Shown: positions 1-64,000 of the stretch, in pieces
How positions within the stretch are numbered: the first letter of the stretch is position 1
Layout: the number at the start of each line of letters is the position of its first letter
Source: Candidatus Bathyarchaeota archaeon
Lineage (GTDB): Archaea; Thermoproteota; Bathyarchaeia; Bathyarchaeales; Bathycorpusculaceae
Direction of reading: 5' to 3'
Assembly (NCBI GenBank): GCA_026014545.1
Contig: JAOZIH010000006.1
Location: forward strand, 1 to 64,000
Length of the DNA stretch: 64,000 bases
Notes under the pieces: model-generated
Told to the model about the DNA's origin: nothing
Databases searched by the model: none
Seen by the model: the letters and a program-made list of their open reading frames with translations, nothing else
Translations under genes and position numbers: made by a program

Positions 1-351
1 GCGAGTGCGACGTTGCGTGAAGTTAATTTCAAGTCCACATGCGCCTCCATGTAAATTTTTTCAATGGCTTGTAATTTTTTACAGAACCTATAAAAAACTT
101 GTGGTTATCCAAGAATTATCGCGATTGTTCAGCGTTTTGAACGGGCAAAGCTGAAATGGTCAGATTCACCATGTGCGATTTTAAAAAGGTATGGGATATT
201 TTATGAATTTTCGTTTAGTTATAGTTCCTAACCACTTATTTTGCCATTAATGGCCATTTTTGCGCCATTTACGTTAGCGGCGCCGCAATTTCTCTGGTTT
301 AGCAAATTTTAAATATAAATTGAAGGCAATTATAGTTTTGAGGTTATTGCT
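1..351. other. intergenic, start of window
   Basis: I see no convincing gene here. There is a perfect 12-bp palindrome GCCATTAATGGC at 243-254. An A/T-rich stretch at 308-320 looks like a TATA box for the tiny gene that follows. Confidence 0.5.
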
Positions 352-402
352 GTGGCTAAAGCTGAAAAAGGGAAGAAGAAAAAGGCTGCAAAGAAGAAAT
401 AA
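352..402 (+). CDS. 16-residue lysine-rich micropeptide (candidate)
   Basis: A 16-codon frame starting with GTG encodes MAKAEKGKKKKAAKKK, which is 9/16 lysine. A TATA-like box (TTTAAATATAAA, from 308) lies about 30 nt before the expected transcription start near 340. GAGGT at 340-344 sits 7 nt before the start, and a T-rich run follows the stop at 426-440. Promoter, ribosome site, frame and terminator therefore all line up. The composition resembles the basic tails of histone-like or ribosomal proteins, so nucleic-acid binding is a reasonable guess. No family is recognised. It could instead be part of a small RNA. Confidence 0.45.
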   Translation: MAKAEKGKKKKAAKKK

Positions 403-425
403 AGCACTGCCGTCAACCATTCTCA

Positions 426-440
426 CTTTTCTTTTTTCTT
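426..440 (+). terminator. T-rich terminator after micropeptide
   Basis: A pyrimidine run with T4 and T6 tracts lies about 25 nt after the micropeptide stop codon. Archaeal intrinsic termination typically uses such T-runs without needing a hairpin. Confidence 0.4.
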
Positions 441-581
441 AGCAAAGGCACCCTGATATTAAAATCTCGTAATGCAAATTGATGCTCCTTAGGTATGAAA
501 AATTTTAATGAAAACAGGCTACGCTGAAAAACCTTTTATATTCTGCTGACCACACCTTTTATAACAAAATTGGTGATTGTT

Positions 582-1562
582 ATGGCTGTCCAACCAACAT
601 CAGAATATTTTGATTTGCTAAACCAAGCGGTTTCGCGGGAAATACAAGTTTCAATCCAGTACATTCTACAACATGCCAAGATGGAGAAGCTAATGCGAAA
701 AGTAATCCCCGAGAACATTCTCCTTGACAAGACCACGTATGAAGCCGTGGGCAAGTTTCTGAAGGAAATAGCCATCCAAGAAATGAAGCATGCCGCTGAT
801 ATAATGGAGCGAATCTACTATCTCGGCGGTTCAGCAACAACAAAATCGAATAAACCAGTAATAGGGAACAGCTTAAGCGAATTCGCAAAACTTGGTGCAA
901 AAGCGGAAGAAGAAGCGCTTGTGCTATATCGCAAGATCATCGAGGCAGCAAGAGCCATTGGCGACGTGGAAACTCGGGAAATGTTCGAAAAAATCTACTC
1001 ACAGGAAGAGCAACACCTGTTCAAGTTCCAAGAATACGTTAACATGAAAGACGAGCCAGAAGGCGCTGAGACGCAACCTTTATCGGAGTGGCGTAAAATT
1101 TTCACCGACGACTACTTTGTCTTGTTAAACAGGGCTGTTGCCGCTGAGATCTCTGCGATAATACAGTATACGAATCAGCATGAAAAAGCCAGCTTACTGG
1201 CATTGCGAGAAAAAATTTCTCCACTCGAGGTTGTTACTGAAAGCAACAAAGCCAAAGTCATAAGTGACCTACTGAAGAAAACCTTCATGGTGGAAATGGA
1301 ACATCTGGAGAAGATCAGCGAGAGGATTTATCTGCTTGAAGGCGAATGCACCGTTACGCCCGACCCACTACCCCAAGTCGGCGAGACTGCCGATGACTTC
1401 GTGAAGCTGGATCATGAAGCAGAAAACATTGCCATAGTGCTTTACAGACAGATAATCGCTGAAGCACTAAAACGCGGAGACACGACAACACGCCGCATGT
1501 TCGAGGACATAGTCCTACAAGAAGAAGAACACTACTGGTCATTCGACGACTTCCTAAGATAA
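582..1562 (+). CDS. tandem ferritin-like di-iron protein
   Basis: This 326-residue protein has two ferritin-like four-helix domains in one chain. Each half keeps a full set of di-iron ligands: half 1 has E in REIQVSIQY, EMKH, a later E in the EEEALVLYR helix, and EEQH; half 2 has E in AEISAIIQY, EMEH, E in EAENIAIVLYR, and EEEH. Bacterioferritins and Dps-like proteins normally have one such domain per chain, so this looks like a duplication and fusion. Likely roles are iron storage or peroxide detoxification in the cytoplasm. In-frame TTG and GTG codons lie upstream, but ATG at 582 is preferred: a TATA-like CTTTTATA near 533-540 would give a very short leader. The gene stands alone and a T-rich terminator follows. 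Confidence 0.85.
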   Translation: MAVQPTSEYFDLLNQAVSREIQVSIQYILQHAKMEKLMRKVIPENILLDKTTYEAVGKFLKEIAIQEMKHAADIMERIYYLGGSATTKSNKPVIGNSLSEFAKLGAKAEEEALVLYRKIIEAARAIGDVETREMFEKIYSQEEQHLFKFQEYVNMKDEPEGAETQPLSEWRKIFTDDYFVLLNRAVAAEISAIIQYTNQHEKASLLALREKISPLEVVTESNKAKVISDLLKKTFMVEMEHLEKISERIYLLEGECTVTPDPLPQVGETADDFVKLDHEAENIAIVLYRQIIAEALKRGDTTTRRMFEDIVLQEEEHYWSFDDFLR

Positions 1563-1574
1563 ATTTTAGCAACC

Positions 1575-1602
1575 ATTTTTCTTTTTATATTCTTCTTTTT
1601 CC
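1575..1602 (+). terminator. T-rich terminator after ferritin-like gene
   Basis: Repeated T5 tracts begin about 12 nt after the stop codon of the ferritin-like gene, in the same orientation. Confidence 0.45.
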
Positions 1603-1748
1603 CTCCTTTCAGAGAATGAGCAGTTTTATAAGCCAATTAAAGAAACTGTTGATTATAAAGAAAAAGCGCTTGTGCACTGTATCGCACCTATTGAGTTCGC
1701 CAAATAAACACAAAAACTAAATACTCGATTAATCGCAGTTATGCACTC

Positions 1749-2417
1749 ATGAGTAAAAAAAGATCTTACACGGGCTATTTGCTGGCTATAATAATAATTG
1801 CAATTCTCATTACAGCAGTTATAATCCTAACATATTTTGAAACAAAAAGCCAAGTTAGGGTTCCAGGAGTTTCCGTCGGTGATACATTTACCTATGATAT
1901 TATTGGATTTTGGAATGTGAGCGCTGTAAATTCGACGATCCCTCAGAGAATATTAGATATGAACCAAACAGCAGCGTTCCGTGTTACCATAACAAATGTA
2001 ACTGGTCCGATGGTTACGACGCGCGAGACATGGATTTTTAAAAATGGAACGGAATATAACTCGACAAGCATGATAAACGTTGAGACAGGCTATAATACGG
2101 GCGGCTTTTGGCCAATTGTCGCTGCTAACTTGGGGAAGAATGACTTACTGCATCCTGCTGGGCAGAACAAAATTGCTGTTAACGAAACGGTAATTAGGCA
2201 ATATGCAAGTGGCCCCCGCGAAACGAATTATTTTAAATTGCAATATACCGGTCGCGACGAAGATTATGGTTATTACACAGCAGAGGTTGATTACTACTTT
2301 GACAAAGCCACAGGTATGCTTGTCGAATTATATGACGCAAGCAATTTTATCAGCATGGGCACTCAAGGCGCAATTTGGTGGAAACTTAAAGAATCAAGTG
2401 TTTGGAAAGTCTCATAA
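1749..2417 (+). CDS. membrane-anchored extracellular protein, unknown function
   Basis: A 222-residue protein with a short basic N-terminus (MSKKRS), one hydrophobic segment at about residues 10-29, and a polar remainder rich in Thr, Asn and aromatic residues. Several N-x-S/T sequons fit an N-glycosylated outer domain. The layout is that of a signal-anchored surface protein with a beta-rich exterior. I do not recognise a named domain. It is followed, tail to tail, by an ABC-2 export system on the opposite strand. Confidence 0.7.
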   Translation: MSKKRSYTGYLLAIIIIAILITAVIILTYFETKSQVRVPGVSVGDTFTYDIIGFWNVSAVNSTIPQRILDMNQTAAFRVTITNVTGPMVTTRETWIFKNGTEYNSTSMINVETGYNTGGFWPIVAANLGKNDLLHPAGQNKIAVNETVIRQYASGPRETNYFKLQYTGRDEDYGYYTAEVDYYFDKATGMLVELYDASNFISMGTQGAIWWKLKESSVWKVS

Positions 2418-2458
2418 GCAGTCAATTACATTTACTATTTGCTTACAAAAAGCGGCGG

Positions 2459-4150
2459 CTAAATTTCCGCTTTTGCCAAAAATTCTCTTGCGTTTCTGAT
2501 GGCGATTTTATAGAAAATTACCGTGAAAATAATCGCGATAATTGCGCTTACCACAAGTGACAAAAGAGGATTTAAAAATGCTTCCAACGTCAGGCTGGAC
2601 ACGATATCTGGCAGCATAGCTGATAGCGCAAATGGGAAAAACGGCGCCAATATTGCTACTCCTGCTACAAGGCATATTCCAAGGTTAATTAGGCTCCATG
2701 ATAACCGTATCATTCTGGGTCGAGGTATCTCGGTAAAGTCGGCGCCTTTTATGCCATTTGACAGCGAAATTGCGCCTAGCGCGAAGATTAGGAAAAGTGC
2801 TTCAATGTAGGCTACAACTGTGGCGCGCAATGATGGATGATATACTATGAAGGCAAAAGCTCCGGTAATCGCCAAGACTATAACAGAAAAGAAAATTATG
2901 AAGAAATACTTGCTTTTAACCAAAGTATTGGCGGAAACTGGGGAAGCGTAAATTCGCCAAACAACTTGACCTTCTTCACCTATCATAAAACTGCCCAGAC
3001 TTATGGCTGTAACAGTAGATGGCAAAAGAAAAGTCGAAGCAGCTAGATACACGAAAACCTGCGCTGGTGCGGTATCCATCGGAGAACTCAAAGTCTGCAT
3101 AACTTGAACTAGGATGAGAACTATTGGAATTATGAATACTGACATAAGTTCCCGTCGGCGCGTGAATGCCCGCAAGTCTTTTCGAATTAAGGATGCTTCA
3201 GCGGTGGTAAAACCAAGTTTGCCTAAGAAGCCAGTTTTTGGGGCATAGGTGCCGCGTGTGATCGTTATGGCTGGTGGCTCATAAAGACCAAATCGATTGT
3301 TTAGCAAGGTCGCGAGGAAAAACAAGCTAAAGATGAAAATAACAGAGAGTGCTAGAAAAATGAGGCCTTGCAGTAAAAGCCCGCTTATGAAAGAGTAAAG
3401 GGTCATACCCAGCCACACGAAAGGTATAAACCAGGCTACTGTCTGCGCGGTTGCAATTGTTTGGATGAAGGTTATGGCTCCGCCAGAAGTCACGTAGAAA
3501 TAGATTATGTAGAATACTAAGAAGAACAGTAGCGAGCCGAAGAATCTAACCCACACTGCTGCTCTTCCCGAGGACTTGTAGACGGCGCCAATGAATCTAA
3601 CCTGCAGAATTCTCAAAATCTCTGTGACCGCACTTGCCATAAATGCAGCAGCTAATACCGCAAGTGAAGTCATCAAGGCATAAGCAACTTGGCCGATAAA
3701 CGCTGAGAAAATTAGGATGGCGGACGTGATAAATATCACGGAGGCAAATGGGAAGCCCATCAAACTGGCTAAAATGGAGGCTAAAGTGTATTCTTGCCAA
3801 GTTACAGGCAGCCAATAAGGTGCTTGTGCGGAGGCTTTTACGCCGCTGCGTTGAATCTGCTGCATCGTGGTAAATACCAAACTGTAAACTAGAACGAGTG
3901 TTGGCAACGACAGAAAAATGCTCAACGTACCCTCTTGAAAAAGTGGCGAAAGGTCTGGCTCAGCAGCTAAAGCATTGTTATACACAAAGCCGGCCAGCAA
4001 GCCAGCGACTATGCCGAAGCCTAAGCCAACCCAGTAAGGCCAGTAAGCAAGAAATCCGCTTTCGCGGTACCGTGTAAGCTTTACTCCTCTAAGAAGCCTG
4101 CCTGATTTTCTTTCAACCTGCATAAGGATGAGAACGCTTTTCCAATTCAT
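2459..4150 (-). CDS. ABC-2 type transporter, large permease
   Basis: A 563-residue polytopic membrane protein with roughly a dozen hydrophobic segments. The middle part (EASLIRKDLRAFTRRRE followed by a hydrophobic span) is typical of ABC-2 permeases, where a membrane-parallel amphipathic stretch precedes a helix. At this length it probably carries two fused permease halves. Its ATG overlaps the stop of the ATPase gene as ATGA, so the two are translationally coupled and form one exporter. The substrate cannot be told from the sequence. The encoded chain ends in a short charged tail in the cytoplasm. Confidence 0.8.
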   Translation of the reverse strand: MNWKSVLILMQVERKSGRLLRGVKLTRYRESGFLAYWPYWVGLGFGIVAGLLAGFVYNNALAAEPDLSPLFQEGTLSIFLSLPTLVLVYSLVFTTMQQIQRSGVKASAQAPYWLPVTWQEYTLASILASLMGFPFASVIFITSAILIFSAFIGQVAYALMTSLAVLAAAFMASAVTEILRILQVRFIGAVYKSSGRAAVWVRFFGSLLFFLVFYIIYFYVTSGGAITFIQTIATAQTVAWFIPFVWLGMTLYSFISGLLLQGLIFLALSVIFIFSLFFLATLLNNRFGLYEPPAITITRGTYAPKTGFLGKLGFTTAEASLIRKDLRAFTRRRELMSVFIIPIVLILVQVMQTLSSPMDTAPAQVFVYLAASTFLLPSTVTAISLGSFMIGEEGQVVWRIYASPVSANTLVKSKYFFIIFFSVIVLAITGAFAFIVYHPSLRATVVAYIEALFLIFALGAISLSNGIKGADFTEIPRPRMIRLSWSLINLGICLVAGVAILAPFFPFALSAMLPDIVSSLTLEAFLNPLLSLVVSAIIAIIFTVIFYKIAIRNAREFLAKAEI

Positions 4151-4929
4151 TTCAGGAGTTCCTCAACCACGGCTTTCAGGTCATCAGTGCCAGTTAACTT
4201 CAAGAAAATATCCTCTAGACCAGAATCGGGCAATTTAGCCATCTGCCTCAACTCGCTCATGTTACCTAAAGCCAAAAGTTTTCCTTGGTACATGATGCCT
4301 ATGCGGTCGCATATCGCCTGCGCTATCTCCAACACGTGCGTGGACATTATGGCGGTTACGCCCTGCATTTTCAATTTATGAAGAACCTCTTTGACGATCC
4401 GCGCTGAACGGGGATCCAAAGCGTTTAACGGCTCATCTAAAATCAGAAGCCTTGGCTTGTGCAGGAAAGCAGAAATTAGGGCGATTTTCTGCTTCATGCC
4501 TTCTGAGTAACTGCTGATCATATCGCCTTCTCGCCCTTCAAGCTGCAGCGCTTTCAGGTATTCAGTGATTCGGCTCTTCTTTTCCTCCGTTGACATGCCG
4601 TATATGTCGCCTATAAAGTCCAGATATTCAATGCCCGTCAAGAACTCGTATAATCGCGGAGACTCGGGAACATAGCCCACTTGCTGCTTCACAGCCACTG
4701 GGTCCTTCTGAACATCTTTTCCCAAAACTATGATTGAGCCTTCGTCAGGTTTAACTAAACCCAGAAGCATCTTCAGAGTAGTTGACTTACCCGAACCGTT
4801 GGGGCCTAGCAACCCGAAAATTTCTCCCATATTTATGCTCAAGTTAAGTTGATTTACCGCCAAAAGCTTGTGGTAACGTTTCACCACACCCTTCAGTTCA
4901 ACAGCTAAGGCGCCGCTCGTGGTTAACAA
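4147..4929 (-). CDS. ABC transporter ATP-binding protein
   Basis: A 260-residue ABC ATPase of the ABC-2/CcmA class. Visible motifs are Walker A GPNGSGKST, a signature in the degenerate form YSEGM, Walker B LLILDEP with a D-loop NALDP, and the switch histidine in STHVLE. It powers the downstream permease, with which it overlaps by 4 nt. The signature has SEG where SGG is usual, a substitution common in this exporter class. The start is a TTG with GAGGT almost touching it, so the exact N-terminus is uncertain. The gene is divergent from a second exporter operon on the other strand. Confidence 0.88.
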   Translation of the reverse strand: MLTTSGALAVELKGVVKRYHKLLAVNQLNLSINMGEIFGLLGPNGSGKSTTLKMLLGLVKPDEGSIIVLGKDVQKDPVAVKQQVGYVPESPRLYEFLTGIEYLDFIGDIYGMSTEEKKSRITEYLKALQLEGREGDMISSYSEGMKQKIALISAFLHKPRLLILDEPLNALDPRSARIVKEVLHKLKMQGVTAIMSTHVLEIAQAICDRIGIMYQGKLLALGNMSELRQMAKLPDSGLEDIFLKLTGTDDLKAVVEELLK

Positions 4930-5084
4930 CCTCGTGGTGCAATAAGACTGGAGAACAATATTTAAGCCTAACGTGAATCACTCAATGCGCTTAAAATTTA
5001 AATAGTAACATGCATAGTTTCCTAACAAATTCCCAAATAAACATAAATCATAGACAGCAAATTTTACCTAGCTGAGAAAAATCG

Positions 5085-6074
5085 ATGAATAAAGTTATTG
5101 AAACCTTCAAATTAACCAGAATGTTTAACGAGCTTACGGCAGTAGACCACTTAGACATCAGCGTTGAAGCTGGAGAAATTTTCGGTTTACTTGGACCGAA
5201 CGGTGCAGGAAAAACCACCACTATTTCAATGCTTTGCACTATTCTGAAGCCAACTTCTGGCACCGCGAAAGTTAACGGTTTCGACATCGTCAAAGAATCC
5301 AGGCAAGTGCGCAAATCAATCGGCATAGTTTTTCAAGATCCCAGCATTGACGATAGAATGACTGGGCGCGAAAACCTCTTTATGCATGCCAACCTATATG
5401 GTGTCCCACTAAGCGAGCAGAAAAGCCGCATCGACAACGTTTTGAAACTCGTGGAGTTGGAGGACAGAGCAGATGACCTTATGCGCACTTATTCTGGCGG
5501 AATGAGGCGGCGACTGGAGCTTGCGCGAGGGCTTATTCATTATCCGAAAGTGCTTTTTCTGGATGAACCAACATTAGGGCTTGACCCTCAGACAAGAGAC
5601 CACGTTTGGAAGTATATTCGCGAGTTGAAAGAAAATCATGATATAACAATTGTTTTGACCACGCACTATATGGATGAAGCTGACAAACTGTGCGACCGCA
5701 TAGCCATAATGGATTACGGCAAAATAATTGCCTTGGACACGCCTGCTAAACTAAAGGAAACCCTAGAGGGCGATGTAGTGATCATAAAGGCGAACAATCT
5801 TGAGACGCTTTCCGCGCTGATTACCGAGAAATTAGGGTTGCAGAATGCACGCATAATTAACGGAACTGTGGAAGTCACCATGAAAAATGGCAAAAGCATG
5901 CTGCCGAGAATAGTTGAAGTTGCAACGCAGAATAACATTTTCGTTGAATCCATTGCCTTGCGTGAGCCAAACCTTGAAGACGTTTTCTTATATTACACTG
6001 GGAGGACCATACGTGCGGACAGTAGCCGAGAGCGCCATGGCTTTTTGGCTATTGCAAGGAGAAGGATAAAATGA
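5085..6074 (+). CDS. DrrA-like ABC transporter ATP-binding protein
   Basis: A 329-residue ABC ATPase of the daunorubicin-resistance (DrrA) type. Motifs are Walker A GPNGAGKTT, signature YSGGM, Walker B VLFLDEP with D-loop GLDP, and switch His in TTHYMDEA. The roughly 100-residue C-terminal extension ending in EPNLEDVFLYYTG is characteristic of DrrA. It couples ATP hydrolysis to export by the adjacent permease, whose ATG overlaps its stop codon. Family members export drugs, lipids or polysaccharides, and the substrate here is unknown. Confidence 0.9.
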   Translation: MNKVIETFKLTRMFNELTAVDHLDISVEAGEIFGLLGPNGAGKTTTISMLCTILKPTSGTAKVNGFDIVKESRQVRKSIGIVFQDPSIDDRMTGRENLFMHANLYGVPLSEQKSRIDNVLKLVELEDRADDLMRTYSGGMRRRLELARGLIHYPKVLFLDEPTLGLDPQTRDHVWKYIRELKENHDITIVLTTHYMDEADKLCDRIAIMDYGKIIALDTPAKLKETLEGDVVIIKANNLETLSALITEKLGLQNARIINGTVEVTMKNGKSMLPRIVEVATQNNIFVESIALREPNLEDVFLYYTGRTIRADSSRERHGFLAIARRRIK

Positions 6075-6832
6075 CTGAACTTCGGGGATTCTATACTCTT
6101 TGGCTTCGCGAAGTCAAAAGGTACTTCCGCGACAAAGTGCGAATAGTCAGCAGTTTCTTCCAACCGTTTTTATGGCTAGTCATATTTGGTACTGGCTTCC
6201 GATTTTCTGGGCAAATAGGCGAACTCAACTATCAAGAGTATCTGTTTCCAGGTATAATCGGGCAAGCGTTGCTGTTCACGTCAATGTTTATGGGTATATC
6301 CGTCATCTGGGACAAAGAATTCGGGTTTATGAAGGAAATCTTGGTGGCGCCAATTTCACGTGTCACCATATTTTTGGGCAAAATGATTGGAGACAGCACC
6401 GACGCAGCGCTTCAGGGAACAATCATATTCCTTGTTGCCGCGCTAATAGGCATAAAAGTAGATCCCTTAACGTATTTCGCAGCGTTGCCCGTGATGCTGC
6501 TCATAACCTTCGGCTTAGTTAGCATAGGATTAACGATAGCCAGCTTCATGAGAAGCTTGGAGAGTTTCGGAGTAATCCAGAGTTTCATAAACTTGCCCTT
6601 ATTCTTCCTGAGCGGCGCACTTTTTCCGCTTACTAACCCGGGCATCCCAGAATGGCTGCAGACTGCTTCAAAAGCGAACCCTCTAACTTACGGGGTTGAC
6701 GCTTTAAGGACCATAATTCTAGGCGAAGCGTGGCAACCACTTCAAGCTTTACATGTAAACCTTGCGGTCTTGGGTGCCTTTGACGTAATCATGATAATTA
6801 TTGGGACATGGGCGTTTACCCGAATGAAATGA
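6071..6832 (+). CDS. DrrB-like ABC-2 permease
   Basis: A 253-residue membrane protein with six predicted helices. It has the ABC-2 pattern of an N-terminal amphipathic segment (LWLREVKRYFRDKVRI), then FFQPFLWLVIFGTGF, and the late motif NLPLFFLSGALFPL seen in DrrB/NodJ-type permeases. It starts inside the stop codon of the ATPase gene (ATGA), so the pair forms one two-gene export operon. Its end is followed by about 200 nt with no gene before the convergent PQQ-propeller gene. Confidence 0.9.
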   Translation: MTELRGFYTLWLREVKRYFRDKVRIVSSFFQPFLWLVIFGTGFRFSGQIGELNYQEYLFPGIIGQALLFTSMFMGISVIWDKEFGFMKEILVAPISRVTIFLGKMIGDSTDAALQGTIIFLVAALIGIKVDPLTYFAALPVMLLITFGLVSIGLTIASFMRSLESFGVIQSFINLPLFFLSGALFPLTNPGIPEWLQTASKANPLTYGVDALRTIILGEAWQPLQALHVNLAVLGAFDVIMIIIGTWAFTRMK

Positions 6833-7031
6833 GCAGATTGACTCTTGCAGAGGATTATCTGCTGTTCTATTATGCGCCACATGGCAACAAATCCGCACAT
6901 TTCAGCTAAAAACAATTAAGCACAAAAGACAGAACCCAGTACCCTTTCATGCACTTAGTTACGTTTAGTTTAGGTTTGTTACAGAAAATAAAAAAGAGGG
7001 AAATGATGGTTGTTGCATCTTTTTGTTTTGG

Positions 7032-9563
7032 CTACTTCTTCTTGAGTAATAGGATTAGCAGGATCAGCACTATGACCACTATTGCGATCATGGCGATTGA
7101 CATTGGCAGGAAGTAAAGGTCAGCCATCGATGCAGGCGTAGGCGTAGGCTCAGGCGAAGCAGGCGGAGCATCCTCCACGTATATGGATGTTACAGCGTGA
7201 GATGGCCAGTATGATTCGCTTCCAGAGAAAGTCGCGATAATCGTGTATTCGCCTGGAACTGGCGGAGTGAAAACGCATCTGAACAAGCCATCCGCGTCGC
7301 TTGTGGCTTTGCCCACATCGTAGCAGTTGTTGTTGGGATCAAGCACTGTGACTGTGACTTCAACGCCTTTAACGTTCGTGGGCTTAGGCTGCTGCATGTA
7401 CACGTATTCCATCCAAGCGCTCATGCTTTCATCGCTGACGGCGGGAACACCGTGTGGAAAGCGGGCTACTCTATCGGAGTGCTTCGTGCCTGGAGACTCG
7501 TCAGTCACCATACCCTCCACAAGCACTTTGCTGCCGTGCACTGAAATCTTTGGAGATGCCGTCACGGTGATTTTGCTTGGGCCTTTACCGAAGCAGTAGA
7601 TTTGTGCGTCATAGCTGTTGTATGATAGCAAGAAACCGTCTGCAATGGCACCTGTATTTCTAGCGTAAAAACCGAGTACACTCCAGACAAGTTCGCCAGT
7701 AGTGCAGTTTATGGCAAGTCGCCGTGCGTTGGGGAACAGAGGTGGATCATACATGCGTCCTTCAGAAAGGAACAGTTTTCCGTCGGCGATGCTTTGTGAC
7801 CCATAGTGCCAAATTGGGTATACACCATATGGATTTTCATATCCTGCGCTTCCACGGTGGAAAGTCCACGCGACCTTGCCTGTTTGAAGGTCAATCGCAT
7901 TTACGTAGCCGCCGAAATCCCAGATGTACACTTTGCCATACGCTATAGCCGCGCCGCGTGCAAGAGTACTCAAAGAATTGCCTTCAAGTTGGACGGGCCC
8001 CCAAAGTTGTTGCCCGTTAGTCAACGAGTAGCCGTATGCTTGGTTCATATCTTTATCATGTCTAACGTAGTAGCCTTCACCCGCAGCTACAATGTTAATC
8101 TCGTTGAATCTTACCAATGTTCGGTTTATTGGTCCCCATAAAAGCTGTCCCGTCTTTGTATCATAGGCGATATCTATAGCATAACTTTCTCCGAACTCAA
8201 CAGCGAACGTAGGAATAACAGCGGCATATGAAGTCAAGAGTATCGCTTCGTTGGTTTTTGCGGCAATACTAAACGCAGGACTTATTGTAGCTCCACCAAG
8301 CTGGGTAGGAAGCGGGACTCGCCACTGTATGCCACGTGAAAAGTTGATGTTACCAGAGGGGCGAATGGTAGCTGCGGTAGGGCTACTCATCAAGCATAGT
8401 GTTGAATTCCACATTGTAAGGTTACCGCTCTCAACCCAGTGGATTAGCACAGTTCCCTGTGGACCATCCGGCGAGATATCAACTAAACCAGCTGGCGAAG
8501 CACCAAAAAGACCCACCAGCGAACTGGGCAGATTTGTAACGTTCGCTACGAATGTTCCAGTCATTGGATCATATAGTTTATACAGGTATGTGCTTCCTTC
8601 TCGGGCCATTGCCCATAGCCATGCTTGAGTTCCATATTCCTGTATTGTGTGGAATTTCAGCACTGCACCAAAAGCTAACGTGTCAGTAACGTTACTTGTC
8701 CATAGTGTTTGTCCTGTGCGAACGTCCACGGCAATTCGGCCAGGTCTAACAGCGGGAATGTTGGGGTAATGGTCATAGTAGAGTATGCCGTTAAGGATCA
8801 CAGGCTCAAATTGCTGGTAAAGTATGGAGGTAGATGTGTACTGGCTTTCTTGATCAGCGTTGATTGGCGCACCAACTTGGCCTCCGAAAGATATTGGCTT
8901 GGTCCACATTATGTGAGCACTATTTGGCGCCGGGCTATAAGCGTTGAAGTTGTTTCCAGAAGCATCATACCCACCAGTATTCATGAAGGCTGGTCTTCCT
9001 AGACCCCACCAGTTTCCTCCAAGCTGTGCCCATGCGTAGTTAGTCGCATAAATCGGGCGAGACCAATACTCCGTTGGAAGCGGTGGACTAGAATAGCCTG
9101 GCACTGGTGCTTCTTGCACAGTGAAAGTAACTTCGGCGCTTGTAGCAGATTTCAGATATATGTTTGTGGATCCCGGTAATAGTTCTCCAGGGTAATTTGC
9201 TTGCACAGTGTAGTTTCCAACTTTGCTGGGCACAATACTTATGCCGCCCACACCGCCTGTCGTATCAGTGGTGTATGGTCCAAGAGTTTGTCTATTTCCG
9301 TCGGGATCAGTGACAACAAGTGTCAGATTGTGATACACTCCGCCGCCCCATGCCACGCCGTATGATGGTGGTAAAGGTTTAGTGAAGAATAGACTGATGT
9401 ATGCAGTTTGGCCTACACCGACAGGGTTAGGTGAAACCCAGACGTGCAGGTATGTGGTCACATACAGTGGTTCTTGAGCATTCGTTTGAGAGGCATTTAG
9501 AACCATGGCTGTTGCAAAAGCTATCAGAAGAATCATGGCAAAAGCAATTTTTTTATTTAGCAA
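7032..9563 (-). CDS. secreted, membrane-anchored PQQ-type beta-propeller protein
   Basis: An 843-residue surface protein. Residues 1-29 form a signal peptide. An Ig-like domain follows (about 35-150), then a PQQ/quinoprotein-like propeller (about 190-650) with repeated VRTGQTLW, TKTGQLLWGP, LTNGQQLWGP and LQTGKVAWTF blades. A second Ig/carboxypeptidase-regulatory-like domain (about 655-790) precedes a Pro/Thr linker, one membrane helix and the tail LLLKKK. The propeller repeats support binding or scaffolding; whether a PQQ cofactor is bound cannot be told. It is likely an abundant cell-surface protein. The gene is monocistronic. Confidence 0.85.
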   Translation of the reverse strand: MLNKKIAFAMILLIAFATAMVLNASQTNAQEPLYVTTYLHVWVSPNPVGVGQTAYISLFFTKPLPPSYGVAWGGGVYHNLTLVVTDPDGNRQTLGPYTTDTTGGVGGISIVPSKVGNYTVQANYPGELLPGSTNIYLKSATSAEVTFTVQEAPVPGYSSPPLPTEYWSRPIYATNYAWAQLGGNWWGLGRPAFMNTGGYDASGNNFNAYSPAPNSAHIMWTKPISFGGQVGAPINADQESQYTSTSILYQQFEPVILNGILYYDHYPNIPAVRPGRIAVDVRTGQTLWTSNVTDTLAFGAVLKFHTIQEYGTQAWLWAMAREGSTYLYKLYDPMTGTFVANVTNLPSSLVGLFGASPAGLVDISPDGPQGTVLIHWVESGNLTMWNSTLCLMSSPTAATIRPSGNINFSRGIQWRVPLPTQLGGATISPAFSIAAKTNEAILLTSYAAVIPTFAVEFGESYAIDIAYDTKTGQLLWGPINRTLVRFNEINIVAAGEGYYVRHDKDMNQAYGYSLTNGQQLWGPVQLEGNSLSTLARGAAIAYGKVYIWDFGGYVNAIDLQTGKVAWTFHRGSAGYENPYGVYPIWHYGSQSIADGKLFLSEGRMYDPPLFPNARRLAINCTTGELVWSVLGFYARNTGAIADGFLLSYNSYDAQIYCFGKGPSKITVTASPKISVHGSKVLVEGMVTDESPGTKHSDRVARFPHGVPAVSDESMSAWMEYVYMQQPKPTNVKGVEVTVTVLDPNNNCYDVGKATSDADGLFRCVFTPPVPGEYTIIATFSGSESYWPSHAVTSIYVEDAPPASPEPTPTPASMADLYFLPMSIAMIAIVVIVLILLILLLKKK

Positions 9564-9723
9564 TCTCTCTTCTCCTTTTTGTTTTTCGAGCGATTTTATC
9601 TGTTTTTCGAAAATTTATAAATATTACTAAAAAGTAAGTCGGGGAGGAACTATTATTTGGTATTCCACTGTTATGCATAATTTGCAGTTTGATAACTTGA
9701 AAAGAAAAAAGAAGAGAATAATA

Positions 9724-10781
9724 TCAAGTTTCTTCAGTTTCAGTATTTTCCTCTGTTTCTGCGGTTGCGGCCACTTCTTCGATATCTTGCTCCTGCTCTG
9801 AAGTGCTTTCGGTGATTACTTGATGCGCCTCCTCCGGCGCTTTCTGAGGGTGGGCTTTTTCACCAATTTCCTCCACAATCTCTGGCGAGCTTTCTATGAC
9901 TTGCAAAATCTCTTCTGTAGCTTCTGGCGACGGTTCTGTTATGTCGGAAGTGTCTTCTGTAACTTGCAGCGTTTCCTCTTTAATCTCTGGTTCCACTGCT
10001 TTTTCTTTGGGAATTTCCGTATTTTGGGAAGGTTCTTCTGTCACTTTTGGCGTTTCTTCCACGACTTCAGGAATTGGCGCTGCTTGCTGTGGCACCTCTT
10101 CGGTAATGACTGCTTGATTTTCTGCTGTCGCTGGTGTTTCCACTAGAACCTCAGGTGTGCTTTCCGCCGTTTGAGTTAGCTCTGCTGGAATAGTTTCTTC
10201 GCTTACAATTTCAGGTTGCTGTTCTTGAACTACCTGCTCGGTTGTTACGGCTGGTTCTTCGGGAATCGGTTCTGCTGTGATGTCCGCATCCGCTGGAGCG
10301 GCTGGTTTATCTTCTACTGGCGCATTTTGGGCAGCTTCAATTGTTGCAGCAGGCGAAGGTTCTGTTACTGATGCTTTAACGGGCGAGCAGAGTTGGTTTA
10401 TGGCTTCTTTGATGGAGTCTAATTCATGTTTGGCAGTTTCGAGACCAGTAGATAGGAGTGTGATCTCTCGTTGGTAGCTTTCTTCGTCGATTTCGCCAAT
10501 TACGTGCTGTATTTCATAGTTAGCAAGCAGTGTCTCCAAAGTTTTAATCTGGCTTTCCAGCTCTTGCATTTTGCCCTGCATTTTGACAACAAGGTCTTTC
10601 TGCTGCTTTTCGATTTCCGATATGACGGCGTTTATGTCGTTCTCGAAGGAGTTGCGTGTGGCTTCAGAAATTCTGCCCGTTTTAAACAAATTGTCCAAAG
10701 CTTGCTTCTTTTTCATCGCTATCTCGTATTCTTCGCTTAATCGCTTAAAGGAGTATTTCCACGAAATCAATTTTAGCACCG
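9724..10781 (-). CDS. CdvA-like coiled-coil protein with long acidic Pro/Glu/Thr tail
   Basis: The first ~130 residues are a charged coiled coil (LSEEYEIAMKKKQALDNLF, then GRISEATRNSFENDI, then GEIDEESYQREITLL). They resemble the CdvA-like coiled-coil domain of archaeal proteins related to the Cdv/ESCRT-III division system. About 200 residues of low-complexity E/P/T/V repeats follow and are probably disordered. No PRC-barrel, membrane segment or adjacent ESCRT-III/Vps4 gene is present. An in-frame ATG exists at 10815, but a TATA-like TTTTATAATTAG overlaps that region, so GTG at 10781 with little or no leader is my preferred start. The CdvA link rests on pattern recognition and needs a profile search. 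Confidence 0.6.
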
Positions 10782-10950
10782 TGGCTTTTCTAATTATAAA
10801 AGTGGAAAATAACATTTGTTAACATGCATGTATATCGCTTAATAATAAAAACAGCAGCATCTATCAGCGAAATGAAAACTATGTGTTTAAAATCTTGATA
10901 GTTTCATGCTATTTATATAATTAAACATTGAAACTTTTTTCCAAAAAAAA

Positions 10951-11043
10951 GTGGCATACTGGCAGGTTAAGCGTGTTGTAGCCGAAATAAAAGGCGCGTG
11001 TTTTCTTGTGCAGAAGACGTTTAGCCTAGAAAAGCGAGGTTGA
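10951..11043 (+). CDS. 30-residue small ORF (candidate)
   Basis: In the 370-nt gap before the PadR gene, a GTG-started frame encodes a 30-residue basic, amphipathic peptide beginning MAYWQVKRVVAEIKG. A TATA-like ATTTATATAA at 911-920 of this kilobase (10911-10920) would start transcription about 10 nt before the GTG, giving a near-leaderless message. No ribosome site is seen. The rest of the gap holds only A/T-rich sequence. It could be a real microprotein or chance. Confidence 0.25.
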   Translation: MAYWQVKRVVAEIKGACFLVQKTFSLEKRG

Positions 11044-11166
11044 ATTATCTTTTAGTTTTTTATGGTGCTAAGTTTATGCAATTTTTAGTATGTATATTTT
11101 GGATTTTGTTTCAACATCAAATTCGAAATTCGAATAAATCTTATATATCCAAATATGAATAAAAAA

Positions 11167-11179
11167 GTCACAACGTGAC
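11167..11179 (+). promoter_or_regulatory. dyad GTCAC-N3-GTGAC at PadR promoter
   Basis: A perfect 5-bp inverted repeat with a 3-nt spacer lies between a TATA-like box (TTATATAT, 11141-11148) and the PadR start. That is about where transcription should begin. It is a plausible autoregulatory operator. Confidence 0.4.
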
Positions 11180-11184
11180 CGAAC

Positions 11185-11556
11185 ATGGTGGCACTAACAG
11201 TTGCTGTGAGCAACAGCAAACTCGAGGGGCAGATCCTCAAGAAGATGCATGAGCGGATAATTAAAAACTTCATGGACATAATAATAATGACTGAGTTGCG
11301 AAATGGGCCTCTCAGCGGCTACGATGTTATCTCGTATATTCATAACAAGTTCAACCTTCTTGTCAGTTCAGGCACTGTATATTCGCTATTGTACTCTCTC
11401 GAGAGAAACGGGCTTGTGGAAGGTGTATGGGACGAGAGAAAACGCGTTTATAAACTTACGGAGAAAGGGGAAAAAACAATAGACATATTAATGAACACAA
11501 GCGATAAAGTCAAAGGTTTCATGGCAAACATTTTGAGAACACAAGGCAATTCCTAA
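11185..11556 (+). CDS. PadR-family transcriptional regulator
   Basis: A 123-residue winged-helix protein. The core from about residue 22 (MHERIIKNFMDIIIMTELRNGPLSGYDVISYI) through SSGTVYSLLYSLERNGLVEG and RVYKLTEKGE is the standard PadR fold: helix-turn-helix, wing and the start of the dimerisation helix. The C-terminus is short, as in PadR-s1 members. The true start could be ATG 11185 or ATG 11248; the first 21 residues are less conserved in character. A dyad near the transcription start suggests autoregulation. Target genes are unknown. Confidence 0.85.
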   Translation: MVALTVAVSNSKLEGQILKKMHERIIKNFMDIIIMTELRNGPLSGYDVISYIHNKFNLLVSSGTVYSLLYSLERNGLVEGVWDERKRVYKLTEKGEKTIDILMNTSDKVKGFMANILRTQGNS

Positions 11557-11632
11557 TTTTTCTTTCAGTATTGAATCGAAACGCTAAAAAACCCCTTTTT
11601 TGTTTCTCCTATGAGCGTAAAATATGCCGAGA

Positions 11633-11727
11633 GGGCCCGTAGCTCAGTAAGGACAGAGCACCGGACTTTTAAGCCCACGGCCAGAGAAATCCGGGGGTCA
11701 CGGGTTCAATTCCCGTCGGGCCCGCCA
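11633..11727 (+). tRNA. tRNA-Lys (TTT) with 17-nt intron, CCA encoded
   Basis: A complete cloverleaf is seen: acceptor GGGCCCG/CGGGCCC, D arm GCTC/GAGC, anticodon stem CCGGA/TCCGG, and T arm ACGGG-TTCAATT-CCCGT. Discriminator G and a genomic CCA end at 11727. The anticodon loop reads C-T-TTT-A, then a 17-nt insert at 11672-11688, then A. This places the intron at the canonical 37/38 site. The 3' half abuts an integrase relic. Confidence 0.93.
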
Positions 11728-11746
11728 GAATTTTGGGTTCGGAACT

Positions 11747-12133
11747 ATGGCGAAAGCCACCTACGCTTATCTGCTTAAGGACGCGGACGTTAAGCGCTGG
11801 TATGAGAATGTGACGAGAGGCTTGAGGGTTACGGCCGATGTTTATCTGCGCAAGCTTGGCTGGGTGTGCAAGCACTTAAATCTAAAGCCGAAAGAACTGC
11901 TTGGGAAGAGTGAGAAAGAGCCTGGGATACTTCTCGCTGACTTAGTCGCTTATCTGGAATGCGAAGGAAAGGCTGGACACCAGTACTTTACTTTTCTAGG
12001 CGAGGAAGGATGCGAATATTTGAAAGATTATTTGGAAAGCCGTCTGAAAGAAGGTGAGAAGCTCATGCCAGATTCGCCAGTGCTAACGCCTAAGGGTGCG
12101 CCTTTTAAGCATGAAACCTTAATTGGAAATTAA
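11747..12133 (+). pseudogene. tyrosine integrase relic (N-terminal part) at tRNA-Lys
   Basis: This 128-residue frame looks like the N-terminal SAM-like/core-binding part of an archaeal tyrosine recombinase: KRWYENVTRGLRVTADVYLRKLG, then YLKDYLESRLKEGEKLMPDSPVL. It stops where the catalytic domain should begin; no R-HxxR-Y residues are present. It begins 19 nt after tRNA-Lys, and its frame stays open back through the 3' half of the tRNA gene to 11651. That is the arrangement of integrases whose attachment site is the tRNA 3' end. I read it as what remains of an element once integrated here. No second tRNA 3'-end copy was seen in the window. Confidence 0.65.
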
Positions 12134-12319
12134 CCATGAAAATTTTAGCTTATTTTGAAATTTTTCGGCAATTTTTATATAAAAAGAATAATACGTTCAG
12201 CCTTAACTTGCCTTGGAATCACGTCGCTGGTGCGGCGCTCGAAAAATTCGACGTTTTAACGGAAACTTTATTACTGCTTCAAACGGTTAAAAACAATGAA
12301 ACATCGAGGAAAAAATAAC

Positions 12320-13618
12320 ATGAAAAATGCTGTTCTCGAACCGAACAAATCAGCTGTTTACGAGTCAAGAGAAAATTGGCCGCCCTACACTTACCGTGAC
12401 TATCCAAGCATAAAGCCTGAAACCTATCAAGCATTCTTGGAGTTTTTGTCAACCGAGAACACCTCGGGAAAATTGATGGAACTGCAGCCGTGGATATCTA
12501 TCTGCGACTCTAAATGTGCCTTTTGCTATTTTCCAACCACCGCCACTGCTAAGGTGAGCATAGACGATTACCTTGCGGTGTTAAGGAAAGAGCTGGATAT
12601 GTACGCTAAAACACGATATGTGCGGACCAGCGTGTTCGACGAGATAGTCTTGGGCGGTGGAACTCCCAGCGTGCTCTCGGCTGAGCAGATGATTGACCTT
12701 ATTGAGTTTTGCAAGCAGCGTTTTACCACCAACAAAGAATACTTCATCAAAGTCACAGGTTCATCGAAGACGCTGGCGCTGAGCAAAATCGACAAGCTTG
12801 CAGCCTACGGCGTGTATCAAATGGACATAGGCGCGCAAACATTCGACGACAAACTAAGGAAAATGCTGTGCTTGCCTGACAGCGCTGCAAGCGTGGAAAA
12901 AGCCATTCGTCATGCTAAGAAACTCGGCTTATGCGTATGCGTGGATTTAATGTATAATCTTCCCGGCCAGACAATGCAAAGCTGGATAGACACCCTTAAA
13001 AAGGTCATAGAGCTTGACGTTGAAGTTGATACTTATTCCCTGCATGTTGATCCAGGTACGCCGCTTGAGACGATGATAAAGAAAGGCCTTGTGCCTCCGC
13101 CAGGCGACGCGGAATACGAGAAGCAGCTGTATCTAGTGGCTTATAAAATATTGACGGAGGCAGGCTACAAAGCCGTTGGCCACGACCGCTTCAGCCGGGT
13201 AGAATGGCACTTCAGAGAAAACTGCTTGAACGGGTGGCCTTGGGGCGGCATATTAACCACTGGCGCAGGCTGCTTCATGGGCTATCTGCAGAGATTCTCC
13301 TACTCTAACATTGAAGACGTAGCGGAATACATGGCCGCCGTTAACGCTGGCAGATTACCAATTAACAGGCTTTCAGAATCCACAGATGAAGACATGATGC
13401 GGCGAACTATGACGCGGCTTTATCTGCGGCTTCCAGTTGACAAAATAGACTTCAAGCGAAGGTTTGGCAAGTTTCCCGAAGAAGTTTTTCCGCAGCAGCT
13501 TCAGCGGCTAAAGGAAAAGGGCCTCATCGAAATTGATGATAAGGAGATTCGAATAACCAAGCTTGGCGACATCTGGAAAGGTAACATTGCATGGGAATTC
13601 GCGCCTAAAGCGTCTTAG
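12320..13618 (+). CDS. HemN/HemW-like radical SAM protein
   Basis: A 432-residue radical SAM protein with the cluster motif CDSKCAFC followed by Y, as in the coproporphyrinogen dehydrogenase-like (HemN/HemW) subfamily. Further signs are GGGTPS, the strand YQMDIGAQTFDDKLRKM (compare the SxGxQS motif of HemN proteins), DLMYNLPGQT, and a C-terminal winged domain with LKEKGLIEIDDKEIRIT. Family members act in haem synthesis, haem transfer or related porphyrin chemistry. Which one applies here is open. An ATG 24 nt upstream is possible, but GAGGA precedes the start used here. Confidence 0.8.
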   Translation: MKNAVLEPNKSAVYESRENWPPYTYRDYPSIKPETYQAFLEFLSTENTSGKLMELQPWISICDSKCAFCYFPTTATAKVSIDDYLAVLRKELDMYAKTRYVRTSVFDEIVLGGGTPSVLSAEQMIDLIEFCKQRFTTNKEYFIKVTGSSKTLALSKIDKLAAYGVYQMDIGAQTFDDKLRKMLCLPDSAASVEKAIRHAKKLGLCVCVDLMYNLPGQTMQSWIDTLKKVIELDVEVDTYSLHVDPGTPLETMIKKGLVPPPGDAEYEKQLYLVAYKILTEAGYKAVGHDRFSRVEWHFRENCLNGWPWGGILTTGAGCFMGYLQRFSYSNIEDVAEYMAAVNAGRLPINRLSESTDEDMMRRTMTRLYLRLPVDKIDFKRRFGKFPEEVFPQQLQRLKEKGLIEIDDKEIRITKLGDIWKGNIAWEFAPKAS

Positions 13619-13670
13619 CAAACAATCTAACTTTTTCTCTGAAATAAAAAAATAAAAGGGAAGAAAAAAT

Positions 13671-14330
13671 TTAGCTCGCGTAGTGTCTCATTGGTTGTAT
13701 TCCGTACCAAGTCATCACTTTAGCAAGTATAGGCACTATTATGCCTAACGCAATGCTTGGAACAAAGTTAATCACAACTGCCATCAACGGATCTGTTGCC
13801 CAAGAGTTCTGCGCCATCATTCTGCCAGGTTCAAGCGCGACATTATAGTTCATGAAAGCTTGGATTATGGCAGTGGTTATCGCTGCGGTTAAGCTTGCGC
13901 CGAGCATCCGTTTGAAATTCGTTGATCCTTTGCTTAATGCGCCAGCCATGTAACCGATTATGACGGCGTTGACAAGGTAGAAGAGCATGCTTATGTCGCC
14001 GAAGAAGTTGTAGGCGGTTACGCCCATACTTGAGTAAAGTCCATTGTATTGGCCTGCGCTTGCCACGTAGTACATGCCGCCCATGATGAAGCCTGCTGCA
14101 CCGCCAGCCCACTTATTCCACAGTAAGCCTAAGATAAGTGGGACGCCGAGGACTATCATCTGCGCAAAGCCTTGTGTTAGGATCACTGCTATTACGTTTG
14201 CTTCGCCGAGCACATGATATTGCCCTGTGGGGTTAACGTAAACTGCCAGAACAAAGATCAGAATCACCAGAATTAGCGGTATGACAATGCCGTCAATTAG
14301 GTCAGCTAGTTTAAATTTTTCTGGCTCCAA
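13671..14330 (-). CDS. polytopic membrane protein next to RnfD-like gene
   Basis: A 219-residue protein with about six membrane helices, small-residue-rich segments (GGAAGFIMGGMYYVASAG) and short loops. The size resembles ECF-transporter S components or RnfA/E-like subunits, but I see no diagnostic motif. It lies downstream of the RnfD fusion gene on the same strand, with about 160 nt between them, so the two could form an operon and a membrane complex. It is not assigned to a family. Confidence 0.6.
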   Translation of the reverse strand: MEPEKFKLADLIDGIVIPLILVILIFVLAVYVNPTGQYHVLGEANVIAVILTQGFAQMIVLGVPLILGLLWNKWAGGAAGFIMGGMYYVASAGQYNGLYSSMGVTAYNFFGDISMLFYLVNAVIIGYMAGALSKGSTNFKRMLGASLTAAITTAIIQAFMNYNVALEPGRMMAQNSWATDPLMAVVINFVPSIALGIIVPILAKVMTWYGIQPMRHYAS

Positions 14331-14490
14331 TTCCCATCCCTTGAACTATTTACTTGCTGGTGAGCTTATAAGCTTAATGCTAAAAAGTTTTGCTGTGTGC
14401 AAAACTGTTTGCTAATAAGCAGCGAAGTAATGATGTCATGATTTTTAAAGAAAACAAAAATAAAAAGAGGAGTATTGAGGGTTTAAGCGC

Positions 14491-15867
14491 TTATTGTTGA
14501 CGTAGCATTGCTTTTGCTCTGAGTATGCTGTTTCTAAGGTCGATCCTTGCAGGGCAGACAAAGGTGCAGTGTCCACATCCGTCACAGAGATCAGCTTGCA
14601 ACTTAGCCAATTTATTCACGTCTTTCTTGTCAAATGCTTCTTTAATCAAGATTGGGCTTAGTTTGTGGCAGCATACGCGCATGCAGGCGCCGCATCTTAT
14701 GCAGTCCGTTGTTTTCACGATTGCGAATTGCTTGGCTTTAGGAAGTTTCGGTGTTTTCTTCTCTGGGGTAGGCTTTAGCTTTCCAACTTTGTCCAAGAAC
14801 GGCGAAGTTAGGTTCATTACGACTAACGCGAGAATTGAACCGCCAAAGAAGCCCATGTATGTTTGAATCAACAGTGTTAGTATGGCTAAGCCGACGCCGA
14901 AGATTATCTGGCCTAAGTATGTTAAAGGCGTTGTCGCTGGATCAGTAGCCATGAAGAACGCCAAGAAAATCGAGCTACCAATGAACAGGTGGAACATTAC
15001 TCTCAAGAGTGGATCTGGATCGCCGAAGGCAAATGCGAATGCAAGCGCTACCAGAGCGGTTGTCGCAAGGTACGCGACGGTTATTCTCCATTTAATGTAT
15101 CTGCGGCAGATGGCAAACAGCGCAATGCCTACAAGTATCACTGCGATGCTGGAGGCACCTCCTGCCCATCCGTGGAACTTCTGCAATAGCAGCGTGTTTA
15201 CTATGTCAGCTTGAGTTGCTCCCGTAATTGTTAGGCTTGGATTGCCAAAGCATCCGTAAATGTAGAAGCCGAAAGGTGCCATTCCATTACCGCTGATAAC
15301 CTCATATCCAATTGGGCCTGCTAATGAGGGCACACCAAGCATGCCCGTGCTCAAGTGGTCTGATGGAATCAAAACGGTGAATATTCCTACAAAGGCTAGT
15401 ACCAGAAGCTTTGCGGCTGCTGCTGGATTCACGTATTTTCTCCCCTTCAGCCCCTGAAGCTTTTTGAATAGAACCATGCCGACAAGCGTTATAAGTGCCA
15501 CGTACATGAATGATTGAGGCGCAAGCAATGGCAGAACTTCAACCGCTCGCATTGAGGGCTCGCCATAGCTGTAGCAGAGAGCTACAATCATGCCGAAAAC
15601 AGCAGCGGACATTATGTTAAGAGGGCTATCAGCGGCTACTTTGTGCAGGAGTACGTCTACGCCTACTGCAACACCGACGGCGATAACACAGCTTAGGATG
15701 AGCGTTACACCGTAATCCATGCCGATGGGTGCTTGCGTCATTGGATCCTTCGCGGTTACGCCGAACCACATAGCCGAGGTTATGGCTGCGATTATTACAA
15801 GTGCAACAAACGTGTAGAGCATGAGTTTATCTTTAGTCATCGCTGAGTATTCCTTCACTTTCGACAT
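14491..15867 (-). CDS. RnfD-like membrane protein fused to RnfC-type double [4Fe-4S] domain
   Basis: This 458-residue protein joins two Rnf modules. Residues 1-360 are an RnfD/NqrB-type membrane domain with about ten helices, the NPAAAAKLL motif near 147 and TGAT at 215-218. The last Thr matches the covalent-flavin acceptor of RnfD ([ST]GAT). Residues 389-438 hold two ferredoxin-like clusters (CIRCGACMRVCC and CDGCGHCTFVCP) plus the flanking helices, like the C-terminus of RnfC. The proline after the first cluster is a cysteine. RnfA, B, C, E and G and ApbE are not in the window. It probably moves electrons from a cytosolic donor through iron-sulfur centres and flavin in the membrane. Possible ion coupling is inference. 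Confidence 0.8.
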   Translation of the reverse strand: MSKVKEYSAMTKDKLMLYTFVALVIIAAITSAMWFGVTAKDPMTQAPIGMDYGVTLILSCVIAVGVAVGVDVLLHKVAADSPLNIMSAAVFGMIVALCYSYGEPSMRAVEVLPLLAPQSFMYVALITLVGMVLFKKLQGLKGRKYVNPAAAAKLLVLAFVGIFTVLIPSDHLSTGMLGVPSLAGPIGYEVISGNGMAPFGFYIYGCFGNPSLTITGATQADIVNTLLLQKFHGWAGGASSIAVILVGIALFAICRRYIKWRITVAYLATTALVALAFAFAFGDPDPLLRVMFHLFIGSSIFLAFFMATDPATTPLTYLGQIIFGVGLAILTLLIQTYMGFFGGSILALVVMNLTSPFLDKVGKLKPTPEKKTPKLPKAKQFAIVKTTDCIRCGACMRVCCHKLSPILIKEAFDKKDVNKLAKLQADLCDGCGHCTFVCPARIDLRNSILRAKAMLRQQ

Positions 15868-16141
15868 ACTTTACGCACACTCTCCTCTGATTGGAAACTG
15901 ACCTCACTCTATCTCGGAAGGCTTATAAGATTTTCTGAAAGCAAAAATTGAAAGCGATAATGTAAAGAAAGAGCCGCTGTTGTTTATCTTTTTGAAGCAA
16001 TTTCCAGAGTGCACAGGCGAGATTACGATTGAGCCAGTTTTTACCTCATATTTTGATTCTCTTGGTTGTGATGCTGAAATTAGGGTTTTTATCGTAACTC
16101 TTATATCGTAAAGGTTTTATCTACATCTCCTTGTGAGTTTG

Positions 16142-17197
16142 ATGGCTTCAAAAAAAGCGCCTTTATACATGGTAACATGGCGATGTACAAGAAGATGTGT
16201 AGGCAACTGCATGTATTGCAGCTACACACCTGAATACGCCAAAGACACAGAAGTAGACACCAAAACCGCATACAAGATTGTTGATGAAATTTACGATTTC
16301 GGCTCTCCCTGGTTCGGCATAAGCGGCGGCGAACCCCTAGTCCGCGAAGACATATTTGATGTCATAGCTTACGCGAAGAAAATCGGGTTCGAAGTCAGCC
16401 TCATAACCAGCGGCTTCGCCTTCGACGAAAAGCGGCTTAATAACCTTGTGCGCCACGAAGTGCACACGGCGGTCAGCATCGACGGCTCCAGAGAATCAAA
16501 CGACATTATAAGGGGCAGGGGCAGCTACGATAAGGCGCTTTACGCTATGAAACGCCTATCGGAAAACGGCATCCTCGACTGCGTAGTTACGACTATGACT
16601 AAGCATAATCTCAAAGACGCTGAGCACGTGGTTAAGCTTGCAGCTGAACACAAAGCCCGAATGGTTGTTTTCCACAATCTGGTACCCGTAGGCCGCGCTG
16701 ACCCGAACATGCCTGATTTGGCGCCTTCTCCTGAAGAGTACGAGTGGGCGTTTAACAACATTTATGATCTCCAAGTCAAATATGCGGGGCAAGTGCACGT
16801 AAACGTTTACGCGCCGTTTTACGCCCGAATTGTGCGGCAACGTAACCCAGCTGACTTCTGGGACTGGTTCACACAGCGCTTTCTCGGCAAATGCACCATC
16901 GGCGGAAACTACATCAGCGTCACGGAAAACGGCGACTACCGATCATGCGGTTTCCACGAGGGTTACAGAGTTGGAAACGTGAAGACTAAGGGCTTGCGTG
17001 AAACATGGGACGAGTTGCAGCGTTCTGAGCTTCACCTTAAGCTTAGAGACAAAAGCAACATCAAGGGCAAATGCGGCGTATGCGAGTACCGCGAAATCTG
17101 CGGAGGCTGCCGCACACGCGCCGAGTACTACACTGGCGACTTGTTTGAGAGCGACCCCGCCTGCGCATACGTGCCCAAAGTGCTTCGCGAAGCATAA
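16142..17197 (+). CDS. radical SAM/SPASM protein (AhbC/AhbD/PqqE-like)
   Basis: A ~351-residue protein with the radical SAM motif C-x3-C-x2-C in CVGNCMYC (a preceding Cys lies in CTRRC), the GGEPL SAM-binding motif, and a C-terminal SPASM region. The SPASM region has a Cys in GKCTIGG, then DYRSCGFHEGY, CGVCEYREICGGCRTRA and a final Cys near DPAC, so it likely binds auxiliary clusters. The family includes the archaeal haem enzymes AhbC/AhbD and peptide-modifying maturases; no precursor peptide or ahb neighbours were found, so the substrate is open. GTG at 16133 is an alternative start. A TATA-like CTTATATC near 16099 precedes it. Confidence 0.8.
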   Translation: MASKKAPLYMVTWRCTRRCVGNCMYCSYTPEYAKDTEVDTKTAYKIVDEIYDFGSPWFGISGGEPLVREDIFDVIAYAKKIGFEVSLITSGFAFDEKRLNNLVRHEVHTAVSIDGSRESNDIIRGRGSYDKALYAMKRLSENGILDCVVTTMTKHNLKDAEHVVKLAAEHKARMVVFHNLVPVGRADPNMPDLAPSPEEYEWAFNNIYDLQVKYAGQVHVNVYAPFYARIVRQRNPADFWDWFTQRFLGKCTIGGNYISVTENGDYRSCGFHEGYRVGNVKTKGLRETWDELQRSELHLKLRDKSNIKGKCGVCEYREICGGCRTRAEYYTGDLFESDPACAYVPKVLREA

Positions 17198-17270
17198 ATA
17201 GGCCCGACAGCCTTCTAACTATTTACCACTGATTTTTAGTTAAGATACTAAGGAACACGCGCCTTAGACC

Positions 17271-19562
17271 TTAGCTTTTGATTTTGAAAATTACGTATCG
17301 GTCATTCGAGTAGATCATTTCTAAGCGCCTAGAACGGATAATTTTCGTGTCAAGCTGGTTTCGGTCATACACTATAAATTGAATGTTTTTTTCTTTAATG
17401 AAATAAGAGTAATCTCTGCTTTTGATTTCAAATGGTGTTGCTTGCGTAGCTGTAAATAGTTTTTTCAGCTCGCTTAACTGCACCGATTCTGGATAGCTGT
17501 TTTTTGAAAATGTGAGTACTTGATATTGGAAAGAGGCTGTTTGGTTAACGTTAATCTTGTCAAAGTTGTATTGAAAGCGTACAGCGTCTATCTGGTTGCT
17601 TGCCAAAACACCCACGTTGCCCCAGTCAGGTAGCTCACTAAAGTTTAGCGCGAAGATTACTTCGTTTTTCTCATCATAGAAGCCAAGGTAATTATCTGTC
17701 AAGGTTGAGCTGGAAAAGTTCACGACTGCCCACTCATTTCCATGAATGTACGTGGGACGGGCCCACGGGTTCTCCCAGCTTAATATGCCGGGGACATAAG
17801 CCTTTTCGAGGGAGAAGCGTAAATCAAAGAAAGTGCTCAAATACAGTGAGACGCTGCTGACGCTGCTTTTTAGAGGCGAAACTGTCCAAGTAACATTTAT
17901 TGGGTATCGGTCGTTTTGAATGAGAATTATCTGCGTGATGCTTATTTCATCATTGAAGTAGCGAATAGCCAGTTTCTTGAAAGCACTCGTGTTCTCAAAA
18001 ACGGTTTCTCTGTTAAAATCAGACAGCCGCGTCCTTTTTTCAACACCGTTTACGCTGTAACCGATAAAGTTTCCATCTGCTGCGGAGTATGAAACCATGT
18101 ACCAAACATGATTTATTGAAACGTAGTTCTCGTCAGAAACATCGCCTTTCGTCATGTCATACACTCTCACCAAAGTTAATGGGTGCTCAACTTCGTAAGT
18201 TAAGTCCAAGACAGCTTCCGCAATCACGTTTCTTTCGACTGTCGGGCTGGTTTGCGCTATCACCGCTTTGCCAGAAAATAACTGGAACCAAAAACCAGGA
18301 ACCTCCGTTACAACTACTGTTGCTTCTTCTGGAAAATTGCTCCGAAGCCAAACGCCCGCGTCGTATGCTTTCAAATCAGTTGTTGAATAGTAAACACTTG
18401 CTTCCATGATTTTTCCATAAACAACTCCTGCACGAAACATAAACGTCAAAGATGCTAAAATGATAAGGGCAAGTGTCACTAATTGCAGCTGAATTTTCTT
18501 CCATTTTTGTTTATACCTACAATAGAACGCTGTAGTTCGATCTATTATGAATGTAAGCGAAACGGCTGCGAGAATAGCCATAGGCGGCGTCAAATAGTAA
18601 ACGAACCATTGAAAAGGTAAATACAACCCGAAAAGATGAGATTGTGACAAAACAAGGGGGACAAAGAAACTCAAGAGTAAAATTAGAAAGAGCGCAAAGT
18701 GTTTTTCGGCTTTTAATCTAAAGAAAGCAATAAAAATGCCTGCTAGCGCGATTACAAGTATGAAACCAAAGTTTGTCATGAACGCGGTAAGGCTGGTGTA
18801 TGGAATCTGGTATGCGTATGTTTTTTGCGTGAGGAAAACATGCTCAATTATTACATCAACATACGCTATTGTTGCTTGAAAATAGTAAAGGAAAAATGCT
18901 AATCCGCCGCCCAGAACCAGCGCCACTAACGCTTTGAAGTATGTGCCTCTAGATTTTACGAGCAAGAAGAGAAGGATTGGCGGAAGAACTAACGCTACCA
19001 CAAAAGTGGTCAGCTGATGTGATAGAACTAAAGAAAAGCCTGCTAAGAAGGTGATCATAACATGCCCAAAATCTCTTGTTAAAGGCAGATAAACTAGCAG
19101 CAGGAGCATGAATGTCAACCCAAGTACCGTGGTATAGCCGCCCCACAAGTTGACTTCATATATTGGTACGCACATTAGCAGTAAAATCGCGGCTATAGCG
19201 CCGATCTTTTTGTTGAAAAATTTGGCGCCAAGCAAATAGACAGACAAAACCAATAGCCAATCGACGATTGCGGCTGCTGCCTTAACCAGAAAGATCATCT
19301 GCTCAATATTGCTTGCGCCGGTAAACGCTATAAGCGCTGAAAGCATTATCGAATAAAGCGGAGGAGCCCAGCCCAAGTTTTCCAGCGGGATCTTTCCTGT
19401 GTTTAGGAATATTCGGGCTTTTTCTAAATGAACTGCAGGATCATTTCCTAAAACCACACCATTCATTGAAATAAGAGCAAAAAAGCCTACTAAGATGAAG
19501 GCGGAAAGGGTTATAGCAAAAATTTTTTCGAAAAACTTTCCATTTTCAAGTGCACGTGTCAA
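17271..19562 (-). CDS. large GT-C-like membrane protein A
   Basis: A 763-residue protein: about twelve helices in the first ~370 residues, then a long extracellular domain of about 390 residues. The first loop contains GNDPAVHLEKARIFLNTG and GWAPPLYSIML, like the acidic catalytic loop of GT-C glycosyltransferases, which use dolichyl-phosphate donors outside the membrane. I place it with archaeal GT-C-like or oligosaccharyltransferase-like proteins without naming a reaction. It starts 16 nt after a second protein of the same design, so the two probably form an operon and may work on cell-surface glycans. Confidence 0.6.
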   Translation of the reverse strand: MTRALENGKFFEKIFAITLSAFILVGFFALISMNGVVLGNDPAVHLEKARIFLNTGKIPLENLGWAPPLYSIMLSALIAFTGASNIEQMIFLVKAAAAIVDWLLVLSVYLLGAKFFNKKIGAIAAILLLMCVPIYEVNLWGGYTTVLGLTFMLLLLVYLPLTRDFGHVMITFLAGFSLVLSHQLTTFVVALVLPPILLFLLVKSRGTYFKALVALVLGGGLAFFLYYFQATIAYVDVIIEHVFLTQKTYAYQIPYTSLTAFMTNFGFILVIALAGIFIAFFRLKAEKHFALFLILLLSFFVPLVLSQSHLFGLYLPFQWFVYYLTPPMAILAAVSLTFIIDRTTAFYCRYKQKWKKIQLQLVTLALIILASLTFMFRAGVVYGKIMEASVYYSTTDLKAYDAGVWLRSNFPEEATVVVTEVPGFWFQLFSGKAVIAQTSPTVERNVIAEAVLDLTYEVEHPLTLVRVYDMTKGDVSDENYVSINHVWYMVSYSAADGNFIGYSVNGVEKRTRLSDFNRETVFENTSAFKKLAIRYFNDEISITQIILIQNDRYPINVTWTVSPLKSSVSSVSLYLSTFFDLRFSLEKAYVPGILSWENPWARPTYIHGNEWAVVNFSSSTLTDNYLGFYDEKNEVIFALNFSELPDWGNVGVLASNQIDAVRFQYNFDKINVNQTASFQYQVLTFSKNSYPESVQLSELKKLFTATQATPFEIKSRDYSYFIKEKNIQFIVYDRNQLDTKIIRSRRLEMIYSNDRYVIFKIKS

Positions 19563-19578
19563 GGCTGCGGCTTTCTCC

Positions 19579-21924
19579 TCACCTTAATTGAGACTGTTTA
19601 ACTTCGAATATTGCTACTTCATCATTAATAAACGCAAGGTTAAACGTGGGATCACGCGCAAATTTTGAAAGTATTCCATGATCACGGCAGGCGATGTAGG
19701 AAATGTTCCAGTCGCTTAACGCCTTCTTATAGTTGAATACATCAATGGTGCAGTTAGCTTTGTTCTCCTGAGGCGGTTTAAGTAAACGCCCTTCTTTAAA
19801 CGCTTTGAGGTTCTCCATGACAATAGCAGTCATATTTCCTTCTGTGGTTTTTGGGTTTTTATAAACTTCAGGGTCGTCTGTAACTGAAAATGCGCTTGCT
19901 AGAAGCTGAATCTCCGCTTTAGACTCGCCTCCCAAGTTGTATTCTATTTCAAGTATGCATGGATTTTCCTTGTTAACCTCTTTAAGGCTTAATTCTGATT
20001 CATCGAAAATTAATTGCGCCAACGCTTTCATACCTTCATCCAGTAAACCGACAGTTTCATTTTCCAGCATGGTGATTATCCGGCCTTTGCTGTGAACCTT
20101 AAAGTTTAGCCAATCCAAATAGACTTCTGATGCGCCTTCTATAGCGATTGTCATGTTAACAAACTGTGCTCTATTGTAAACCGTTATAAGCTCGGTATAA
20201 TTTAGGAACTCGTTGCCCTTTTTCACGACGATAGTAGCGTGCTCGCCGTCGCTTTCCATTCGCATTTCTTTCACTGGAAGCTGAGTTAAGCTTAACGACT
20301 GCAGTTTCTCGCTAACCCTGTATTTGATTTCTGATGCGCTGTTGTTGAAGTGCATGAAGGGGTAGGGGAAATAGGTCCAGTTAAGCTTGGCCAGAAACAT
20401 TGGGTTGTGCCTACCAATGTAGCCGCCGTCTTCTCGAACCTGAATCAAACCATTATCTATTAGGTAATCTGTGTCAAGCAGGTTTTTGGCTGTCTTTGCA
20501 GGTTCAAGTTCGCGTGCAAGCGTCAAGTACTGTGGGTCAACAGCGCTTAGGGTTGGGCGCTCTGCGAAGCCAGAGAACCACCAGCCGTAGAGCGCGTCGG
20601 AAACAAACACTGAGCCAGCAGGCGTGTTTTGCCTGGCCCATTCTATCGCCTCGTAACCTTGCGCGTTCATTACTTGGTAAAAGCTTTGCACCGCTATGCC
20701 TTGAGATGGCGTTACAAAAAGTGGCACGCATAAAAACGCGAATAACAGAAAGCCAAGAAGGAAGCTTGAATAGATGCTTTTACGAGACAAGCGCAGCCAA
20801 CGTCTTGAACCTGCCTTGCTTACGCGTTTAGTTGGGTCTGCGTTGCTGGTTAAGGTCAAGTATGTGTCTATTACGCGAGCGAAGAAGCCTGCGCCGTGAT
20901 CGATTCCCAGCCCAATCAGCATTATGATGGGCAGGACTATAAAGTATAAGAATCGGTTATAGTCTGTATACATTCCCACAAGATATCCTTGAGTAAAAAT
21001 CATCGGCACCAGAATCCATGCGGCGAAGAGCAAAACGGGAACTGTAAAGAAGCTGCCCTTGTATTTTCTGGAGAATAGGAAGAAAAAGATGGCAGAGCCG
21101 AAGAGAGGAATTACCCATTCCAAAGGTAGTACTCTTGTCGAAAGCAGCGCTTGCCGGATGTCGGATATGCCGCCTGTAAAGGTTTCTCCAGTTACATGCA
21201 CATACGCTGGCGCAACTTCAACCAGAAAAGGCGAGACAAGTGCGGCTCCGAGAAAAATGGGCGCAATCCAAAGGAAAAGCTGCTTTTTTGACACGCCAGT
21301 TTTCTTGGAGAAAAGAAAAGCGAGCACCACTGTGGCGAACGTTATTCCCACGAACATAATTGCGCTTAAGGAGTGCGTTAAGAATACGGCTCCAGACAAA
21401 AGAGCAGCTGCGGCAAGAAATACCGATAAAGAAAATTTGCTTCTTTGGAGGAATAGATAGAAAATCAGGGGAATCACCATTAGCGTTATTACGTTGGGGT
21501 AGCCGCCCCAAAGAAGCATTTCTACATCAAACCGCGAAATTGCCACTAAAAAAGCGACTATCAACGCTGTTGATTCCATCCATACCGCGCGTGTGATTAG
21601 ATACGCGACTAAAACGATAAGCGAGGAAAAGAAGGAAACAACCAACGCATGCGATAAGTAGTCAGGAATGTCTGTGAGCAGGGTTATGTATGAAACGAAG
21701 ATGTGGTATCCGGGGAAAGTTAGGGATAGCCCGCCTCCCATCTGATAGTTGTTCCAAAGGAAATCAGTGTTACCCGACAACGTGATTGACTTGATGACGC
21801 TCTGATGTAATCCAATGTCGGCGCCTGACGGGTAACCCGCCCAAGTCATCAGCAACAGTCGATATAAAAAGGCGCATGTTAAAATAAGAAACGGCAGGAG
21901 AGTCCTATTAGCTATTTTCAGCAT
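19579..21924 (-). CDS. large GT-C-like membrane protein B
   Basis: A 781-residue protein with the same plan as its neighbour: about twelve N-terminal helices followed by a large soluble outer domain. The first loop carries GADIGLHQSVIKSIT and the next helix GYHIFVSYITLL, in keeping with a GT-C fold whose catalytic Asp lies in loop 1. The frame stays open far upstream, but that extension would run through the corrinoid-protein gene on the other strand, so ATG at 21924 is chosen. Tandem genes with a 16-nt gap suggest a divergent paralogue pair. Substrate unknown. Confidence 0.6.
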   Translation of the reverse strand: MLKIANRTLLPFLILTCAFLYRLLLMTWAGYPSGADIGLHQSVIKSITLSGNTDFLWNNYQMGGGLSLTFPGYHIFVSYITLLTDIPDYLSHALVVSFFSSLIVLVAYLITRAVWMESTALIVAFLVAISRFDVEMLLWGGYPNVITLMVIPLIFYLFLQRSKFSLSVFLAAAALLSGAVFLTHSLSAIMFVGITFATVVLAFLFSKKTGVSKKQLFLWIAPIFLGAALVSPFLVEVAPAYVHVTGETFTGGISDIRQALLSTRVLPLEWVIPLFGSAIFFFLFSRKYKGSFFTVPVLLFAAWILVPMIFTQGYLVGMYTDYNRFLYFIVLPIIMLIGLGIDHGAGFFARVIDTYLTLTSNADPTKRVSKAGSRRWLRLSRKSIYSSFLLGFLLFAFLCVPLFVTPSQGIAVQSFYQVMNAQGYEAIEWARQNTPAGSVFVSDALYGWWFSGFAERPTLSAVDPQYLTLARELEPAKTAKNLLDTDYLIDNGLIQVREDGGYIGRHNPMFLAKLNWTYFPYPFMHFNNSASEIKYRVSEKLQSLSLTQLPVKEMRMESDGEHATIVVKKGNEFLNYTELITVYNRAQFVNMTIAIEGASEVYLDWLNFKVHSKGRIITMLENETVGLLDEGMKALAQLIFDESELSLKEVNKENPCILEIEYNLGGESKAEIQLLASAFSVTDDPEVYKNPKTTEGNMTAIVMENLKAFKEGRLLKPPQENKANCTIDVFNYKKALSDWNISYIACRDHGILSKFARDPTFNLAFINDEVAIFEVKQSQLR

Positions 21925-21998
21925 TTTCGGTCTTTCCCAAGCACTATTTTTTGTTTCTTGAATGATTAATATAGACGCAGAGTTAAAGTTTAAATATG

Positions 21999-22010
21999 AT
22001 ATTCGAATAT
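21999..22010 (+). promoter_or_regulatory. palindrome ATATTCGAATAT at corrinoid-gene promoter
   Basis: A perfect 12-bp palindrome overlaps the probable TATA element (GAATATAAAAAG) about 40 nt before the corrinoid-protein start. A related ATTCGAAT motif occurs before the PadR gene (around 11129). It may be an operator or simply an A/T-rich promoter. Confidence 0.35.
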
Positions 22011-22048
22011 AAAAAGCGAGGGTAAAACCTGAAGGGAAGTAAGTTAAA

Positions 22049-22483
22049 ATGTCATGGCTTAAATCTATGATGGAAAAAGAGCCACCTGAACCTGAAAACC
22101 CCCTCGGAACCGTTGTTATCGGCAATCTTGAACCTGACATGCACGACACCGCCAAAGAAGCGGTAAGAAAGGCACTGAAGCGCGCTGGATTCAAAACCGT
22201 CGATGCAGGCAAAAGCGTTGCACCGCAAGTTTTTGTAGACAAAGTTAAAGAGTCCAATGCTGACATATTGGCGCTTTCAATCAACACGGTGCCTGCCAAG
22301 AATAACCTTGCGAAGCTTGATGAATCTCTGAAGGCTGCTGGGCTTAAAGGAAAACTGATAATTATCATGGGCGGCGCTGCAGTGAAAAAGGAAGACGCTG
22401 ATGCTTTCGGCGCTTTATTCGGCAAGAATAAAGAAGAGGGCGTTGAACTCGCAAAGAAAGCTATAGCTGAAAAGAAAAAGTAA
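22049..22483 (+). CDS. short corrinoid-binding protein
   Basis: A 144-residue B12-binding Rossmann domain. It has D30-x-H32 in PDMHDTAK (the His that ligates cobalt in base-off/His-on corrinoids; the usual following G is A), SINTV in place of S-x-L, and GGAAV near the nucleotide tail. The N-terminal helical cap of MtbC/MttC-type proteins (~80 residues) is absent, so it is shorter than the family norm of ~210. It sits 23 nt upstream of an MtrH homologue in a clear operon and most likely carries the methyl group that the MtrH partner transfers. AAGGGA precedes the ATG. Confidence 0.82.
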   Translation: MSWLKSMMEKEPPEPENPLGTVVIGNLEPDMHDTAKEAVRKALKRAGFKTVDAGKSVAPQVFVDKVKESNADILALSINTVPAKNNLAKLDESLKAAGLKGKLIIIMGGAAVKKEDADAFGALFGKNKEEGVELAKKAIAEKKK

Positions 22484-22506
22484 ATTCAAGGTTCAGATGA
22501 GGCAAA

Positions 22507-23415
22507 ATGTTCAAGTTCAACACGGAACAAAAAGTATACCAAATAGGGAAGGTGCAAGTAGGCGGTCAACCAGGAGAACTGCCGACTTTCTTGATTGGCT
22601 CGATTTTCTGGCTTGGCCAGAAAATGGTGCAAGACGCAAACAAGGGAATATTTGACGCAAAAGAAGCCGAGGCAATCATCAACAAAATGGAAACATTACG
22701 CGACTTGACTGGTGTGCCATTTGCTCTGGACGTCGTTGGAACCACAGAGGAAGCTTTCTCAAAGTATATTCCTTTTGTTGCTGACCACACCGATGCGCCG
22801 ATTATGTTGGATGCTATGAGCCCGAAGACGCGTATGGCGGGAGCAGAAATCATCAAGAACGCTGGTTTGCAGGACAGGTGCATCTACAACTCATTCTACA
22901 AAGGCGTTTCTAAGGCTGAAGCGGCGAAAGTCAAGGAATGCGGAATCACAGCGTCAATAGTTCTGGCTGACAATCCAAAGGACAACAGCCTTGAGGGAAA
23001 AATGCAGGTCTTGGAAGAAGCTTTAGCATTGGCAAAAGAAGGTGGCATCACAAAGCCATTGATTGACACCGCTATTCCAGCGTTCGAGCCAGATATGGGC
23101 ACTGCTGTCAGAGCAATACCAAAGATAAAGGAGAAGTATGGTCATCCCACAGGGCTGGGAACTGGAAACGTTGTTACCACTATGGGCTGGGTTAAGGCGC
23201 ATGTTCCTAAGGAATTCCGGTTGGGAACTAGAACTGCCACCAACGCTATAATGCAGACGTTGGGCGCCAACTGGCTGATGTTCGGGCCGGCTGAGCAGTC
23301 GGATTATGTCTTCCCCGCAGTGGCGATAGTTGACGCGTATGTTGCATCTGCAATGGGCGACCTAGACATTAGACCGCTACATGAGCAGCATCCGATCTAC
23401 AAGATTTTCCTCTAA
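22507..23415 (+). CDS. MtrH-family methyltransferase
   Basis: A 302-residue TIM-barrel protein of the MtrH family. It is recognisable throughout: FNTEQKVYQIGKVQVGGQPGELPTFLIGSIF at the start, then ALDVVGTTEEA, IMLDAMSPKTR, YNSFYKG and GTGNVVTT. MtrH and its bacterial MtgA-like relatives move a methyl group between a corrinoid protein and tetrahydromethanopterin or tetrahydrofolate. With the adjacent dedicated corrinoid protein it forms a two-part module. No other Mtr subunits and no substrate-specific MtaB/MttB-type methyltransferase are in the window, so the methyl source is unknown. A T-rich terminator follows. Confidence 0.88.
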   Translation: MFKFNTEQKVYQIGKVQVGGQPGELPTFLIGSIFWLGQKMVQDANKGIFDAKEAEAIINKMETLRDLTGVPFALDVVGTTEEAFSKYIPFVADHTDAPIMLDAMSPKTRMAGAEIIKNAGLQDRCIYNSFYKGVSKAEAAKVKECGITASIVLADNPKDNSLEGKMQVLEEALALAKEGGITKPLIDTAIPAFEPDMGTAVRAIPKIKEKYGHPTGLGTGNVVTTMGWVKAHVPKEFRLGTRTATNAIMQTLGANWLMFGPAEQSDYVFPAVAIVDAYVASAMGDLDIRPLHEQHPIYKIFL

Positions 23416-23417
23416 AT

Positions 23418-23437
23418 TCTCTCTCTTTTTATTTTTT
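23418..23437 (+). terminator. T-rich terminator after MtrH homologue
   Basis: A pyrimidine run with T5 and T6 tracts directly follows the stop codon of the two-gene methyltransferase operon. Confidence 0.45.
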
Positions 23438-23451
23438 GAAGTTTATCTGAA

Positions 23452-23850
23452 ATGTTGAAGGATAGAGGGTTGAAGGCTTATAATTGGCTGGGAATAATCG
23501 TAGCCTATACGGTTTTGACTGTACTCTGTGTTTATATCATTCCTAACAATTCGCCATTTTCAGTATTCACGTACGTGTTTGGCTTCGTGTTTGTCGCGGT
23601 TGTGCCTGGCTACTGTCTTCTCAATGTCTTGTTTCAAGAGGGCAAATTAGATTTAGTTGAAAAAGCCGTGCTGTCTGTGGCGCTAAGTTTCAGCATAGTC
23701 GGCATTTCTGGGCTATTTCTGGGTCTGTCGCCAATAGGAATAACAGTGCCCTCGATTATAGTTTCACTTACCAGCATAGTGCTTGTCTTGGCGTTTGTAG
23801 CATTTCTTAAGAAAAGAAATCTCCAGAGTGTAAAACAAGCAAATAACTAA
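23452..23850 (+). CDS. DUF1616-like membrane protein
   Basis: A 132-residue membrane protein with four helices. The pattern FVAVVPGYCLLNVLFQEGKLDLVEKAVLSVALS is typical of DUF1616 proteins, which often accompany archaeal surface-glycan genes. It has only the membrane part; longer members carry an extra outer domain. It is convergent with the radical SAM gene that follows. Function unknown. Confidence 0.7.
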   Translation: MLKDRGLKAYNWLGIIVAYTVLTVLCVYIIPNNSPFSVFTYVFGFVFVAVVPGYCLLNVLFQEGKLDLVEKAVLSVALSFSIVGISGLFLGLSPIGITVPSIIVSLTSIVLVLAFVAFLKKRNLQSVKQANN

Positions 23851-23886
23851 CCTTGTTCGCTTGTAAGCCGTAGTTTTCGTTTTTCT

Positions 23887-25335
23887 TTACGGCTTTCCTA
23901 ACAGCACTTTTAATGTTTTCCTTGGGTTTCTGATGGCTCTTAATATTTTGTCGCGTGTAAAGAGGGGGTTCACAAGATTCGCTTGCGCACATAACTCGCG
24001 TAGTTCATCGGCTGTGAATTCAGGTGTCTCAATAAGTGGTTCTGCTCCAGCTAAGGCGTCATTGCTGAAGCATTCTCTTAAGAAGCCTTCTCTTTTGGCT
24101 TGCTCATAGAGCCTTGTGCCATAAACGGGTGTGGCTATACTGAAGACAAAGCTTTCCGCGCCTAACTGCCGAAGCTTATAGGCGTACTTTATGGTTTCCT
24201 GAATGTCCCTTTTTGTTTCGCCTATAAAGCCAATTACAAAGAAGCAGCCCACTTTGATCCCCACTTTCTTGCAGAGGGCAACCGCCTGCTCCACACTTTT
24301 AAGGTTCAGGTTCTTTTTGATAATTTGGTCTACAACACGTTGAACGCCTGATTCTGGCGCTATGCGGATTTTCCTGCAGCCCGCCTTCTTCATCTTGATT
24401 AAGAGTTTCTCATCAAGTGTGTCTGCTCTGACACCGTTTGGCGTGAACCATTCGAAGTCCAAGCCTTTTTTTATGATTAAGTCGCAGATGTTTTCCATTC
24501 TTTTTCTATCAAGCGTCATGTTGTCGTCTAGAAAGTCGATTTGCTTGACCTTGTATGTTTTAATAACGTGCTCTATTTCGGCAACAACGTTTTCGGGGCT
24601 TCGGCCACGCCATTTTCTTCCCCAAACTATGTGATGCGTGCAAAAGATGCAGTCGTATGGGCAGCCGCGGCTGGTGACCAGCGCTGTCCAGGGCTTGTAG
24701 ATTTCGCCTCTAAGCGGGTTTTCTTTCACAGCGTCATAATAATCCTTAATTGGGAGAAGATGTCTTGCCGGGAATGGAAGTTTGTCCAGATTCTCTAGTG
24801 GCGGCCGCTGCGGCGTGATGGTTGGCTTGCCATTTTTTGTGAAGCCTATCCCCCTTATTTTCTCAAGGTTCCCTGTTTCCTTGTCCAGTGCATCGATTAA
24901 TTCGGATAAGGTGCATTCTGGTTCTCCTATCACGACAAAATCTACATTGGAGTTAGTAAGGCAGTCTTCAGCGCGTGCGGAAGGATGCTGCCCCTCCAGC
25001 ACCGTGATGATGCCACTGTTGACGTTTTTTGCGATGGCTACCACCTCAAACGCAGTTCTAGCCCAACCGGAAAACGGAATCTCGGCCACAACCACATCAG
25101 GCGCCCAACGCCTGAGCCTATCTTCTATTTCGGTGCGGCTTAAGCCTACGCGATATTTTGTTTCGTCTATCTGATGCAGGTTTCGCCAGCCTTCTGTGGG
25201 CGCATCTATTATGCACACTTTATGCGCCTTTTCGAGTACAGCGGCTATGTAGGCTAAGCCTATGGGTTGAAAAACGCTTGGTTTACCCCACGCTTTCGGC
25301 TGAATACGCGGTGGATTAATCAAGCAGACACGCAT
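23887..25335 (-). CDS. B12-binding-domain radical SAM protein
   Basis: A 482-residue protein with an N-terminal cobalamin-binding-like Rossmann domain (about 1-140) and a central radical SAM domain with SRGCPYDCIFCTHH (C-x3-C-x2-C). A C-terminal helical region follows. This is the class B radical SAM layout, as in BchE and methylases of lipids, peptides or antibiotics. The PxFQPIGLAYIAAVLE opening is typical. The DxHxxG His is not evident, so cobalamin may bind without a protein ligand. The presence of CbiB next door fits a need for cobamide. Substrate unknown. Confidence 0.85.
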   Translation of the reverse strand: MRVCLINPPRIQPKAWGKPSVFQPIGLAYIAAVLEKAHKVCIIDAPTEGWRNLHQIDETKYRVGLSRTEIEDRLRRWAPDVVVAEIPFSGWARTAFEVVAIAKNVNSGIITVLEGQHPSARAEDCLTNSNVDFVVIGEPECTLSELIDALDKETGNLEKIRGIGFTKNGKPTITPQRPPLENLDKLPFPARHLLPIKDYYDAVKENPLRGEIYKPWTALVTSRGCPYDCIFCTHHIVWGRKWRGRSPENVVAEIEHVIKTYKVKQIDFLDDNMTLDRKRMENICDLIIKKGLDFEWFTPNGVRADTLDEKLLIKMKKAGCRKIRIAPESGVQRVVDQIIKKNLNLKSVEQAVALCKKVGIKVGCFFVIGFIGETKRDIQETIKYAYKLRQLGAESFVFSIATPVYGTRLYEQAKREGFLRECFSNDALAGAEPLIETPEFTADELRELCAQANLVNPLFTRDKILRAIRNPRKTLKVLLGKP

Positions 25336-25501
25336 ACGTTGTACCTGCGCTCTGTGGTTTTATCTTGGATTAGGCGGTAATGGATTATGAGAATTTGGTA
25401 CCGTGGAGAAGCCGCCGTGGCCATGCTGCGCTGCATCCTTTTTGAGGGAAATAGTTGAGAACGTGCGATTAATAGGTTTTGCAGATGAGCAAGCCTCTGG
25501 G

Positions 25502-26488
25502 CTAATAGGGGAAAAAGTACATTCTTGTAAGCAAAATTATGAGCAAGCTTAGGAGCAGGCATAAAAGTAGCGCCGCGTTCCTGATTTTTAGTGCTTTTAG
25601 TATTTTGTCTGGAGTAAGCGGCTCATTTTGGTCGCCTAGAATATATTGTCCCGGCTTCTCAAGCTGCACGCGTAATGCTCCGGCCATGGCTGCCATTGGC
25701 CAACCGTGGTTTCTGCTGGGCGTTTTTGCGTGATCTCGGCAGGCGATTTTCCACGCGTTTTTGTAGTCTTCGCCGAGCATAGCGGCGGCAATCACTATGA
25801 GCACGGCGGTTAAGCGTGCTGGAACATAGTTGACTACGGTGTCAAGGTTTGCGCTGAACCAGCCTGTGTGGATGTGTTCGCTGTCTTTGAAGCCTACCAT
25901 GCCGTCTAGGGTGTTGATGGCTTTGAAGGCGATTGCGCCTGAAACGCCAAATAGGGAGTATGCAAGTATAGGCGAGATTTTGAAGTCGATTAGGTTTTCC
26001 GCCATTGACTCGATGACTGCGGAGCTGATTTGCGGGCCAGTCAAGTTTGTGGAATCTCGACGCGAAAAGTGTGAGTATTTTTTGGCTTCGTCTATGTCGT
26101 TTGCAGCTATGGCCTTGGCTGCTGCTTTTGCCCAGTCGGTTTCAAGTTTTATGCAAATCGTGAATTTTAAGAGTATGATGCCGAAGATGGCGTAGACTAT
26201 TGCGCTTAAGAAGACGTAGGCGGCCCATAAGCCGAGGAAAACTGGCAACGTGAAAGCCGCAATCACCGTTAAGGCTAAAAGGGCACCTTTCAGTTTAGCC
26301 ACTTTCGGATTTGAATCCTTAAAATGCGGCTCCAGCTTCTTGGTGAGTCTGCCCATGAGCACGGCTGGATGCAGTTTGAACGCGATTTTCTCTGGGTAAT
26401 TCGGTGATGGATCGCCGAGAAGCAAGTCTAAGGCTATTGCCAACAGGAGTATGGAAGCAGCTAGTGCCACAGCGAACATGTGAACCAC
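25502..26488 (-). CDS. cbiB: adenosylcobinamide-phosphate synthase CbiB/CobD
   Basis: A 328-residue integral membrane protein of the CbiB/CobD family. Family blocks are LDLLLGDPSPNYPE and HPAVLMGRL at the N-terminus, then DSTNLTGPQISSAVIESMAENLIDFKISP, FKAINTLDGMVGFKD and CRDHAKTPSRNHGWPMAAMAGAL. The enzyme attaches aminopropanol phosphate to adenosylcobyric acid, a late cobamide step. ATG at 26479 is an alternative start. It is transcribed with, but 166 nt from, the radical SAM gene downstream. No other cobamide synthesis genes are in the window. Confidence 0.93.
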   Translation of the reverse strand: MVHMFAVALAASILLLAIALDLLLGDPSPNYPEKIAFKLHPAVLMGRLTKKLEPHFKDSNPKVAKLKGALLALTVIAAFTLPVFLGLWAAYVFLSAIVYAIFGIILLKFTICIKLETDWAKAAAKAIAANDIDEAKKYSHFSRRDSTNLTGPQISSAVIESMAENLIDFKISPILAYSLFGVSGAIAFKAINTLDGMVGFKDSEHIHTGWFSANLDTVVNYVPARLTAVLIVIAAAMLGEDYKNAWKIACRDHAKTPSRNHGWPMAAMAGALRVQLEKPGQYILGDQNEPLTPDKILKALKIRNAALLLCLLLSLLIILLTRMYFFPY

Positions 26489-26586
26489 GATGGGCTGAGA
26501 TGGCTAAACTTCTAAAGAGTGCAGAATTTATCTGTATCGATTATTCGATGCGCCTTCTATTTTATGCGCAAACTTTGAAGTAGACC

Positions 26587-26605
26587 CCCTCTATAGGTTT
26601 CTGCA
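26587..26605 (+). repeat. dispersed repeat, copy 1
   Basis: Nineteen bases here (CCCTCTATAGGTTTCTGCA) recur exactly, in inverted orientation, at 57684-57702. Homology extends outward through TAGAC with a 2-nt length difference. Both copies are intergenic and lie near a CTGCATAGAA motif. The origin is unknown. Confidence 0.55.
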
Positions 26606-26673
26606 TAGAATCGCTAATAGGCGCCAAATATGATGGGGAAGATGTGTAGACTAAAAAGGTGGTTTTTGTGGTG

Positions 26674-27105
26674 CTACTGTTTTGAGGTAGAATGGGTGAT
26701 TAGCATCTTTAATGCGCTTTCAAGCTCATCGAGGCGTTTTATTATCATGTCCGAGTGATATTTGATCCATGGGCTTAGGTGCTCCATTTCTGAGACTACG
26801 ATGACTTGTTTGCCTTTGCGCTTAGCGTAAAATAGCTCCATGCATGCGCCCGCGGAAAGCTTGGGCAAATAGGCAATTATGATGTCGCTGCGGTCAATGT
26901 CGTCTAAGTCGCGTTGGATAAATCCGTATGCCGGCACGTTGTCCCACCAGCATTTCTCGTCGCCTTTATAGAGAATCTTCTCGCGTCGCCAGGGGTCAAT
27001 CACGTCTAAGCCTAGTTTCACGCAGATTTTGGTGATTACGTCTCTATAGCCTTGTTCGTTTTCCATGCCCAGAATTGGGCCCGAGATAAAAACTGTGTTC
27101 TTCAT
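26674..27105 (-). CDS. nucleoside 2-deoxyribosyltransferase-like protein
   Basis: A 143-residue Rossmann-like protein with the family marks VFISGPI at the N-terminus, a central RDLDDIDRSDIIIAYLP strand-loop, and AGACMELFYAKRKGKQVIVV, where the Glu is the expected catalytic nucleophile. Members cleave or exchange N-glycosidic bonds in nucleosides or nucleotides. The length is typical. It lies between the DUF255 gene upstream and CbiB downstream, all on the same strand. Confidence 0.8.
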   Translation of the reverse strand: MKNTVFISGPILGMENEQGYRDVITKICVKLGLDVIDPWRREKILYKGDEKCWWDNVPAYGFIQRDLDDIDRSDIIIAYLPKLSAGACMELFYAKRKGKQVIVVSEMEHLSPWIKYHSDMIIKRLDELESALKMLITHSTSKQ

Positions 27106-27143
27106 AACTGAGGCGAGTTAAAAAGTGTTGGAGATTTAATAAT

Positions 27144-29207
27144 TTATTGCTCGTTTACTCCGAGAAGTTGCAGCAATTTTTCAGCTTTGTTGGTTGGAGG
27201 CATGCATATCTGATTACAACACACGTACGCAGTGGCTTTACCCTCAATTTTTTTGTAGCCCATCTCGTTATCCCGTTTTAGTGAAACTACCACATTAGGC
27301 AGATATTGCGCTTTTAAAGCTCTAAACATATCCTGCATGTTTTCTTCATTTGGGTCGCCTACTAAAGTGACTTGATAGGTCGGCCCAAGCGCAAAATCTA
27401 AACCGATGAACATGAAAGTGTGCGCCGCTGGCGCTTGCTTTACTTCCTGTGAAAAGGCTGTGATGATTTGGTTAGCTTTATCTGCATATTCCGTTTCGCT
27501 GGACAATTGTGCCAAGCGCAATAAGTTTAGCAGAGCCACAGAATTACCCGAAGGAACCGCACCATCATATACTTCTTTTATCCTAGGAAAAGCGGCGTCT
27601 GCATCTTTTGTTGTGAAGTAGAAGCCGCCAATCGTTTTATCCCAAAACTGTTCAATCATTGTTTTGGTTAACTCTGATACCGCTTGCAAATATTTGTCTT
27701 CGAAACTTGACTCATAAATTTCGATGAGACCAAATACGAAAAATGCGTAATCGTCAAGAAATCCTTTTACTGACTTCTCGCCTTTTGCATAAAGATGATA
27801 AAGTGTTCCATTTTCACTCCTCATGTTCGCTAGTATGAAGTCTGCGGCTATTCGGGCAGCCTCCATGTACCGAGGCTCGTTAAAAACGAAACTTGCTTTT
27901 GCCAAAGCAGCAATCATTAAACCGTTCCAGTCCAATAAAATCTTGTAATCCTTTGCCGGAGGGATACGACTTTTCTTTTTATCAAAAAGCGCATGTGAAA
28001 TTTTGTTTAGCCTAAAGGCAAGTTCGTCGAGACTCATGTTGAGCTCTGGAGCAATTTCTGTTAGTGGCTTTGCTATATGAAGTATATTTTTGCGGTTTCG
28101 CCTACGTATAGCTTCAGCATAATTGCCCATAGAGCTAATACCAAAAATCCTGATTGCTAAATCTGCTTCTTCACGGCTTAAGGTATTTCTGATTTCTTCT
28201 TCAGTCCACAAGTAGAATTTGCCCTCTTCGCCCTCGCTGTCTGCGTCTTCGGACGAGTAAAAAACTCCGTCAGGCGACGTTAAATCTCTCAGAACATACT
28301 CCAAAACCTCTTTAGCAGTTAATTTGAACAGCGCATCACTTGTTACTTGATATGCTTCTATGTAAGCCAAAACCAGCAACGCTTGATCATACATCATCTT
28401 TTCGAAATGCGGAACCAGCCATTCTGCGTCTGTTGAGTAGCGATGGAAACCAAAACCTACGTGGTCGAAGATGCCGCCTAGTCTCATGGCACGCAGGGTT
28501 TTCTCCACCATTTCTAATGCTGCCTTTTCTTTGGTTCTGTTCCAGTACCTCAACAAAAACAGCAAGTTGTGAGGAATAGGAAACTTTGGAGCCCCATTAA
28601 AACCTCCGTTTTCCTCATCAAAGTTTAAAACAAACCACTCGTAAGCATAATTCAACACATCCCTATTCAGGCCGCTTTCTACACTTCTTTGCTCCAGACG
28701 CTCTATTCTATTTCTTACCTCGATTCCCACCGCATCTAATTCAGACCTATGAGGCATCCAGATTCTTTTAATCTGAGGAATAAGCTCCATCATTCCAACT
28801 GAACCGAACCTGGTGTTTTTGGGGATATAAGTAGCAACGAAAAAGGGTTTTTTATCCGCCGTAATTATTATGTTAAGTGGCCACCCGCAGTTTTTTCCCA
28901 TCACTTGACATACTTTCATGTAAAACTTGTCTATGTCAGGCCTTTCTTCCCTGTCAACCTTTATGCAGACAAATGCGTCATTCATCAGCTTGGCCACTTC
29001 CTCGTCGTCAAAACTTTCTTTTTCCATGACATGGCACCAGTGACATGAAGAATAGCCTATAGAAACAAAAACAGGTTTATCTTGCGCTTTAGCTTTTGCA
29101 AAAGCCTCTTCACTCCACGGATACCAGTCTACGGGGTTATAAGCGTGCTGAAGCAGGTAAGGGCTCTTTTCATGTATCAATCTATTTGGTTTTCTTTCTC
29201 TAGACAC
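27144..29207 (-). CDS. DUF255 thioredoxin-like / glycan-type (alpha/alpha)6 protein (YyaL/SPATA20 family)
   Basis: A 687-residue protein of the widespread YyaL family. It begins [21 protein letters not shown] and has a thioredoxin-like domain with C55-H-W-C58, the motif [10 protein letters not shown], and then a long helical (alpha/alpha)6 barrel (about 190-560) like those of glycosidases and epimerases. The biochemical role of the family is not established. It ends near a CVC/CCNQ-C cluster ([11 protein letters not shown]). Full length for the family. Gene start matches the conserved opening. Confidence 0.9.
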
Positions 29208-29371
29208 AAAAATCCTTTTCCAACAAATAACTTAGCTAGCAATCCTCTTTTATTAAGCGTCCGCCAAAACTTGACAGCGACAAAAAATTTCCAAGATGTG
29301 CAGAAGCAGTGCTTTATGTTTGAAAGCTTTTGTCGCTATTTTTATAAGCGAATTGAACGAAGTAATTTTTT

Positions 29372-30157
29372 ATGCAAGCTGAAATCGGCATAATCGGCGG
29401 AACCGGCCTATACGACCCGAAATTGTTCACAAACGCGAAGGAAATAAGCGTGGACACGCCTTACGGCCCGCCCTCGGATGTTATCACGGTGGCAGAGCTG
29501 AATGGCAGAGGGGTGGCGTTTTTGCCCCGACATGGCAGAAAGCATACGATAAGGCCGACGGATGTGAATTCGCGGGCGAATATTTTTGCTTTGAAAAAAC
29601 TTGGCGTCACGCGGATACTTGCCTCTTCGACCGTCGGTTCTTTAAGAGAGGAGTACCAACCCGGCGACATCGTGTTTGTTGACCAGTTTATTGACCGAAC
29701 CACCCGGCGGGAGCAGTCGTTTTACACGGAAAACCGTGTCTGCCACATATCCGTAGCTGAGCCCATGTGCCCCGAGGTAAGGCGAGCGCTGATCGCCATC
29801 GCTAAGGACGCGGGATTCCGCGCGCATGAAACTGGCACCTACGTCTGCATAGAAGGCCCACGCTTCTCCACGAAAGCCGAGTCTCGTATGTATCGAGGCT
29901 GGGGCGCTGATGTGGTGGGTATGACGCTTGTGCCCGAGTGCGTTCTTGCACGCGAGGCTGAGCTGTGTTACGCGTCCATCGCGATGGTCACGGATTATGA
30001 CGTGTGGAAGGAGCATCCAGTATGCGTGGACGATATTGTCCAGACCATGCGCAGCAACATCGAGAAAGTTAAGCATATAATCGTTGAAGCTGTTAAGCGC
30101 CTGCCGAAGGAGCGCAACTGCGAGTGTGGTAGCGCCTTGAAAAACGCGTTTGTTTAA
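29372..30157 (+). CDS. mtnP: S-methyl-5'-thioadenosine phosphorylase (MTAP/PNP family)
   Basis: A 261-residue phosphorylase with IIGGTGLYDP, DTPYGPPSD, FLPRHGRKHTIRPTDVNSRANI, IEGPRFSTKAESRMYR and MTLVPECVLAREAE, all standard for MTAP-type enzymes. It cleaves methylthioadenosine to adenine and methylthioribose 1-phosphate; some archaeal members also use other purine nucleosides. A TATA-like TTTTATAAG about 25 nt upstream implies a leaderless message. Next comes adenine phosphoribosyltransferase, which would recycle the released adenine. Confidence 0.92.
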   Translation: MQAEIGIIGGTGLYDPKLFTNAKEISVDTPYGPPSDVITVAELNGRGVAFLPRHGRKHTIRPTDVNSRANIFALKKLGVTRILASSTVGSLREEYQPGDIVFVDQFIDRTTRREQSFYTENRVCHISVAEPMCPEVRRALIAIAKDAGFRAHETGTYVCIEGPRFSTKAESRMYRGWGADVVGMTLVPECVLAREAELCYASIAMVTDYDVWKEHPVCVDDIVQTMRSNIEKVKHIIVEAVKRLPKERNCECGSALKNAFV

Positions 30158-30177
30158 ACGGTTGAGGTGAAAGAAGC

Positions 30178-30714
30178 TTGAAGTGTAAACTGGATCTAAA
30201 GGCAAAAGTGCGGAGAATTCCCGAGTTTAAAGGCGTGGTTTTCTGGGACATCACGCCGCTTTTGAAGGATAAGCAGTGCTTCAGAGAGTGCATCAAGCGG
30301 TTAGCCGACCATTTCCGCGGTAAAGCCATAGATGTTGTGGCGTCAAATGAGGCCCGCGGCTTCATAGTCGGCGCCGCATTAGCCTACGAGCTCGGCGCAG
30401 GTTTTGTTCCGATAAGGAAGAAGGGAAAGTTGCCCTACAAATGCGTGGATCTCACGTACAAAAAGGAGTATGAGTGCGATACCATCGAGATTCATGAGGA
30501 CGCCATTCAGCCCGGCCAGAAAGTGCTGCTGATTGATGATTTGCTGGCGACAGGCGGCACCGTTAAGGCAAACATCGAACTGATCGAGAAGCTTGGCGGC
30601 GAAATCGTGGGCGTAGGCTTCCTAATAGAACTCGGCTACCTCAATGGAAGAAAAACCATCGGAGACAAATACGACGTTTACTCGCTCATTCAAATCAACA
30701 CAACAAACGGTTAA
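30178..30714 (+). CDS. apt: adenine phosphoribosyltransferase
   Basis: A 178-residue type I phosphoribosyltransferase with the PRPP loop VLLIDDLLATGGT and the family opening VRRIPEFKGVVFWDITPLLKD. RGFIVGAALAYELGAGFVPIRKKGKLP is the adenine-specific block. It converts adenine plus PRPP to AMP. TTG is the start codon: GAGGTGA lies about 9 nt before it and no ATG fits. It begins 20 nt after the MTAP gene, so the two form a salvage operon. Confidence 0.93.
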   Translation: MKCKLDLKAKVRRIPEFKGVVFWDITPLLKDKQCFRECIKRLADHFRGKAIDVVASNEARGFIVGAALAYELGAGFVPIRKKGKLPYKCVDLTYKKEYECDTIEIHEDAIQPGQKVLLIDDLLATGGTVKANIELIEKLGGEIVGVGFLIELGYLNGRKTIGDKYDVYSLIQINTTNG

Positions 30715-30794
30715 ACTCTGCTTACGCGTTTATAGCGTTTCATTAACTTTTTAAATACTTAAACGGCACATTCTTCTTTCGAGAGTGAATAATA

Positions 30795-32582
30795 GTGAAC
30801 CTATTCGTGTTTCTGGCAATTTGGGCTTTGTTATGGTATATTCCGTTGCCGCCGAGAAAATTCCGGTTGACATCTGTGTGGCGCTTTGTCTCGCTTCTGA
30901 TAGGCTTGCTAATTTTCTTAATTATCGCCTTATTGCAGACCCCATTAAGCGTTTTTATTTACCTATTATTTCTCACAAGGCTATTCTTGGCCATTATCGA
31001 ATGCCTTTCCATCGAACCCATGAAAATTGGAGAGCTTAAACAGTATGTTTCCGCAGGCACGCATGGTCCAGTAAAAGTTTCTTTTAAATTTCCCAGAAAA
31101 ACCATCGCTCTTCTGCTTATAGGCATATTCTTGCTCTCCACTGGCACGCTAATTGTTTATGGCCAGATTCAGCAGGTAACTAACGCAGCATACTTCAACA
31201 GTTTTATCCAGCCAGCCGATGGCTTGCCGTTCAGCAGCACAATCCCGGATGATATGGTTCGCCTTGTTACACGCGAGCTTGCCGTGTCAATAGCGCGGCG
31301 GCACATGTCAGAGTTCGGAAGCAACACGCAAATCTTGGGATGCCACATAACTGAAGCGTCTGATGGGAGCCTTGTCTGGGTAGCCGCCGTCGGCTCAACC
31401 AACGTTATAGCGGAAAACTACATCAAAGGCTTCATCATTGTAGACGCAACTGACCCCACAGTTCCGCCGACGATACTGCGCAACGAATTCGACGTTGGTG
31501 AAGGCTTATGGTGGGATCATAATGTGCCATTCCGCAATTACATGGCTGACATGGCACGCACCTACGGAGTAGCCTACTACACATGGGACTCAACCATAGG
31601 CAGCCTCATGTACGTGGTAACACGCTATAATGTCGGGTTTGACCTAATCATGCGATATGAGCCGCCACTTGTCTATGATGCGCAAGGCAACCTGCAATAT
31701 GCACCCGCAGCAGTCCAAGCCATTCCGGAGTGGATTACGCAGGTATATGACGAAAACTGGCTTGAAGCAATGATAACCGAGATGGGCAACTTTCGGAGAA
31801 CAAGCGGCTTTGACTACTGGGCAGGCGGCTTCCTCTGGCTGATTCCCCCAAGCCGCGACCGCTTCGAAATCACTGAGGACACACGGTACATAGTTGACCC
31901 CGAAACAGGCGATGTCGTAGCCCTTGTCTGTGTTAATCCAGTGGGGAATCAGCGGACGCTTTCAGGAGTTTTCAAAGCCACCCGTGAAGGCATCCTATTC
32001 TATGACTTCTCACGTGAAAACTACATCTCCGGCATGACTGCCGAGGACTTGGTTGAAGGGCGGCTGCCAAAACCAGCCACAGGTAACTATTACGCCATGA
32101 TGCCGCTTCTTTACACCGTGGAAATCTCCGCGGGCAATTATAGGCTAGCATGGTACGTGCCGATCTACTGGTATGAGCTAAGCGGCGAAGCTGACGAAAC
32201 CGTGTATTTAGCTGGCTTCGCAATCGTTGACGCATTGGACACAAGCAAAATAGCCTTAACCATCGGCGAGCAAGGCATGAAAAGTGAGCAGCTAGTGCAG
32301 AGAACACGATTAGACTTCATCAAGCTGTTTGGTGCCGCAGCAGCCTATCTGGAGCTGGACGCCACTGTCTTGGGCAAATATGATTACGTGGAAGACGGAG
32401 TAACGCACATAGCGCTACACCTTGACAACACCACTTACCCGTGGGTAGAAGCAACACCGAAGACGCTGGCGCCCGATCAATGGAATGAACTTTTAGCAAC
32501 AGAGCCAGCCGACAGAGTCAAGTTGCAGCTGGAAAAACGAGGCGATAAGTGGATAATAACACTCTTCAAAAACGTCGGTTAA
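30795..32582 (+). CDS. large membrane-anchored outer-domain protein, unknown function
   Basis: A 595-residue protein with three hydrophobic segments in the first ~120 residues and then a single ~470-residue soluble domain, presumably outside. The soluble part has repeated strands like DGSLVWVAAVGSTNVI, IVDATDP, DPETGDVVALVCV and AGFAIVDALD. These suggest two or three related beta modules, reminiscent of PepSY-type repeats but not clearly that family. The start is GTG. The gene follows the salvage operon by 80 nt and is probably separate. No family is recognised. Confidence 0.6.
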   Translation: MNLFVFLAIWALLWYIPLPPRKFRLTSVWRFVSLLIGLLIFLIIALLQTPLSVFIYLLFLTRLFLAIIECLSIEPMKIGELKQYVSAGTHGPVKVSFKFPRKTIALLLIGIFLLSTGTLIVYGQIQQVTNAAYFNSFIQPADGLPFSSTIPDDMVRLVTRELAVSIARRHMSEFGSNTQILGCHITEASDGSLVWVAAVGSTNVIAENYIKGFIIVDATDPTVPPTILRNEFDVGEGLWWDHNVPFRNYMADMARTYGVAYYTWDSTIGSLMYVVTRYNVGFDLIMRYEPPLVYDAQGNLQYAPAAVQAIPEWITQVYDENWLEAMITEMGNFRRTSGFDYWAGGFLWLIPPSRDRFEITEDTRYIVDPETGDVVALVCVNPVGNQRTLSGVFKATREGILFYDFSRENYISGMTAEDLVEGRLPKPATGNYYAMMPLLYTVEISAGNYRLAWYVPIYWYELSGEADETVYLAGFAIVDALDTSKIALTIGEQGMKSEQLVQRTRLDFIKLFGAAAAYLELDATVLGKYDYVEDGVTHIALHLDNTTYPWVEATPKTLAPDQWNELLATEPADRVKLQLEKRGDKWIITLFKNVG

Positions 32583-32822
32583 CCGTTCGCGTAAACGCCT
32601 TTCTGCATCATTTACCAGAAGATTAAAGGCAAAAATGATGAAGTTTTATTGGTTCCTCCCGTCTTTTGGGCGTACCAAAATTGACATCTTGCATGCAAAG
32701 CGCTTCAAGCTGAAGAAGTAGAATTCAAGCAGTTCGATAAAATTTTATCCTCTATCAAACAAAGAAACGCTTGATAATGGCTTCGTTACCGCGTTAAAGC
32801 TTTTCTGCTTTGAGGCTACTAT

Positions 32823-33185
32823 ATGCAAAGCAACGTGATGCGTATGCAGCTGGAGCAAGCTAAGACCACAAATAAGGCATTGAACGAATTAAGCGAAAGC
32901 TGCGTCGACTTGATTAACGCAGTAAAAAGCACGGCTAACTCCGCGGAAGCCGCCAAGAAGTTATGGCGCGAAGGAAACAAATCTCGACTCATCGAACTCG
33001 GGATAGCCTTGATTGTGTTTCCAGAGCCTACTGCAATAAGCGAGGTTATAGGCGCAGGCTTCGTGGCTGCGGGTACCATTAAAAAGGGCATTCAGAATAG
33101 GTCACTCTATCTTGAGGATGTGACTAAAACCTTTAAAAACACCATGAAGGCTGTGCTGGAAATGCGTAATTCTGTGAAAATCTGA
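32823..33185 (+). CDS. small helical protein, unknown function
   Basis: A 120-residue, mostly helical protein: an amphipathic first half (LEQAKTTNKALNELSESCVDLINAVKST), a hydrophobic Gly/Ala/Pro segment (about 58-83) and a charged helical end. The hydrophobic part may insert in or touch the membrane. No family recognised. The 240 nt upstream hold no other gene. Confidence 0.55.
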   Translation: MQSNVMRMQLEQAKTTNKALNELSESCVDLINAVKSTANSAEAAKKLWREGNKSRLIELGIALIVFPEPTAISEVIGAGFVAAGTIKKGIQNRSLYLEDVTKTFKNTMKAVLEMRNSVKI

Positions 33186-33233
33186 TTTTTGATGCACCTA
33201 ATTTAGCGAAGTTGCGCCATAACGATGCTTCAG

Positions 33234-33641
33234 CTATTTCGCGAGGGTTGAAATGAAACTGCCCTTATTTGTGAAAGGCAATATCGCTTTATTTGATGTT
33301 GCTTCAACTTTAATTGCGCCGTTCGTGCTTATTTTTTGGCATATGAGGTTTAGTGTGTTTTCTGTGTAGTTTAGTATGTTTTGGCCTTCAGCCGTAAGCT
33401 TGTAGATTTTCCGCGGCCGCTCGCTTGCCATGTTCCATTCGCTATGCACATAGCCCTTCTTCTCAAGCGCAGCCAACAGCGGATAGATAGTGCTGGGCCC
33501 AAAGTAAACACCGAAAGTCCGCCGTATCTTCGTTATAACCTGATAACCATGCATAGGCTCCACACTTAGAAACTGCAAGATAATCAAATCTAGGAGACTT
33601 TTTGCAAGTTTGGTTTGAACTTCTTTTTGTAGGTTGGTCAT
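33234..33641 (-). CDS. PadR-family transcriptional regulator
   Basis: A 135-residue winged-helix protein with the PadR core: LLDLIILQFLSVEPMHGYQVITKIRRTF, then FGPSTIYPLLAALEKKGYVHSEW and RKIYKLTAEGQNIL. The C-terminal tail is short and polar. Immediately upstream are AGGGAGAT as ribosome site, a dyad ACAAGA-N6-TCTTGT (33665-33682) and a TATA-like TGTATAAAGA. That order places the dyad over the transcription start, as expected for autorepression. Confidence 0.87.
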   Translation of the reverse strand: MTNLQKEVQTKLAKSLLDLIILQFLSVEPMHGYQVITKIRRTFGVYFGPSTIYPLLAALEKKGYVHSEWNMASERPRKIYKLTAEGQNILNYTENTLNLICQKISTNGAIKVEATSNKAILPFTNKGSFISTLAK

Positions 33642-33664
33642 GTTTTATCTCCCTCTGTTGTTCT

Positions 33665-33682
33665 ACAAGACATGTATCTTGT
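33665..33682 (-). promoter_or_regulatory. dyad ACAAGA-N6-TCTTGT, probable PadR operator
   Basis: A perfect 6-bp inverted repeat with a 6-nt spacer lies 24 nt before the PadR start, just downstream of a TATA-like box. Binding here would block transcription of the regulator. Confidence 0.45.
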
Positions 33683-33899
33683 GTCTTTATACAGAATAAA
33701 GGCGGATATAAAGGTTCATACATATCAAAAGCATACCTTAAGCATACGGCAAAACGCATCAGCAATGGCAAAAAAGCATCTGCGCCAGGACTACTCGCAT
33801 CAGAAAAAGCATGTTTTATCCTATGATACTGGCCTAAAAAGCAGCTGTTCAACACATCTACAAAAAACTAGCACCGGCAACATTGACAGAGCGGCAAAA

Positions 33900-34289
33900 T
33901 CACAGCTTTTGCACTCTGAGGAAAGCGCGGAGATCATTCAAGTACTCTGTGAATTCCAATTTTCTTTTTTTTGGGATGTGCACGAAATCTTGAATTCTCT
34001 TGTGGAGCTCTTCGATTATTCTGATTTCTATTAGTTTTGCTCCTTCCCCAAAGATTTGCTCAATAGCTTTCGTGAACTCTTTGGCTCTATTGGGAATTTC
34101 CTGCTTTTTTATTTTGAAAGTTTTTTCCATGTAAGTATAGATAAGCTGCGTGATGGTTGGTCCTAAAGGCGCAAATGCAGCGTCAATTGCTTCTGTTAGG
34201 GCGGTTTCATAATTTTTTTCTTGTAGGCTAATTTTCTTTTTGCGAGATGGGAGGGCGTATGCCGCGGTCATGTTTGTTGTTTTCATCAT
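33900..34289 (-). CDS. NitrOD5-like small regulator-type domain protein
   Basis: A 129-residue protein. From about residue 28, the segment LTEAIDAAFAPLGPTITQLIYTYMEKTFKIKKQEIPNRAKEF then IFGEGAKLIEIRIIEELH resembles the NitrOD5 output domain found at the C-terminus of sensory proteins in Thaumarchaeota and Bathyarchaeia. Here it stands alone behind a ~25-residue basic leader. The role of the domain is not established. A strong GGAGGG ribosome site and a large promoter dyad precede the gene. The assignment rests on pattern memory. Confidence 0.6.
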   Translation of the reverse strand: MMKTTNMTAAYALPSRKKKISLQEKNYETALTEAIDAAFAPLGPTITQLIYTYMEKTFKIKKQEIPNRAKEFTKAIEQIFGEGAKLIEIRIIEELHKRIQDFVHIPKKRKLEFTEYLNDLRAFLRVQKL

Positions 34290-34311
34290 TTTTTCGTAAC
34301 CCTCCTTTTTT

Positions 34312-34350
34312 GTAGTTGTGTAATACTGTTGTTGTGTATTACTTGACTAC
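34312..34350 (-). promoter_or_regulatory. nested dyad upstream of NitrOD5-like gene
   Basis: Two nested inverted repeats share one axis: GTAATAC (34320-34326) with GTATTAC (34336-34342), and outside them GTAGT (34312-34316) with ACTAC (34346-34350), each separated by 3 nt from the inner arm. It lies between a TATA-like GATATATTAAG (about 34367-34377) and the ribosome site of the gene, the position of a repressor operator. Confidence 0.5.
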
Positions 34351-34530
34351 ATATTACATCGCAAGACTTAATATATCTGTTATTTTCCACGACGACATAT
34401 TCCAAAACTCGATATATTTACGCAAAAAGGCACACGCAATCCCGACAACACAACCAACAAAACAACACAAAAACTATAAAAAGACTAACCTAACAGTATC
34501 CCAGCTACCTCCCTTCTACGGCTGAAAACC

Positions 34531-35679
34531 ATGAAAAAAATACTAACAATAACCTTCCTAAACTTTTTCATATCAGGAGGACTAACACTCACCATCCCAC
34601 TACTGCTACTAGAAAGAAGCGTCAACTTAGTAGAAATAGGCCTCGTAATCTCCGTCCTACCTATAGTCTTCCTGATTGCACGCCTATTCATGGCCGCAAT
34701 CGCCGACCTAAAAGGCTGGAGACGCTTCTATCTCCTACTAAACTGGCCATCCAGCCTCCTAGCCACACTCTTATACTTCATCGCAAACTCCACACCCGTA
34801 TTTCTTCTCGGAAAAATCGCCGAAGCCTGCAAGGAATCCGCCTACTGGGCAGTAAACCGCACCGCCATTTTCTCATTAGCACCTAACCGCGAAGAAAAGG
34901 AAGCCACAAGAAACACCGCCATAATATTCCTCGCAACAGCCATCGGCAGCGCCACTGCAGGTTTAGGCATCTACGCTTTCGGCTTTTCAATTACACTCAG
35001 CGTTTTCATTGCAGCATCAGCATTTATTGGAATCCCAGCTGCTGCTCTATGGAAAACTGGACAAAAGTTCACACCTAAAAATGCTCAAACAAGAAAATTA
35101 TTCGAGCTAAGAAATTATGGGAAAAAATTCTGGCTCGTTTCAATACCATTACTGTTTTTCAGCTTAGCTTACTACCCGCTGTTAAATTTGCTTATACCCG
35201 TCTTCATGGCACAGCAATTAGGCTATAATTATCTTACAATAGGCTTATCGTACATGCTATTCAACATGATAGCTGGAATAAGCATTTTCGGAACCCTAAA
35301 GTTTCAGCTTGGAACAAAAAGAGCCATCTTGCAAAGCAGCATCGCCCTTCTCGCTTCCGCTTTTCTAGCTTATTCAAACCTTTACTTTCCCGCGTTATTT
35401 CTGGCTTTAGCAGCTGCGGAAGGCCTAGGCATGGGCTTTTTTGAAGCCATAATTGCGAAAGCAACTAAAAATAGACCCAGCGTCTCCGTTGACATAGGCT
35501 TGCTTCACGTTCCCATGAGGTTCGCAGAGTTCATCTCGCTGCTATACGCAGGAATCGCCGTAGAAGCCGTTGGCTACGCCCCAATGTTCATTCTTTCTGG
35601 AATCTTCTTTACAATTTTCTCTGCTCTTGCAGTGAGATTACTTAAAAATAATGAAAACACCAGCGACAAATGCGTTTAA
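34531..35679 (+). CDS. MFS transporter
   Basis: A 382-residue membrane protein with about twelve helices. The loop after helix 2 has FMAAIADLKGWRRFYLL, the major-facilitator D-x-x-G-R-R signature in modified form. It has MFS length and symmetry but nothing that identifies the substrate. Codon use is noticeably richer in ACA/CTA/ATA in the first 300 nt than in its neighbours. A TATA-like ACTATAAAAAG lies about 60 nt upstream. Confidence 0.75.
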   Translation: MKKILTITFLNFFISGGLTLTIPLLLLERSVNLVEIGLVISVLPIVFLIARLFMAAIADLKGWRRFYLLLNWPSSLLATLLYFIANSTPVFLLGKIAEACKESAYWAVNRTAIFSLAPNREEKEATRNTAIIFLATAIGSATAGLGIYAFGFSITLSVFIAASAFIGIPAAALWKTGQKFTPKNAQTRKLFELRNYGKKFWLVSIPLLFFSLAYYPLLNLLIPVFMAQQLGYNYLTIGLSYMLFNMIAGISIFGTLKFQLGTKRAILQSSIALLASAFLAYSNLYFPALFLALAAAEGLGMGFFEAIIAKATKNRPSVSVDIGLLHVPMRFAEFISLLYAGIAVEAVGYAPMFILSGIFFTIFSALAVRLLKNNENTSDKCV

Positions 35680-35700
35680 AGGCAACAGTGCAAAATTATG

Positions 35701-36696
35701 CTAACCACTGACCTTATTGCAGGCTACCCAGTGCCCGTTGCCTACGTCAACAAGCTCGGGCACGTTTTCAATACAATTATACTCCTTTGCGTATATGCAG
35801 CGCGGGTGAAAACGGCATCCCTTAGGCGGGTTTATTGGGCTGGGAACTTCTCCCGGCAGCACTATCCGTGACCTTTTGTTTTCTGGGTCTGGAACAGGAA
35901 TCGCCGAAAGCAACGCTTGCGTGTACGGGTGCAACGGCGAACTGAACAACTCGCTTGTTTCAGCTATTTCCACAAATTTACCGAGGTACATAACAGCTAC
36001 TCTATGACAAATATGCCTAACAGTGCTAAGGTCATGAGAAATGTAGAGGTAAGCTATCCCAAATTTCTGCTGTAGCTCCTGCATTAAATTTAAGATTTGC
36101 GCTCTAACCGAAACATCTAAAGAAGCCACAGGCTCATCTGCAATCAGTAACCTCGGCTCTACTGCCAAAGCGCGGGCAATGCAGATTCTCTGGCGCTGCC
36201 CGCCACTGAATTCATGCGGGTACCTCTCTGCGTGATAGTCTTCCAAACCCACTAACTCCAGTAATTCGTAAAGTCTAGCATGCCACTTTTCCTTGGGCAC
36301 ATGCTTGTGGATAACAAAAGGCTCCATGATTATATCCGCCACAGTCATTCTCGGGTCAAGCGACGCGTAGGGATTCTGAAAGACATACTGCATCTTGCGT
36401 CTCAGCTTCAAAATTTCCTGCTGGTTCTTTGACTTGAAAATTCTGCCAATTTCCTGCCCTTCAAAGTAGATTTCTCCGGAAGTAGGCGGATCCAAATAGA
36501 GCACCGCTCTGGCAGTGGATGTCTTTCCGCAGCCGCTTTCTCCAACTAAACCAAACGTTTCGCTTTTTCTAACCGAAAAGCTTACGCCGTCAACTGCATG
36601 AACAACGCCGACCTCTTTTTTCAGAAATACACCTCGACTCGTTAACGGGTAATGCTTGACGAGGTTTTTGACTTCCAAGATCATTTCGTTACTCAC
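35701..36696 (-). CDS. oligopeptide ABC transporter ATPase (OppF-like)
   Basis: A 331-residue ATPase with GESGCGKTS (Walker A), the signature FSGGQ, LLIADEP (Walker B), and the Opp-type C-terminal tail GCRFHPRC. A family Cys-rich end follows (YNCIENVPELV). GTG at 36696 is chosen as start: it overlaps the upstream stop as GTGA and is preceded by AGGGAGTG. It pairs with the OppD-like ATPase to power the two permeases upstream. The order B-C-D-F is that of a complete importer. Confidence 0.92.
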   Translation of the reverse strand: MSNEMILEVKNLVKHYPLTSRGVFLKKEVGVVHAVDGVSFSVRKSETFGLVGESGCGKTSTARAVLYLDPPTSGEIYFEGQEIGRIFKSKNQQEILKLRRKMQYVFQNPYASLDPRMTVADIIMEPFVIHKHVPKEKWHARLYELLELVGLEDYHAERYPHEFSGGQRQRICIARALAVEPRLLIADEPVASLDVSVRAQILNLMQELQQKFGIAYLYISHDLSTVRHICHRVAVMYLGKFVEIAETSELFSSPLHPYTQALLSAIPVPDPENKRSRIVLPGEVPSPINPPKGCRFHPRCIYAKEYNCIENVPELVDVGNGHWVACNKVSG

Positions 36697-37694
36697 TTTT
36701 TCACTCCCTTGCCGTTTTCCATGAATTCTTTGGCGCGGATGCATGCCACATAATGCTCAGGCTCAATTTCAACCAAAGGCGGAACAACAGAGGCACATTC
36801 AGCCACCGCGAAGTCGCATCTTGGATGGAATCTACAACCGGACGGCGGCGAAATCAAGTTTGGAATAGCGCCCGGTATGATCTTCAGTTTTTCTCTTTTC
36901 ATGGCCACATTTGGAACAGCCTCTAAAAGCGCTCTCGTGTATGGATGCAGAGGATTACGGAAAATAGTCTTGGTGCTCGCGACTTCACAGACTCTTCCAG
37001 CGTACATAACGTTTATTCTATCAGCCACTCCAGCGACAACACCCATGTCATGCGTAATCAGAATCATTGACATCCCAAGCTTCTTCTTCAGATTCTTCAT
37101 CAACTCGAGAATCTGCGCTTGAATTGTAACATCCAAATTTGTTGTAGGCTCATCTGCCAAAAGCAGACTTGGCTGGCATGACAAAGCCCTAGCGATAGCG
37201 ATGCGCTGTTTCATGCCTCCGCTCAGTTGGTGCGGATAATTCCAAATCTTTATTTCAGGATCAGCTATCTCGACAAGCCTAAACAATTCTATGGCTTTTT
37301 TCAAAGCTTCTTCCTTGGTGACATTTTGATGACGCCTTATAACCTCTGTCAGTTGGTCGGCAATGCTGAAAACAGGATTAAGCGAAGTCGCAGGATCCTG
37401 CGAGATATACGCGATCTCTTTTCCTCTTATCTGCTGCATTTCATTTTCAGTTTTCGCCAGCAAATTTTCGCCTTTGTATATTATTTTTCCATCAATTATT
37501 TTGCCTGGCCTAGGCACTATTCTGAGTATGGAGAGGGCGGTTACGGATTTTCCAGAGCCTGACTCGCCAACTAGCCCTAGAGTTTCGCCTTCTCTAACGT
37601 CCAAGCTTACGCCGTCAACAGCTTTGACTACTCCCGCCCAAGTGTAAAAGTAAGTTGTCAGGTTTTCAATTTTTAATATTTCCTTTGGCGCCAT
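36693..37694 (-). CDS. oligopeptide ABC transporter ATPase (OppD-like)
   Basis: A 333-residue ATPase with GESGSGKSV (Walker A), LSGGM signature, [12 protein letters not shown] (Walker B) and the OppD/DppD tail [16 protein letters not shown]. This tail in some family members binds a [4Fe-4S] cluster. It lies between permease and OppF genes with short spacing, one operon. The likely imported substrates are peptides; sugars are an alternative, since archaeal Opp-like systems often carry oligosaccharides. Confidence 0.92.
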
Positions 37695-37716
37695 TGGTTC
37701 TTTTGTTCCTCCATTT

Positions 37717-38673
37717 TTATTCCCTAAGACGTGGATCTAGCGCGTCTCGTAATCCGTTCCCGAGCAGGTTGAAGCCTAGAACCAGCAATGTGATGAACAT
37801 TCCAGGAAAGATTCCTTCCCACCAAGCTTCTTTCACCGCTTCACTGGCTCCTTGGAGTTGCTGACCCCACGTAACGCTGTTCGGGTCTCCGAATCCGAGG
37901 AAACTAACTCCTGCTTCAACTAAAATTGCCGTTGCTATCTGAAGCGTAGTTAAGACGATTATGACATGCAAAACGTTAGGGAGAACATGCCGAAACATTA
38001 TCCTCCATTTGCTGGCGCCCAGCGCCACCGCCGCTTCAATATACTCATTCTGTTTCACGCGAAGCACTTCACCGCGGATGATACGCGCGTTTGGCGCCCA
38101 AGAAAACAATCCGATTATGAGGGTTACGGTGGTGAGGCCGCCGACGCCTGAAGGTGCGATGGTCATGGCGACGCGCAAAAAGACCAGCAGAATCAGAAGG
38201 AATGGAATAACAAGGAAAATTTCTGTTATTCGCATCAAAATATTGTCCACGAGTCCGTCGAGGTATCCTGAGGTGATGCCTATTACAATTGCGAGGGACA
38301 TGGCAATTGCTGCGGCGCCAAATCCTACATATAAGACGTTGCCTGCACCGTAGACGATTTGGCTGAATACGTCGCGGCCAATGTAATCTGTGCCAAACCA
38401 GTATTTGGAAGACGGCGGCACTCTGATTTTGCCTTCTTCATTGAAGCTGGCAAGATAGTTCAGTGGATAACGCGCAATTATCGGACTGAATATGGCTATG
38501 AATATGATGACGCCGACGATTATGAGGCCTGCTAGGGCCGCCTTGTTCTTCTTAAATCGACGCCATGCGATGCTCCATTGGCTTACTCCATCGGTTCTTC
38601 TTTTCTCAGGTGTCTCCAGCAGTTTCTCTTTCATTACGTCTGCCATTTCTATTCTCCTTACATTGTTATTCAA
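37717..38673 (-). CDS. oligopeptide ABC transporter permease (OppC-like)
   Basis: A 318-residue permease with an N-terminal helix in KKNKAALAGLIIVGVIIFIAIFSPIIA, the OppC hallmark FGTDYIGRDVFSQIVYG, and the EAA loop EAAVALGASKWRIMFRHVLPNVLH, which docks on the ATPases. Its start overlaps the upstream permease's end by 8 nt. Helix count and length are normal. Confidence 0.93.
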   Translation of the reverse strand: MNNNVRRIEMADVMKEKLLETPEKRRTDGVSQWSIAWRRFKKNKAALAGLIIVGVIIFIAIFSPIIARYPLNYLASFNEEGKIRVPPSSKYWFGTDYIGRDVFSQIVYGAGNVLYVGFGAAAIAMSLAIVIGITSGYLDGLVDNILMRITEIFLVIPFLLILLVFLRVAMTIAPSGVGGLTTVTLIIGLFSWAPNARIIRGEVLRVKQNEYIEAAVALGASKWRIMFRHVLPNVLHVIIVLTTLQIATAILVEAGVSFLGFGDPNSVTWGQQLQGASEAVKEAWWEGIFPGMFITLLVLGFNLLGNGLRDALDPRLRE

Positions 38674-39706
38674 TTCTGATTCTTGGGTCGATGTAAGCGT
38701 AAGCTATGTCCGTTATCAAGTTGGCAAACAAAACCATCAATGTTACGAATACCGTAATTCCCGTTATCACGGGAAAATCAAGTTTGCCTATCGCTTCAAC
38801 ATATAATCGGCCAACACCAGGCCAATTAAACACTTTCTCAGTGATTGGTGCTCCGGCGAGCATGCCGCCGAAATAGAGCCCCACATAGGTTACGACTGGA
38901 ATTAGCGCGTTGCGCAGTGCATGCTTATATATCACTGTTCGTTCGCTTAGGCCGCTGGCTCTTGCTGCAAGTATGTAGTCTTGCCTTAAAACTTCAAGCA
39001 TGCTTGACCGCACGAGAAGCACAACTGGTGCAAGCTCTGCGAAAGTTAAGACGACAGCGGGCAGGAACAGGTGCCACAGTTCATCCATTATATAGCTGCC
39101 GAATGGATAACGACTTGGGTCAAGTGAGTGTGCTGCGCCGTAGGGGAACCAGCCTAGAAAGTAAGAAAAAATGAGTATGGCGACTATACCCATGTAGAAA
39201 ATTGGTATGCATGTTCCCACAAGAGATGTTGTTGTAACGGTCATGTCTAATTTTGAATATTGCTTGCGTGCTGAGAGTATTCCAATTGGAATAGCTATTA
39301 GAAGCGAAAAGGAAAGTGCGGTAAGTTGAAGTTTGAAGGTTTCCCATGCGTAGTCGCCGACTAGCGTAGTCACAGGGGTGCCGCCTCTTATTGCGTAGGA
39401 ATTTCCCAAGTTGCCTTGTAGCATTTCCCATACGAACTTTAAGAATTGATAGTATAATGGCTGGTCAAGTCCATAGTACTGTGTTAAGCGTTCTCTAGCT
39501 TCTGCGGTTATCCGCGGGTTGAGTCCAGTCATCAGTTTAACTGGGTCGCCTGCCATTCGAGTAGCGACAAATACTATAATTAGAATTCCGAAAAAGAGAG
39601 GTATCAAATACAAAAGGCGTCTAAGGACGTATTTCGTCATGGAACTTTTAGCGATGTGCAGAATCTTAGAGCGAATCGCGTGAAAACCTTCTGTTTTGCT
39701 AGGCAA
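38666..39706 (-). CDS. oligopeptide ABC transporter permease (OppB-like)
   Basis: A 346-residue permease: MTKYVLRRLLYLIPLFFGI from residue 23 is the usual OppB opening, and the EAA loop reads LAARASGLSERTVIYKHALRNALIP. The TTG at 39706 gives a 22-residue extension and is supported by a strong GGAGGGGGAG about 8 nt before it; ATG at 39640 has no ribosome site. It is the first gene of the B-C-D-F operon and is divergent from the binding-protein gene. Confidence 0.93.
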   Translation of the reverse strand: MPSKTEGFHAIRSKILHIAKSSMTKYVLRRLLYLIPLFFGILIIVFVATRMAGDPVKLMTGLNPRITAEARERLTQYYGLDQPLYYQFLKFVWEMLQGNLGNSYAIRGGTPVTTLVGDYAWETFKLQLTALSFSLLIAIPIGILSARKQYSKLDMTVTTTSLVGTCIPIFYMGIVAILIFSYFLGWFPYGAAHSLDPSRYPFGSYIMDELWHLFLPAVVLTFAELAPVVLLVRSSMLEVLRQDYILAARASGLSERTVIYKHALRNALIPVVTYVGLYFGGMLAGAPITEKVFNWPGVGRLYVEAIGKLDFPVITGITVFVTLMVLFANLITDIAYAYIDPRIRIE

Positions 39707-39889
39707 GCTTCTCCCCCTCCGATGTGTTGCTCGTAACTTATAAAAGTTTTTTGAAAAAATGTAGTGTTTTTTACGTCCTAGAATTAATTGAATTATACAT
39801 TGAATTCCTAGTTATTAGTTGGTAAATTTATGGCAAATGTTATAAAGCGAAACGGAATATAAAACATTTCTCGGAGGAGGTTAGGAGAG

Positions 39890-41758
39890 TTGCTCTCTAA
39901 AACAAAAACGCTGACGTTATGCTCGCTACTGCTACTAAGTTTGTTCGCATTGCCATGCATTACATTCGTTCAGAGCCAAGGACAACCTTACTTCAAAATA
40001 ACACTGATTGTCCCAGGCCCGAACCAGGCAAGAAAAGCATGGGCACAAGTAGTGGAAAATAACCTTGACGCAGTCGGAATCGACGCAGTTAGGGTTGAGC
40101 TAGATTGGGGAACAGTCTATGACAGAGCCCTTACACCCCCTGAGGATGTAGTAGGCAAGACTTACGATGAAGGCGGCTTCGACGCGCTGTTCATCGGCTA
40201 CGCAATGGGCATAGATCCAGACCCGTTTGGACTTTATCACAGCAGCCAGTTCCCACCAGCAGGACAAAACTACTACCTCTGGGATAACGCTGAAAACGAT
40301 AGGCTATGCGAGCTAATCAAGGAAACAGTTGACGAAAACGAACGGCTCGAATATGTAAAGCAATGGCAAAAACTGGCATACGAAGAACAACCATCAGCAA
40401 CCATACTCTACACAAGAGAAGTTGTGGCGTTTGACCCAACAGCACTGCAGAAAGAGCCCTTCTTGGCATATCACTATCCAGCGTGGCCCAGAGTCAAGAA
40501 CTGGAAATTAGCCGCTGGCAGTACTCAAACCACCATAGTTTTAGCACAAACAGGACCAGCGCCAGAAGAAGGCTTGAACCCACTGCTGACTACTTCCTAC
40601 TATGACTTAACAGTATATGACAACGTTTTCGACAGCCTAGCAGAAAGAAAGGATCTAATTGACATGGAAATGGTTCCAGCGCTAGCTACAAGCTGGGAAG
40701 TAGCCTCTGACCAAAAGACTTGGACAGTGCATCTTAGGCAAGGCGTGAAGTGGCATGATGGTGTTGAATTTACCGCTGACGATGTTAAATTCACATTCGA
40801 TTCAGCAATGAATGAAGAAATTGCCTCGCCAACAGGCGCCTTCGTTACGGAAATCTTGGGCAGTCCAGATAATATTGAGGTCGTTGACGACTATACTGTC
40901 GTGTTTAGGCTTCCAAAGCCATACGCATATTTCGTCGAAACCATATTGAGCTCCTACATAATTCCGAAGCATGTGCTCGAAAACGTCCCGCCATCAGAGT
41001 GGGCGTCTCACCCATTCAACACTGCATCCGGCAGCTACACAGTTGGCTCTTACACGGCTTATGGACCAATAGGAACTGGACCGTATGTTTACGCAGCGTA
41101 TGACCCGACAACCGCCGCTAACATAATGACCAAAAACCCAGATTACTGGAACAAGGCCGAGTTAGAAGCGGCTGGAACATTCCAAATAGAAACCCTTTAC
41201 GTGCAATGCATTGAGTCTTCTGACGCAGCAATTTCCGCGCTCAAGTCAGGCGAAGTTGACGTATTAGACTCGCAATATCACTTAGAAACAAAGCTTGCAA
41301 GTATCGAGCAGCCATGGGGTGACTACGCTGCTTACGATGCCTTCGGCGTGCAGGAACTCGGCTTTAACATGCGTCATCCAGTTTTCGGAACAGGTGTTGA
41401 TACGCCGCTTGGCAAGAAAGATCCGTCACGCGCTGCTGAGGCTGCCCGTTACGTTAGACAGGCAATTAGCCACTTAATACCAAGGCAGGACATAATCAAC
41501 ACTATACTAAATGGTTATGGGACTCCAGGTGTTACCACGCCTATTACAACCCTGACTGCTGGATATGACACATCACTAGAGCCCTACGAATATGACGTGG
41601 AGTTGGCAAAATCGCTGTTAGCTGCGGCTGGCTACGAAACAGGAGTTGCCCCGCCTGGCGGCGATTTCCTGCAGCAGTATGGCCTGTACATAGCTGTCGT
41701 GGTTGTTGTAGTGATAATCGCAGTGGTCGCCGTCGTGATGCTTAGACGGAAGCATTAG
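39890..41758 (+). CDS. circularly permuted, membrane-anchored peptide-binding protein (SBP_bac_5)
   Basis: A 622-residue substrate-binding protein divergent from the Opp operon. After the signal peptide (1-30) comes a block (about 34-205: FKITLIVPGPNQARKAW, NNLDAVGID, FDALFIGYAMG, ATILYTREVVAFD). In normal family members that block is the C-terminal end. The usual N-terminus follows: TIVLAQTGPAPEEGLNPLLTTSYYD, then LATSWEVASDQKTWTVHLRQGVKWHDG. The chain then reaches VELAKSLLAAAGYE, where the missing block would normally follow, and ends in a membrane helix and RRKH. So the domain order is circularly permuted, with the anchor at the C-terminus. The TTG start has GGAGGAGG nearby. The fold should still bind peptides for the adjacent importer. 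Confidence 0.85.
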   Translation: MLSKTKTLTLCSLLLLSLFALPCITFVQSQGQPYFKITLIVPGPNQARKAWAQVVENNLDAVGIDAVRVELDWGTVYDRALTPPEDVVGKTYDEGGFDALFIGYAMGIDPDPFGLYHSSQFPPAGQNYYLWDNAENDRLCELIKETVDENERLEYVKQWQKLAYEEQPSATILYTREVVAFDPTALQKEPFLAYHYPAWPRVKNWKLAAGSTQTTIVLAQTGPAPEEGLNPLLTTSYYDLTVYDNVFDSLAERKDLIDMEMVPALATSWEVASDQKTWTVHLRQGVKWHDGVEFTADDVKFTFDSAMNEEIASPTGAFVTEILGSPDNIEVVDDYTVVFRLPKPYAYFVETILSSYIIPKHVLENVPPSEWASHPFNTASGSYTVGSYTAYGPIGTGPYVYAAYDPTTAANIMTKNPDYWNKAELEAAGTFQIETLYVQCIESSDAAISALKSGEVDVLDSQYHLETKLASIEQPWGDYAAYDAFGVQELGFNMRHPVFGTGVDTPLGKKDPSRAAEAARYVRQAISHLIPRQDIINTILNGYGTPGVTTPITTLTAGYDTSLEPYEYDVELAKSLLAAAGYETGVAPPGGDFLQQYGLYIAVVVVVVIIAVVAVVMLRRKH

Positions 41759-41774
41759 CAAGCAAAAATTAACT

Positions 41775-41799
41775 CCCCTTTTACTTTTTTTGATTTTTA
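41775..41799 (+). terminator. T-rich terminator after binding-protein gene
   Basis: T4, T7 and T5 tracts in a pyrimidine-rich stretch begin about 17 nt after the stop codon. Confidence 0.45.
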
Positions 41800-41845
41800 C
41801 AAAGCATTTTAGTGTACTTTCAAACCTAACAGCGCTTCCAAGCGT

Positions 41846-42190
41846 CTAAAACGCAGATATAACAAATGAGGCAAACACCAAAATCATTCCAGTCGCAATC
41901 CATGTTCTCGCCTGTTTCTCTGCTTCTTTTTGACGTTGAGCAGTCCATGGTTTAGAATGAAGCAGAATTTCGCTTATTTTGGCGCCTACAGGAGAATAAA
42001 ACGCCACGGCGCCGCCTACCGTGAGGCCTATCCCTCCTTCTAATAGCACAAGCAGAGAAAGGGTAAAGGCTATTTGATTTAAGCTCCCTTGAATAGCAAA
42101 AAGCAATACAAAATCTATGAGAATAACTATTAAGGAATAAAGCACGCTTCGAGCAAGTAGCGCTAACACGGTTATCTTGGCAACCATCAC
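41846..42190 (-). CDS. small membrane protein, unknown function
   Basis: A 114-residue protein with three hydrophobic segments (about 5-32, 38-66 and 95-113) and a charged cytoplasmic stretch (KPWTAQRQKEAEKQAR) between the second and third. Gly-rich GGIGLTVGGAVAFYSP sits in the second. No family recognised. It is convergent with the binding-protein gene and divergent from the DUF2061 gene. Confidence 0.5.
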   Translation of the reverse strand: MMVAKITVLALLARSVLYSLIVILIDFVLLFAIQGSLNQIAFTLSLLVLLEGGIGLTVGGAVAFYSPVGAKISEILLHSKPWTAQRQKEAEKQARTWIATGMILVFASFVISAF

Positions 42191-42324
42191 ATTCTGTCTT
42201 CATATATTCGGTGAGGCTAAACCCAGCCACATAGAAAGATTAGTTACCGCCGAAAAAAGCTTTTCCATGCTGGATCACCTTCCGCTCAGAAGCTTAATAT
42301 GCAGATGAAAACTATTTCAGACTC

Positions 42325-42531
42325 ATGCGAGAAACAAGGAAAAGATCTATAGCTAAGTCAATTGTGTGGCGTGTAATCTGCATAGTAGTGAGTATACTCA
42401 CCTCTTTTGTTCTAACAAGTAAATGGGATATTGCAGTTGCAATCGGCGGCATCTATAATGCCATAACGATGATCCTCTATTATTTTCATGAAAGAATCTG
42501 GAACCTAGTGAAATGGGGCATAATCGATTAA
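42325..42531 (+). CDS. DUF2061 membrane protein
   Basis: A 68-residue protein with two membrane helices. The pattern RSIAKSIVWRVICIVVSILTSFVLT, then AIGGIYNAITMILYYFHERIWNLVKWG, is the DUF2061 signature. The family is small, widespread and of unknown function. The whole family domain is present. Confidence 0.85.
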   Translation: MRETRKRSIAKSIVWRVICIVVSILTSFVLTSKWDIAVAIGGIYNAITMILYYFHERIWNLVKWGIID

Positions 42532-42655
42532 GTTGCCGCTAAACTTTTCTTCAGGTCCCCTGCTTCAGGAAAATCTGGAAATTTATTGAAACTTGATTTT
42601 TCTCATTTAGCTATGAAAAAATAATTATGCAAGCAACCACAACCTCTGAGCCACA

Positions 42656-43885
42656 ATGCACATCAGAAAAATGTTCAGCGATTACTCTGGTATGCCTAAA
42701 GAAGCTAAATATCTTATTTATGCTTCTATAATGCCCGCAATTGCTTACGGATTAATATTCACTGATATATCCTATTTTCTCACTGTTATCCAAGGATTGC
42801 CCGCTGACTTCACAGGCCTAGTAATTTCCACCATGGGCATCTCAACCTTTGTTGCCAGTATTTTCCTCGGGATGCTCGCGGATGTCTACGGAAGAAAGAA
42901 AATGCTCATCGTAGGCAACTTGCTAGCAAGCATAATACTCACAGTTTTAGCTTTAACAACAGATCCTGTTTTGCTAATAGGCGCTGCCATTTTGGAAGGA
43001 GTCTCCGAAGCAGCTGTTACCGCGTCAAGTAGCGCGTTACTTGCAGATAAAGTAGAGAACGAAAAAAGAACCAGCCTATTTTCATTGTATGGTTTTGTCC
43101 AAAATCTCGCTTTTGCCCTAGGCAGTTTTGCGGTGCCTTTCGTAATATTCTTTGAACTCGTAGGGTTTACTGATAAAGACAGCCACATAATACTCTATGC
43201 ACTGATAGCTATTCTGGGGGCACTTTCCACGCTTATTATGCTCAAAGTGAGTGAATCAAAAAAACTAAAATCGAAAGCGGACGAAACGGGCTTACTTCCG
43301 AGAAAATCAATGAACGTTTTACTTAAATATGTTTTAAGTGGCGCCATACTTGCGTTTGGCGCGGGCATGGTGGTTCCTCTAATGACACTTTGGTTCAATC
43401 TGCAGTATGGGATCTCAGATAAAATAAGCGCAACCATCTTGGCAGTAGCAAGCGTACTGGTTGGCTTCGCCACGCTCGTGGCGCCATTGATTGCCAAAAA
43501 ATTCGGGCTCGTAAAAGCTATTGTGATAACGCAGCTGGCATCAACGCTTTTCATGTTCCTTGTGCCTTTCTCACCTAACTATGCCTTAGCCGGCTTTGTC
43601 TATGGCATAAGAGCACTGCTTATGAACATGGCAAGCCCGCTATCGCAGTCTATGATAATGGGCCTAGTTGCGGAGGATGAACGCGGCGCGGTTTCCGGCA
43701 TAAGTGGCGCATTATGGCGGTTACCGAACGCTTTAAGCACATTTGTTGGAGCATGGCTTATGGGCATCGGATTATTAGCTGAACCCTTCTTGATTGCCAG
43801 CTTGTTGTACGTGGCCTCGATAGTGCTATTTTGGTATTACTTTAGAAGTGTAAAAATGCCTGAGGAAACAGCACAGCGCTCATAG
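42656..43885 (+). CDS. MFS transporter
   Basis: A 409-residue transporter with twelve helices and the loop-2 motif GMLADVYGRKKMLIVGN, the canonical MFS D-x-x-G-R-K-K. Further marks are SSALLADKVENEKRTSLFSLYG after helix 4 and GLVAEDERGAVSG in the second half. Such features recur in multidrug and sugar-efflux members, but the substrate is not evident. It lies upstream of, and in line with, an EamA-type exporter gene and may be independent of it (about 90 nt apart). Confidence 0.87.
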   Translation: MHIRKMFSDYSGMPKEAKYLIYASIMPAIAYGLIFTDISYFLTVIQGLPADFTGLVISTMGISTFVASIFLGMLADVYGRKKMLIVGNLLASIILTVLALTTDPVLLIGAAILEGVSEAAVTASSSALLADKVENEKRTSLFSLYGFVQNLAFALGSFAVPFVIFFELVGFTDKDSHIILYALIAILGALSTLIMLKVSESKKLKSKADETGLLPRKSMNVLLKYVLSGAILAFGAGMVVPLMTLWFNLQYGISDKISATILAVASVLVGFATLVAPLIAKKFGLVKAIVITQLASTLFMFLVPFSPNYALAGFVYGIRALLMNMASPLSQSMIMGLVAEDERGAVSGISGALWRLPNALSTFVGAWLMGIGLLAEPFLIASLLYVASIVLFWYYFRSVKMPEETAQRS

Positions 43886-43977
43886 AGAAGACTTAGAAAA
43901 GCGCCAATCCAAGGCTGTTCGCGGCAAAAGCCTTAAAGCGCGCTTAGCCATGAGTTGAAGAGAAAGGTAATCGCTCA

Positions 43978-44856
43978 TTGCAAACCCACATCTCAGCGGA
44001 CATCAAGAAAAAGGCGGTGCTTCTTACAGTTTTAGCGGGTTTCATGTGGGGCACGTCTTTTCCCGCCATAAAAATCGGTTTACAGTACATGGACGCCTAC
44101 ACATTTGTCTTCCTAAGATTTCTCGTTGCTTCACTAACCATGCTCGCAATAATGCTGCTAACAAGAAACTTCAGCTTAAGCTTTAACAAGAAACGCTTGC
44201 TTCTGTCCTTAGGCTTAGTCAACGGCGCCGCTTACCTGCTGCAGTATGTAGGCATGGTCTATACCTCTGCCGCTGCTTCGTCGCTATACGTTAACCTCAC
44301 CGTCATATGGGTTGCCCTACTCAGTCCAGCGACACTAAAGGAGCGGTTAGGCGGCAAAAAAATGGTAGGCGTGCTTGTAAGCCTCATAGGCATCGTGCTG
44401 ATGACAACAAACTTGGATTTTGCGTCACTTGCCACAGCGACAACGCTAAGCAGCTTCCTCGTTATTGGGGCAGGATTTCTCTGGGCGGTCTTCATAATCT
44501 ACAATAAGCCGCTGGTCCACGAGAGCAGCAACCTAATTCAGTCAATGACATGGCTGCTTGTCTTCACGATGCTACCGTTGCTTCCCGCCGCAACCCTTTC
44601 AACAGAAAGCATTAGCGCTTTACCAGCGACCGCTTGGCTTGCCATCCTGTACACCGCGGTTTTCTGCTGGGTAATTCCCTACTACCTATGGCTGAAAGGC
44701 TTAAGGCATATTTCGCCTGTTACTTCCACCGTTGTTCTCTTAACTGAAATAATAGTTGCCACGGCAATTTCCATGCTCTTTCTCGGAGAAGCATTCACAT
44801 TTGTCTCCGGCATCGGCGCCAGTCTCATAATAATCGCCATTTTGCTCGCCTCGTGA
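43978..44856 (+). CDS. EamA-type drug/metabolite transporter
   Basis: A 292-residue DMT-family protein with ten helices in two EamA repeats. Repeat 1 begins FMWGTSFPAIKIGLQYMDAYTFVFLRFL; repeat 2 begins FLWAVFIIYNKPLV and ends LTEIIVATAISMLFLGEAFT. It probably exports amino acids or related metabolites. TTG is the start, with AAAGGTAAT a few bases upstream. The aldolase gene begins 62 nt later and may be co-transcribed, which would fit an amino-acid substrate, but that is inference. Confidence 0.88.
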   Translation: MQTHISADIKKKAVLLTVLAGFMWGTSFPAIKIGLQYMDAYTFVFLRFLVASLTMLAIMLLTRNFSLSFNKKRLLLSLGLVNGAAYLLQYVGMVYTSAAASSLYVNLTVIWVALLSPATLKERLGGKKMVGVLVSLIGIVLMTTNLDFASLATATTLSSFLVIGAGFLWAVFIIYNKPLVHESSNLIQSMTWLLVFTMLPLLPAATLSTESISALPATAWLAILYTAVFCWVIPYYLWLKGLRHISPVTSTVVLLTEIIVATAISMLFLGEAFTFVSGIGASLIIIAILLAS

Positions 44857-44918
44857 ATAGGTCTGCATTAAAGGCTAATTAGCAGATACACGCTAAAATC
44901 TAGCAGGAGCGAAGTGAA

Positions 44919-45974
44919 ATGCCCGTCAAAGAAATTATTGATTTGAGAAGCGACACAATCACCTTGCCTACTGAAGAGATGCTGGAAGCAATTCGCCACG
45001 CGAAGCTAGGTGACGACGTTTTCAGAGAAGACCCAACAGTGAACAAGCTTGAGCAGATGGCGGCCGAAAAAATGGGTAAAGAAGCCGCGCTTCTCGTCAC
45101 AAGCGGAACACAAGCCAACCTAATCGCGCTGATGAGCAACACGAAACGCGGAGACCTCGTTATACTCGAGGCTGAATCGCACATTTACTGGTACGAAGTC
45201 GGCGGCATCTCCATGATAGCTGGGCTGCTGCCATGGCCAGTTAAAAGCAGCGCTGGCGCGCCAACGCCAGAAGACGTTAAAGCCGCCATACGACCAAGCG
45301 ACATTCATTTTCCCGAGCCCGCGCTCGTATGCCTCGAGAACACGCATAACCGCCACGGCGGAACAATCATCAGGCCCAGCCAGATTAAGGCAATAAGCGA
45401 AGTGGCTCACACGCATGGCCTTAAGCTTTACTTGGATGGCGCAAGAATTTTCAACGCCGCCGTCGCGTTGCAGGTGGATGTACGCGAATTCACTAGGCAT
45501 GTTGACAACCTCATGTTCTCCCTGTCTAAGGGCCTATGCTGCCCCATCGGCTCAGTGCTGGTTGGCACATGCGAATTCATCGAGAAAGCCAGGAAAATCC
45601 GCAAGATTCTAGGCGGCGGCATGCGGCAAGCAGGCATAATCGCGGCGCCCGGCATTGTAGCGCTGGAAACAATGATTGACCGCTTGGCGGAAGACCACAG
45701 AAACGCGCGGCGCCTAGCTGAGGGCATATCCAAGATAGAAGGAATTCAGATTGACTTGAGCCGCGTGCAAACGAACATCGTCTGCTTTGACATTTCTGGC
45801 TTGGGAATGACGGCTGACATGTTCATCGCGAAGCTTAAGGAGAAAGGCATACTGGCCTTAACCATGGGTGAGAATAAAGTGCGCTTGGTGACACACAGAG
45901 GCATTGAAAGAGAACACGTGGATGCAGCAATTGCTGCGATAGAAGACATAGCGAAAAACAGCCGCGCAAAATAA
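44919..45974 (+). CDS. threonine aldolase-like PLP enzyme
   Basis: A 351-residue fold-type I PLP protein of the beta-eliminating lyase / low-specificity threonine aldolase family. Marks are IDLRSDTITLPTEEML at the start, GDDVFREDPTVNKLE, LLVTSGTQANLIALM, ENTHNRHGG, and LYLDGARIFNAAVAL with the PLP-binding Asp. The Schiff-base lysine is in MFSLSKGLCCPIGSVLVG. It cleaves threonine/allo-threonine to glycine and acetaldehyde. GGAGCGAAGTGAA before the ATG supports the start. Confidence 0.92.
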   Translation: MPVKEIIDLRSDTITLPTEEMLEAIRHAKLGDDVFREDPTVNKLEQMAAEKMGKEAALLVTSGTQANLIALMSNTKRGDLVILEAESHIYWYEVGGISMIAGLLPWPVKSSAGAPTPEDVKAAIRPSDIHFPEPALVCLENTHNRHGGTIIRPSQIKAISEVAHTHGLKLYLDGARIFNAAVALQVDVREFTRHVDNLMFSLSKGLCCPIGSVLVGTCEFIEKARKIRKILGGGMRQAGIIAAPGIVALETMIDRLAEDHRNARRLAEGISKIEGIQIDLSRVQTNIVCFDISGLGMTADMFIAKLKEKGILALTMGENKVRLVTHRGIEREHVDAAIAAIEDIAKNSRAK

Positions 45975-46049
45975 ATGTTAACTAAGTCAAAAGAAAACAC
46001 GAGCAAGTTATTTTTCAATCAATAACAGATTTTTTACTTATAAAAGAAG

Positions 46050-46153
46050 TGCCGAGGGCCGGGTTTGAACCGGCGACAACTCGGTCTTCAGCTTCGCTCT
46101 CAGCCGCACGAGGCAACTGAGTCGAGCGCTCTCCCAGGCTGAGCTACCTCGGC
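46050..46153 (-). tRNA. tRNA-Phe (GAA) with 30-nt intron at non-canonical position
   Basis: On the minus strand: acceptor GCCGAGG/CCTCGGC, D arm GCTC/GAGC, and T arm GCCGG-TTCAAAC-CCGGC. The anticodon loop is C-T-GAA-G-A with 3' stem CCGAG. The matching 5' stem CTCGG is complete only if 30 nt at 46093-46122 are removed between positions 30 and 31. This is not the usual 37/38 site. CCA is not encoded. A GTTTATATG box about 40 nt upstream lies in the end of the next gene. Confidence 0.9.
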
Positions 46154-46178
46154 TTTATGTGTAGCTATTCTTATGCAA

Positions 46179-46808
46179 CTAATCTTTTTCATATAAACAT
46201 TTTCGCGCTTGAATTTTGTCTAAGTGTTTAGGATTGGAGAAACCTATTTCTTTTATCCAGAGACTTAACATCTTGAAGCCGTATATAGCTACATGATAAC
46301 CTTCTGTTTGGTTACCGCGGGGTCTTGCTCTGAAACCGTTTTGCTGTAAAATTTGGGTTATTTGGTTTGCCAAAATTTTACTGCATGTTCTAATTTCAAG
46401 CGTGGGATAAATTGGATCTTCATATGTTTTCTTGCTGAAAAATATAGTTCCATCAGTATCCATTATGCCCCTTATTGTCCACTTAACATAATTCCATCCC
46501 TTCTGCAGTATGCAGTAGGGTATCGATACTGAATGAGATTTTTCTTTACCTGCAGGAAGCCCTATTTCTAAAAGTGAAATGTATGCCTCCTTAGACTGAA
46601 GTCTCCACCGTAGCGCCCTCTGATGTATGCGCAATGGATATGGCAGCTTTTTAAACAAGCGGTACGAGATCGTGGAAAGGTAATTAAAATATTCCCTGTC
46701 AAGGTGAGGATGTCCAGTGATCTCGATTCTGTATCGTGATCCATCTGACCACAAGTTGCCATTTCCAATTATAGCTCCGACTAATTCGCATAAATCTTGA
46801 GATTTCAA
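46179..46808 (-). CDS. free-standing LAGLIDADG homing-endonuclease-like protein
   Basis: A 209-residue protein with two LAGLIDADG motifs: LVGAIIGNGNL (about 9-19) and IRGIMDTDGTIFF (about 112-124). Each is followed by the usual mixed-beta DNA-contact region (RYRIEITGHPHLDREYF, and TLEIRTCSKILANQITQIL). In the first motif the catalytic acid of G-D-G is Asn (G-N-G); the second keeps Asp. So nuclease activity may be weakened or lost; intron-maturase function is an alternative. It ends 25 nt before the intron-bearing tRNA-Phe on the same strand, but is not inside any intron. Confidence 0.82.
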   Translation of the reverse strand: MKSQDLCELVGAIIGNGNLWSDGSRYRIEITGHPHLDREYFNYLSTISYRLFKKLPYPLRIHQRALRWRLQSKEAYISLLEIGLPAGKEKSHSVSIPYCILQKGWNYVKWTIRGIMDTDGTIFFSKKTYEDPIYPTLEIRTCSKILANQITQILQQNGFRARPRGNQTEGYHVAIYGFKMLSLWIKEIGFSNPKHLDKIQARKCLYEKD

Positions 46809-47125
46809 GGAGTTTTCCAGTGTTGCTCATATATTGTGTTAGGTGCCCTCATCTATTTGAAATGTTGATTATTAGCATGAACTCATTACAAACTAAAGAC
46901 ACCTATATCAAATACTATGCAAGAGAACACCTTAGTAGCATGCGACATCTTGGATGTTTAGAGTTTTCTGATTGTTTTCTGTTATGCGCTATTTTTGGGC
47001 TTCACTTAGCGGAGTGTTTGTGTTCGAATTCTGAGTTTTTATTAATTCAGATAACGAAACATTTGGAAAGGGAAACAGCATTTATTTGATAAAAGGTTTT
47101 TGTAAGGTTGCGTGGAGGTTGAGTT
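46809..47125. other. intergenic, no gene seen
   Basis: No frame here has both a plausible start and coding character; the longest (46820 on) is unconvincing. The last ~50 nt contain the promoter-like ATTTATTTG and the ribosome site GGAGGT of the small gene that follows. Confidence 0.45.
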
Positions 47126-47284
47126 ATGAAAAGGAAGACGGCGGTTATCACCGTGGAGTTGGTTGCTGAAAGCATTACCGTCTCGAACACTACAATTGCG
47201 GGCGAAATGCTTGCTTGGTTCAGGGCTGAAGCGGTGCCTGCGCCATGGGTTAAGGAAGTAAAAAGTGTGGTTGTTTTGAGTTAA
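47126..47284 (+). CDS. 52-residue small protein, unknown function
   Basis: A short frame preceded by a consensus GGAGGTTGAGTT ribosome site. It encodes a compact peptide (MKRKTAVITVELVAESITVS ... PAPWVKEVKSVVVLS) with alternating hydrophobic residues at both ends, suggesting a small beta-alpha-beta unit like the N-terminal part of ferredoxin-like folds. Its TAA overlaps the stop of an oppositely directed small gene. I do not recognise a family. Confidence 0.6.
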   Translation: MKRKTAVITVELVAESITVSNTTIAGEMLAWFRAEAVPAPWVKEVKSVVVLS

Positions 47285-47415
47285 GCGCCGAATAGGATGA
47301 AGTAGTGTGTTAGAAAGTACCCTATTAGCGCACTGGATAGGAAGCATGTGAATAGCAAGAAGTCTTCGTGCTTGTGTGATTTCTTCAGTTCTTTGCGCTT
47401 TCGTGATTTGGGCAA
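47281..47415 (-). CDS. 44-residue small membrane protein
   Basis: A TTG-started frame preceded by AAAGGTG about 8 nt upstream. It encodes a strongly basic N-terminus (PKSRKRKELKKSHKHED) followed by one membrane helix (FLLFTCFLSSALIGYFLTHYF) ending ILFGA. This positive-inside tail plus single helix is a common design of small archaeal membrane proteins. Convergent with, and sharing stop-codon bases with, the 52-residue gene. Function unknown. Confidence 0.5.
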   Translation of the reverse strand: MPKSRKRKELKKSHKHEDFLLFTCFLSSALIGYFLTHYFILFGA

Positions 47416-47505
47416 GCACCGTGCACCTTTTATTTTCTTTTTTATTATTTTTTAGGGAAAGGTTTTATGAAGGGAGAATTAGTAATTGTGATTCAGTAAG
47501 CCATT

Positions 47506-47579
47506 GGGCCGGTAGTCTAGCTGGCTAGGACGTCGCCCTCACGCGGCGAAGATCGTCGGTTCGAATCCGGCCCGGCCCA
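47506..47579 (+). tRNA. tRNA-Val (CAC)
   Basis: Intron-free cloverleaf: acceptor GGGCCGG/CCGGCCC, anticodon arm TCGCC-CTCACGC-GGCGA with anticodon CAC, and T arm GTCGG-TTCGAAT-CCGGC with one T-G pair. Discriminator A; CCA is not encoded. Confidence 0.95.
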
Positions 47580-47720
47580 TTTCATGTTTGTTGCGTGTTG
47601 AAAAGGCGGGTTTGTGTTGTTGTGGGGCGGTTTGGCGTATTTTTGTTGTACGTTTCCCCAAAAAGGTTTATTAAATATTAATATTTTATACACACTGTTT
47701 CGGCAGAAAAAGGGATAAAA

Positions 47721-48110
47721 ATGCAAAAAAACCTCCCCCTAAAACCAGAAACCGACAACCAAACACTACCCGAAACCCACACGCCCGCCAAATGCTGCGT
47801 ATGCAACCAAGAATATAGCGAACCACTTTTCGCCGCAATCGCCTCAGGCTACCTCATAGAAGAATACTACGCCTGCCCAAGATGCCTCTCCAGAATAGGC
47901 AACATTGAAAGCAACAAAATCATAGAACACGAAGAAGCAGAAGAAGCAAAACAGGAAGAACACGCCGCCCAGAAATCCGAAATTGAAGAAAAAAGTGAAG
48001 GTAGCCCGGTTTGTGCGCATCACTTAGGCTATTTAAAGCAGCGACCAAAAAACACGCCTATACCTGAAGAATGTTTCACATGTGCCAAGATGATCGAGTG
48101 CATGACATAG
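47721..48110 (+). CDS. small zinc-ribbon-type protein
   Basis: A 129-residue protein with CCVCNQEY (C-x2-C) and CPRCLSRI (C-x2-C) spaced like a zinc ribbon. An acidic helical linker follows (HEEAEEAKQEEHAAQKSE), and a second Cys/His group near the end (CAHHLGYLKQRP, ECFTCAKMIEC). Two metal sites are likely. No catalytic domain is seen; a nucleic-acid or protein adaptor is possible. TTTTATAC and AAAGGGAT precede the ATG as promoter and ribosome site. Confidence 0.65.
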   Translation: MQKNLPLKPETDNQTLPETHTPAKCCVCNQEYSEPLFAAIASGYLIEEYYACPRCLSRIGNIESNKIIEHEEAEEAKQEEHAAQKSEIEEKSEGSPVCAHHLGYLKQRPKNTPIPEECFTCAKMIECMT

Positions 48111-48342
48111 CGGCTTCCTTTCGGCTTATATCTCCAGAAGCACCTATCTTTAAAAATCCTGCTAAATAATAGCTTCTAAAACTATGCTATCAATAGATTA
48201 GTGAGCTTTCGCCCTCTGTAAACTTCTCGCAGTTCCTTTTGTATCTACCATACTACATGCCTCAGCTAAAGCGTATAACGCAGAAAAGGAACAAAAGCAT
48301 TAACTAACAGACAACGCTTGAATCTCTGTAGGTTGCGAGTAA

Positions 48343-49038
48343 ATGAGCAGAACAATCTATTTTCATCACAGCGCCAGAATCTTCGCCATTCTCTTCTTGC
48401 TTCTAATATTCGTTACCGGCCTAATCTTCCTCGGTGCAGTCAGCGTGGCATTCGCAAACATTGGCTTCACACCCATGACAGTATTCCTAATCCTGGCATG
48501 CACCCTGTTCGGAAGCACAATTAACATTCCATTAATGAAAATCAAGACTGTAGTGCCCATAATAAGGGAGGAATACGTGAGATACTTGTGGGTAACTTAC
48601 AGAATCCCCTACGTGGAATACGAAACGGCAGTCACCACGGTTGCGGTTAACGTCGGCGGCGCGCTAATACCATCAGCCGTCAGCCTCTACCTGCTCAGCA
48701 AAGCTGAGCCCTTAATGATATTCTATAGCCTAATCGGCGTAGCAACAGTTGCCCTATTCACATATGCGGTAGCGAAGCCTGTAAAAGGCGTAGGCATAGT
48801 TACTCCCGCCTTTCTTCCACCTTTAGCTGCGGCAGCCATAGCTCTTTTTCTGTCGCCTGCTCAACCGCAGATAATTGCTTACGTCTCCGGCGTACTTGGC
48901 ACGCTCATAGGCGCGGATTTGTTAAACTTGAGTAGCATACCTAAACTCGGCGCACCAATAGCCAGCATAGGCGGCGCCGGAACGTTTGACGGAGTTTTTC
49001 TAAGCGGCATAATTGCTGTGCTCCTCGTAGGCCTTTGA
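48343..49038 (+). CDS. DUF1614 membrane protein
   Basis: A 231-residue protein with about seven helices. The segments GSTINIPLMKI, VNVGGALIPSAVSLYLL and GADLLNL followed by GGAGTFDGVFLSGIIAVLL match the DUF1614 family, which is found across archaea and some bacteria and has no established role. It is convergent with the HTH gene that follows. Confidence 0.87.
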   Translation: MSRTIYFHHSARIFAILFLLLIFVTGLIFLGAVSVAFANIGFTPMTVFLILACTLFGSTINIPLMKIKTVVPIIREEYVRYLWVTYRIPYVEYETAVTTVAVNVGGALIPSAVSLYLLSKAEPLMIFYSLIGVATVALFTYAVAKPVKGVGIVTPAFLPPLAAAAIALFLSPAQPQIIAYVSGVLGTLIGADLLNLSSIPKLGAPIASIGGAGTFDGVFLSGIIAVLLVGL

Positions 49039-49103
49039 CGCCTAAAAAAGCTAATGAGCGGGGTAAAGGCATTTTAGCGCATCATTTTGTAGCGACTAAT
49101 TGG

Positions 49104-49766
49104 TTATAGGTTGAAGGGTATTTCGTTTTTCAGTTTCTTCAGGGTTTCCCGTATCACTGCTTCTCTCAAGTTTAGGTCTGTTGAGATTTTCTCGATGTCT
49201 TCACATCTTTCATCCAGCAAGAAGTACAGAATTCTTTTTTCAACTGTTGACCTTGCCTGTGTATTCAGTATATCGGCGACTCTTTTCATAGCGAGGTTTC
49301 TGATGTAAAGCAGCGCAGTCCTTTCATCCTCAATTCTTGAGATTTTCTCATCTATTTCTGTTATAAGCTTATATAAACTCTCCAAGCTTTCATTTTGCTT
49401 AGATTCGCTAATTCTGCGCAGGAGGGCGTCGTAGTCTTTGGAAAGATTGTTTGGTAAGCTTTCGAAAGCGAAAACCTGCTCGTTGTAAAGGTGAGGCCCA
49501 AAACTGATTGTTACGCATGCTGATTTGTTGAGGAAGTAGAGTCTACGCTTAGGACCGTATGGGCTATCTTCCAAGCTGGAGGAAACAATGCCGTGGCGTT
49601 CCATCATGGCTAGATGCGCGGCAACAAGCTGCTGTCCTATGCCTAGCTCCTTGGCTATCTCAAGCGGATAGCTTGGCTCTTGGCTTAAACGCTTGATTAT
49701 TCTCCGCCTAATTGGATTCTCAATCGCGGTAAGGATAGCGTCAATTTGAGAAGAATTAACCATCAT
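49104..49766 (-). CDS. ArsR-type HTH regulator, probable heat-shock repressor
   Basis: A 220-residue protein. The first ~90 residues are a winged helix (IENPIRRRIIKRLSQEPSYPLEIAKELGIGQQLVAAHLAMMERHGIV, then PKRRLYFLNKS). The rest is helical, including a coiled coil (LYKLITEIDEKISRIEDERTALLYIRN) and a second small HTH-like end. ATG at 49766 is preferred over an upstream GTG since GGTGA precedes it. It lies 48 nt after Hsp20 on the same strand, so it is probably co-transcribed, and an operator-like dyad covers the Hsp20 promoter. Compare Phr of Pyrococcus; the link is inference. Confidence 0.75.
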   Translation of the reverse strand: MMVNSSQIDAILTAIENPIRRRIIKRLSQEPSYPLEIAKELGIGQQLVAAHLAMMERHGIVSSSLEDSPYGPKRRLYFLNKSACVTISFGPHLYNEQVFAFESLPNNLSKDYDALLRRISESKQNESLESLYKLITEIDEKISRIEDERTALLYIRNLAMKRVADILNTQARSTVEKRILYFLLDERCEDIEKISTDLNLREAVIRETLKKLKNEIPFNL

Positions 49767-49814
49767 CTTCACCACGCGTTAACAGAAAAAAAATTTGGGC
49801 GAGGCGGGACGGTT

Positions 49815-50339
49815 TCACTTCAGCTCAACCTTGTGCGGAGCCTCAGCAGCCTTCGGCTCTTTCTTCGGTACTCTCAGCTCAAGCACGCCGTCCTTCATTG
49901 AGCCCTCGGCCTTTGCTGGTATGACTTCCTCTGGGAAGGCAATGTATCTTTGCATTGAGGAGTAGGCTCTTTCACGGTGAACGTAGTTCCTGCGCTTCTC
50001 TTCTTTTTCTTCTTTGCGTTCGGCTCTGATGGTAACGCCGTCTTTGGTGACTTGAACGTCAACCATGTCCTTGCTGAATCCTGGCAGCTCGGCTGTGACA
50101 ATGTAGGAGTCGCCGTTGTCAATTAAGTCAACTGCGGCATATCGCGTCGGCAACGCTGGTGCTTCAGCGATTGTGGGTGCTATGGGGAAGAATGGCCTTA
50201 GCAGGTCATCGAAGGATCTGCGGAATTCCTCGAATAAGCGGTCGAACTGCCTTGATATGCTGAATGGGTCCGTCCACCTCGCCAGAGCAGTTTCAGGTGA
50301 TACGGTGCTTTCGGTTACTCTTGTTTTCCGGGTAACCAT
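49815..50339 (-). CDS. hsp20: Hsp20/alpha-crystallin small heat-shock protein
   Basis: A 174-residue chaperone. The N-terminal arm (FDRLFEEFRRSFDDLLRPFFPI) precedes an alpha-crystallin domain (about 67-160: YAAVDLIDNGDSYIVTAELPGFSKDMVDVQV, then AFPEEVIPAKAEGSMKDGVLELRVPK). The tail AAEAPHKVELK lacks a clear I-x-I motif. It holds unfolding proteins at high temperature. The ribosome site GGAGGTGATG is near-perfect. An 8-bp dyad overlaps the TATA region, suggesting repression in normal growth. Confidence 0.94.
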   Translation of the reverse strand: MVTRKTRVTESTVSPETALARWTDPFSISRQFDRLFEEFRRSFDDLLRPFFPIAPTIAEAPALPTRYAAVDLIDNGDSYIVTAELPGFSKDMVDVQVTKDGVTIRAERKEEKEEKRRNYVHRERAYSSMQRYIAFPEEVIPAKAEGSMKDGVLELRVPKKEPKAAEAPHKVELK

Positions 50340-50360
50340 GCCACATCACCTCCATGTTAA

Positions 50361-50383
50361 CTATACAACTTTTATTTGTATAG
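50361..50383 (-). promoter_or_regulatory. dyad CTATACAA-N7-TTGTATAG at hsp20 promoter
   Basis: A perfect 8-bp inverted repeat overlaps the likely TATA element of hsp20 (TATACAAATAAAAG on the minus strand), 22 nt before the start codon. It is a good repressor site candidate for the downstream HTH protein. Confidence 0.55.
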
Positions 50384-50435
50384 CCAAAATATACATGGAA
50401 AAACTGTAATATAAAAACTTTACGCTGGATTCAGC

Positions 50436-50630
50436 ATGCCTGAAACACACAGAAAACTCCACGAAACACAACAACAAACACCTGCTTCTCACCAGCAAAC
50501 AAAAGGGGTCTGTCAAAGTCCTTCTTCATCTTCCCCGTCAGACTGGGACGGCGACATCATCCCCCGATGTTTTAACAACGTCCCCCACTATTTTAAATGT
50601 AATGCTCTGGATGAAAAAGGAAGCATATGA
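50436..50630 (+). CDS. candidate small leaderless host ORF broken by the insertion
   Basis: A TATA-like TAATATAAAAA about 25 nt upstream puts transcription start on this ATG. The frame is Gln/Ser/Pro-rich (MPETHRKLHETQQQTPASH...). It passes through the left repeat of the integrated element in the +2 frame relative to the integrase. Joined to the right flank, as before insertion, it would stop just after the repeat and give about 45 residues. It may be a real small gene, or only a transcribed leader that today could read into the integrase fragment. Confidence 0.3.
   Translation: MPETHRKLHETQQQTPASHQQTKGVCQSPSSSSPSDWDGDIIPRCFNNVPHYFKCNALDEKGSI
50543..50566 (+). repeat. left attachment repeat (attL core)
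   Basis: These 24 bases (starting CTGGGACGGCGACATC) recur exactly at 56285-56308 in the same orientation. To the right, after 12 unmatched bases, CGTCCC at 50579-50584 pairs with GGGACG in the repeat. The repeat lies in frame in the integrase gene. Confidence 0.9.
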
Positions 50631-51459
50631 AGATTCAACAATCAAGGCAACAGCGAAGAGATTAAAACACCTGCAAAAGAATTGCCATTTAGCAGACCCA
50701 GAAAGCGTAAAAATATTCGTAGCAAACAAGAAATGTAGCAACGCCTTCAAGGAATGCCTAATAGAAGTTTATGACATATTCATGCGCTCAATGGGACAAC
50801 AATGGAACAAACCATTCTACGCAAGATACGACAAGCTCCCAAAAATACCAACAGAAGAAAAAGTAAACATGCTCATATCACAAGCAACACCACGCATGGC
50901 ACTCATACTATCAATGTCAAGAGACTTAGGCTCAAGACCCATAGAACTCACATGGCTAACAGTCGCAGACATCAACCTACAAAACGGAATAGTCAACATA
51001 ACAGGCGCAAAACACACCATAGGAAGAAACGGAAAACTCAAACCAAACACCTTAGAAATGCTCAAACAGTACATCAACAAAAAACACCTGAATGCAAATG
51101 ACAGACTATTCCCAACCGAGTCAGAAAACATAAGCGAAGCCTACCGCAGACTCAGAAACAGATTAGCCGAAAAACTCCAAGACCCAACCTTCAAAACAAT
51201 ACGACTCTACGACTACAGACACTTTAAAGCCTCAATGGAATACCACAAAACCAAAGACCTACTATACATCAAACAACTCTTAGGACACAAAGACCTAAGA
51301 ACCACACTGCGCTACACGCAACTACTTGAAAACTTGGGAAACGATGAATACACCTGCAAAACAGCCAAAAACATCACCGAAGCCACCAACCTAGTAGAAA
51401 CAGGCTTTGAATACGTCACCGAAATGGACGGAATTAAAATCTTCCGAAAACGCAAATGA
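50602..51459 (+). CDS. int: tyrosine integrase, C-terminal (catalytic) fragment
   Basis: A 285-residue fragment with the complete catalytic core: first Arg in SRDLGSRPIELTW, Lys-containing beta-hairpin ITGAKHTIGRNGKL, RLYDYRHFKAS for the HxxR box (the usual His is Tyr or Asp here), LLGHKDLRTTLRYTQ with His and the nucleophile Tyr. The tail ends FEYVTEMDGIKIFRKRK, as in thaumarchaeal/bathyarchaeal integrases. The frame is open upstream to 50410 through the 24-bp repeat but has no start codon there, so ATG 50602 may be only an internal Met. The missing first 25 codons are at 56233. Confidence 0.9.
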   Translation: MLWMKKEAYEDSTIKATAKRLKHLQKNCHLADPESVKIFVANKKCSNAFKECLIEVYDIFMRSMGQQWNKPFYARYDKLPKIPTEEKVNMLISQATPRMALILSMSRDLGSRPIELTWLTVADINLQNGIVNITGAKHTIGRNGKLKPNTLEMLKQYINKKHLNANDRLFPTESENISEAYRRLRNRLAEKLQDPTFKTIRLYDYRHFKASMEYHKTKDLLYIKQLLGHKDLRTTLRYTQLLENLGNDEYTCKTAKNITEATNLVETGFEYVTEMDGIKIFRKRK

Positions 51460-51592
51460 AAATAAAAACAACCTTTTTTCTATCAACATTTATGCTTCAG
51501 CCATTAGCACATGACCTAGTTAAAACTATTAACAAAGAGCCTTATGTGAGAATGTAAGGAAAAACGGCATCCCAAGTTTAAAGGAAAAGCAA

Positions 51593-52363
51593 CTAGACAT
51601 TGAAAGGTATGTTTTCGGCGACAAATTTTCTTCCAGTATCAGTAATGAAGTAACGGTCACCTTCTCTATGGACATACGCCTTTTCGTGCTCAAGCTTGCC
51701 TAAAGTTAAGTTCATGTAACCCGTCTGAATCCTGTTTGCAAGCCAATGATTCAATTCTTTAACTGTAGCTCCTTCAGAACCACGATAATACAAAAAAGCC
51801 AAAATTTTTTCTGGCAGTTTCAGCTCTGGCTTCAGTATCTTCAAAAATCCATTAAAATCCTGAATCAAAGGAATTCTGATTTTCACCAAAGAATTAACCA
51901 AATTCTGAGCAGTATTAATGTCTGAAGTATAATAGATTCTTATGAATTCAGTCATGACCCAATTACAGCAAACCAATGAAAGTGTAGCATCCATAGAATT
52001 TGAATCAACATCACCGCCGACATGACCGACATCACGTTTATTTCTAATGTCATAAATAACTTGTAAGGTTCTAGGAATCTGAATTCTGATAGATACTGGA
52101 AACTTGTCTTTATCGGCTTTTTCAAGCTCTAAAACTTCATTTCTGAAATTAACTATTGCTTCCCCTAGTGGAATATATTTTCCTATAGTGACTTGCTGAA
52201 GCATTCTAAATGCGACTTCTGCAAATCTTCCCCCTTCAGAACAGCATGGTCTGTGCTTGCCAAGATAATAATGCTCATTCGCCAATTGATACGACTCGAA
52301 TAGTTTGTCAAGCAACTCTTTACTAAAAGTCTGCTCAAGCTGCTGTCTTATCTGCTGTAACAT
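51593..52363 (-). CDS. element cargo protein, unknown, helical with winged-helix end
   Basis: A 256-residue protein. The first ~165 residues are helical (LLDKLFESYQLANEHYYLGKHRPCCSEGGRFAEVAFRML, then YDIRNKRDVGHVGGDVDSNSMDATLSLVCCNW), a pattern like HEPN/abortive-infection-type helical bundles with R-N-x-x-x-x-H. Here RNKRDVGH fits that R-x4-6-H motif. The rest is a winged helix (KILAFLYYRGSEGATVKELNHWLANR, then YFITDTGRKFV). Its ATG overlaps the upstream gene by 29 nt. A HEPN-type RNase/defence role is suggested only by the motif. Confidence 0.55.
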   Translation of the reverse strand: MLQQIRQQLEQTFSKELLDKLFESYQLANEHYYLGKHRPCCSEGGRFAEVAFRMLQQVTIGKYIPLGEAIVNFRNEVLELEKADKDKFPVSIRIQIPRTLQVIYDIRNKRDVGHVGGDVDSNSMDATLSLVCCNWVMTEFIRIYYTSDINTAQNLVNSLVKIRIPLIQDFNGFLKILKPELKLPEKILAFLYYRGSEGATVKELNHWLANRIQTGYMNLTLGKLEHEKAYVHREGDRYFITDTGRKFVAENIPFNV

Positions 52364-52907
52364 TTTCCTTTCTCGGCAAGTCGTGTTCTACAAGGTTTAT
52401 GCCAGTAGTCGTAATACTGCATCGAATGGGGTTTTCTTTAACTTCAACATAACCTTTGAGTCTTTCGGCGTTGCGGAATGTATCGGGTATGCTCGGTATT
52501 CTTGCTCCAACTTCATTGTAGCACGAGACTGCATGACCCGCTTGCATTTCTCCTATTCCAAGATATTTATCTAAGTAATATGCAAAGAGCGTTATTTTCT
52601 CCATGTTGGTCTTAGGATTCTTGCTTTTGAAGAGGTCTTTTAATGCTGGTTTCTCGTTTCCTTTCGCTTTAAGGTCCAACGGAATCGGGGGGATTCTCTG
52701 AACAAGTCCTGCTCCTCTTTTTCTCTTTTGTTTGCCTTTTCCTGCTAGAGCAGTTGTAACCTCTTGAGTCGATGTTGTCGTGGTGAATCCTGAACTCTGA
52801 ATGTCCTTTTTGAATGCGTCAAGATATTTGGTTACGAAGGCTTCGCTTCCTTCTAGCTCGATTGTTCCTTCTTTCAGGTTTATTTTCGCTTTCGTGACTA
52901 CGCTCAT
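52335..52907 (-). CDS. element protein with KINLKEGTIELEGSE-type domain
   Basis: A 190-residue protein. The start at ATG 52907 is supported by GAGG and a TATA-like GCATATATTC upstream. The N-terminal segment MSVVTKAKINLKEGTIELEGSEAFVTKYLDAF recurs, from memory, in thaumarchaeal and bathyarchaeal proteins of unknown role. A basic linker (GKGKQKRKRGAG) precedes a helical C-terminal domain (LKDLFKSKNPKTNMEKITLFAYYLDKYLG) that ends like a winged helix. It may bind DNA or interact with the overlapping downstream protein. Function unknown. Confidence 0.55.
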   Translation of the reverse strand: MSVVTKAKINLKEGTIELEGSEAFVTKYLDAFKKDIQSSGFTTTTSTQEVTTALAGKGKQKRKRGAGLVQRIPPIPLDLKAKGNEKPALKDLFKSKNPKTNMEKITLFAYYLDKYLGIGEMQAGHAVSCYNEVGARIPSIPDTFRNAERLKGYVEVKENPIRCSITTTGINLVEHDLPRKENVTADKTAA

Positions 52908-53154
52908 TGCATTTAAACCTCTAGTTTCAGGAATATATGCATGAGCAAATATATATCTTGTCTCCATGGTTGCACTTGAAATAGAAGCTCGGTTAATAGG
53001 ATTATATGAGACGAGTTATTGTTGAACAGCAAACAACATAACAAAAGTCACACAACTAATAGAAAATGGATTTAGATACCTCAGAGAAACGGACAGAGCA
53101 AAACTATTTAAAAGCGCAAATAAACTCCTTATTTTTCTTTATCCACAACATACA

Positions 53155-53213
53155 CGGCGCGTCGCTCCGCTTGCGCGCCGAACGTTCCGCGCAAAGCCAA
53201 ACGTTACGCAAGA
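53155..53213 (+). repeat. GC-rich hairpin plus paired AACGTT repeats
   Basis: CGGCGCG (53155-53161) pairs with CGCGCCG (53174-53180) around a 12-nt loop. Two direct 14-mers of form GCC-R-AACGTT-N-CGC follow at about 53178 and 53195. It is a GC island in an A/T-rich intergenic stretch of the element; a replication origin or terminator is possible. Confidence 0.5.
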
Positions 53214-53257
53214 AAGACTTTCAACTGACGAAAATAACGAACTATAGTATTGTGAAA

Positions 53258-53740
53258 CTATCCACCATGATATTTGGCTATGTAGTCTAACGCTTTTTGT
53301 GTGACTTGCCATGTTCCATTTTGATATTTGAGGAAGTCTTGTTTCTCCAGTCGTTTCATGTAATCATCAAACCCGTAACCGCCGAGAACAACTACTCGGC
53401 TTTGACGTTGCCAATAATCGTATTGCTGCCTCAAAAAATCAGTTGTTCTGGGTGTTTGGCATAAGATTGCTATGTGCCTCGCATCTTCAAAATCCAAAAT
53501 ACAGCTTTCACGTTTTCTAATTCTCCCTACTGAGTAAATCAGAATGACAATCACAGGCAACAGTACCAGAACGACATAAACTGAAACGGAAGATGTTAGA
53601 AAATTATTCAGAGTAGCCCAGAAAGCTACTTTTCCCAAAGCGTCAAATATGGTAAGCAGGGATACGATAATTCCCAGTATTGTTCCTATGGCTAACACAA
53701 TTTTCCATAGTCGGCTATCCCACATCGACTTTTTAGGCAT
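53258..53740 (-). CDS. element membrane protein with C-terminal winged-helix-like domain
   Basis: A 160-residue protein with two membrane helices (about 11-30 and 48-70) and a cytoplasmic part of about 85 residues. That part (DARHIAILCQTPRTTDFLRQQYDYWQ, then YDDYMKRLEKQDFLKYQNGTWQVTQKALDYI) looks like a winged helix. Membrane-tethered DNA-binding proteins of this size occur on archaeal plasmids. No family recognised. Confidence 0.55.
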   Translation of the reverse strand: MPKKSMWDSRLWKIVLAIGTILGIIVSLLTIFDALGKVAFWATLNNFLTSSVSVYVVLVLLPVIVILIYSVGRIRKRESCILDFEDARHIAILCQTPRTTDFLRQQYDYWQRQSRVVVLGGYGFDDYMKRLEKQDFLKYQNGTWQVTQKALDYIAKYHGG

Positions 53741-53818
53741 TCAATTCACTCTTTTTTCTATTGGTTTTTCACTTTTTAAAGATTTGGCAGATGAAGAAGA
53801 ACTGCAGGTCTTCCAATT

Positions 53819-54133
53819 TTATAATGAGATTTCTTCACCATTCTCTAAATTTTCCTCAGAAACAAAACCAAGCGGTATAGAACCTAAACTTCTAAAGAAG
53901 CTGTTAACAAATTGACAAACGGTAACGCGCTCAAGATAACCAAAACCTTCCTTAAATTCAAACATGCCTATATTATAAACGCACATTAAATCATCCCAAA
54001 CCTTAACCGCTTGAAAATAAATAATATACGGAACAGTAAACAAGCCATTACGCTCCACAAACTTCGTGCAAACCTTTCCAAGCTTAATTTTATTCCATTC
54101 ACGCTCAATTCTGCGCCTAAATTGGCGATTCAT
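53819..54133 (-). CDS. small element protein overlapping rep
   Basis: A 104-residue protein if ATG 54133 is used (MNRQFRRRIEREWNKIKLGKV). An earlier in-frame start at 54202 would overlap rep much more. With the chosen start the overlap is 17 nt, a typical translational coupling. Mixed alpha/beta composition (FVERNGLFTVPYIIYFQAVKVWDDL); no motif recognised. It is probably part of the replication operon. Confidence 0.55.
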   Translation of the reverse strand: MNRQFRRRIEREWNKIKLGKVCTKFVERNGLFTVPYIIYFQAVKVWDDLMCVYNIGMFEFKEGFGYLERVTVCQFVNSFFRSLGSIPLGFVSEENLENGEEISL

Positions 54134-55148
54134 AGCTACCGCTACCCCGACTAAACTTTCTCTCAGCGACAACTTCCCAAAGAGGTTCACCTTTATCCCC
54201 AAACATGCTCACTATTGCACCACGACGAGAAATCGACAATTCAGAAAAAACACCTAAATAACGAACACGAACCAACTCAGAAGCGCACAAAGGACACTTA
54301 TGTTTTATACCAACATCTTTCCCATTAATCAAATGCAACTTTCGATAGGAGCAAACGCCAAACCATGTAGCAGCATGAGACTTCTTAACACCACGCTTTA
54401 TGCTTGAATGGTTGAGCTGATACCAAGCAGTACCGCCAACCGTCTTGCGCTTCTCCAAAACCCTAACAATCCAACCATCCTTCTTATTCTCACGCCTCGT
54501 TACGCCCTCAAACCCGCCACAAGCGTAACAATCCGCACCCTTACAACGCCTACACTTGCCATAGCCTTCACCACCAACAAACCCCAAAACGTGAAAATGA
54601 GGATTCCAATACCAACCAATAGGCAAGCCAGTTTCACGACTTACATGCCTATTACGATAACGAAAAGCATGAAAAATCATAGAGCCACCAATCACACCAC
54701 GATTAGAAAGAATCTTGACAGCCCTTTTGCGTAGAGCCTCAAGACTCGAACCGTACTCTTTCTTAGGCACGGACACAACAATATGTTCGACTAACCCGAA
54801 ACGCTTGGAAGCCTCTTGCAAACGCTTCTCCATGCGAGTAGCCTCTCTCACAGCCCAACCATACTTAAAACAAACGGGGCACGTTGGTTTATCGCACGAC
54901 TGATAAACAGACCTAACATACACAGAATCCTTAGGCAAATCAGGATAAAACCAACGAACTTGATTATGCAATTCAACATTCAAACACCCCTCAAACCGCT
55001 TAAACTTGCCACACTCAGAATTAGTCTGCTCACCATGACCAACCAGCACATACTCTCCATAACTCCAGAAGTCATCTCGCACTTCAAGCTCAGGAGCAAC
55101 CCCGCCGTAACTCTGTTTACATAATGTCGGAATCACGTTTAACCACAA
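54117..55148 (-). CDS. rep: HUH-type rolling-circle replication initiator
   Basis: About 344 residues. The HUH motif is clear (NPHFHVLGF), and the downstream GGTAWYQLNHSSI supplies the candidate catalytic Tyr. Zinc-ligand clusters surround it: CDKPTCPVCFKYGW, CRRCKGADCYACGG and CPLCASELV. This is the architecture of plasmid Rep proteins in haloarchaea and other archaea, which nick one strand at the origin. Start is uncertain: the frame is open to 55235, but that crosses the HTH gene and its operators. TTG 55148 or GTG 55136 are likelier. It is divergent from the HTH regulator. Confidence 0.85.
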   Translation of the reverse strand: MWLNVIPTLCKQSYGGVAPELEVRDDFWSYGEYVLVGHGEQTNSECGKFKRFEGCLNVELHNQVRWFYPDLPKDSVYVRSVYQSCDKPTCPVCFKYGWAVREATRMEKRLQEASKRFGLVEHIVVSVPKKEYGSSLEALRKRAVKILSNRGVIGGSMIFHAFRYRNRHVSRETGLPIGWYWNPHFHVLGFVGGEGYGKCRRCKGADCYACGGFEGVTRRENKKDGWIVRVLEKRKTVGGTAWYQLNHSSIKRGVKKSHAATWFGVCSYRKLHLINGKDVGIKHKCPLCASELVRVRYLGVFSELSISRRGAIVSMFGDKGEPLWEVVAERKFSRGSGSYESPI

Positions 55149-55154
55149 AGGATA

Positions 55155-55191
55155 TGTAGCTACTGTCCGTATTTTCCATTGTGTAGCTACT
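55155..55191. promoter_or_regulatory. twin TGTAGCTACT operators between rep and HTH gene
   Basis: Two identical 10-mers, TGTAGCTACT at 55155-55164 and 55182-55191, each contain the palindrome GTAGCTAC and lie 27 bp apart. The second touches the ATG of the HTH gene, and both lie in the rep promoter region. Confidence 0.6.
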
Positions 55192-55758
55192 ATGTCGAAC
55201 CGAAAAGACCATAAAGCCATGGAGAGAAGAGACAAAATCTACAAATTGGTGCTACAAAGTAGCACGAAAGGCATCAGAGCTATTGAAATCGCAAGCAAAC
55301 TCCAAATTCATAAAACCGTGGTTTACCGCGACCTCAATTCTCTTTATCTCATGGGAAAAGTTGAAAGTGACCAAGGAATATGGCGTGCAAAAACTGGAGA
55401 GCAAACTATTCAACCCTTGGAAAAGGAGATTGTGATAGAACTCCCAATACCAAAGAATGAATGGCAACGATTGGCACTTCTAGAACATTTTGCTAGGGAT
55501 TGGGAAGAACATTTTCCGAATGATAAAAATAATGCATACCGAATCAGCCTTGAAAAATTCAATGAAACAAGAACTATAAAGATAAAAGGCAAAAATGTAG
55601 ATGACATCGATTTAGAGAAGATAGGAACCCTCATCCACCAAGCTATTCAGAAAAGCTCTGCATTCAGCTTCAAAGGACTTATCAAAGGTCTTAGGAAATC
55701 ACTCCCTATTAGTAGTGCAATCGACAACGAAAAAGGCAAAGATGCAGACAAGCAGTAG
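55192..55758 (+). CDS. winged-helix regulator of the element
   Basis: A 188-residue protein. The N-terminal winged helix (RRDKIYKLVLQSSTKGIRAIEIASKLQIHKTVVYRDLNSLYLMGKVE) is followed by a charged C-terminal domain of unknown fold (ALLEHFARDWEEHFPNDKNNAYRISLEKF). ATG 55219 is an alternative start that would clear the operator repeats. Its position opposite rep, next to twin palindromes, suggests a copy-number or rep repressor; that is inference. Confidence 0.75.
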   Translation: MSNRKDHKAMERRDKIYKLVLQSSTKGIRAIEIASKLQIHKTVVYRDLNSLYLMGKVESDQGIWRAKTGEQTIQPLEKEIVIELPIPKNEWQRLALLEHFARDWEEHFPNDKNNAYRISLEKFNETRTIKIKGKNVDDIDLEKIGTLIHQAIQKSSAFSFKGLIKGLRKSLPISSAIDNEKGKDADKQ

Positions 55759-55840
55759 AAACATAAATCCAAGCTTCGGAAGAAAAACTCCATTAAGTAC
55801 TTTTCTTTAGGGAAGAAAAGCTACCAAAAGAACCCAGCAA

Positions 55841-55978
55841 TTACCAAGAATTGCCCAGCGCGCAAGAAAAACACGTGCCCTTGCGCTCTGGAACAGACCA
55901 CTTGTGCCCTCTCTTACAGTGAAGGGCAACGCAGTCAAAGACCAACACAGGAATGACACACAGCCAACACAACGTCAT
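55841..55978 (-). CDS. 45-residue zinc-ribbon micro-ORF (candidate)
   Basis: The frame ends CVALHCKRGHKWSVPERKG followed by C-x2-C (TCFSC). This C-x4-C...C-x2-C spacing with GHKW is the look of a short zinc ribbon, so it may be a small DNA-binding protein of the element. A longer version would start at 56035. No ribosome site is evident. Confidence 0.4.
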   Translation of the reverse strand: MTLCWLCVIPVLVFDCVALHCKRGHKWSVPERKGTCFSCALGNSW

Positions 55979-56036
55979 TTCCTCAAAAACCACGCTTTTC
56001 CCACTCAAAGCGCCCTCTGCTCTCGCAGTCCTCAAG

Positions 56037-56089
56037 GTAAACTTTTCCCTTCTGTTTCAGCCAGAAGGTCGTCCCGACTAAAAGTTTAC
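56037..56089. repeat. nested hairpin, candidate replication origin
   Basis: GTAAACTTTT (56037-56046) pairs with AAAAGTTTAC (56080-56089), and inside it CCTTCTG (56048-56054) pairs with CAGAAGG (56062-56068). It lies in the ~470-nt non-coding end of the element, a likely place for a double- or single-strand origin of rolling-circle replication. Confidence 0.5.
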
Positions 56090-56232
56090 TCTCTCGGAAC
56101 GGGCGCACGGAAGGGACGCATATCAATCCCAACAAGGAATGATGAAAAATGATAAGCCAAAAACAGCGCGAAAAAATCTAAATACCCAAATCAAACAATT
56201 GAGAGAATACCCAGCAATGGGAGAGATGAACA

Positions 56233-56361
56233 ATGAGTGAAGAAACAAGAAAAGAAGAACCAAAAGAATTACTTTGCCCTAAGGCTGGGACGGCGACATC
56301 ATCCCCCGCTATTAAAATAGCGTCCCAGTCTAATATGAATATTGTCAACGTAACGCTGTGA
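56233..56361 (+). CDS. int: integrase N-terminal fragment left at right end
   Basis: The frame begins MSEETRKEEPKELLCPKAGT and, after the 24-bp repeat, runs into chromosome and stops at 56361 (42 codons). Before it are a TATA-like AAATCTAAATA (about 56170-56182) and GGGAGAG, so it owns the promoter and ribosome site. Up to the repeat (25 codons) it is in the same frame as the integrase remainder at 50.6 kb. Joining the two across the repeat gives one continuous 322-codon gene. Confidence 0.75.
   Translation: MSEETRKEEPKELLCPKAGTATSSPAIKIASQSNMNIVNVTL
56285..56308 (+). repeat. right attachment repeat (attR core)
   Basis: Exact copy of the 24-bp left repeat. Here the following chromosome sequence contains CGTCCCAGTCT (56321-56331). 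With the left chromosomal flank (AGACTGGGACG, 50540-50550) this forms an 11-bp perfect inverted repeat in the reconstructed empty site. Confidence 0.9.
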
Positions 56362-56478
56362 AAGGCAAACTAGCTGCAAAAATATAGCTAGCCTATTTGA
56401 CGAAAACAATAAACTGGACATCCATAGGTACAACACACCCAAACAAAAAATAGAACAAACTATCAAAGAGACTGAGAG

Positions 56479-57468
56479 TTAAAAGAGGAATTTGCTTGCA
56501 AGAAGCAAAACGGATAATATGCTGTATGTCTGTGTAACCATCATTATCCATTTTGGATTATCTGAAGCTAAATCAACAATTCTCTCTCTTAACTCAGCGC
56601 TATCATGAGAAGTTTCATAGCTCTTTGAAAGGGAATAGAGATGCCAGAGTTTGTTTAGAACAAACAAGACCGATACGGGTATCCCCAAAAGAAATACACT
56701 AAGCCATACTTGTTGGTCTACGCTCCACTCCAGAAAAAGAGCCGTTCCCGTAAACAATGAGCCAATACTTAACAGAATTATCCCCAACAGCGCGGATCTG
56801 GAAAGCCCCAAGCGTACAGTAAAAGTTTGAATGCCCATAGCTTTGTCCCCGAAATAATCCCTGAGTTCAGTGGGAATAATAACTCCGTAAACAGTTAAAG
56901 CCAAACCTGAAAAGGCTAAGATAAAAAAAAGAGACAACTCAAAAGTAAAAGTGTAAAACGCAAATAATACTGGGCATACAGCCAAAACTATCATTAACGA
57001 TATAGGCGCGATCCAAGATCTGGCTTTCAGCCTCAAAGGCGGCGCTGAATAAACAACGCCTAAAGAAATGCCCGCTATCCACAATGGAATTAACATCCAT
57101 TTTTGATATATTATCGCGAAAATTGAAACCAGGATAAGCGCAAGGGAGAACTCGATAATCAAAACAAATTTGAGTTTTCTCTGCCCGAAAGATTCTAACG
57201 CCTGCACCAAATCTTTTTTTCTCTCATCTTTCAAGTCCAACTCATAATCATAAAGCGAATTTGCCTGCGCCCCTATTGCAGAACTCAAGTTTATTATCAA
57301 AAAAGACAGAACAATCAAAATTAACCCATCAATCAGACCCAAAGGCGGATGAGCACCCCATGCAAGCCCCATAATAAGTGAACCCAGATTCGGCAAAAGA
57401 AACTCCACTCTAGAAATCGTAGCGAGCAATCTTATTTTCTTCATCTTACCTTCACATTTCGAAACCAT
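56479..57468 (-). CDS. UbiA-family prenyltransferase
   Basis: A 329-residue protein with about nine helices. The first Asp-rich motif is NSLYDYELDLKDERKK (N70-x3-D74-x3-D78). A second polar loop has LRDYFGDKAMGIQT (D-x3-D), the second catalytic motif. Such enzymes transfer prenyl groups to aromatic acceptors or glycerol lipids (for example DGGGP synthase in archaeal lipid synthesis). Which acceptor applies is not clear. ATG 57444 is a possible shorter start. Confidence 0.85.
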   Translation of the reverse strand: MVSKCEGKMKKIRLLATISRVEFLLPNLGSLIMGLAWGAHPPLGLIDGLILIVLSFLIINLSSAIGAQANSLYDYELDLKDERKKDLVQALESFGQRKLKFVLIIEFSLALILVSIFAIIYQKWMLIPLWIAGISLGVVYSAPPLRLKARSWIAPISLMIVLAVCPVLFAFYTFTFELSLFFILAFSGLALTVYGVIIPTELRDYFGDKAMGIQTFTVRLGLSRSALLGIILLSIGSLFTGTALFLEWSVDQQVWLSVFLLGIPVSVLFVLNKLWHLYSLSKSYETSHDSAELRERIVDLASDNPKWIMMVTQTYSILSVLLLASKFLF

Positions 57469-57856
57469 ACAATTAAAGATGCTGGTACAGCCGGACCAAG
57501 TTTCAAGGGAAAGGCACTAATTTTCTTGAAGTATGCTGATATATCAGCGTTGCTTGTGCCCCTTGCTTATGCGCCAAACGTTATGTTCAAAACGGTTTCT
57601 ACTTGGTAATTGCAATTTTAGGTAATAGCACATATCCAAGCAGCATAAAGTGCCTTCATATTTGGCGGCTGATAGAGATTCATTGCAGAAACCTATAGAG
57701 GGTCTATTCCGGGGCGCTGGCACAGCCGTCGCTGCATAGAAACTAGTTTCGCTAAGCAGTGGTTCTCCACGGTACTCTGCGTTTATTTTTCATAAAATTT
57801 TTATATCTGATGGGTTTTGCTTATGCATATATCAGCTATTGGAACACGGTGTTGTA
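57469..57856. other. intergenic with dispersed repeat and LSm promoter
   Basis: No gene is seen. It contains a GCGCCAAACGTT motif at about 57570 (compare the AACGTT repeats of the element), the dispersed repeat at 57684-57702, and a TATA-like TTTTTATATC near 57800 for the LSm gene. Confidence 0.45.
57684..57702 (-). repeat. dispersed repeat, copy 2 (inverted)
   Basis: Reverse complement of the 19-mer at 26587-26605, exact. A CTGCATAGAA motif follows at about 57732, as it does beside copy 1. Confidence 0.55.
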
Positions 57857-58096
57857 ATGGAACCAAGCAAGAAACCGCTAAATGTCCTCATTAAACAGTT
57901 GCATGGGAACATCGAGGTTGTTCTCAAGAACGGTTGTGAATATAAGGGTAAAATGATTAAGTGTGATGGTCACATGAACATACTTTTGGAAGGCGCCACG
58001 GAAAGCAAGGATGACCAGCCGCTTACAAACTATGGAAACGTCCTGCTGCGCGGCAACAACATTCTCTACATAGTTTTAGACGCCACTAAACACTAA
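57857..58096 (+). CDS. LSm (Sm-like archaeal) RNA-binding protein
   Basis: A 79-residue Sm fold. Sm1 motif: IEVVLKNGCEYKGKMIKCDGHMNILLEGA; Sm2 motif: NVLLRGNNILYIVL, with the RG-N RNA contact. Archaeal LSm proteins form seven-membered rings that bind U-rich RNA. TTG at 57839 is a possible earlier start; ATG is preferred. Its last 21 nt overlap the convergent histidine-kinase gene. Confidence 0.93.
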   Translation: MEPSKKPLNVLIKQLHGNIEVVLKNGCEYKGKMIKCDGHMNILLEGATESKDDQPLTNYGNVLLRGNNILYIVLDATKH

Positions 58097-60151
58097 CGCG
58101 CCATCACCCTTGTTTATAATCCAGTTCTCTTTCCTCGTGCGCTCCGTTTTAGGTTTAACTGGGATTATAATGGTGACGGCTGTTCCCTTCTTTATTGTGC
58201 TTTCAACGTGGATTTTTCCGCCATGCGCCTCGACTATGCGTCTGCAAATGGGCAAGCCGAAACCCATTCCCCTCGCCTTCGTAGTGAATAGTGGAACTCC
58301 GCCTTCGAGTTTGCTTAAGGTTTCCTTTGACATGCCCGCGCCTGTGTCTTTGAAAGTAATTTCCAATTTGCCGTTTACTTTCCTGCTGGTTATTGATACG
58401 GTTCCTCCTTTAGGCATGGCGTCAATGGCATTTTGAATTATTCTGACGAAAACATCGCGCATTTTTTCTTTGTCAGCCTTGAATTTTAGCCTCGCATTCG
58501 TGGAATCTACAACAGATATTTTCTCGGGAACTTCTATCCTAGAGAGGGCATCTTGCAAAATTATCTTTGGGTTAGTCTCTGTGTATTCAAGTTTTAAATC
58601 TCGCGAGTATTCCATCAGGTCATTTATGATCTTGTTTGAGTATCGAATGGCTTTTTCAATGGTCTCAAGCATTTCTTTGCCATTAGCGCCTAATTCTGCA
58701 CTATACTTGGTTTTCAAATAATAAGCCGCGCCCATTATGCCTGTCAGTGGGTTGCGCAGGTCATGCCCAACCATCGCAGCTAATTCGCCGATTGTAGCAA
58801 GCCGCTCAGCCTTGAGTAGTTTGGATTGTGCCTCTCGCAGTTGCGCGGTTCGCTGCTCAACCAGATGCTCCAGTTTTTCAGAGTATTCCTTCAACTTGTT
58901 TTGTAGCTGCTTCTTCTCCGTGATGTCAACTGTTAACTCCAAAGCAGCAACCACATTGCCCCTTTCATCCCTAATCGGCGTCGCAATAAGCTCAGCCCAC
59001 ATTGGCTTGCCATCTATGCCCGTAAAAGCATACTCATGCCTATCAAGGCTTGCGCCTTCCTCAAAAATTTTTCTTACGCCGCAGTCAGGGCAGACCGTAG
59101 TTAAGTGGTTAAACGTGGAATAGCAAATTTTGCCTTCGCAGCCAGGATTGTATTGCCGCAAGTACTTGTTAGCCCATAATATGCGATAGTCTCTGCTGAT
59201 AATGACCAAGCCTGCGCCAACGTTCTCCGTAACTGCCTCAAGCAAGTCGCGCTCCCGCTTGATGACCTCTGCCATTTTCTTACGCTCAGTGATTTCTCTT
59301 GCAATGCTTAGAATTGCTTGCTTTCCCTGATAAGTTATAAGGCTAGAGCTGATTTCCACAGGAATTTCTTTTCCCTCTTTGGTTCTATGCGTTGTCTCAA
59401 AAACCTGTATATGATCAGCAGGCATGTTTCTGATTAGGTTAAGAATTTGCTCCTTAGTTAAGCTACTGTCGATGTCTGACGGGCCCATGCGGAGCAGCTC
59501 AGCTCTTGAATATCCGAGAACCCTGACGGCGGCATCATTAACGTCGATGAATTTGCCGTCAAGACCGATAACCCAGACAGTATCATTCATTTTGTTAATT
59601 AATTCGCGGTACTTTTCTTCGCTTTCCCTAATCTGCTTAACTTTCTCACTTACGAGCTCTTCCATTCGCTCAGCATATTCCTTTAAGCGTCTCAAGTTTT
59701 CTTTTCTGCGAGTAATGTCGCGTAATATTACAACATCCGCGGGTTGTCCAGCGTAATCAATCCTTTTTGCCTTCAATTCAAAATACCGCGTTTGTCCTTC
59801 TCTATCGATTAAGCTAATTTCATAAGGCTCAATATGCAAGCCTTGAAGCCTCTTTCTTAGGTTTTCCAATAGAAGCGCTTTGGATTCGGGTGTTAAAATC
59901 TTCATTTCCAAAAAGTTCTTGTCGATCAATTCTTTTTTGCTTACACCAGACAAGCTTTCTGCTGCATCATTTACCGCCAAAAAGTTTCCTTTTTCGTCAA
60001 CGATAACTGTCGGATCAGCAAGAAAGTTTAGGAGAGCCATGAAGTTACTGCTATTGCTTTCTCGGCAATTACGCGGCATTCTTTCCCCCGCAGTAAATTG
60101 AGTTGGTTTCTCAATGTTCACGCGTGAAACACAATGCAGCAATAATTGCAA
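58076..60151 (-). CDS. PAS-domain sensor histidine kinase
   Basis: A 691-residue soluble kinase. Three PAS domains lie at about 36-150, 180-290 and 295-425, joined by helical coiled segments (LKEYAERMEELVSEKVKQI, LKEYSEKLEHLVEQRTAQL). The HisKA box holds the phospho-acceptor in GHDLRNPLTGI (about 475); HATPase has NAIDAMPKGG, DTGAGM and GFGLPI. The third PAS has CEGKICY and CPDCG, which might bind a metal or cluster. No membrane helix and no receiver gene nearby. The signal is unknown. GTG/ATG choices exist near the start. Confidence 0.92.
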   Translation of the reverse strand: MQLLLHCVSRVNIEKPTQFTAGERMPRNCRESNSSNFMALLNFLADPTVIVDEKGNFLAVNDAAESLSGVSKKELIDKNFLEMKILTPESKALLLENLRKRLQGLHIEPYEISLIDREGQTRYFELKAKRIDYAGQPADVVILRDITRRKENLRRLKEYAERMEELVSEKVKQIRESEEKYRELINKMNDTVWVIGLDGKFIDVNDAAVRVLGYSRAELLRMGPSDIDSSLTKEQILNLIRNMPADHIQVFETTHRTKEGKEIPVEISSSLITYQGKQAILSIAREITERKKMAEVIKRERDLLEAVTENVGAGLVIISRDYRILWANKYLRQYNPGCEGKICYSTFNHLTTVCPDCGVRKIFEEGASLDRHEYAFTGIDGKPMWAELIATPIRDERGNVVAALELTVDITEKKQLQNKLKEYSEKLEHLVEQRTAQLREAQSKLLKAERLATIGELAAMVGHDLRNPLTGIMGAAYYLKTKYSAELGANGKEMLETIEKAIRYSNKIINDLMEYSRDLKLEYTETNPKIILQDALSRIEVPEKISVVDSTNARLKFKADKEKMRDVFVRIIQNAIDAMPKGGTVSITSRKVNGKLEITFKDTGAGMSKETLSKLEGGVPLFTTKARGMGFGLPICRRIVEAHGGKIHVESTIKKGTAVTIIIPVKPKTERTRKENWIINKGDGALVFSGV

Positions 60152-60272
60152 GTAGCCAATAAAGCATTATGAATTGACCATACAGATTCAAGGTCTCCTC
60201 AATTTAGAATAAAACGCCAAATACCCATTAAATACTCAGCTTATGCCATGCCCATAAAATAAGAAAAAAGAG

Positions 60273-60533
60273 TTAAAGTTTCTTGTAAACCACGTCTTTT
60301 TCTCGTGCATGCTGCGCCAGCTTCAAGCCTATGCTCTGTCCTGCCTCTGCTCTTTGAATGTTCTTATGCTCAATTTGCATGGACTCAACTACCTGCTCAA
60401 AATCGGTTAATGGTCCCTTAACAAGAATGCGGTCGCCCACAGCTAAAGGTGCAGTTAACTCAACTACGGCAACGCTAATTTTAGAGAAGAAATGAGTTAC
60501 ACGGCCAACTTCGATAACATTTTCTTCGCTCAA
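60273..60533 (-). CDS. EF-Tu domain 2-like protein
   Basis: An 86-residue beta-barrel protein that resembles domain 2 of translation GTPases (VGRVTHFFSKISVAVVELTAPLAVGDRILVKG, then AEAGQSIGLKLAQHAREKDVVYKK). Stand-alone versions are common in archaea and some bacteria. It lacks the GTPase domain. Whether it acts in translation is not known. Confidence 0.85.
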   Translation of the reverse strand: MSEENVIEVGRVTHFFSKISVAVVELTAPLAVGDRILVKGPLTDFEQVVESMQIEHKNIQRAEAGQSIGLKLAQHAREKDVVYKKL

Positions 60534-60766
60534 ACTGTTCGCCTCTCACTAACCATATAACGTGCTAAGCGCATAAAAAACTTGTTTAAACTAGCATGAG
60601 GAAAAAGTCACGTTAGAAAAGCTATTTTGCAGCCACAAGCATTTACCACGGTTAAAAGGGCCTTAAAAGTGGAGGCAACATTAGAGCTGCATAGGAATAA
60701 ATATTGGCAACAGAAAAGTTATTACACTCAAACTTATAGAACCGCACAGAAAAAGGAGGAACAAAC

Positions 60767-61528
60767 ATGCCTGTTGCATTCATAATTGGAACTGCAGGTT
60801 CGGGCAAATCGCTGTTTACAGCCGCCTTCAGCGATTGGCTGAAAATGTCCAAACAAGACGTCGCAGTCGTAAACCTAGATCCAGGCGCATTAACGCTTCC
60901 CTATTCGCCTGACGTGGACGTGCGGAATTACGTGGATGTCGTCGCCTTAATGGAAAATTATGGTTTAGGACCTAACGGCGCCTTAATAATGGCCGCGGAT
61001 CTTATAGCAGACGAAATCGAAAACATCACAAGAGAAGTCGAAGACTTAAAAGCAGATATTGTTCTGGTAGACACGCCGGGGCAGATGGAGCTTTTCGCTT
61101 TCAGAGCAAGTGGTCCCTACATTGTAAATGAGTTAACAAAAGAGTCCAAGGCGATAGTTTACTTGTTCGACGCTGTTTTCTCAGTTAATCCGCTTAACTA
61201 TGTCTCTAACATGTTTCTCTCAGCGGCAGTGTATAACCGCTTTTTCCAGCCTCAGCTGCATCTTCTTTCTAAATGTGACTTGCTTCCAAAAAATGAAGTG
61301 GATAAAATCATCGATTGGTCAGCTAACCCTAAAGCCTTAGAGTACGCAATCGAGCAGAAACTGGAAGATATGAAGCGCCTCTTCAGCAGGAACATGATGC
61401 GGGCGATTACTCAGCTTGGCTTAAAATTCATGTTGATGCCTGTGTCAGCCAAAACAAACGATGGCTTCATCAACTTCAACATGGCGCTGGAGCGGATACT
61501 CGTCGGCGGAGACAAATATACATACTAA
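60767..61528 (+). CDS. GPN-loop GTPase
   Basis: A 253-residue GTPase. Walker A is GTAGSGKS (8-15), the signature GPN is at residues 68-70, switch DTPGQMELF holds G3, and SKCDLL is the NKxD-like specificity motif. GPN proteins dimerise and, in eukaryotes, help RNA polymerase assembly; the archaeal role is not settled. AAAGGAGG lies before the ATG. It is convergent with the DUF4443 gene. Confidence 0.93.
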   Translation: MPVAFIIGTAGSGKSLFTAAFSDWLKMSKQDVAVVNLDPGALTLPYSPDVDVRNYVDVVALMENYGLGPNGALIMAADLIADEIENITREVEDLKADIVLVDTPGQMELFAFRASGPYIVNELTKESKAIVYLFDAVFSVNPLNYVSNMFLSAAVYNRFFQPQLHLLSKCDLLPKNEVDKIIDWSANPKALEYAIEQKLEDMKRLFSRNMMRAITQLGLKFMLMPVSAKTNDGFINFNMALERILVGGDKYTY

Positions 61529-61567
61529 CCCCGCCACTCGAGTTCTGTGTTCTTTCTGTGTCTTCTT

Positions 61568-62206
61568 TTAGTCGCTTAATAGCACCCAGCTTGCAGCAAA
61601 AGCGCCGCGTTTAGCCTTGAGGGGGCTATCGGCGCCAGCGATTATTATAACATCGTTGCTTTCAGGCTTGAGAACTTGAAGAATTCGCTTTGCCGCATCT
61701 GGAAAATCTTTCTCTATACTGTCGCTTACTGACTCGATAGACAAATGACCCTTTTTACAGACTATAACGAGCGCACGTTTCGCACCGCCCATTATAGCTG
61801 CATCCCGCTGCTCTATGCCAGACTTCACTTTATGCCCTTTATTCTTAACTAAAAAGGCATAATTGTACTCTGAGGTTGTTAGCGATGTCCGTTCCATTTC
61901 AACTCTTACGGGGAAAGCTTCTTCAAGACCCTTCCAAACGCTAAGCCCCTTCTCTGTGAGCTTACAACCTTCTCTCGAGGTTACGATTAAACCCGCATCT
62001 TTAAGGCGGCTTACTATCGTGCGGATGGCACCATCACCCACACTTAATTTCTCAGCCAGCTTATTGCGGCCAATAGGCTTCTTAGCCAAAAGCTCCAAGG
62101 CCGAGAAAATATGAAACATGGAAAACGTGGTTGACGGGCCTGGCCCCTTTGGGCTGGCAAGACCTTCAATAAAACTTTTCAACTGCGAAGTCATAACCGG
62201 CGCCAC
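61568..62206 (-). CDS. DUF4443-type HTH regulator
   Basis: A 212-residue protein. The winged helix is at about 25-95 (IFSALELLAKKPIGRNKLAEKLSVGDGAIRTIVSRLKDAGLIVTSREG). The C-terminal domain (YNYAFLVKNKGHKVKSGIEQRDAAIMGGAKRALVIVCKKGHLSIES) matches archaeal DUF4443 proteins. The C-terminal domain probably binds a ligand, since the family unites HTH and this domain. Ligand and targets unknown. Confidence 0.85.
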   Translation of the reverse strand: MAPVMTSQLKSFIEGLASPKGPGPSTTFSMFHIFSALELLAKKPIGRNKLAEKLSVGDGAIRTIVSRLKDAGLIVTSREGCKLTEKGLSVWKGLEEAFPVRVEMERTSLTTSEYNYAFLVKNKGHKVKSGIEQRDAAIMGGAKRALVIVCKKGHLSIESVSDSIEKDFPDAAKRILQVLKPESNDVIIIAGADSPLKAKRGAFAASWVLLSD

Positions 62207-62295
62207 ATACCTTATTTAAAGCGGCTAATTATTAATAATTTTTGAGTAGGCTAGAACCTGCGAGAAATCAAGCGATAAATTGCACCCTACAAGCC

Positions 62296-62568
62296 TTACT
62301 TGGCAGCAAGTTTCGGAGCAAGCTTGTCGATAGCTTCTTTAATTTTATTCCATTCTTCCAGATTCCTAAGGCTAAACTTGTTTTTTCTTTTCCAAGCGTC
62401 ATTCTTTTTAACCCAAAGGTACACGCCAACCGACCGCTTTCCATAAGACTCGTAGAGCACGATAGCTTCCCACCATTTCGAGCTCTTAAAAATGGTAACG
62501 TAGTCGATAACCTTGTATACTTCGGAGATAGGGAGTTTTTCCTGAGGTTTTTCGCTTGATTCACTCAT
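62296..62568 (-). CDS. conserved small archaeal protein, unknown function
   Basis: A 90-residue protein, likely starting at ATG 62568 rather than the ATG 39 nt earlier. It has a mixed fold with aromatic-rich strands (IFKSSKWWEAIVLYESYGKRSVGVYLWVKK) and a helical end (LEEWNKIKEAIDKLAPKLAAK). The W-x-A-I-V-x-Y...R-x-V-x-V-Y-L pattern resembles PC4-like single-strand-binding folds, but not strongly enough to name it. Confidence 0.6.
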   Translation of the reverse strand: MSESSEKPQEKLPISEVYKVIDYVTIFKSSKWWEAIVLYESYGKRSVGVYLWVKKNDAWKRKNKFSLRNLEEWNKIKEAIDKLAPKLAAK

Positions 62569-62792
62569 ACGAGCTTGCACCCAAGCACTTAGTATGCTCA
62601 CAACCATTTAAGCATATACTAAAGATAATATTTGGCAATATTGCTGAACCTCGCCCTCGTAACAAGCAGATGCCCTCTATACTTTTTGACACATTTAACT
62701 TATCAATGTCTTTATCGTTGAGTAGCCTGCTCCAAGAAGTAACTGATGACACAGAAACTGCTGCCATAACTAAAGGAATGTTAACGAGTTTT

Positions 62793-63170
62793 TCATTCTT
62801 TGTAGGCTATAGCTGAAATTTCGACAAGGGCGCCAGACGGAAGCTCTATCCCAACTGTGGCGCGTGCTGGCGGCTCTTTACTGAAGTATTTTGCGTATTC
62901 GCTGTTGAATTCGCTGAAAAGCGCCATGGATGAAAGGTAAACAGTGACCTGCACTATGTCGTTTAAGTCGTAGCTTGCGGCGTTTAGTATTGCCTTTATG
63001 TTCCGCATAACCTGTGCAGTCTGCGCCTTAATATCACCCTCGATTATTTTGCCTTCTTTATGGTCGATGGCTAATTGGCCTGAAACAAAAATGAAATTGC
63101 CCGCCTTTACCGCTTGGCTGTAGGGGCCTACAGGTTTAGGCGCATTCTCAGTTTGTATAGCTTTTTTCAT
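62793..63170 (-). CDS. ridA: RidA family protein (reactive imine deaminase)
   Basis: A 125-residue trimer-forming protein with [28 protein letters not shown], then [29 protein letters not shown] and [23 protein letters not shown]. The Arg of PPARAT is the catalytic/ligand residue for the RidA subgroup. It hydrolyses reactive 2-aminoacrylate-type enamines. Full length. Confidence 0.95.
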
Positions 63171-63341
63171 AGTTTAGGCACTCCAATTTTCCTTTTTTGC
63201 ATAGAAGCTTAAAATCGCTTTTGGATGTTGCGACAAGATAAAAAGGTAGTTTGTTTAATTTTAAGTGGGAATGTAGAAAGCCTTTTAAGAAAAAGGGGCG
63301 GTTATTAAAACGCTCAATTGTAGCTTTAATGAAGTGTTCCT

Positions 63342-64000
63342 ATGAGACGAAAAGGAAAATACTTGTTTACTTCAGAATCAGTAGGCGAGGGTCACCCCGA
63401 CAAAGTTGCCGACCAAATCTCTGACAGCATTCTGGACGCTATCATAGCTAAAGACCCGAAGGCACGAGTCGACTGCGAAACGCTGGTGATGCAGGGAAAC
63501 GTCATAGTCACAGGCCAAATCACAACATCCTGCTACGTAGCCATACCCAAAATCGTTAGAAACACACTGCGAGAAATCGGATTCGACAACGCCAAAGACG
63601 GATTGGACTGGGAAACCTGTGGCATCCTAGTCTCCTTAGAAGACCAATCCCCAGACATTGCACGGGGAGTGAATGAAACGGAAACCCATGAGCAAGGCGC
63701 TGGAGACCAAGGGATGATGTTCGGATACGCCACAAACGAAACAAAAGAGCTGATGCCCATGCCAATAATGCTGGCGCACAAGCTTGTCAAAAGACTTGCG
63801 GATTGCAGAAAACAGAAGATTCTGCCATATCTGCGGCCAGACTGCAAATCTCAGGTTACAGTGGAATATTGCGATGGAAAACCAGTAAAAGTGCACACCG
63901 TGGTCATCGCTGCGCAGCATACAGAGGAAGTTGACGAAGCAAAAGTAAGAGAAGACGTAATTAACCAAGTGATCAAGGCAATTATTCCCACGGAAATGTT
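63342..64000 (+). CDS. metK: S-adenosylmethionine synthetase, 5' part (runs off window)
   Basis: The first 219 codons of a bacterial-type MetK, not the archaeal-type MAT. Marks are [45 protein letters not shown] and the flexible-loop/ATP block [13 protein letters not shown]. It makes SAM from methionine and ATP, needed by the radical SAM proteins here. Most archaea use the divergent archaeal MAT, so this points to transfer from bacteria or a lineage that carries the bacterial type. Confidence 0.93.

Follow-up and report, generated by a model that had tools for sequence, protein, structure and literature searches.

Few proteins are as common in prokaryotes as solute-binding proteins, whose chain order has, to our knowledge, been treated as fixed. 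Within cluster C, the B. subtilis oligopeptide-binding protein AppA (PDB 1xoc) is a reference for the canonical order. In E. coli, DppA is the binding partner of the DppABCDF importer (PMC12136057; PDB 1dpp, 8z1z); it is free in the periplasm, its charged residues R383 and D436 grip dipeptides, and the scoop motif of DppB fills the cleft of docked DppA (PMC12136057). Circular permutation is already known in other proteins (PMC3320104). The searchable literature, outside which most subscription journals lie, described engineered sensors or dealt with unrelated topics; no ABC solute-binding protein with a naturally permuted chain was reported there.

Here, we analysed a stretch of 64,000 nucleotides from a Candidatus Bathyarchaeota archaeon (contig JAOZIH010000006.1; hereafter the window), in which one gene very probably encodes a working solute-binding protein of cluster C (SBP_bac_5, OppA/DppA type) with a circularly permuted chain. 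It belongs to a subfamily, type A, that is conserved and linked to OppBCDF. Domain content and, going by the model, fold are common to this protein and AppA, whereas the order differs: the chain opens with what is the last part in AppA, and a membrane helix is added at the C-terminus. Like DppA, it is a binding protein with B-, C-, D- and F-type importer genes as neighbours; unlike DppA, it is permuted and predicted to be anchored, and R383 and D436 are not evidently matched. While the SBP_bac_5 family and its importer are already known, the more striking claim is that of a repeated and reversible permutation. It is probable that importer peptide-binding proteins changed their order several times, with two cut points, three rotations, one spread to bacteria together with the transporter and at least one reversal. 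The features of the locus are as follows.

39890-41758, + strand: permuted peptide-binding protein of the SBP_bac_5 family, 622 aa, from the TTG start through the stop codon (open reading frame, Pfam, AlphaFold2 model)
39890-39985, + strand: signal peptide, aa 1-32, hydrophobic, of low model confidence (sequence, pLDDT <50 for residues 1-30, hydrophobicity)
39989-40510, + strand: moved block, aa 34-207, normally C-terminal, canonical positions 343-476 plus tail (phmmer, Pfam, HMM, structural register)
40502-40531, + strand: junction of old C-terminus and old N-terminus, aa 205-214, around NWKLAAGSTQ (same site in all 20 aligned members)
40517-41644, + strand: normally N-terminal part, aa 210-585, ending at the AAGY motif, the attachment point of the moved block (Pfam, model versus AppA)
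41645-41683, + strand: short linker of ~13 residues (aa 586-598) between binding domain and membrane helix (sequence, AlphaFold2 model)
41684-41740, + strand: membrane helix at the C-terminus, about aa 599-617, with RRKH after it (sequence; mean Kyte-Doolittle 3.44)
38666-39706, - strand: OppB permease (Pfam domain BPD_transp_1)
37717-38673, - strand: OppC permease (Pfam domains BPD_transp_1 and OppC_N)
36693-37694, - strand: OppD ATPase (Pfam domains ABC_tran and oligo_HPY)
35701-36744, - strand: OppF ATPase (Pfam domains ABC_tran and oligo_HPY)

The gene is one open frame with 0 stops and 0 frameshifts. Its product matches PF00496 with 245 bits against a curated cut-off of 32.4 (E 1.7e-72), in two swapped pieces: profile positions 288-359 lie at 39992-40240 and are followed by positions 1-281 at 40667-41644. 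A canonical-order HMM built in this analysis aligned aa 40-181 with positions 343-476 and aa 230-594 with positions 19-340 (numbered on the stop-to-stop frame, which starts 9 residues before the TTG). Likewise, phmmer placed query residues 34-180 on AppA 359-494, 242-396 on 48-185 and 520-583 on 281-345, three pieces that do not overlap and jointly span the family once. Going by the Pfam positions and the structure model, all parts of the SBP_bac_5 fold are present, each once, and the chain runs C-N1-N2 instead of the canonical N1-N2-C. No repeated block was detected among the distinct binding-protein ORFs classified with three block HMMs, nor did the window gene contain an internal DNA repeat of ≥20 bases. 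The protein is thus a circular permutant, with the same content in a rotated order, nothing duplicated and the old termini joined.

The original prediction, made from the sequence, had placed the C-terminal block of SBP_bac_5 proteins at the N-terminus, which Pfam, the canonical-order HMM and the comparison with AppA all bear out. It was right on the position of that block and wrong on its end: rather than stopping at ATILYTREV, the block runs to about aa 207 (VVAFDPTALQKEPFLAYHYPAWPRVKNWKL), the stretch beyond being the ordinary C-terminal tail of such proteins, and meets the old N-terminus (TIVLAQTGP) with almost nothing in between. The further proposal, that the chain ends where the block would attach and then adds a membrane helix, agrees with the AAGY motif at 585 and the hydrophobic helix at ~599-617. 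Duplication had been raised as a competing account; as neither the block HMMs nor the DNA repeat scan revealed any block twice, the permutation stands.

Structure prediction, proposed along with the original prediction, gave a confident single-chain model whose halves match AppA separately. The AlphaFold2 model, computed from an alignment of the window protein with 19 relatives (20 rows), reached a pLDDT of 84.8 and a pTM of 0.82 with both blocks confident together; low confidence was confined to the signal peptide and the anchor linker. The two halves were superposed on AppA one by one, the aligners used being ones that follow chain order. Residues 209-585 matched AppA 17-347 with a Z score of 25.2 and an rmsd of 2.5 over 327 residues. 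The moved block falls in register with AppA 358-481 and the equivalent C-terminal part of other SBP_bac_5 structures; the structural match of this fragment is poor (rmsd >12), its support coming from register and not from shape. Because the pLDDT drops to 61.5 when the moved block is modelled alone, it seems to depend on the remaining chain, as expected of a permutant. Among the matches listed for the profile of the 20-member alignment and for Foldseek, no solved chain was collinear over both blocks.

The neighbouring OppB, OppC, OppD and OppF genes, described in the original prediction as a normal Opp operon and found to be just that, lie on the - strand, divergent from the permuted gene across a gap of 183 bases. 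Opp neighbours (B, C, D or F) occur in 24 of 29 type A loci, bacteria included, a few of these loci coming from the same genome. The window protein is likely a membrane-tethered peptide receptor for the adjacent importer. By analogy with the family, the signal peptide would export it, the two-lobed flytrap fold would be kept with a short loop joining the old N- and C-termini, and the C-terminal helix would tether it to the outside of the cell membrane, where a peptide-like ligand would be captured and passed to OppBCDF. The chain ends would have shifted from the original termini to a loop near AppA position 347, so that the tether would exit from another face while the fold of the pocket would stay unchanged; an anchor at this new end would grip the protein by a different face. 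On the phmmer/AppA alignment, R383 and D436 of DppA fall on ~P42 (by extrapolation) and M106, with no evident like residues. Since the dipeptide-binding charges are not evident, the ligand could be something other than a dipeptide, such as a longer peptide or a different small molecule.

A named-genome scan and whole-genome searches recovered the same order in Bathyarchaeota, as well as in Methanomethylicota and a few bacteria; the original prediction had proposed looking for it in other archaea. Nineteen relatives share 35-89% identity, and one junction is common to all 20 aligned members. In the window's class, 36 of the 256 genomes searched have type A order (E 1e-40 or better), as do 22 of 300 genomes in a phylum sample. 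The bacterial carriers are Neoroseomonas, Reyranella soli, Acidisphaera, Acetobacteraceae, Rubritepida and one Desulfobacterales chromosome. Under a strict threshold, with the best few candidates per genome scored, only the seed genome had type A in each of two bacterial samples, one of 240 genomes from the class that includes Neoroseomonas and one of 198 genomes from the phylum to which the Desulfobacterales record belongs. The bacterial distribution therefore looks sporadic. The bacterial proteins (Neoroseomonas, Reyranella, Acidisphaera, Desulfobacterales) share permutation and junction with the window protein and mostly an OppBCDF cassette, yet, unlike it, they lack the C-terminal anchor. 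In Neoroseomonas (L074:11567-13654, L081:12628-13656), the permuted gene is followed, starting ~5 kb further downstream, by a second SBP_bac_5 gene, which has canonical order and is cut by the end of the locus. In one permuted relative (L067:5890-9120, 1077 aa), the binding domain is separated from the C-terminal anchor by a PKD domain plus additional sequence.

In a tree for which all chains were rotated into a common order, the type A clade comprises 35 rows (34 of type A order and L150, bacteria included) with a support of 100/89, and the bacterial rows form one clade (100/100) nested among archaeal type A. The permutation of this main clade would have arisen once, in archaea, although the root among canonical proteins is weak in the tree from which the archaea-first direction is read. 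The most likely route would be a tandem gene duplication followed by loss of the outer parts; none of the classified ORFs represents such an intermediate. One copy with its OppBCDF would then have passed to bacteria, where the anchor would have been lost, unless it was never present. The divergent L009 (= L165:168-1970) has type A order and takes another place in the tree; it is possibly an independent permutation, with one origin shared with type A not being rejected (AU p = 0.071).

Within the permuted clade, the canonical order reappears in L150:3301-5426, a gene on a 6.9 kb contig that reads signal peptide, N-block to AAGY, frameshift, C-block and membrane helix. Its two halves are closest to the permuted proteins of its own genome (60-61% and 70-73% identity), it adjoins the OppB, OppC and OppD genes in the divergent arrangement typical of these loci, and forcing it out of the permuted clade was rejected (AU p = 0.00012). 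Judged from its sequence, the gene represents a return to canonical order. The single frameshift near 4690, between the halves, may reflect real decay or a draft error, and the gene is perhaps broken. However, its order is independent of the frameshift because each half has its proper end (signal peptide, anchor).

A second permutation (type B) has the order N2-C-N1: it starts at Pfam position ~146, runs to the end and closes with 1-141, placing the cut at ~143 as compared to ~284 in type A. These proteins, too, are permuted members of SBP_bac_5 in the window's class, differing from the window protein in the cut. The type B profile (E 1e-60) was found in 53 of 256 genomes of this class, examples being L013, L015, L018, L022, L027, L055, L183 and L187-L190, among others; keeping L018 with the other type B rows was not rejected (p = 0.329). 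As this cut adds to type A and canonical order, all three cyclic rotations of the fold exist in the class. Among the fetched ORFs, which were gathered in a way that biases the sample, 80 were N1-N2-C, 35 C-N1-N2 and 11 N2-C-N1, in addition to partial ones. C-terminal extensions of type B proteins are often long and mostly devoid of a membrane helix. The tails of L183, L013, L185 and L188 bear paired Asp/Asn-rich repeats that appear dockerin-like by eye (e.g. GDVDGNDFVEVKDLLAIALAYGSSPG); for those of L183 and L013, Pfam returned no match at 0.001.

Could the unusual order be an artefact, in that the junction reflects an assembly error, a frameshift or a chimeric gene? The source is a draft genome of 41 contigs, yet the identical junction recurs in many independent assemblies, including those of cultured isolates (Neoroseomonas, Reyranella soli) and the Desulfobacterales chromosome. 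The frame is open, G+C is equal in both blocks, and a comparison with L062 (dN 0.064, dS 0.75, moved block and remainder alike) shows that the window gene is under purifying selection equal in both blocks. Assembly error, a caveat of the original prediction, is therefore refuted by the relatives, an artefact having next to no probability. Domain swapping, with the first block completing the pocket of a neighbour to form a dimer, would be compatible with the sequence and with the poor model of that block alone; however, the single chain is modelled confidently (pTM 0.82) and the loop between the old termini is short, as in a monomeric permutant, which makes a swapped dimer very improbable. Scarcely more probable is a change of role to sensor or adhesin, with the service to the importer given up. 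Some relatives do have extra C-terminal domains before their anchor, such as the PKD domain of L067, but Opp neighbours are retained over two domains of life, and no other SBP_bac_5 protein was found in the source genome (1.86 Mb).

The original prediction had further held that the permutation suits the binding pocket to a C-terminal anchor, i.e. that the order is an adaptation bringing the chain end to the membrane-facing side. With anchors called by hydrophobicity (Kyte-Doolittle), a C-terminal helix is present in 26 of the 28 intact type A proteins from archaea (exceptions: L009 and L163), whereas archaeal proteins of canonical order mostly have N-terminal hydrophobic segments and few C-terminal helices. 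Against this stand the bacterial type A proteins, none of which (0/8) has such a helix, their chains stopping 1-2 residues past the AGY motif, and L009, which is permuted with an N-terminal hydrophobic helix and none at the C-terminus. Conversely, the canonical-order archaeal proteins L017, L029 and L034 possess C-terminal hydrophobic helices, the reverted L150 is still C-terminally anchored, and only 1 of 21 type B proteins has a C-terminal helix. The claim thus goes unsupported, and we regard an adaptation to the anchor as unlikely, though the least improbable of the alternatives. Anchor and order travel together by descent in archaea, but bacteria, L009, L017, L029 and L034 break the pairing, so that neither requires the other: the permutation is tolerated, not needed for anchoring. 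Given the 26 of 28 intact archaeal members with a helix, it is possible that the anchor was already there when the permutation arose.

As a single family contains a permuted subfamily, another permutation and a return to canonical order, mostly with the same type of transporter, the effect of chain order and tether position on binding, docking and uptake can be asked directly. Besides, natural permutants with known cut points could be useful in the design of binding-protein sensors. For annotation, it matters that profile tools call the permuted genes SBP_bac_5 fragments. Elsewhere in the window, a free-standing ORF at 46179-46808 (- strand) matches LAGLIDADG_3 with 20.5 bits, just below the curated cut-off of 22.5, and is a possible homing endonuclease.

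Follow-up and report, generated by a model that had tools for sequence, protein, structure and literature searches.

A putative integrated plasmid with a split integrase gene at a box C/D-like sRNA gene in Bathyarchaeia

The element, its boundaries and its genes

The DNA analyzed here (the window, 64,000 nucleotides of contig JAOZIH010000006.1) belongs to a Candidatus Bathyarchaeota archaeon, whose assembly (GCA_026014545.1) is fragmented into 41 contigs. A perfect 24-bp direct repeat, CTGGGACGGCGACATCATCCCCCG, occurs in it at 50543-50566 and 56285-56308 with a spacing of 5742 bp, in agreement with an earlier note on this DNA, and the reading frame described there on both sides of the repeat runs uninterrupted across the core at each end. 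No further copies of the repeat were found in the 1.86-Mb genome with up to three mismatches allowed, and the chance expectation for a 24-mer pair within 7 kb is, arithmetically, about 1e-7. The features of the element are the following.

50543..56284, integrated element, 5742 bp with one repeat counted (from repeat spacing and the empty sites of related elements)
50543..50566, plus strand, att core repeat, attL, with the element on its right side
50545..51459, plus strand, C-terminal part of the integrase, 304 codons from the repeat, without a start codon upstream
51593..52363, minus strand, element ORF, 256 aa, no family match
52335..52967, minus strand, element ORF, 210 aa, no family match over the cut-off
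53258..53740, minus strand, element ORF, 160 aa, no family match over the cut-off
53819..54202, minus strand, element ORF, 127 aa, conserved beside Rep in L117, L122 and L175
54117..55235, minus strand, Rep-like protein with the HUH motif PHFHVLG and the motif WYQLNH
55192..55758, plus strand, HTH_11 DNA-binding protein, 188 aa, with a 57% identical protein in the L122 element
56171..56225, plus strand, promoter-like AAAAAATCTAAATAC and RBS-like GGGAGAG (GGAG at about 56220) of the integrase, recognized by sequence
56233..56308, plus strand, N-terminal part of the integrase: ATG, 18 codons, then 7 codons within the repeat
56266..56284, plus strand, AATTACTTTGCCCTAAGG, motif conserved as DNA, next to the attR core
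56285..56308, plus strand, att core repeat, attR
56309..56361, plus strand, remnant of an older integrase start, ASQSNMNIVNV and then a stop (compare L113 and L142)

The last of these indicates that the site was occupied earlier. The Rep-like protein shares the PHFHVLG-type and WYQLNH motifs with the aligned proteins of four relatives, and is about 50% identical to Rep of the split elements that target tRNA-Thr; since its conserved part begins at about residue 44-51, the true start is likely to be later than annotated. It has no match over the cut-off in Pfam, PHROG or NCBIfam and none in PLSDB, and its single-sequence structure model is poor (mean pLDDT 36). A search of IMG/VR for attP-type contigs, that is, a free attP, found none.

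The split integrase gene and its lineage

The left-end part of the integrase matches the catalytic domain PF00589 (E=2.9e-12) and runs from the repeat over 304 codons before it meets its stop at 51459; as had been noticed before, it has no start, the 45 open codons upstream of the repeat containing no ATG, GTG or TTG. At the right end, the ATG at 56233 lies in the integrase frame and is followed by MSEETRKEEPKELLCPKA and then GTATSSP, so that joining the ends gives 18+304 codons, exactly the 322-codon integrase that the earlier note had expected on circularization. Its right-end ATG is likewise retained, but the 25 codons it counted up to the repeat are about 17 full codons, 25 being reached only with the repeat included. 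Other attR ends also carry a TATA-like sequence in the region equivalent to 56171..56225. The motif AATTACTTTGCCCTAAGG is probably an integrase arm or att sequence.

Two hallmarks of the suicidal, SSV-type mechanism were observed: the integrase reading frame contains the attP core, and the start part and the catalytic part are found at opposite ends of the element, both in the window and in eight related pairs. The start-bearing attR frame is the integrase frame in all nine split pairs, which cover three genomic targets and two different frames (three of the pairs are in tRNA genes). Because of this coincidence we regard these integrases as suicidal (Type I, SSV-like in mechanism). The attR ends of elements that have an integrase with its own start, or no integrase, lack an ATG in any frame in four of five cases (L116, L117, L118, L121, L122). 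In some integrated relatives (L165, L124, L128) a start could lie on the host side.

Alternatively, the integrase could be unsplit and start at an internal ATG (50602 or 50611), the 25-codon right-end frame being fortuitous and open only through conservation of the att DNA. Indeed, the core and the adjoining motif are conserved as DNA, the latter even where it is non-coding, and the frame in which the att DNA is read varies from element to element; the N-terminal sequence lacks conservation, so that the first 37 residues, for which the earlier note had proposed a conservation check, are rejected as a conserved protein segment. A nested sister branch, moreover, begins its integrase after the core. 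However, fortuity would have to account for the agreement of frames in nine of nine pairs at three targets, and relatives with their own start do not start at MLWM but some 25 residues ahead of it, in several cases with an SD sequence. The ATG at 50602 has no SD sequence, and its Met is replaced by Val or Thr in relatives. We consider an unsplit gene unlikely.

The sRNA-targeting integrases, to which the split integrase of the window belongs, are monophyletic (support 100/99). Splitting is not universal in this clade, since the nested sister branch has its own SD sequence and ATG downstream of the att site. Neither is it peculiar to the sRNA site, since close relatives (L006, L007 and L008) are split likewise in tRNA-Thr and tRNA-Ala genes; of the contrast with SSV-type integrases drawn in the earlier note, the non-tRNA site stands. 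The integrases of the window, L003, L006, L007 and L008 match PF00589 and not PF16795; a PF16795 protein is encoded at another locus of the same genome (C24:7465).

The target gene and its promoters

No tRNA gene was found at the integration site, as previously stated, but the site is not an anonymous non-tRNA locus: the repeat is the 5' half, in antisense, of a box C/D-like sRNA gene of about 61 nt.

50505..50565, minus strand, target gene, box C/D-like sRNA, complete at attL (covariance-model match, E=2.9e-12, and box parse)
50588..50598, minus strand, TATA-like box for the sRNA at attL, supplied by the element (promoter profile)
56285..56307, minus strand, truncated second copy of the sRNA 5' half at attR
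56329..56339, minus strand, TATA-like box on the chromosome side, facing only the truncated sRNA copy, as judged by position

The layout of the gene is GGGG-AUGAUGU-12 nt-CUGA-8 nt-AUGAAGA-10 nt-CAGA-CCCC. The core is present in 110 of 257 genomes of the class, with zero control hits, and the RNA model matches 80 of the 128 Bathyarchaeia-class genomes that are at least 90% complete, with a single match in 77 of them. Boxes C, D', C' and D, guides of 10-12 nt and the terminal GGGG/CCCC stem, as expected of a box C/D sRNA, can be parsed in 93 of 94 distinct sequences. The site could instead be merely a conserved intergenic DNA site, such as a promoter or a recombination site, as no Rfam family matches it and no consistent or convincing guide target was seen in rRNA (16S/23S loci from G050, G057 and G000). 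Such a site, however, would not be expected to have its conserved columns exactly at the four boxes, a guide that measures 12 nt in all parsed sequences (93 of 93), a terminal stem and, always about 27 nt upstream, an archaeal TATA box, and recombination half-sites leave the conserved second half outside the repeat unexplained. We consider this explanation unlikely. From its sequence, the gene is predicted to be a transcribed and functional, conserved and apparently orphan sRNA of Bathyarchaeia.

The best match of the promoter profile falls within -2..+1 nt of the usual place at 18 of 19 integrase-bearing attL sites; at the window's own attL the TATA score is moderate (p about 0.1). Judging from its position, the TATA-like box at 56329..56339 would now drive only the truncated sRNA copy.

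Besides the window's own, at least 15 genomes have related integrases or attR-type ends at this sRNA gene. The left flank up to the core is shared (90-94%) by sister genomes whether or not they have an integrase, and single undisturbed sites, present in G057 as well as in G188 and G189, match the flanks of the G055 and G184 elements; the empty sites that the earlier note proposed to look for thus exist, for related elements. In G140, of the same genus as the window, 77% is shared over 2.3 kb ending at the core and there is no integrase; the right flank of this empty site differs from that of the window. An origin of the repeat by segmental duplication, or as an artefact of the assembly, for which the fragmentation of the assembly and odd contig layouts around other att pairs could be adduced, is hardly credible given the same layout in many independent genomes, along with empty sites.

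Far-apart att pairs in opposite orientation were seen in G055, G067 and G184, on contigs of odd layout, at least one of them N-joined. The idea that these pairs are integrase-driven inversions was set aside, since the G067 contig has runs of N at the site and the order of joining may be arbitrary.

Proposed mechanism and relation to known systems

We propose, with a probability of about 0.82, that a 5.74-kb rolling-circle-type plasmid was integrated by its own tyrosine recombinase into the sRNA gene, splitting int and supplying a promoter. The plasmid attP would be located within the coding part of the integrase gene, near its 5' end, and the chromosomal attB would be the first half of the sRNA gene, that is, the 24-bp core on the opposite strand. 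Recombination would place at attR the promoter and RBS of the integrase together with its start codon and its first ~25 codons, and at attL everything that follows them, so that the gene would be intact in the circle only and silenced after integration. The incoming plasmid DNA would also bring an sRNA 5' half with a TATA box at the right distance, making the sRNA gene at attL whole under a plasmid-borne promoter, whereas the native promoter would be left with a dead half copy at attR. The element would thus be locked in, and later excision would presumably occur only with integrase supplied in trans; related suicidal elements are excised in trans by intact integrases (PMC8371274). The earlier idea of an integrated plasmid is therefore kept as to the element and its split integrase, and revised as to the site, the N-terminus and the peculiarity of the split.

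Suicidal integrases of SSV viruses, pTN3 and pT26-2 belong to Phage_integr_3 (PF16795), for which a single origin was proposed, and the described examples target tRNA genes (PMC8371274). They share with the window an attP inside the integrase gene, the parting of the start-bearing N part from the catalytic C part, and exact direct repeats. In contrast, the window integrase matches PF00589 only, its target is an sRNA gene, and its N part is very short (~25-37 aa). The integrases of the Bathyarchaeia elements in tRNA-Thr and tRNA-Ala genes are 43-45% identical and follow the same split logic, and two of these elements (L006 and L008) also have in common with the window the AATTACT..AAG motif beside the core and a ~50% identical Rep; however, in all three the target is a tRNA gene on the int strand, entered at its 3' end, whereas the window element enters at its 5' end an sRNA gene that lies on the strand opposite to int. 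Integrated elements of Thaumarchaea use tRNA genes, intergenic regions and protein genes as targets and have short att repeats, and so resemble the window in combining archaeal integrases with non-tRNA targets, but the portions of that text that were searched report neither an sRNA-gene target nor promoter replacement (PMC6563490). The sRNA resembles archaeal box C/D guide sRNAs in box order, guide length, terminal stem and TATA promoter, and differs in having box D CAGA instead of CUGA, in being an orphan in the rRNA examined and in its absence from Rfam.

The splitting mechanism itself is already known. What looks new is the use of an sRNA gene as target, the supply of the sRNA promoter by the plasmid and the separateness of the integrase lineage, and a search of the open-access literature, with subscription journals outside its scope, found no report of an sRNA-gene attB. 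We are moderately inclined to see here an archaeal plasmid family whose standing site is a conserved box C/D sRNA gene, which it rebuilds and puts under a promoter of its own each time, with a self-splitting integrase lineage separate from that of SSV, one branch of which escaped by a start downstream of att. If so, the host sRNA would come under successive plasmid-derived promoters. A class of RNA gene would be added to the known targets of site-specific integration, and, because the element enters its target on the opposite strand and from the side of the promoter (5'), integrase codons and the sRNA promoter would be forced into the same plasmid DNA. Finally, this second, apparently separate lineage with self-splitting genes includes both split and un-split sisters, so that it can be tested how suicidal integrases persist, and why.

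Split integrase gene and content of the element

As the earlier note had described, the element is bounded by a perfect 24-bp direct repeat, CTGGGACGGCGACATCATCCCCCG, and no further copies were found elsewhere in the 1.86-Mb genome with up to three mismatches allowed. The features considered are:

50505-50565 (-): ~61-nt predicted sRNA gene, its 5' half antisense to the left repeat
50543-50566: left repeat (attL), 5742 bp from the right one
left repeat to 51459: catalytic part of the integrase, 304 codons
56233: ATG of the start part of the integrase
56285-56308: right repeat (attR)
56309-56361: decayed, truncated integrase start on the chromosome side of attR

The left frame was correctly seen to lack a start, with no ATG, GTG, or TTG in the 45 open codons upstream of the repeat. 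The right-end ATG is in the integrase frame, as proposed, though 18 rather than 25 codons precede the repeat. Circularisation would rebuild the predicted 322-codon integrase, with a PF00589 catalytic domain. Among other genes, one encodes a Rep-like product in which an HUH motif (PHFHVLG) and a WYQLNH motif are recognisable, with homologs in related loci (67-71% identity in L117 and L122, 49-50% in the tRNA-Thr-targeting L006 and L008); one HTH_11 protein and four ORFs without assignment complete the content, which would fit a rolling-circle plasmid, although no free attP-type circle turned up in IMG/VR.

The mechanism is that of the suicidal (Type I, SSV-type) integrases (PMC8371274), but the window integrase falls outside that clade both by domain, lacking PF16795, and by target, which is not a tRNA gene. 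A separate PF16795 integrase is encoded in the same genome (G000:C24:7465-7932). Archaeal integration outside tRNA genes is known from intergenic sites and from protein genes; in the open-access literature searched, no element was found to be described as targeting an sRNA gene.

A box C/D sRNA gene as the predicted target

No tRNA is present at the integration site, in agreement with the earlier note, and the target is built like a box C/D sRNA gene. The 23-nt core occurs in 110 of 257 genomes of the class Bathyarchaeia (the reversed core, used as a control, in none of them), and reads GGGGGAUGAUGU-n-GCCGUCCCAG in the sRNA orientation. At every non-attR copy it is followed by a second half that is also conserved. 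Parsing of the surrounding DNA yielded 102 complete sites, 94 of them distinct, and 93 of the 94 follow the order GGGG, AUGA[UAC]GN (C), exactly 12 nt, [CA][CU]GA (D'), 4-12 nt, AUGANGA-type (C'), 10-14 nt (mostly 12), C[AG]GA (D), and CCC[CU]. Upstream, an A/T-rich TATA-like block occupies -30 to -24 and is preceded by an A-rich element (-35 to -33). A covariance model matched 80 of 128 genomes at least 90% complete, exactly once in 77 of the 80. On this sequence evidence the target is a predicted box C/D sRNA gene; it matched no Rfam family, and no rRNA target for its guide was found in the 16S/23S loci examined.

Elsewhere in the window, a tRNA at 46050-46153 (-), detected by Rfam and missed by ARAGORN, probably contains an intron, and a ~50-bp dispersed repeat (57655-57707 and 26587-26631, 87-89% identical) recurs in L115, L119, and L138.

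Occupied and empty sites in relatives

Same-contig att pairs, 0.85 to 22 kb apart, were found in ten genomes besides the window's, some decayed and one (L119) weak. Empty sites, which the earlier note had proposed to look for, exist: the two outer flanks of the G055 element align to both sides of a single site in G057, and those of the G184 element around single sites in G188 and G189. Of the left flank, G063 (attL) and G069 (integrase present) each have 90-94% in common with the empty G066. In G140, of the window's own genus, the left neighbors (HSP20 and others) are the same, with 77% identity across 2.3 kb as far as the core end; its core site has no integrase and a right flank unlike the window's.

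The material consists of metagenome-derived assemblies. In many relatives (e.g., L007, L019, L029, L134, L145, L160, and L163), contigs frequently terminate no more than ~350 bp from the att site or from the start of the integrase. Such breaks would be expected from a sampled population in which integrated, excised, or multiple copies are present together. On single contigs of G055, G067, and G184 (C1 in each), attL and attR are widely separated and oppositely oriented. The join order may be responsible, integrase-driven inversion being a possible alternative; since N runs occur at the G067 site, this layout was given no weight.

Reading frame across att and origin of the sRNA promoter

In all nine split pairs (the window, L113, G055, G067, G184, L135 with L219, and the tRNA-targeting L006, L007, and L008), the frame that is open and has a start at attR is that of the integrase, which argues that the gene genuinely reads through att; the G184 start is only TTG, the L113 integrase is broken further on, and that of G067 is mostly masked by N. 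The first 37 residues, suggested earlier for a conservation check, proved not conserved: relatives read the core in different frames (GTATSSP in most, DGYIIPH in L165, GRHHHPP in L135). The motif AATTACT..AAG beside the core is kept as DNA whatever the frame, even at ends that lack an ATG, which makes an att arm the better interpretation. In L165, an in-frame ATG (MSVWDGYII...) comes from the host flank at attL, where the integrated integrase is otherwise headless. The tRNA-targeting elements occupy tRNA-Thr and tRNA-Ala genes (L006:9930-14039, L008:9933-14034, L007:62-10692); the L007 contig is labelled Clostridiales, probably by a binning error.

All sRNA-targeting integrases form one clade (support 100/99), the window's among the split forms. 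Nested inside is a branch (100/100) in which the integrase has a start codon of its own, 75-83 nt past the core, and in several members an SD: L116 (left out of the tree for its short length), L117, L122, L175, and L200. L117, L122, L175, and L200 occupy the same sRNA gene, and their integrase ORF survives integration, the attR-side promoter not staying with it. As this branch is nested among split forms, self-splitting looks ancestral and escape derived, the polarity being our inference. The window element would be locked in after insertion; intact integrases of relatives may act in trans, a route described for SSV2 and pTN3 (PMC8371274).

While DNA entering a tRNA gene rebuilds its 3' end, the window element must rebuild the 5' end and promoter of an antisense gene. 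When 19 integrase-bearing attL sites were scored with a promoter profile built from the other sites, the best match deviated from the expected position by no more than -2 to +1 nt at 18 of them, so the integrase 5' coding DNA would double as the sRNA promoter on the opposite strand. The remnant right of the window attR (ASQSNMNIVNV, stop) resembles the corresponding sequence in L113 and L142; it is the decayed start of an older integrase, a trace of previous occupation of the site. The sRNA promoter in the window's lineage is probably element-derived.
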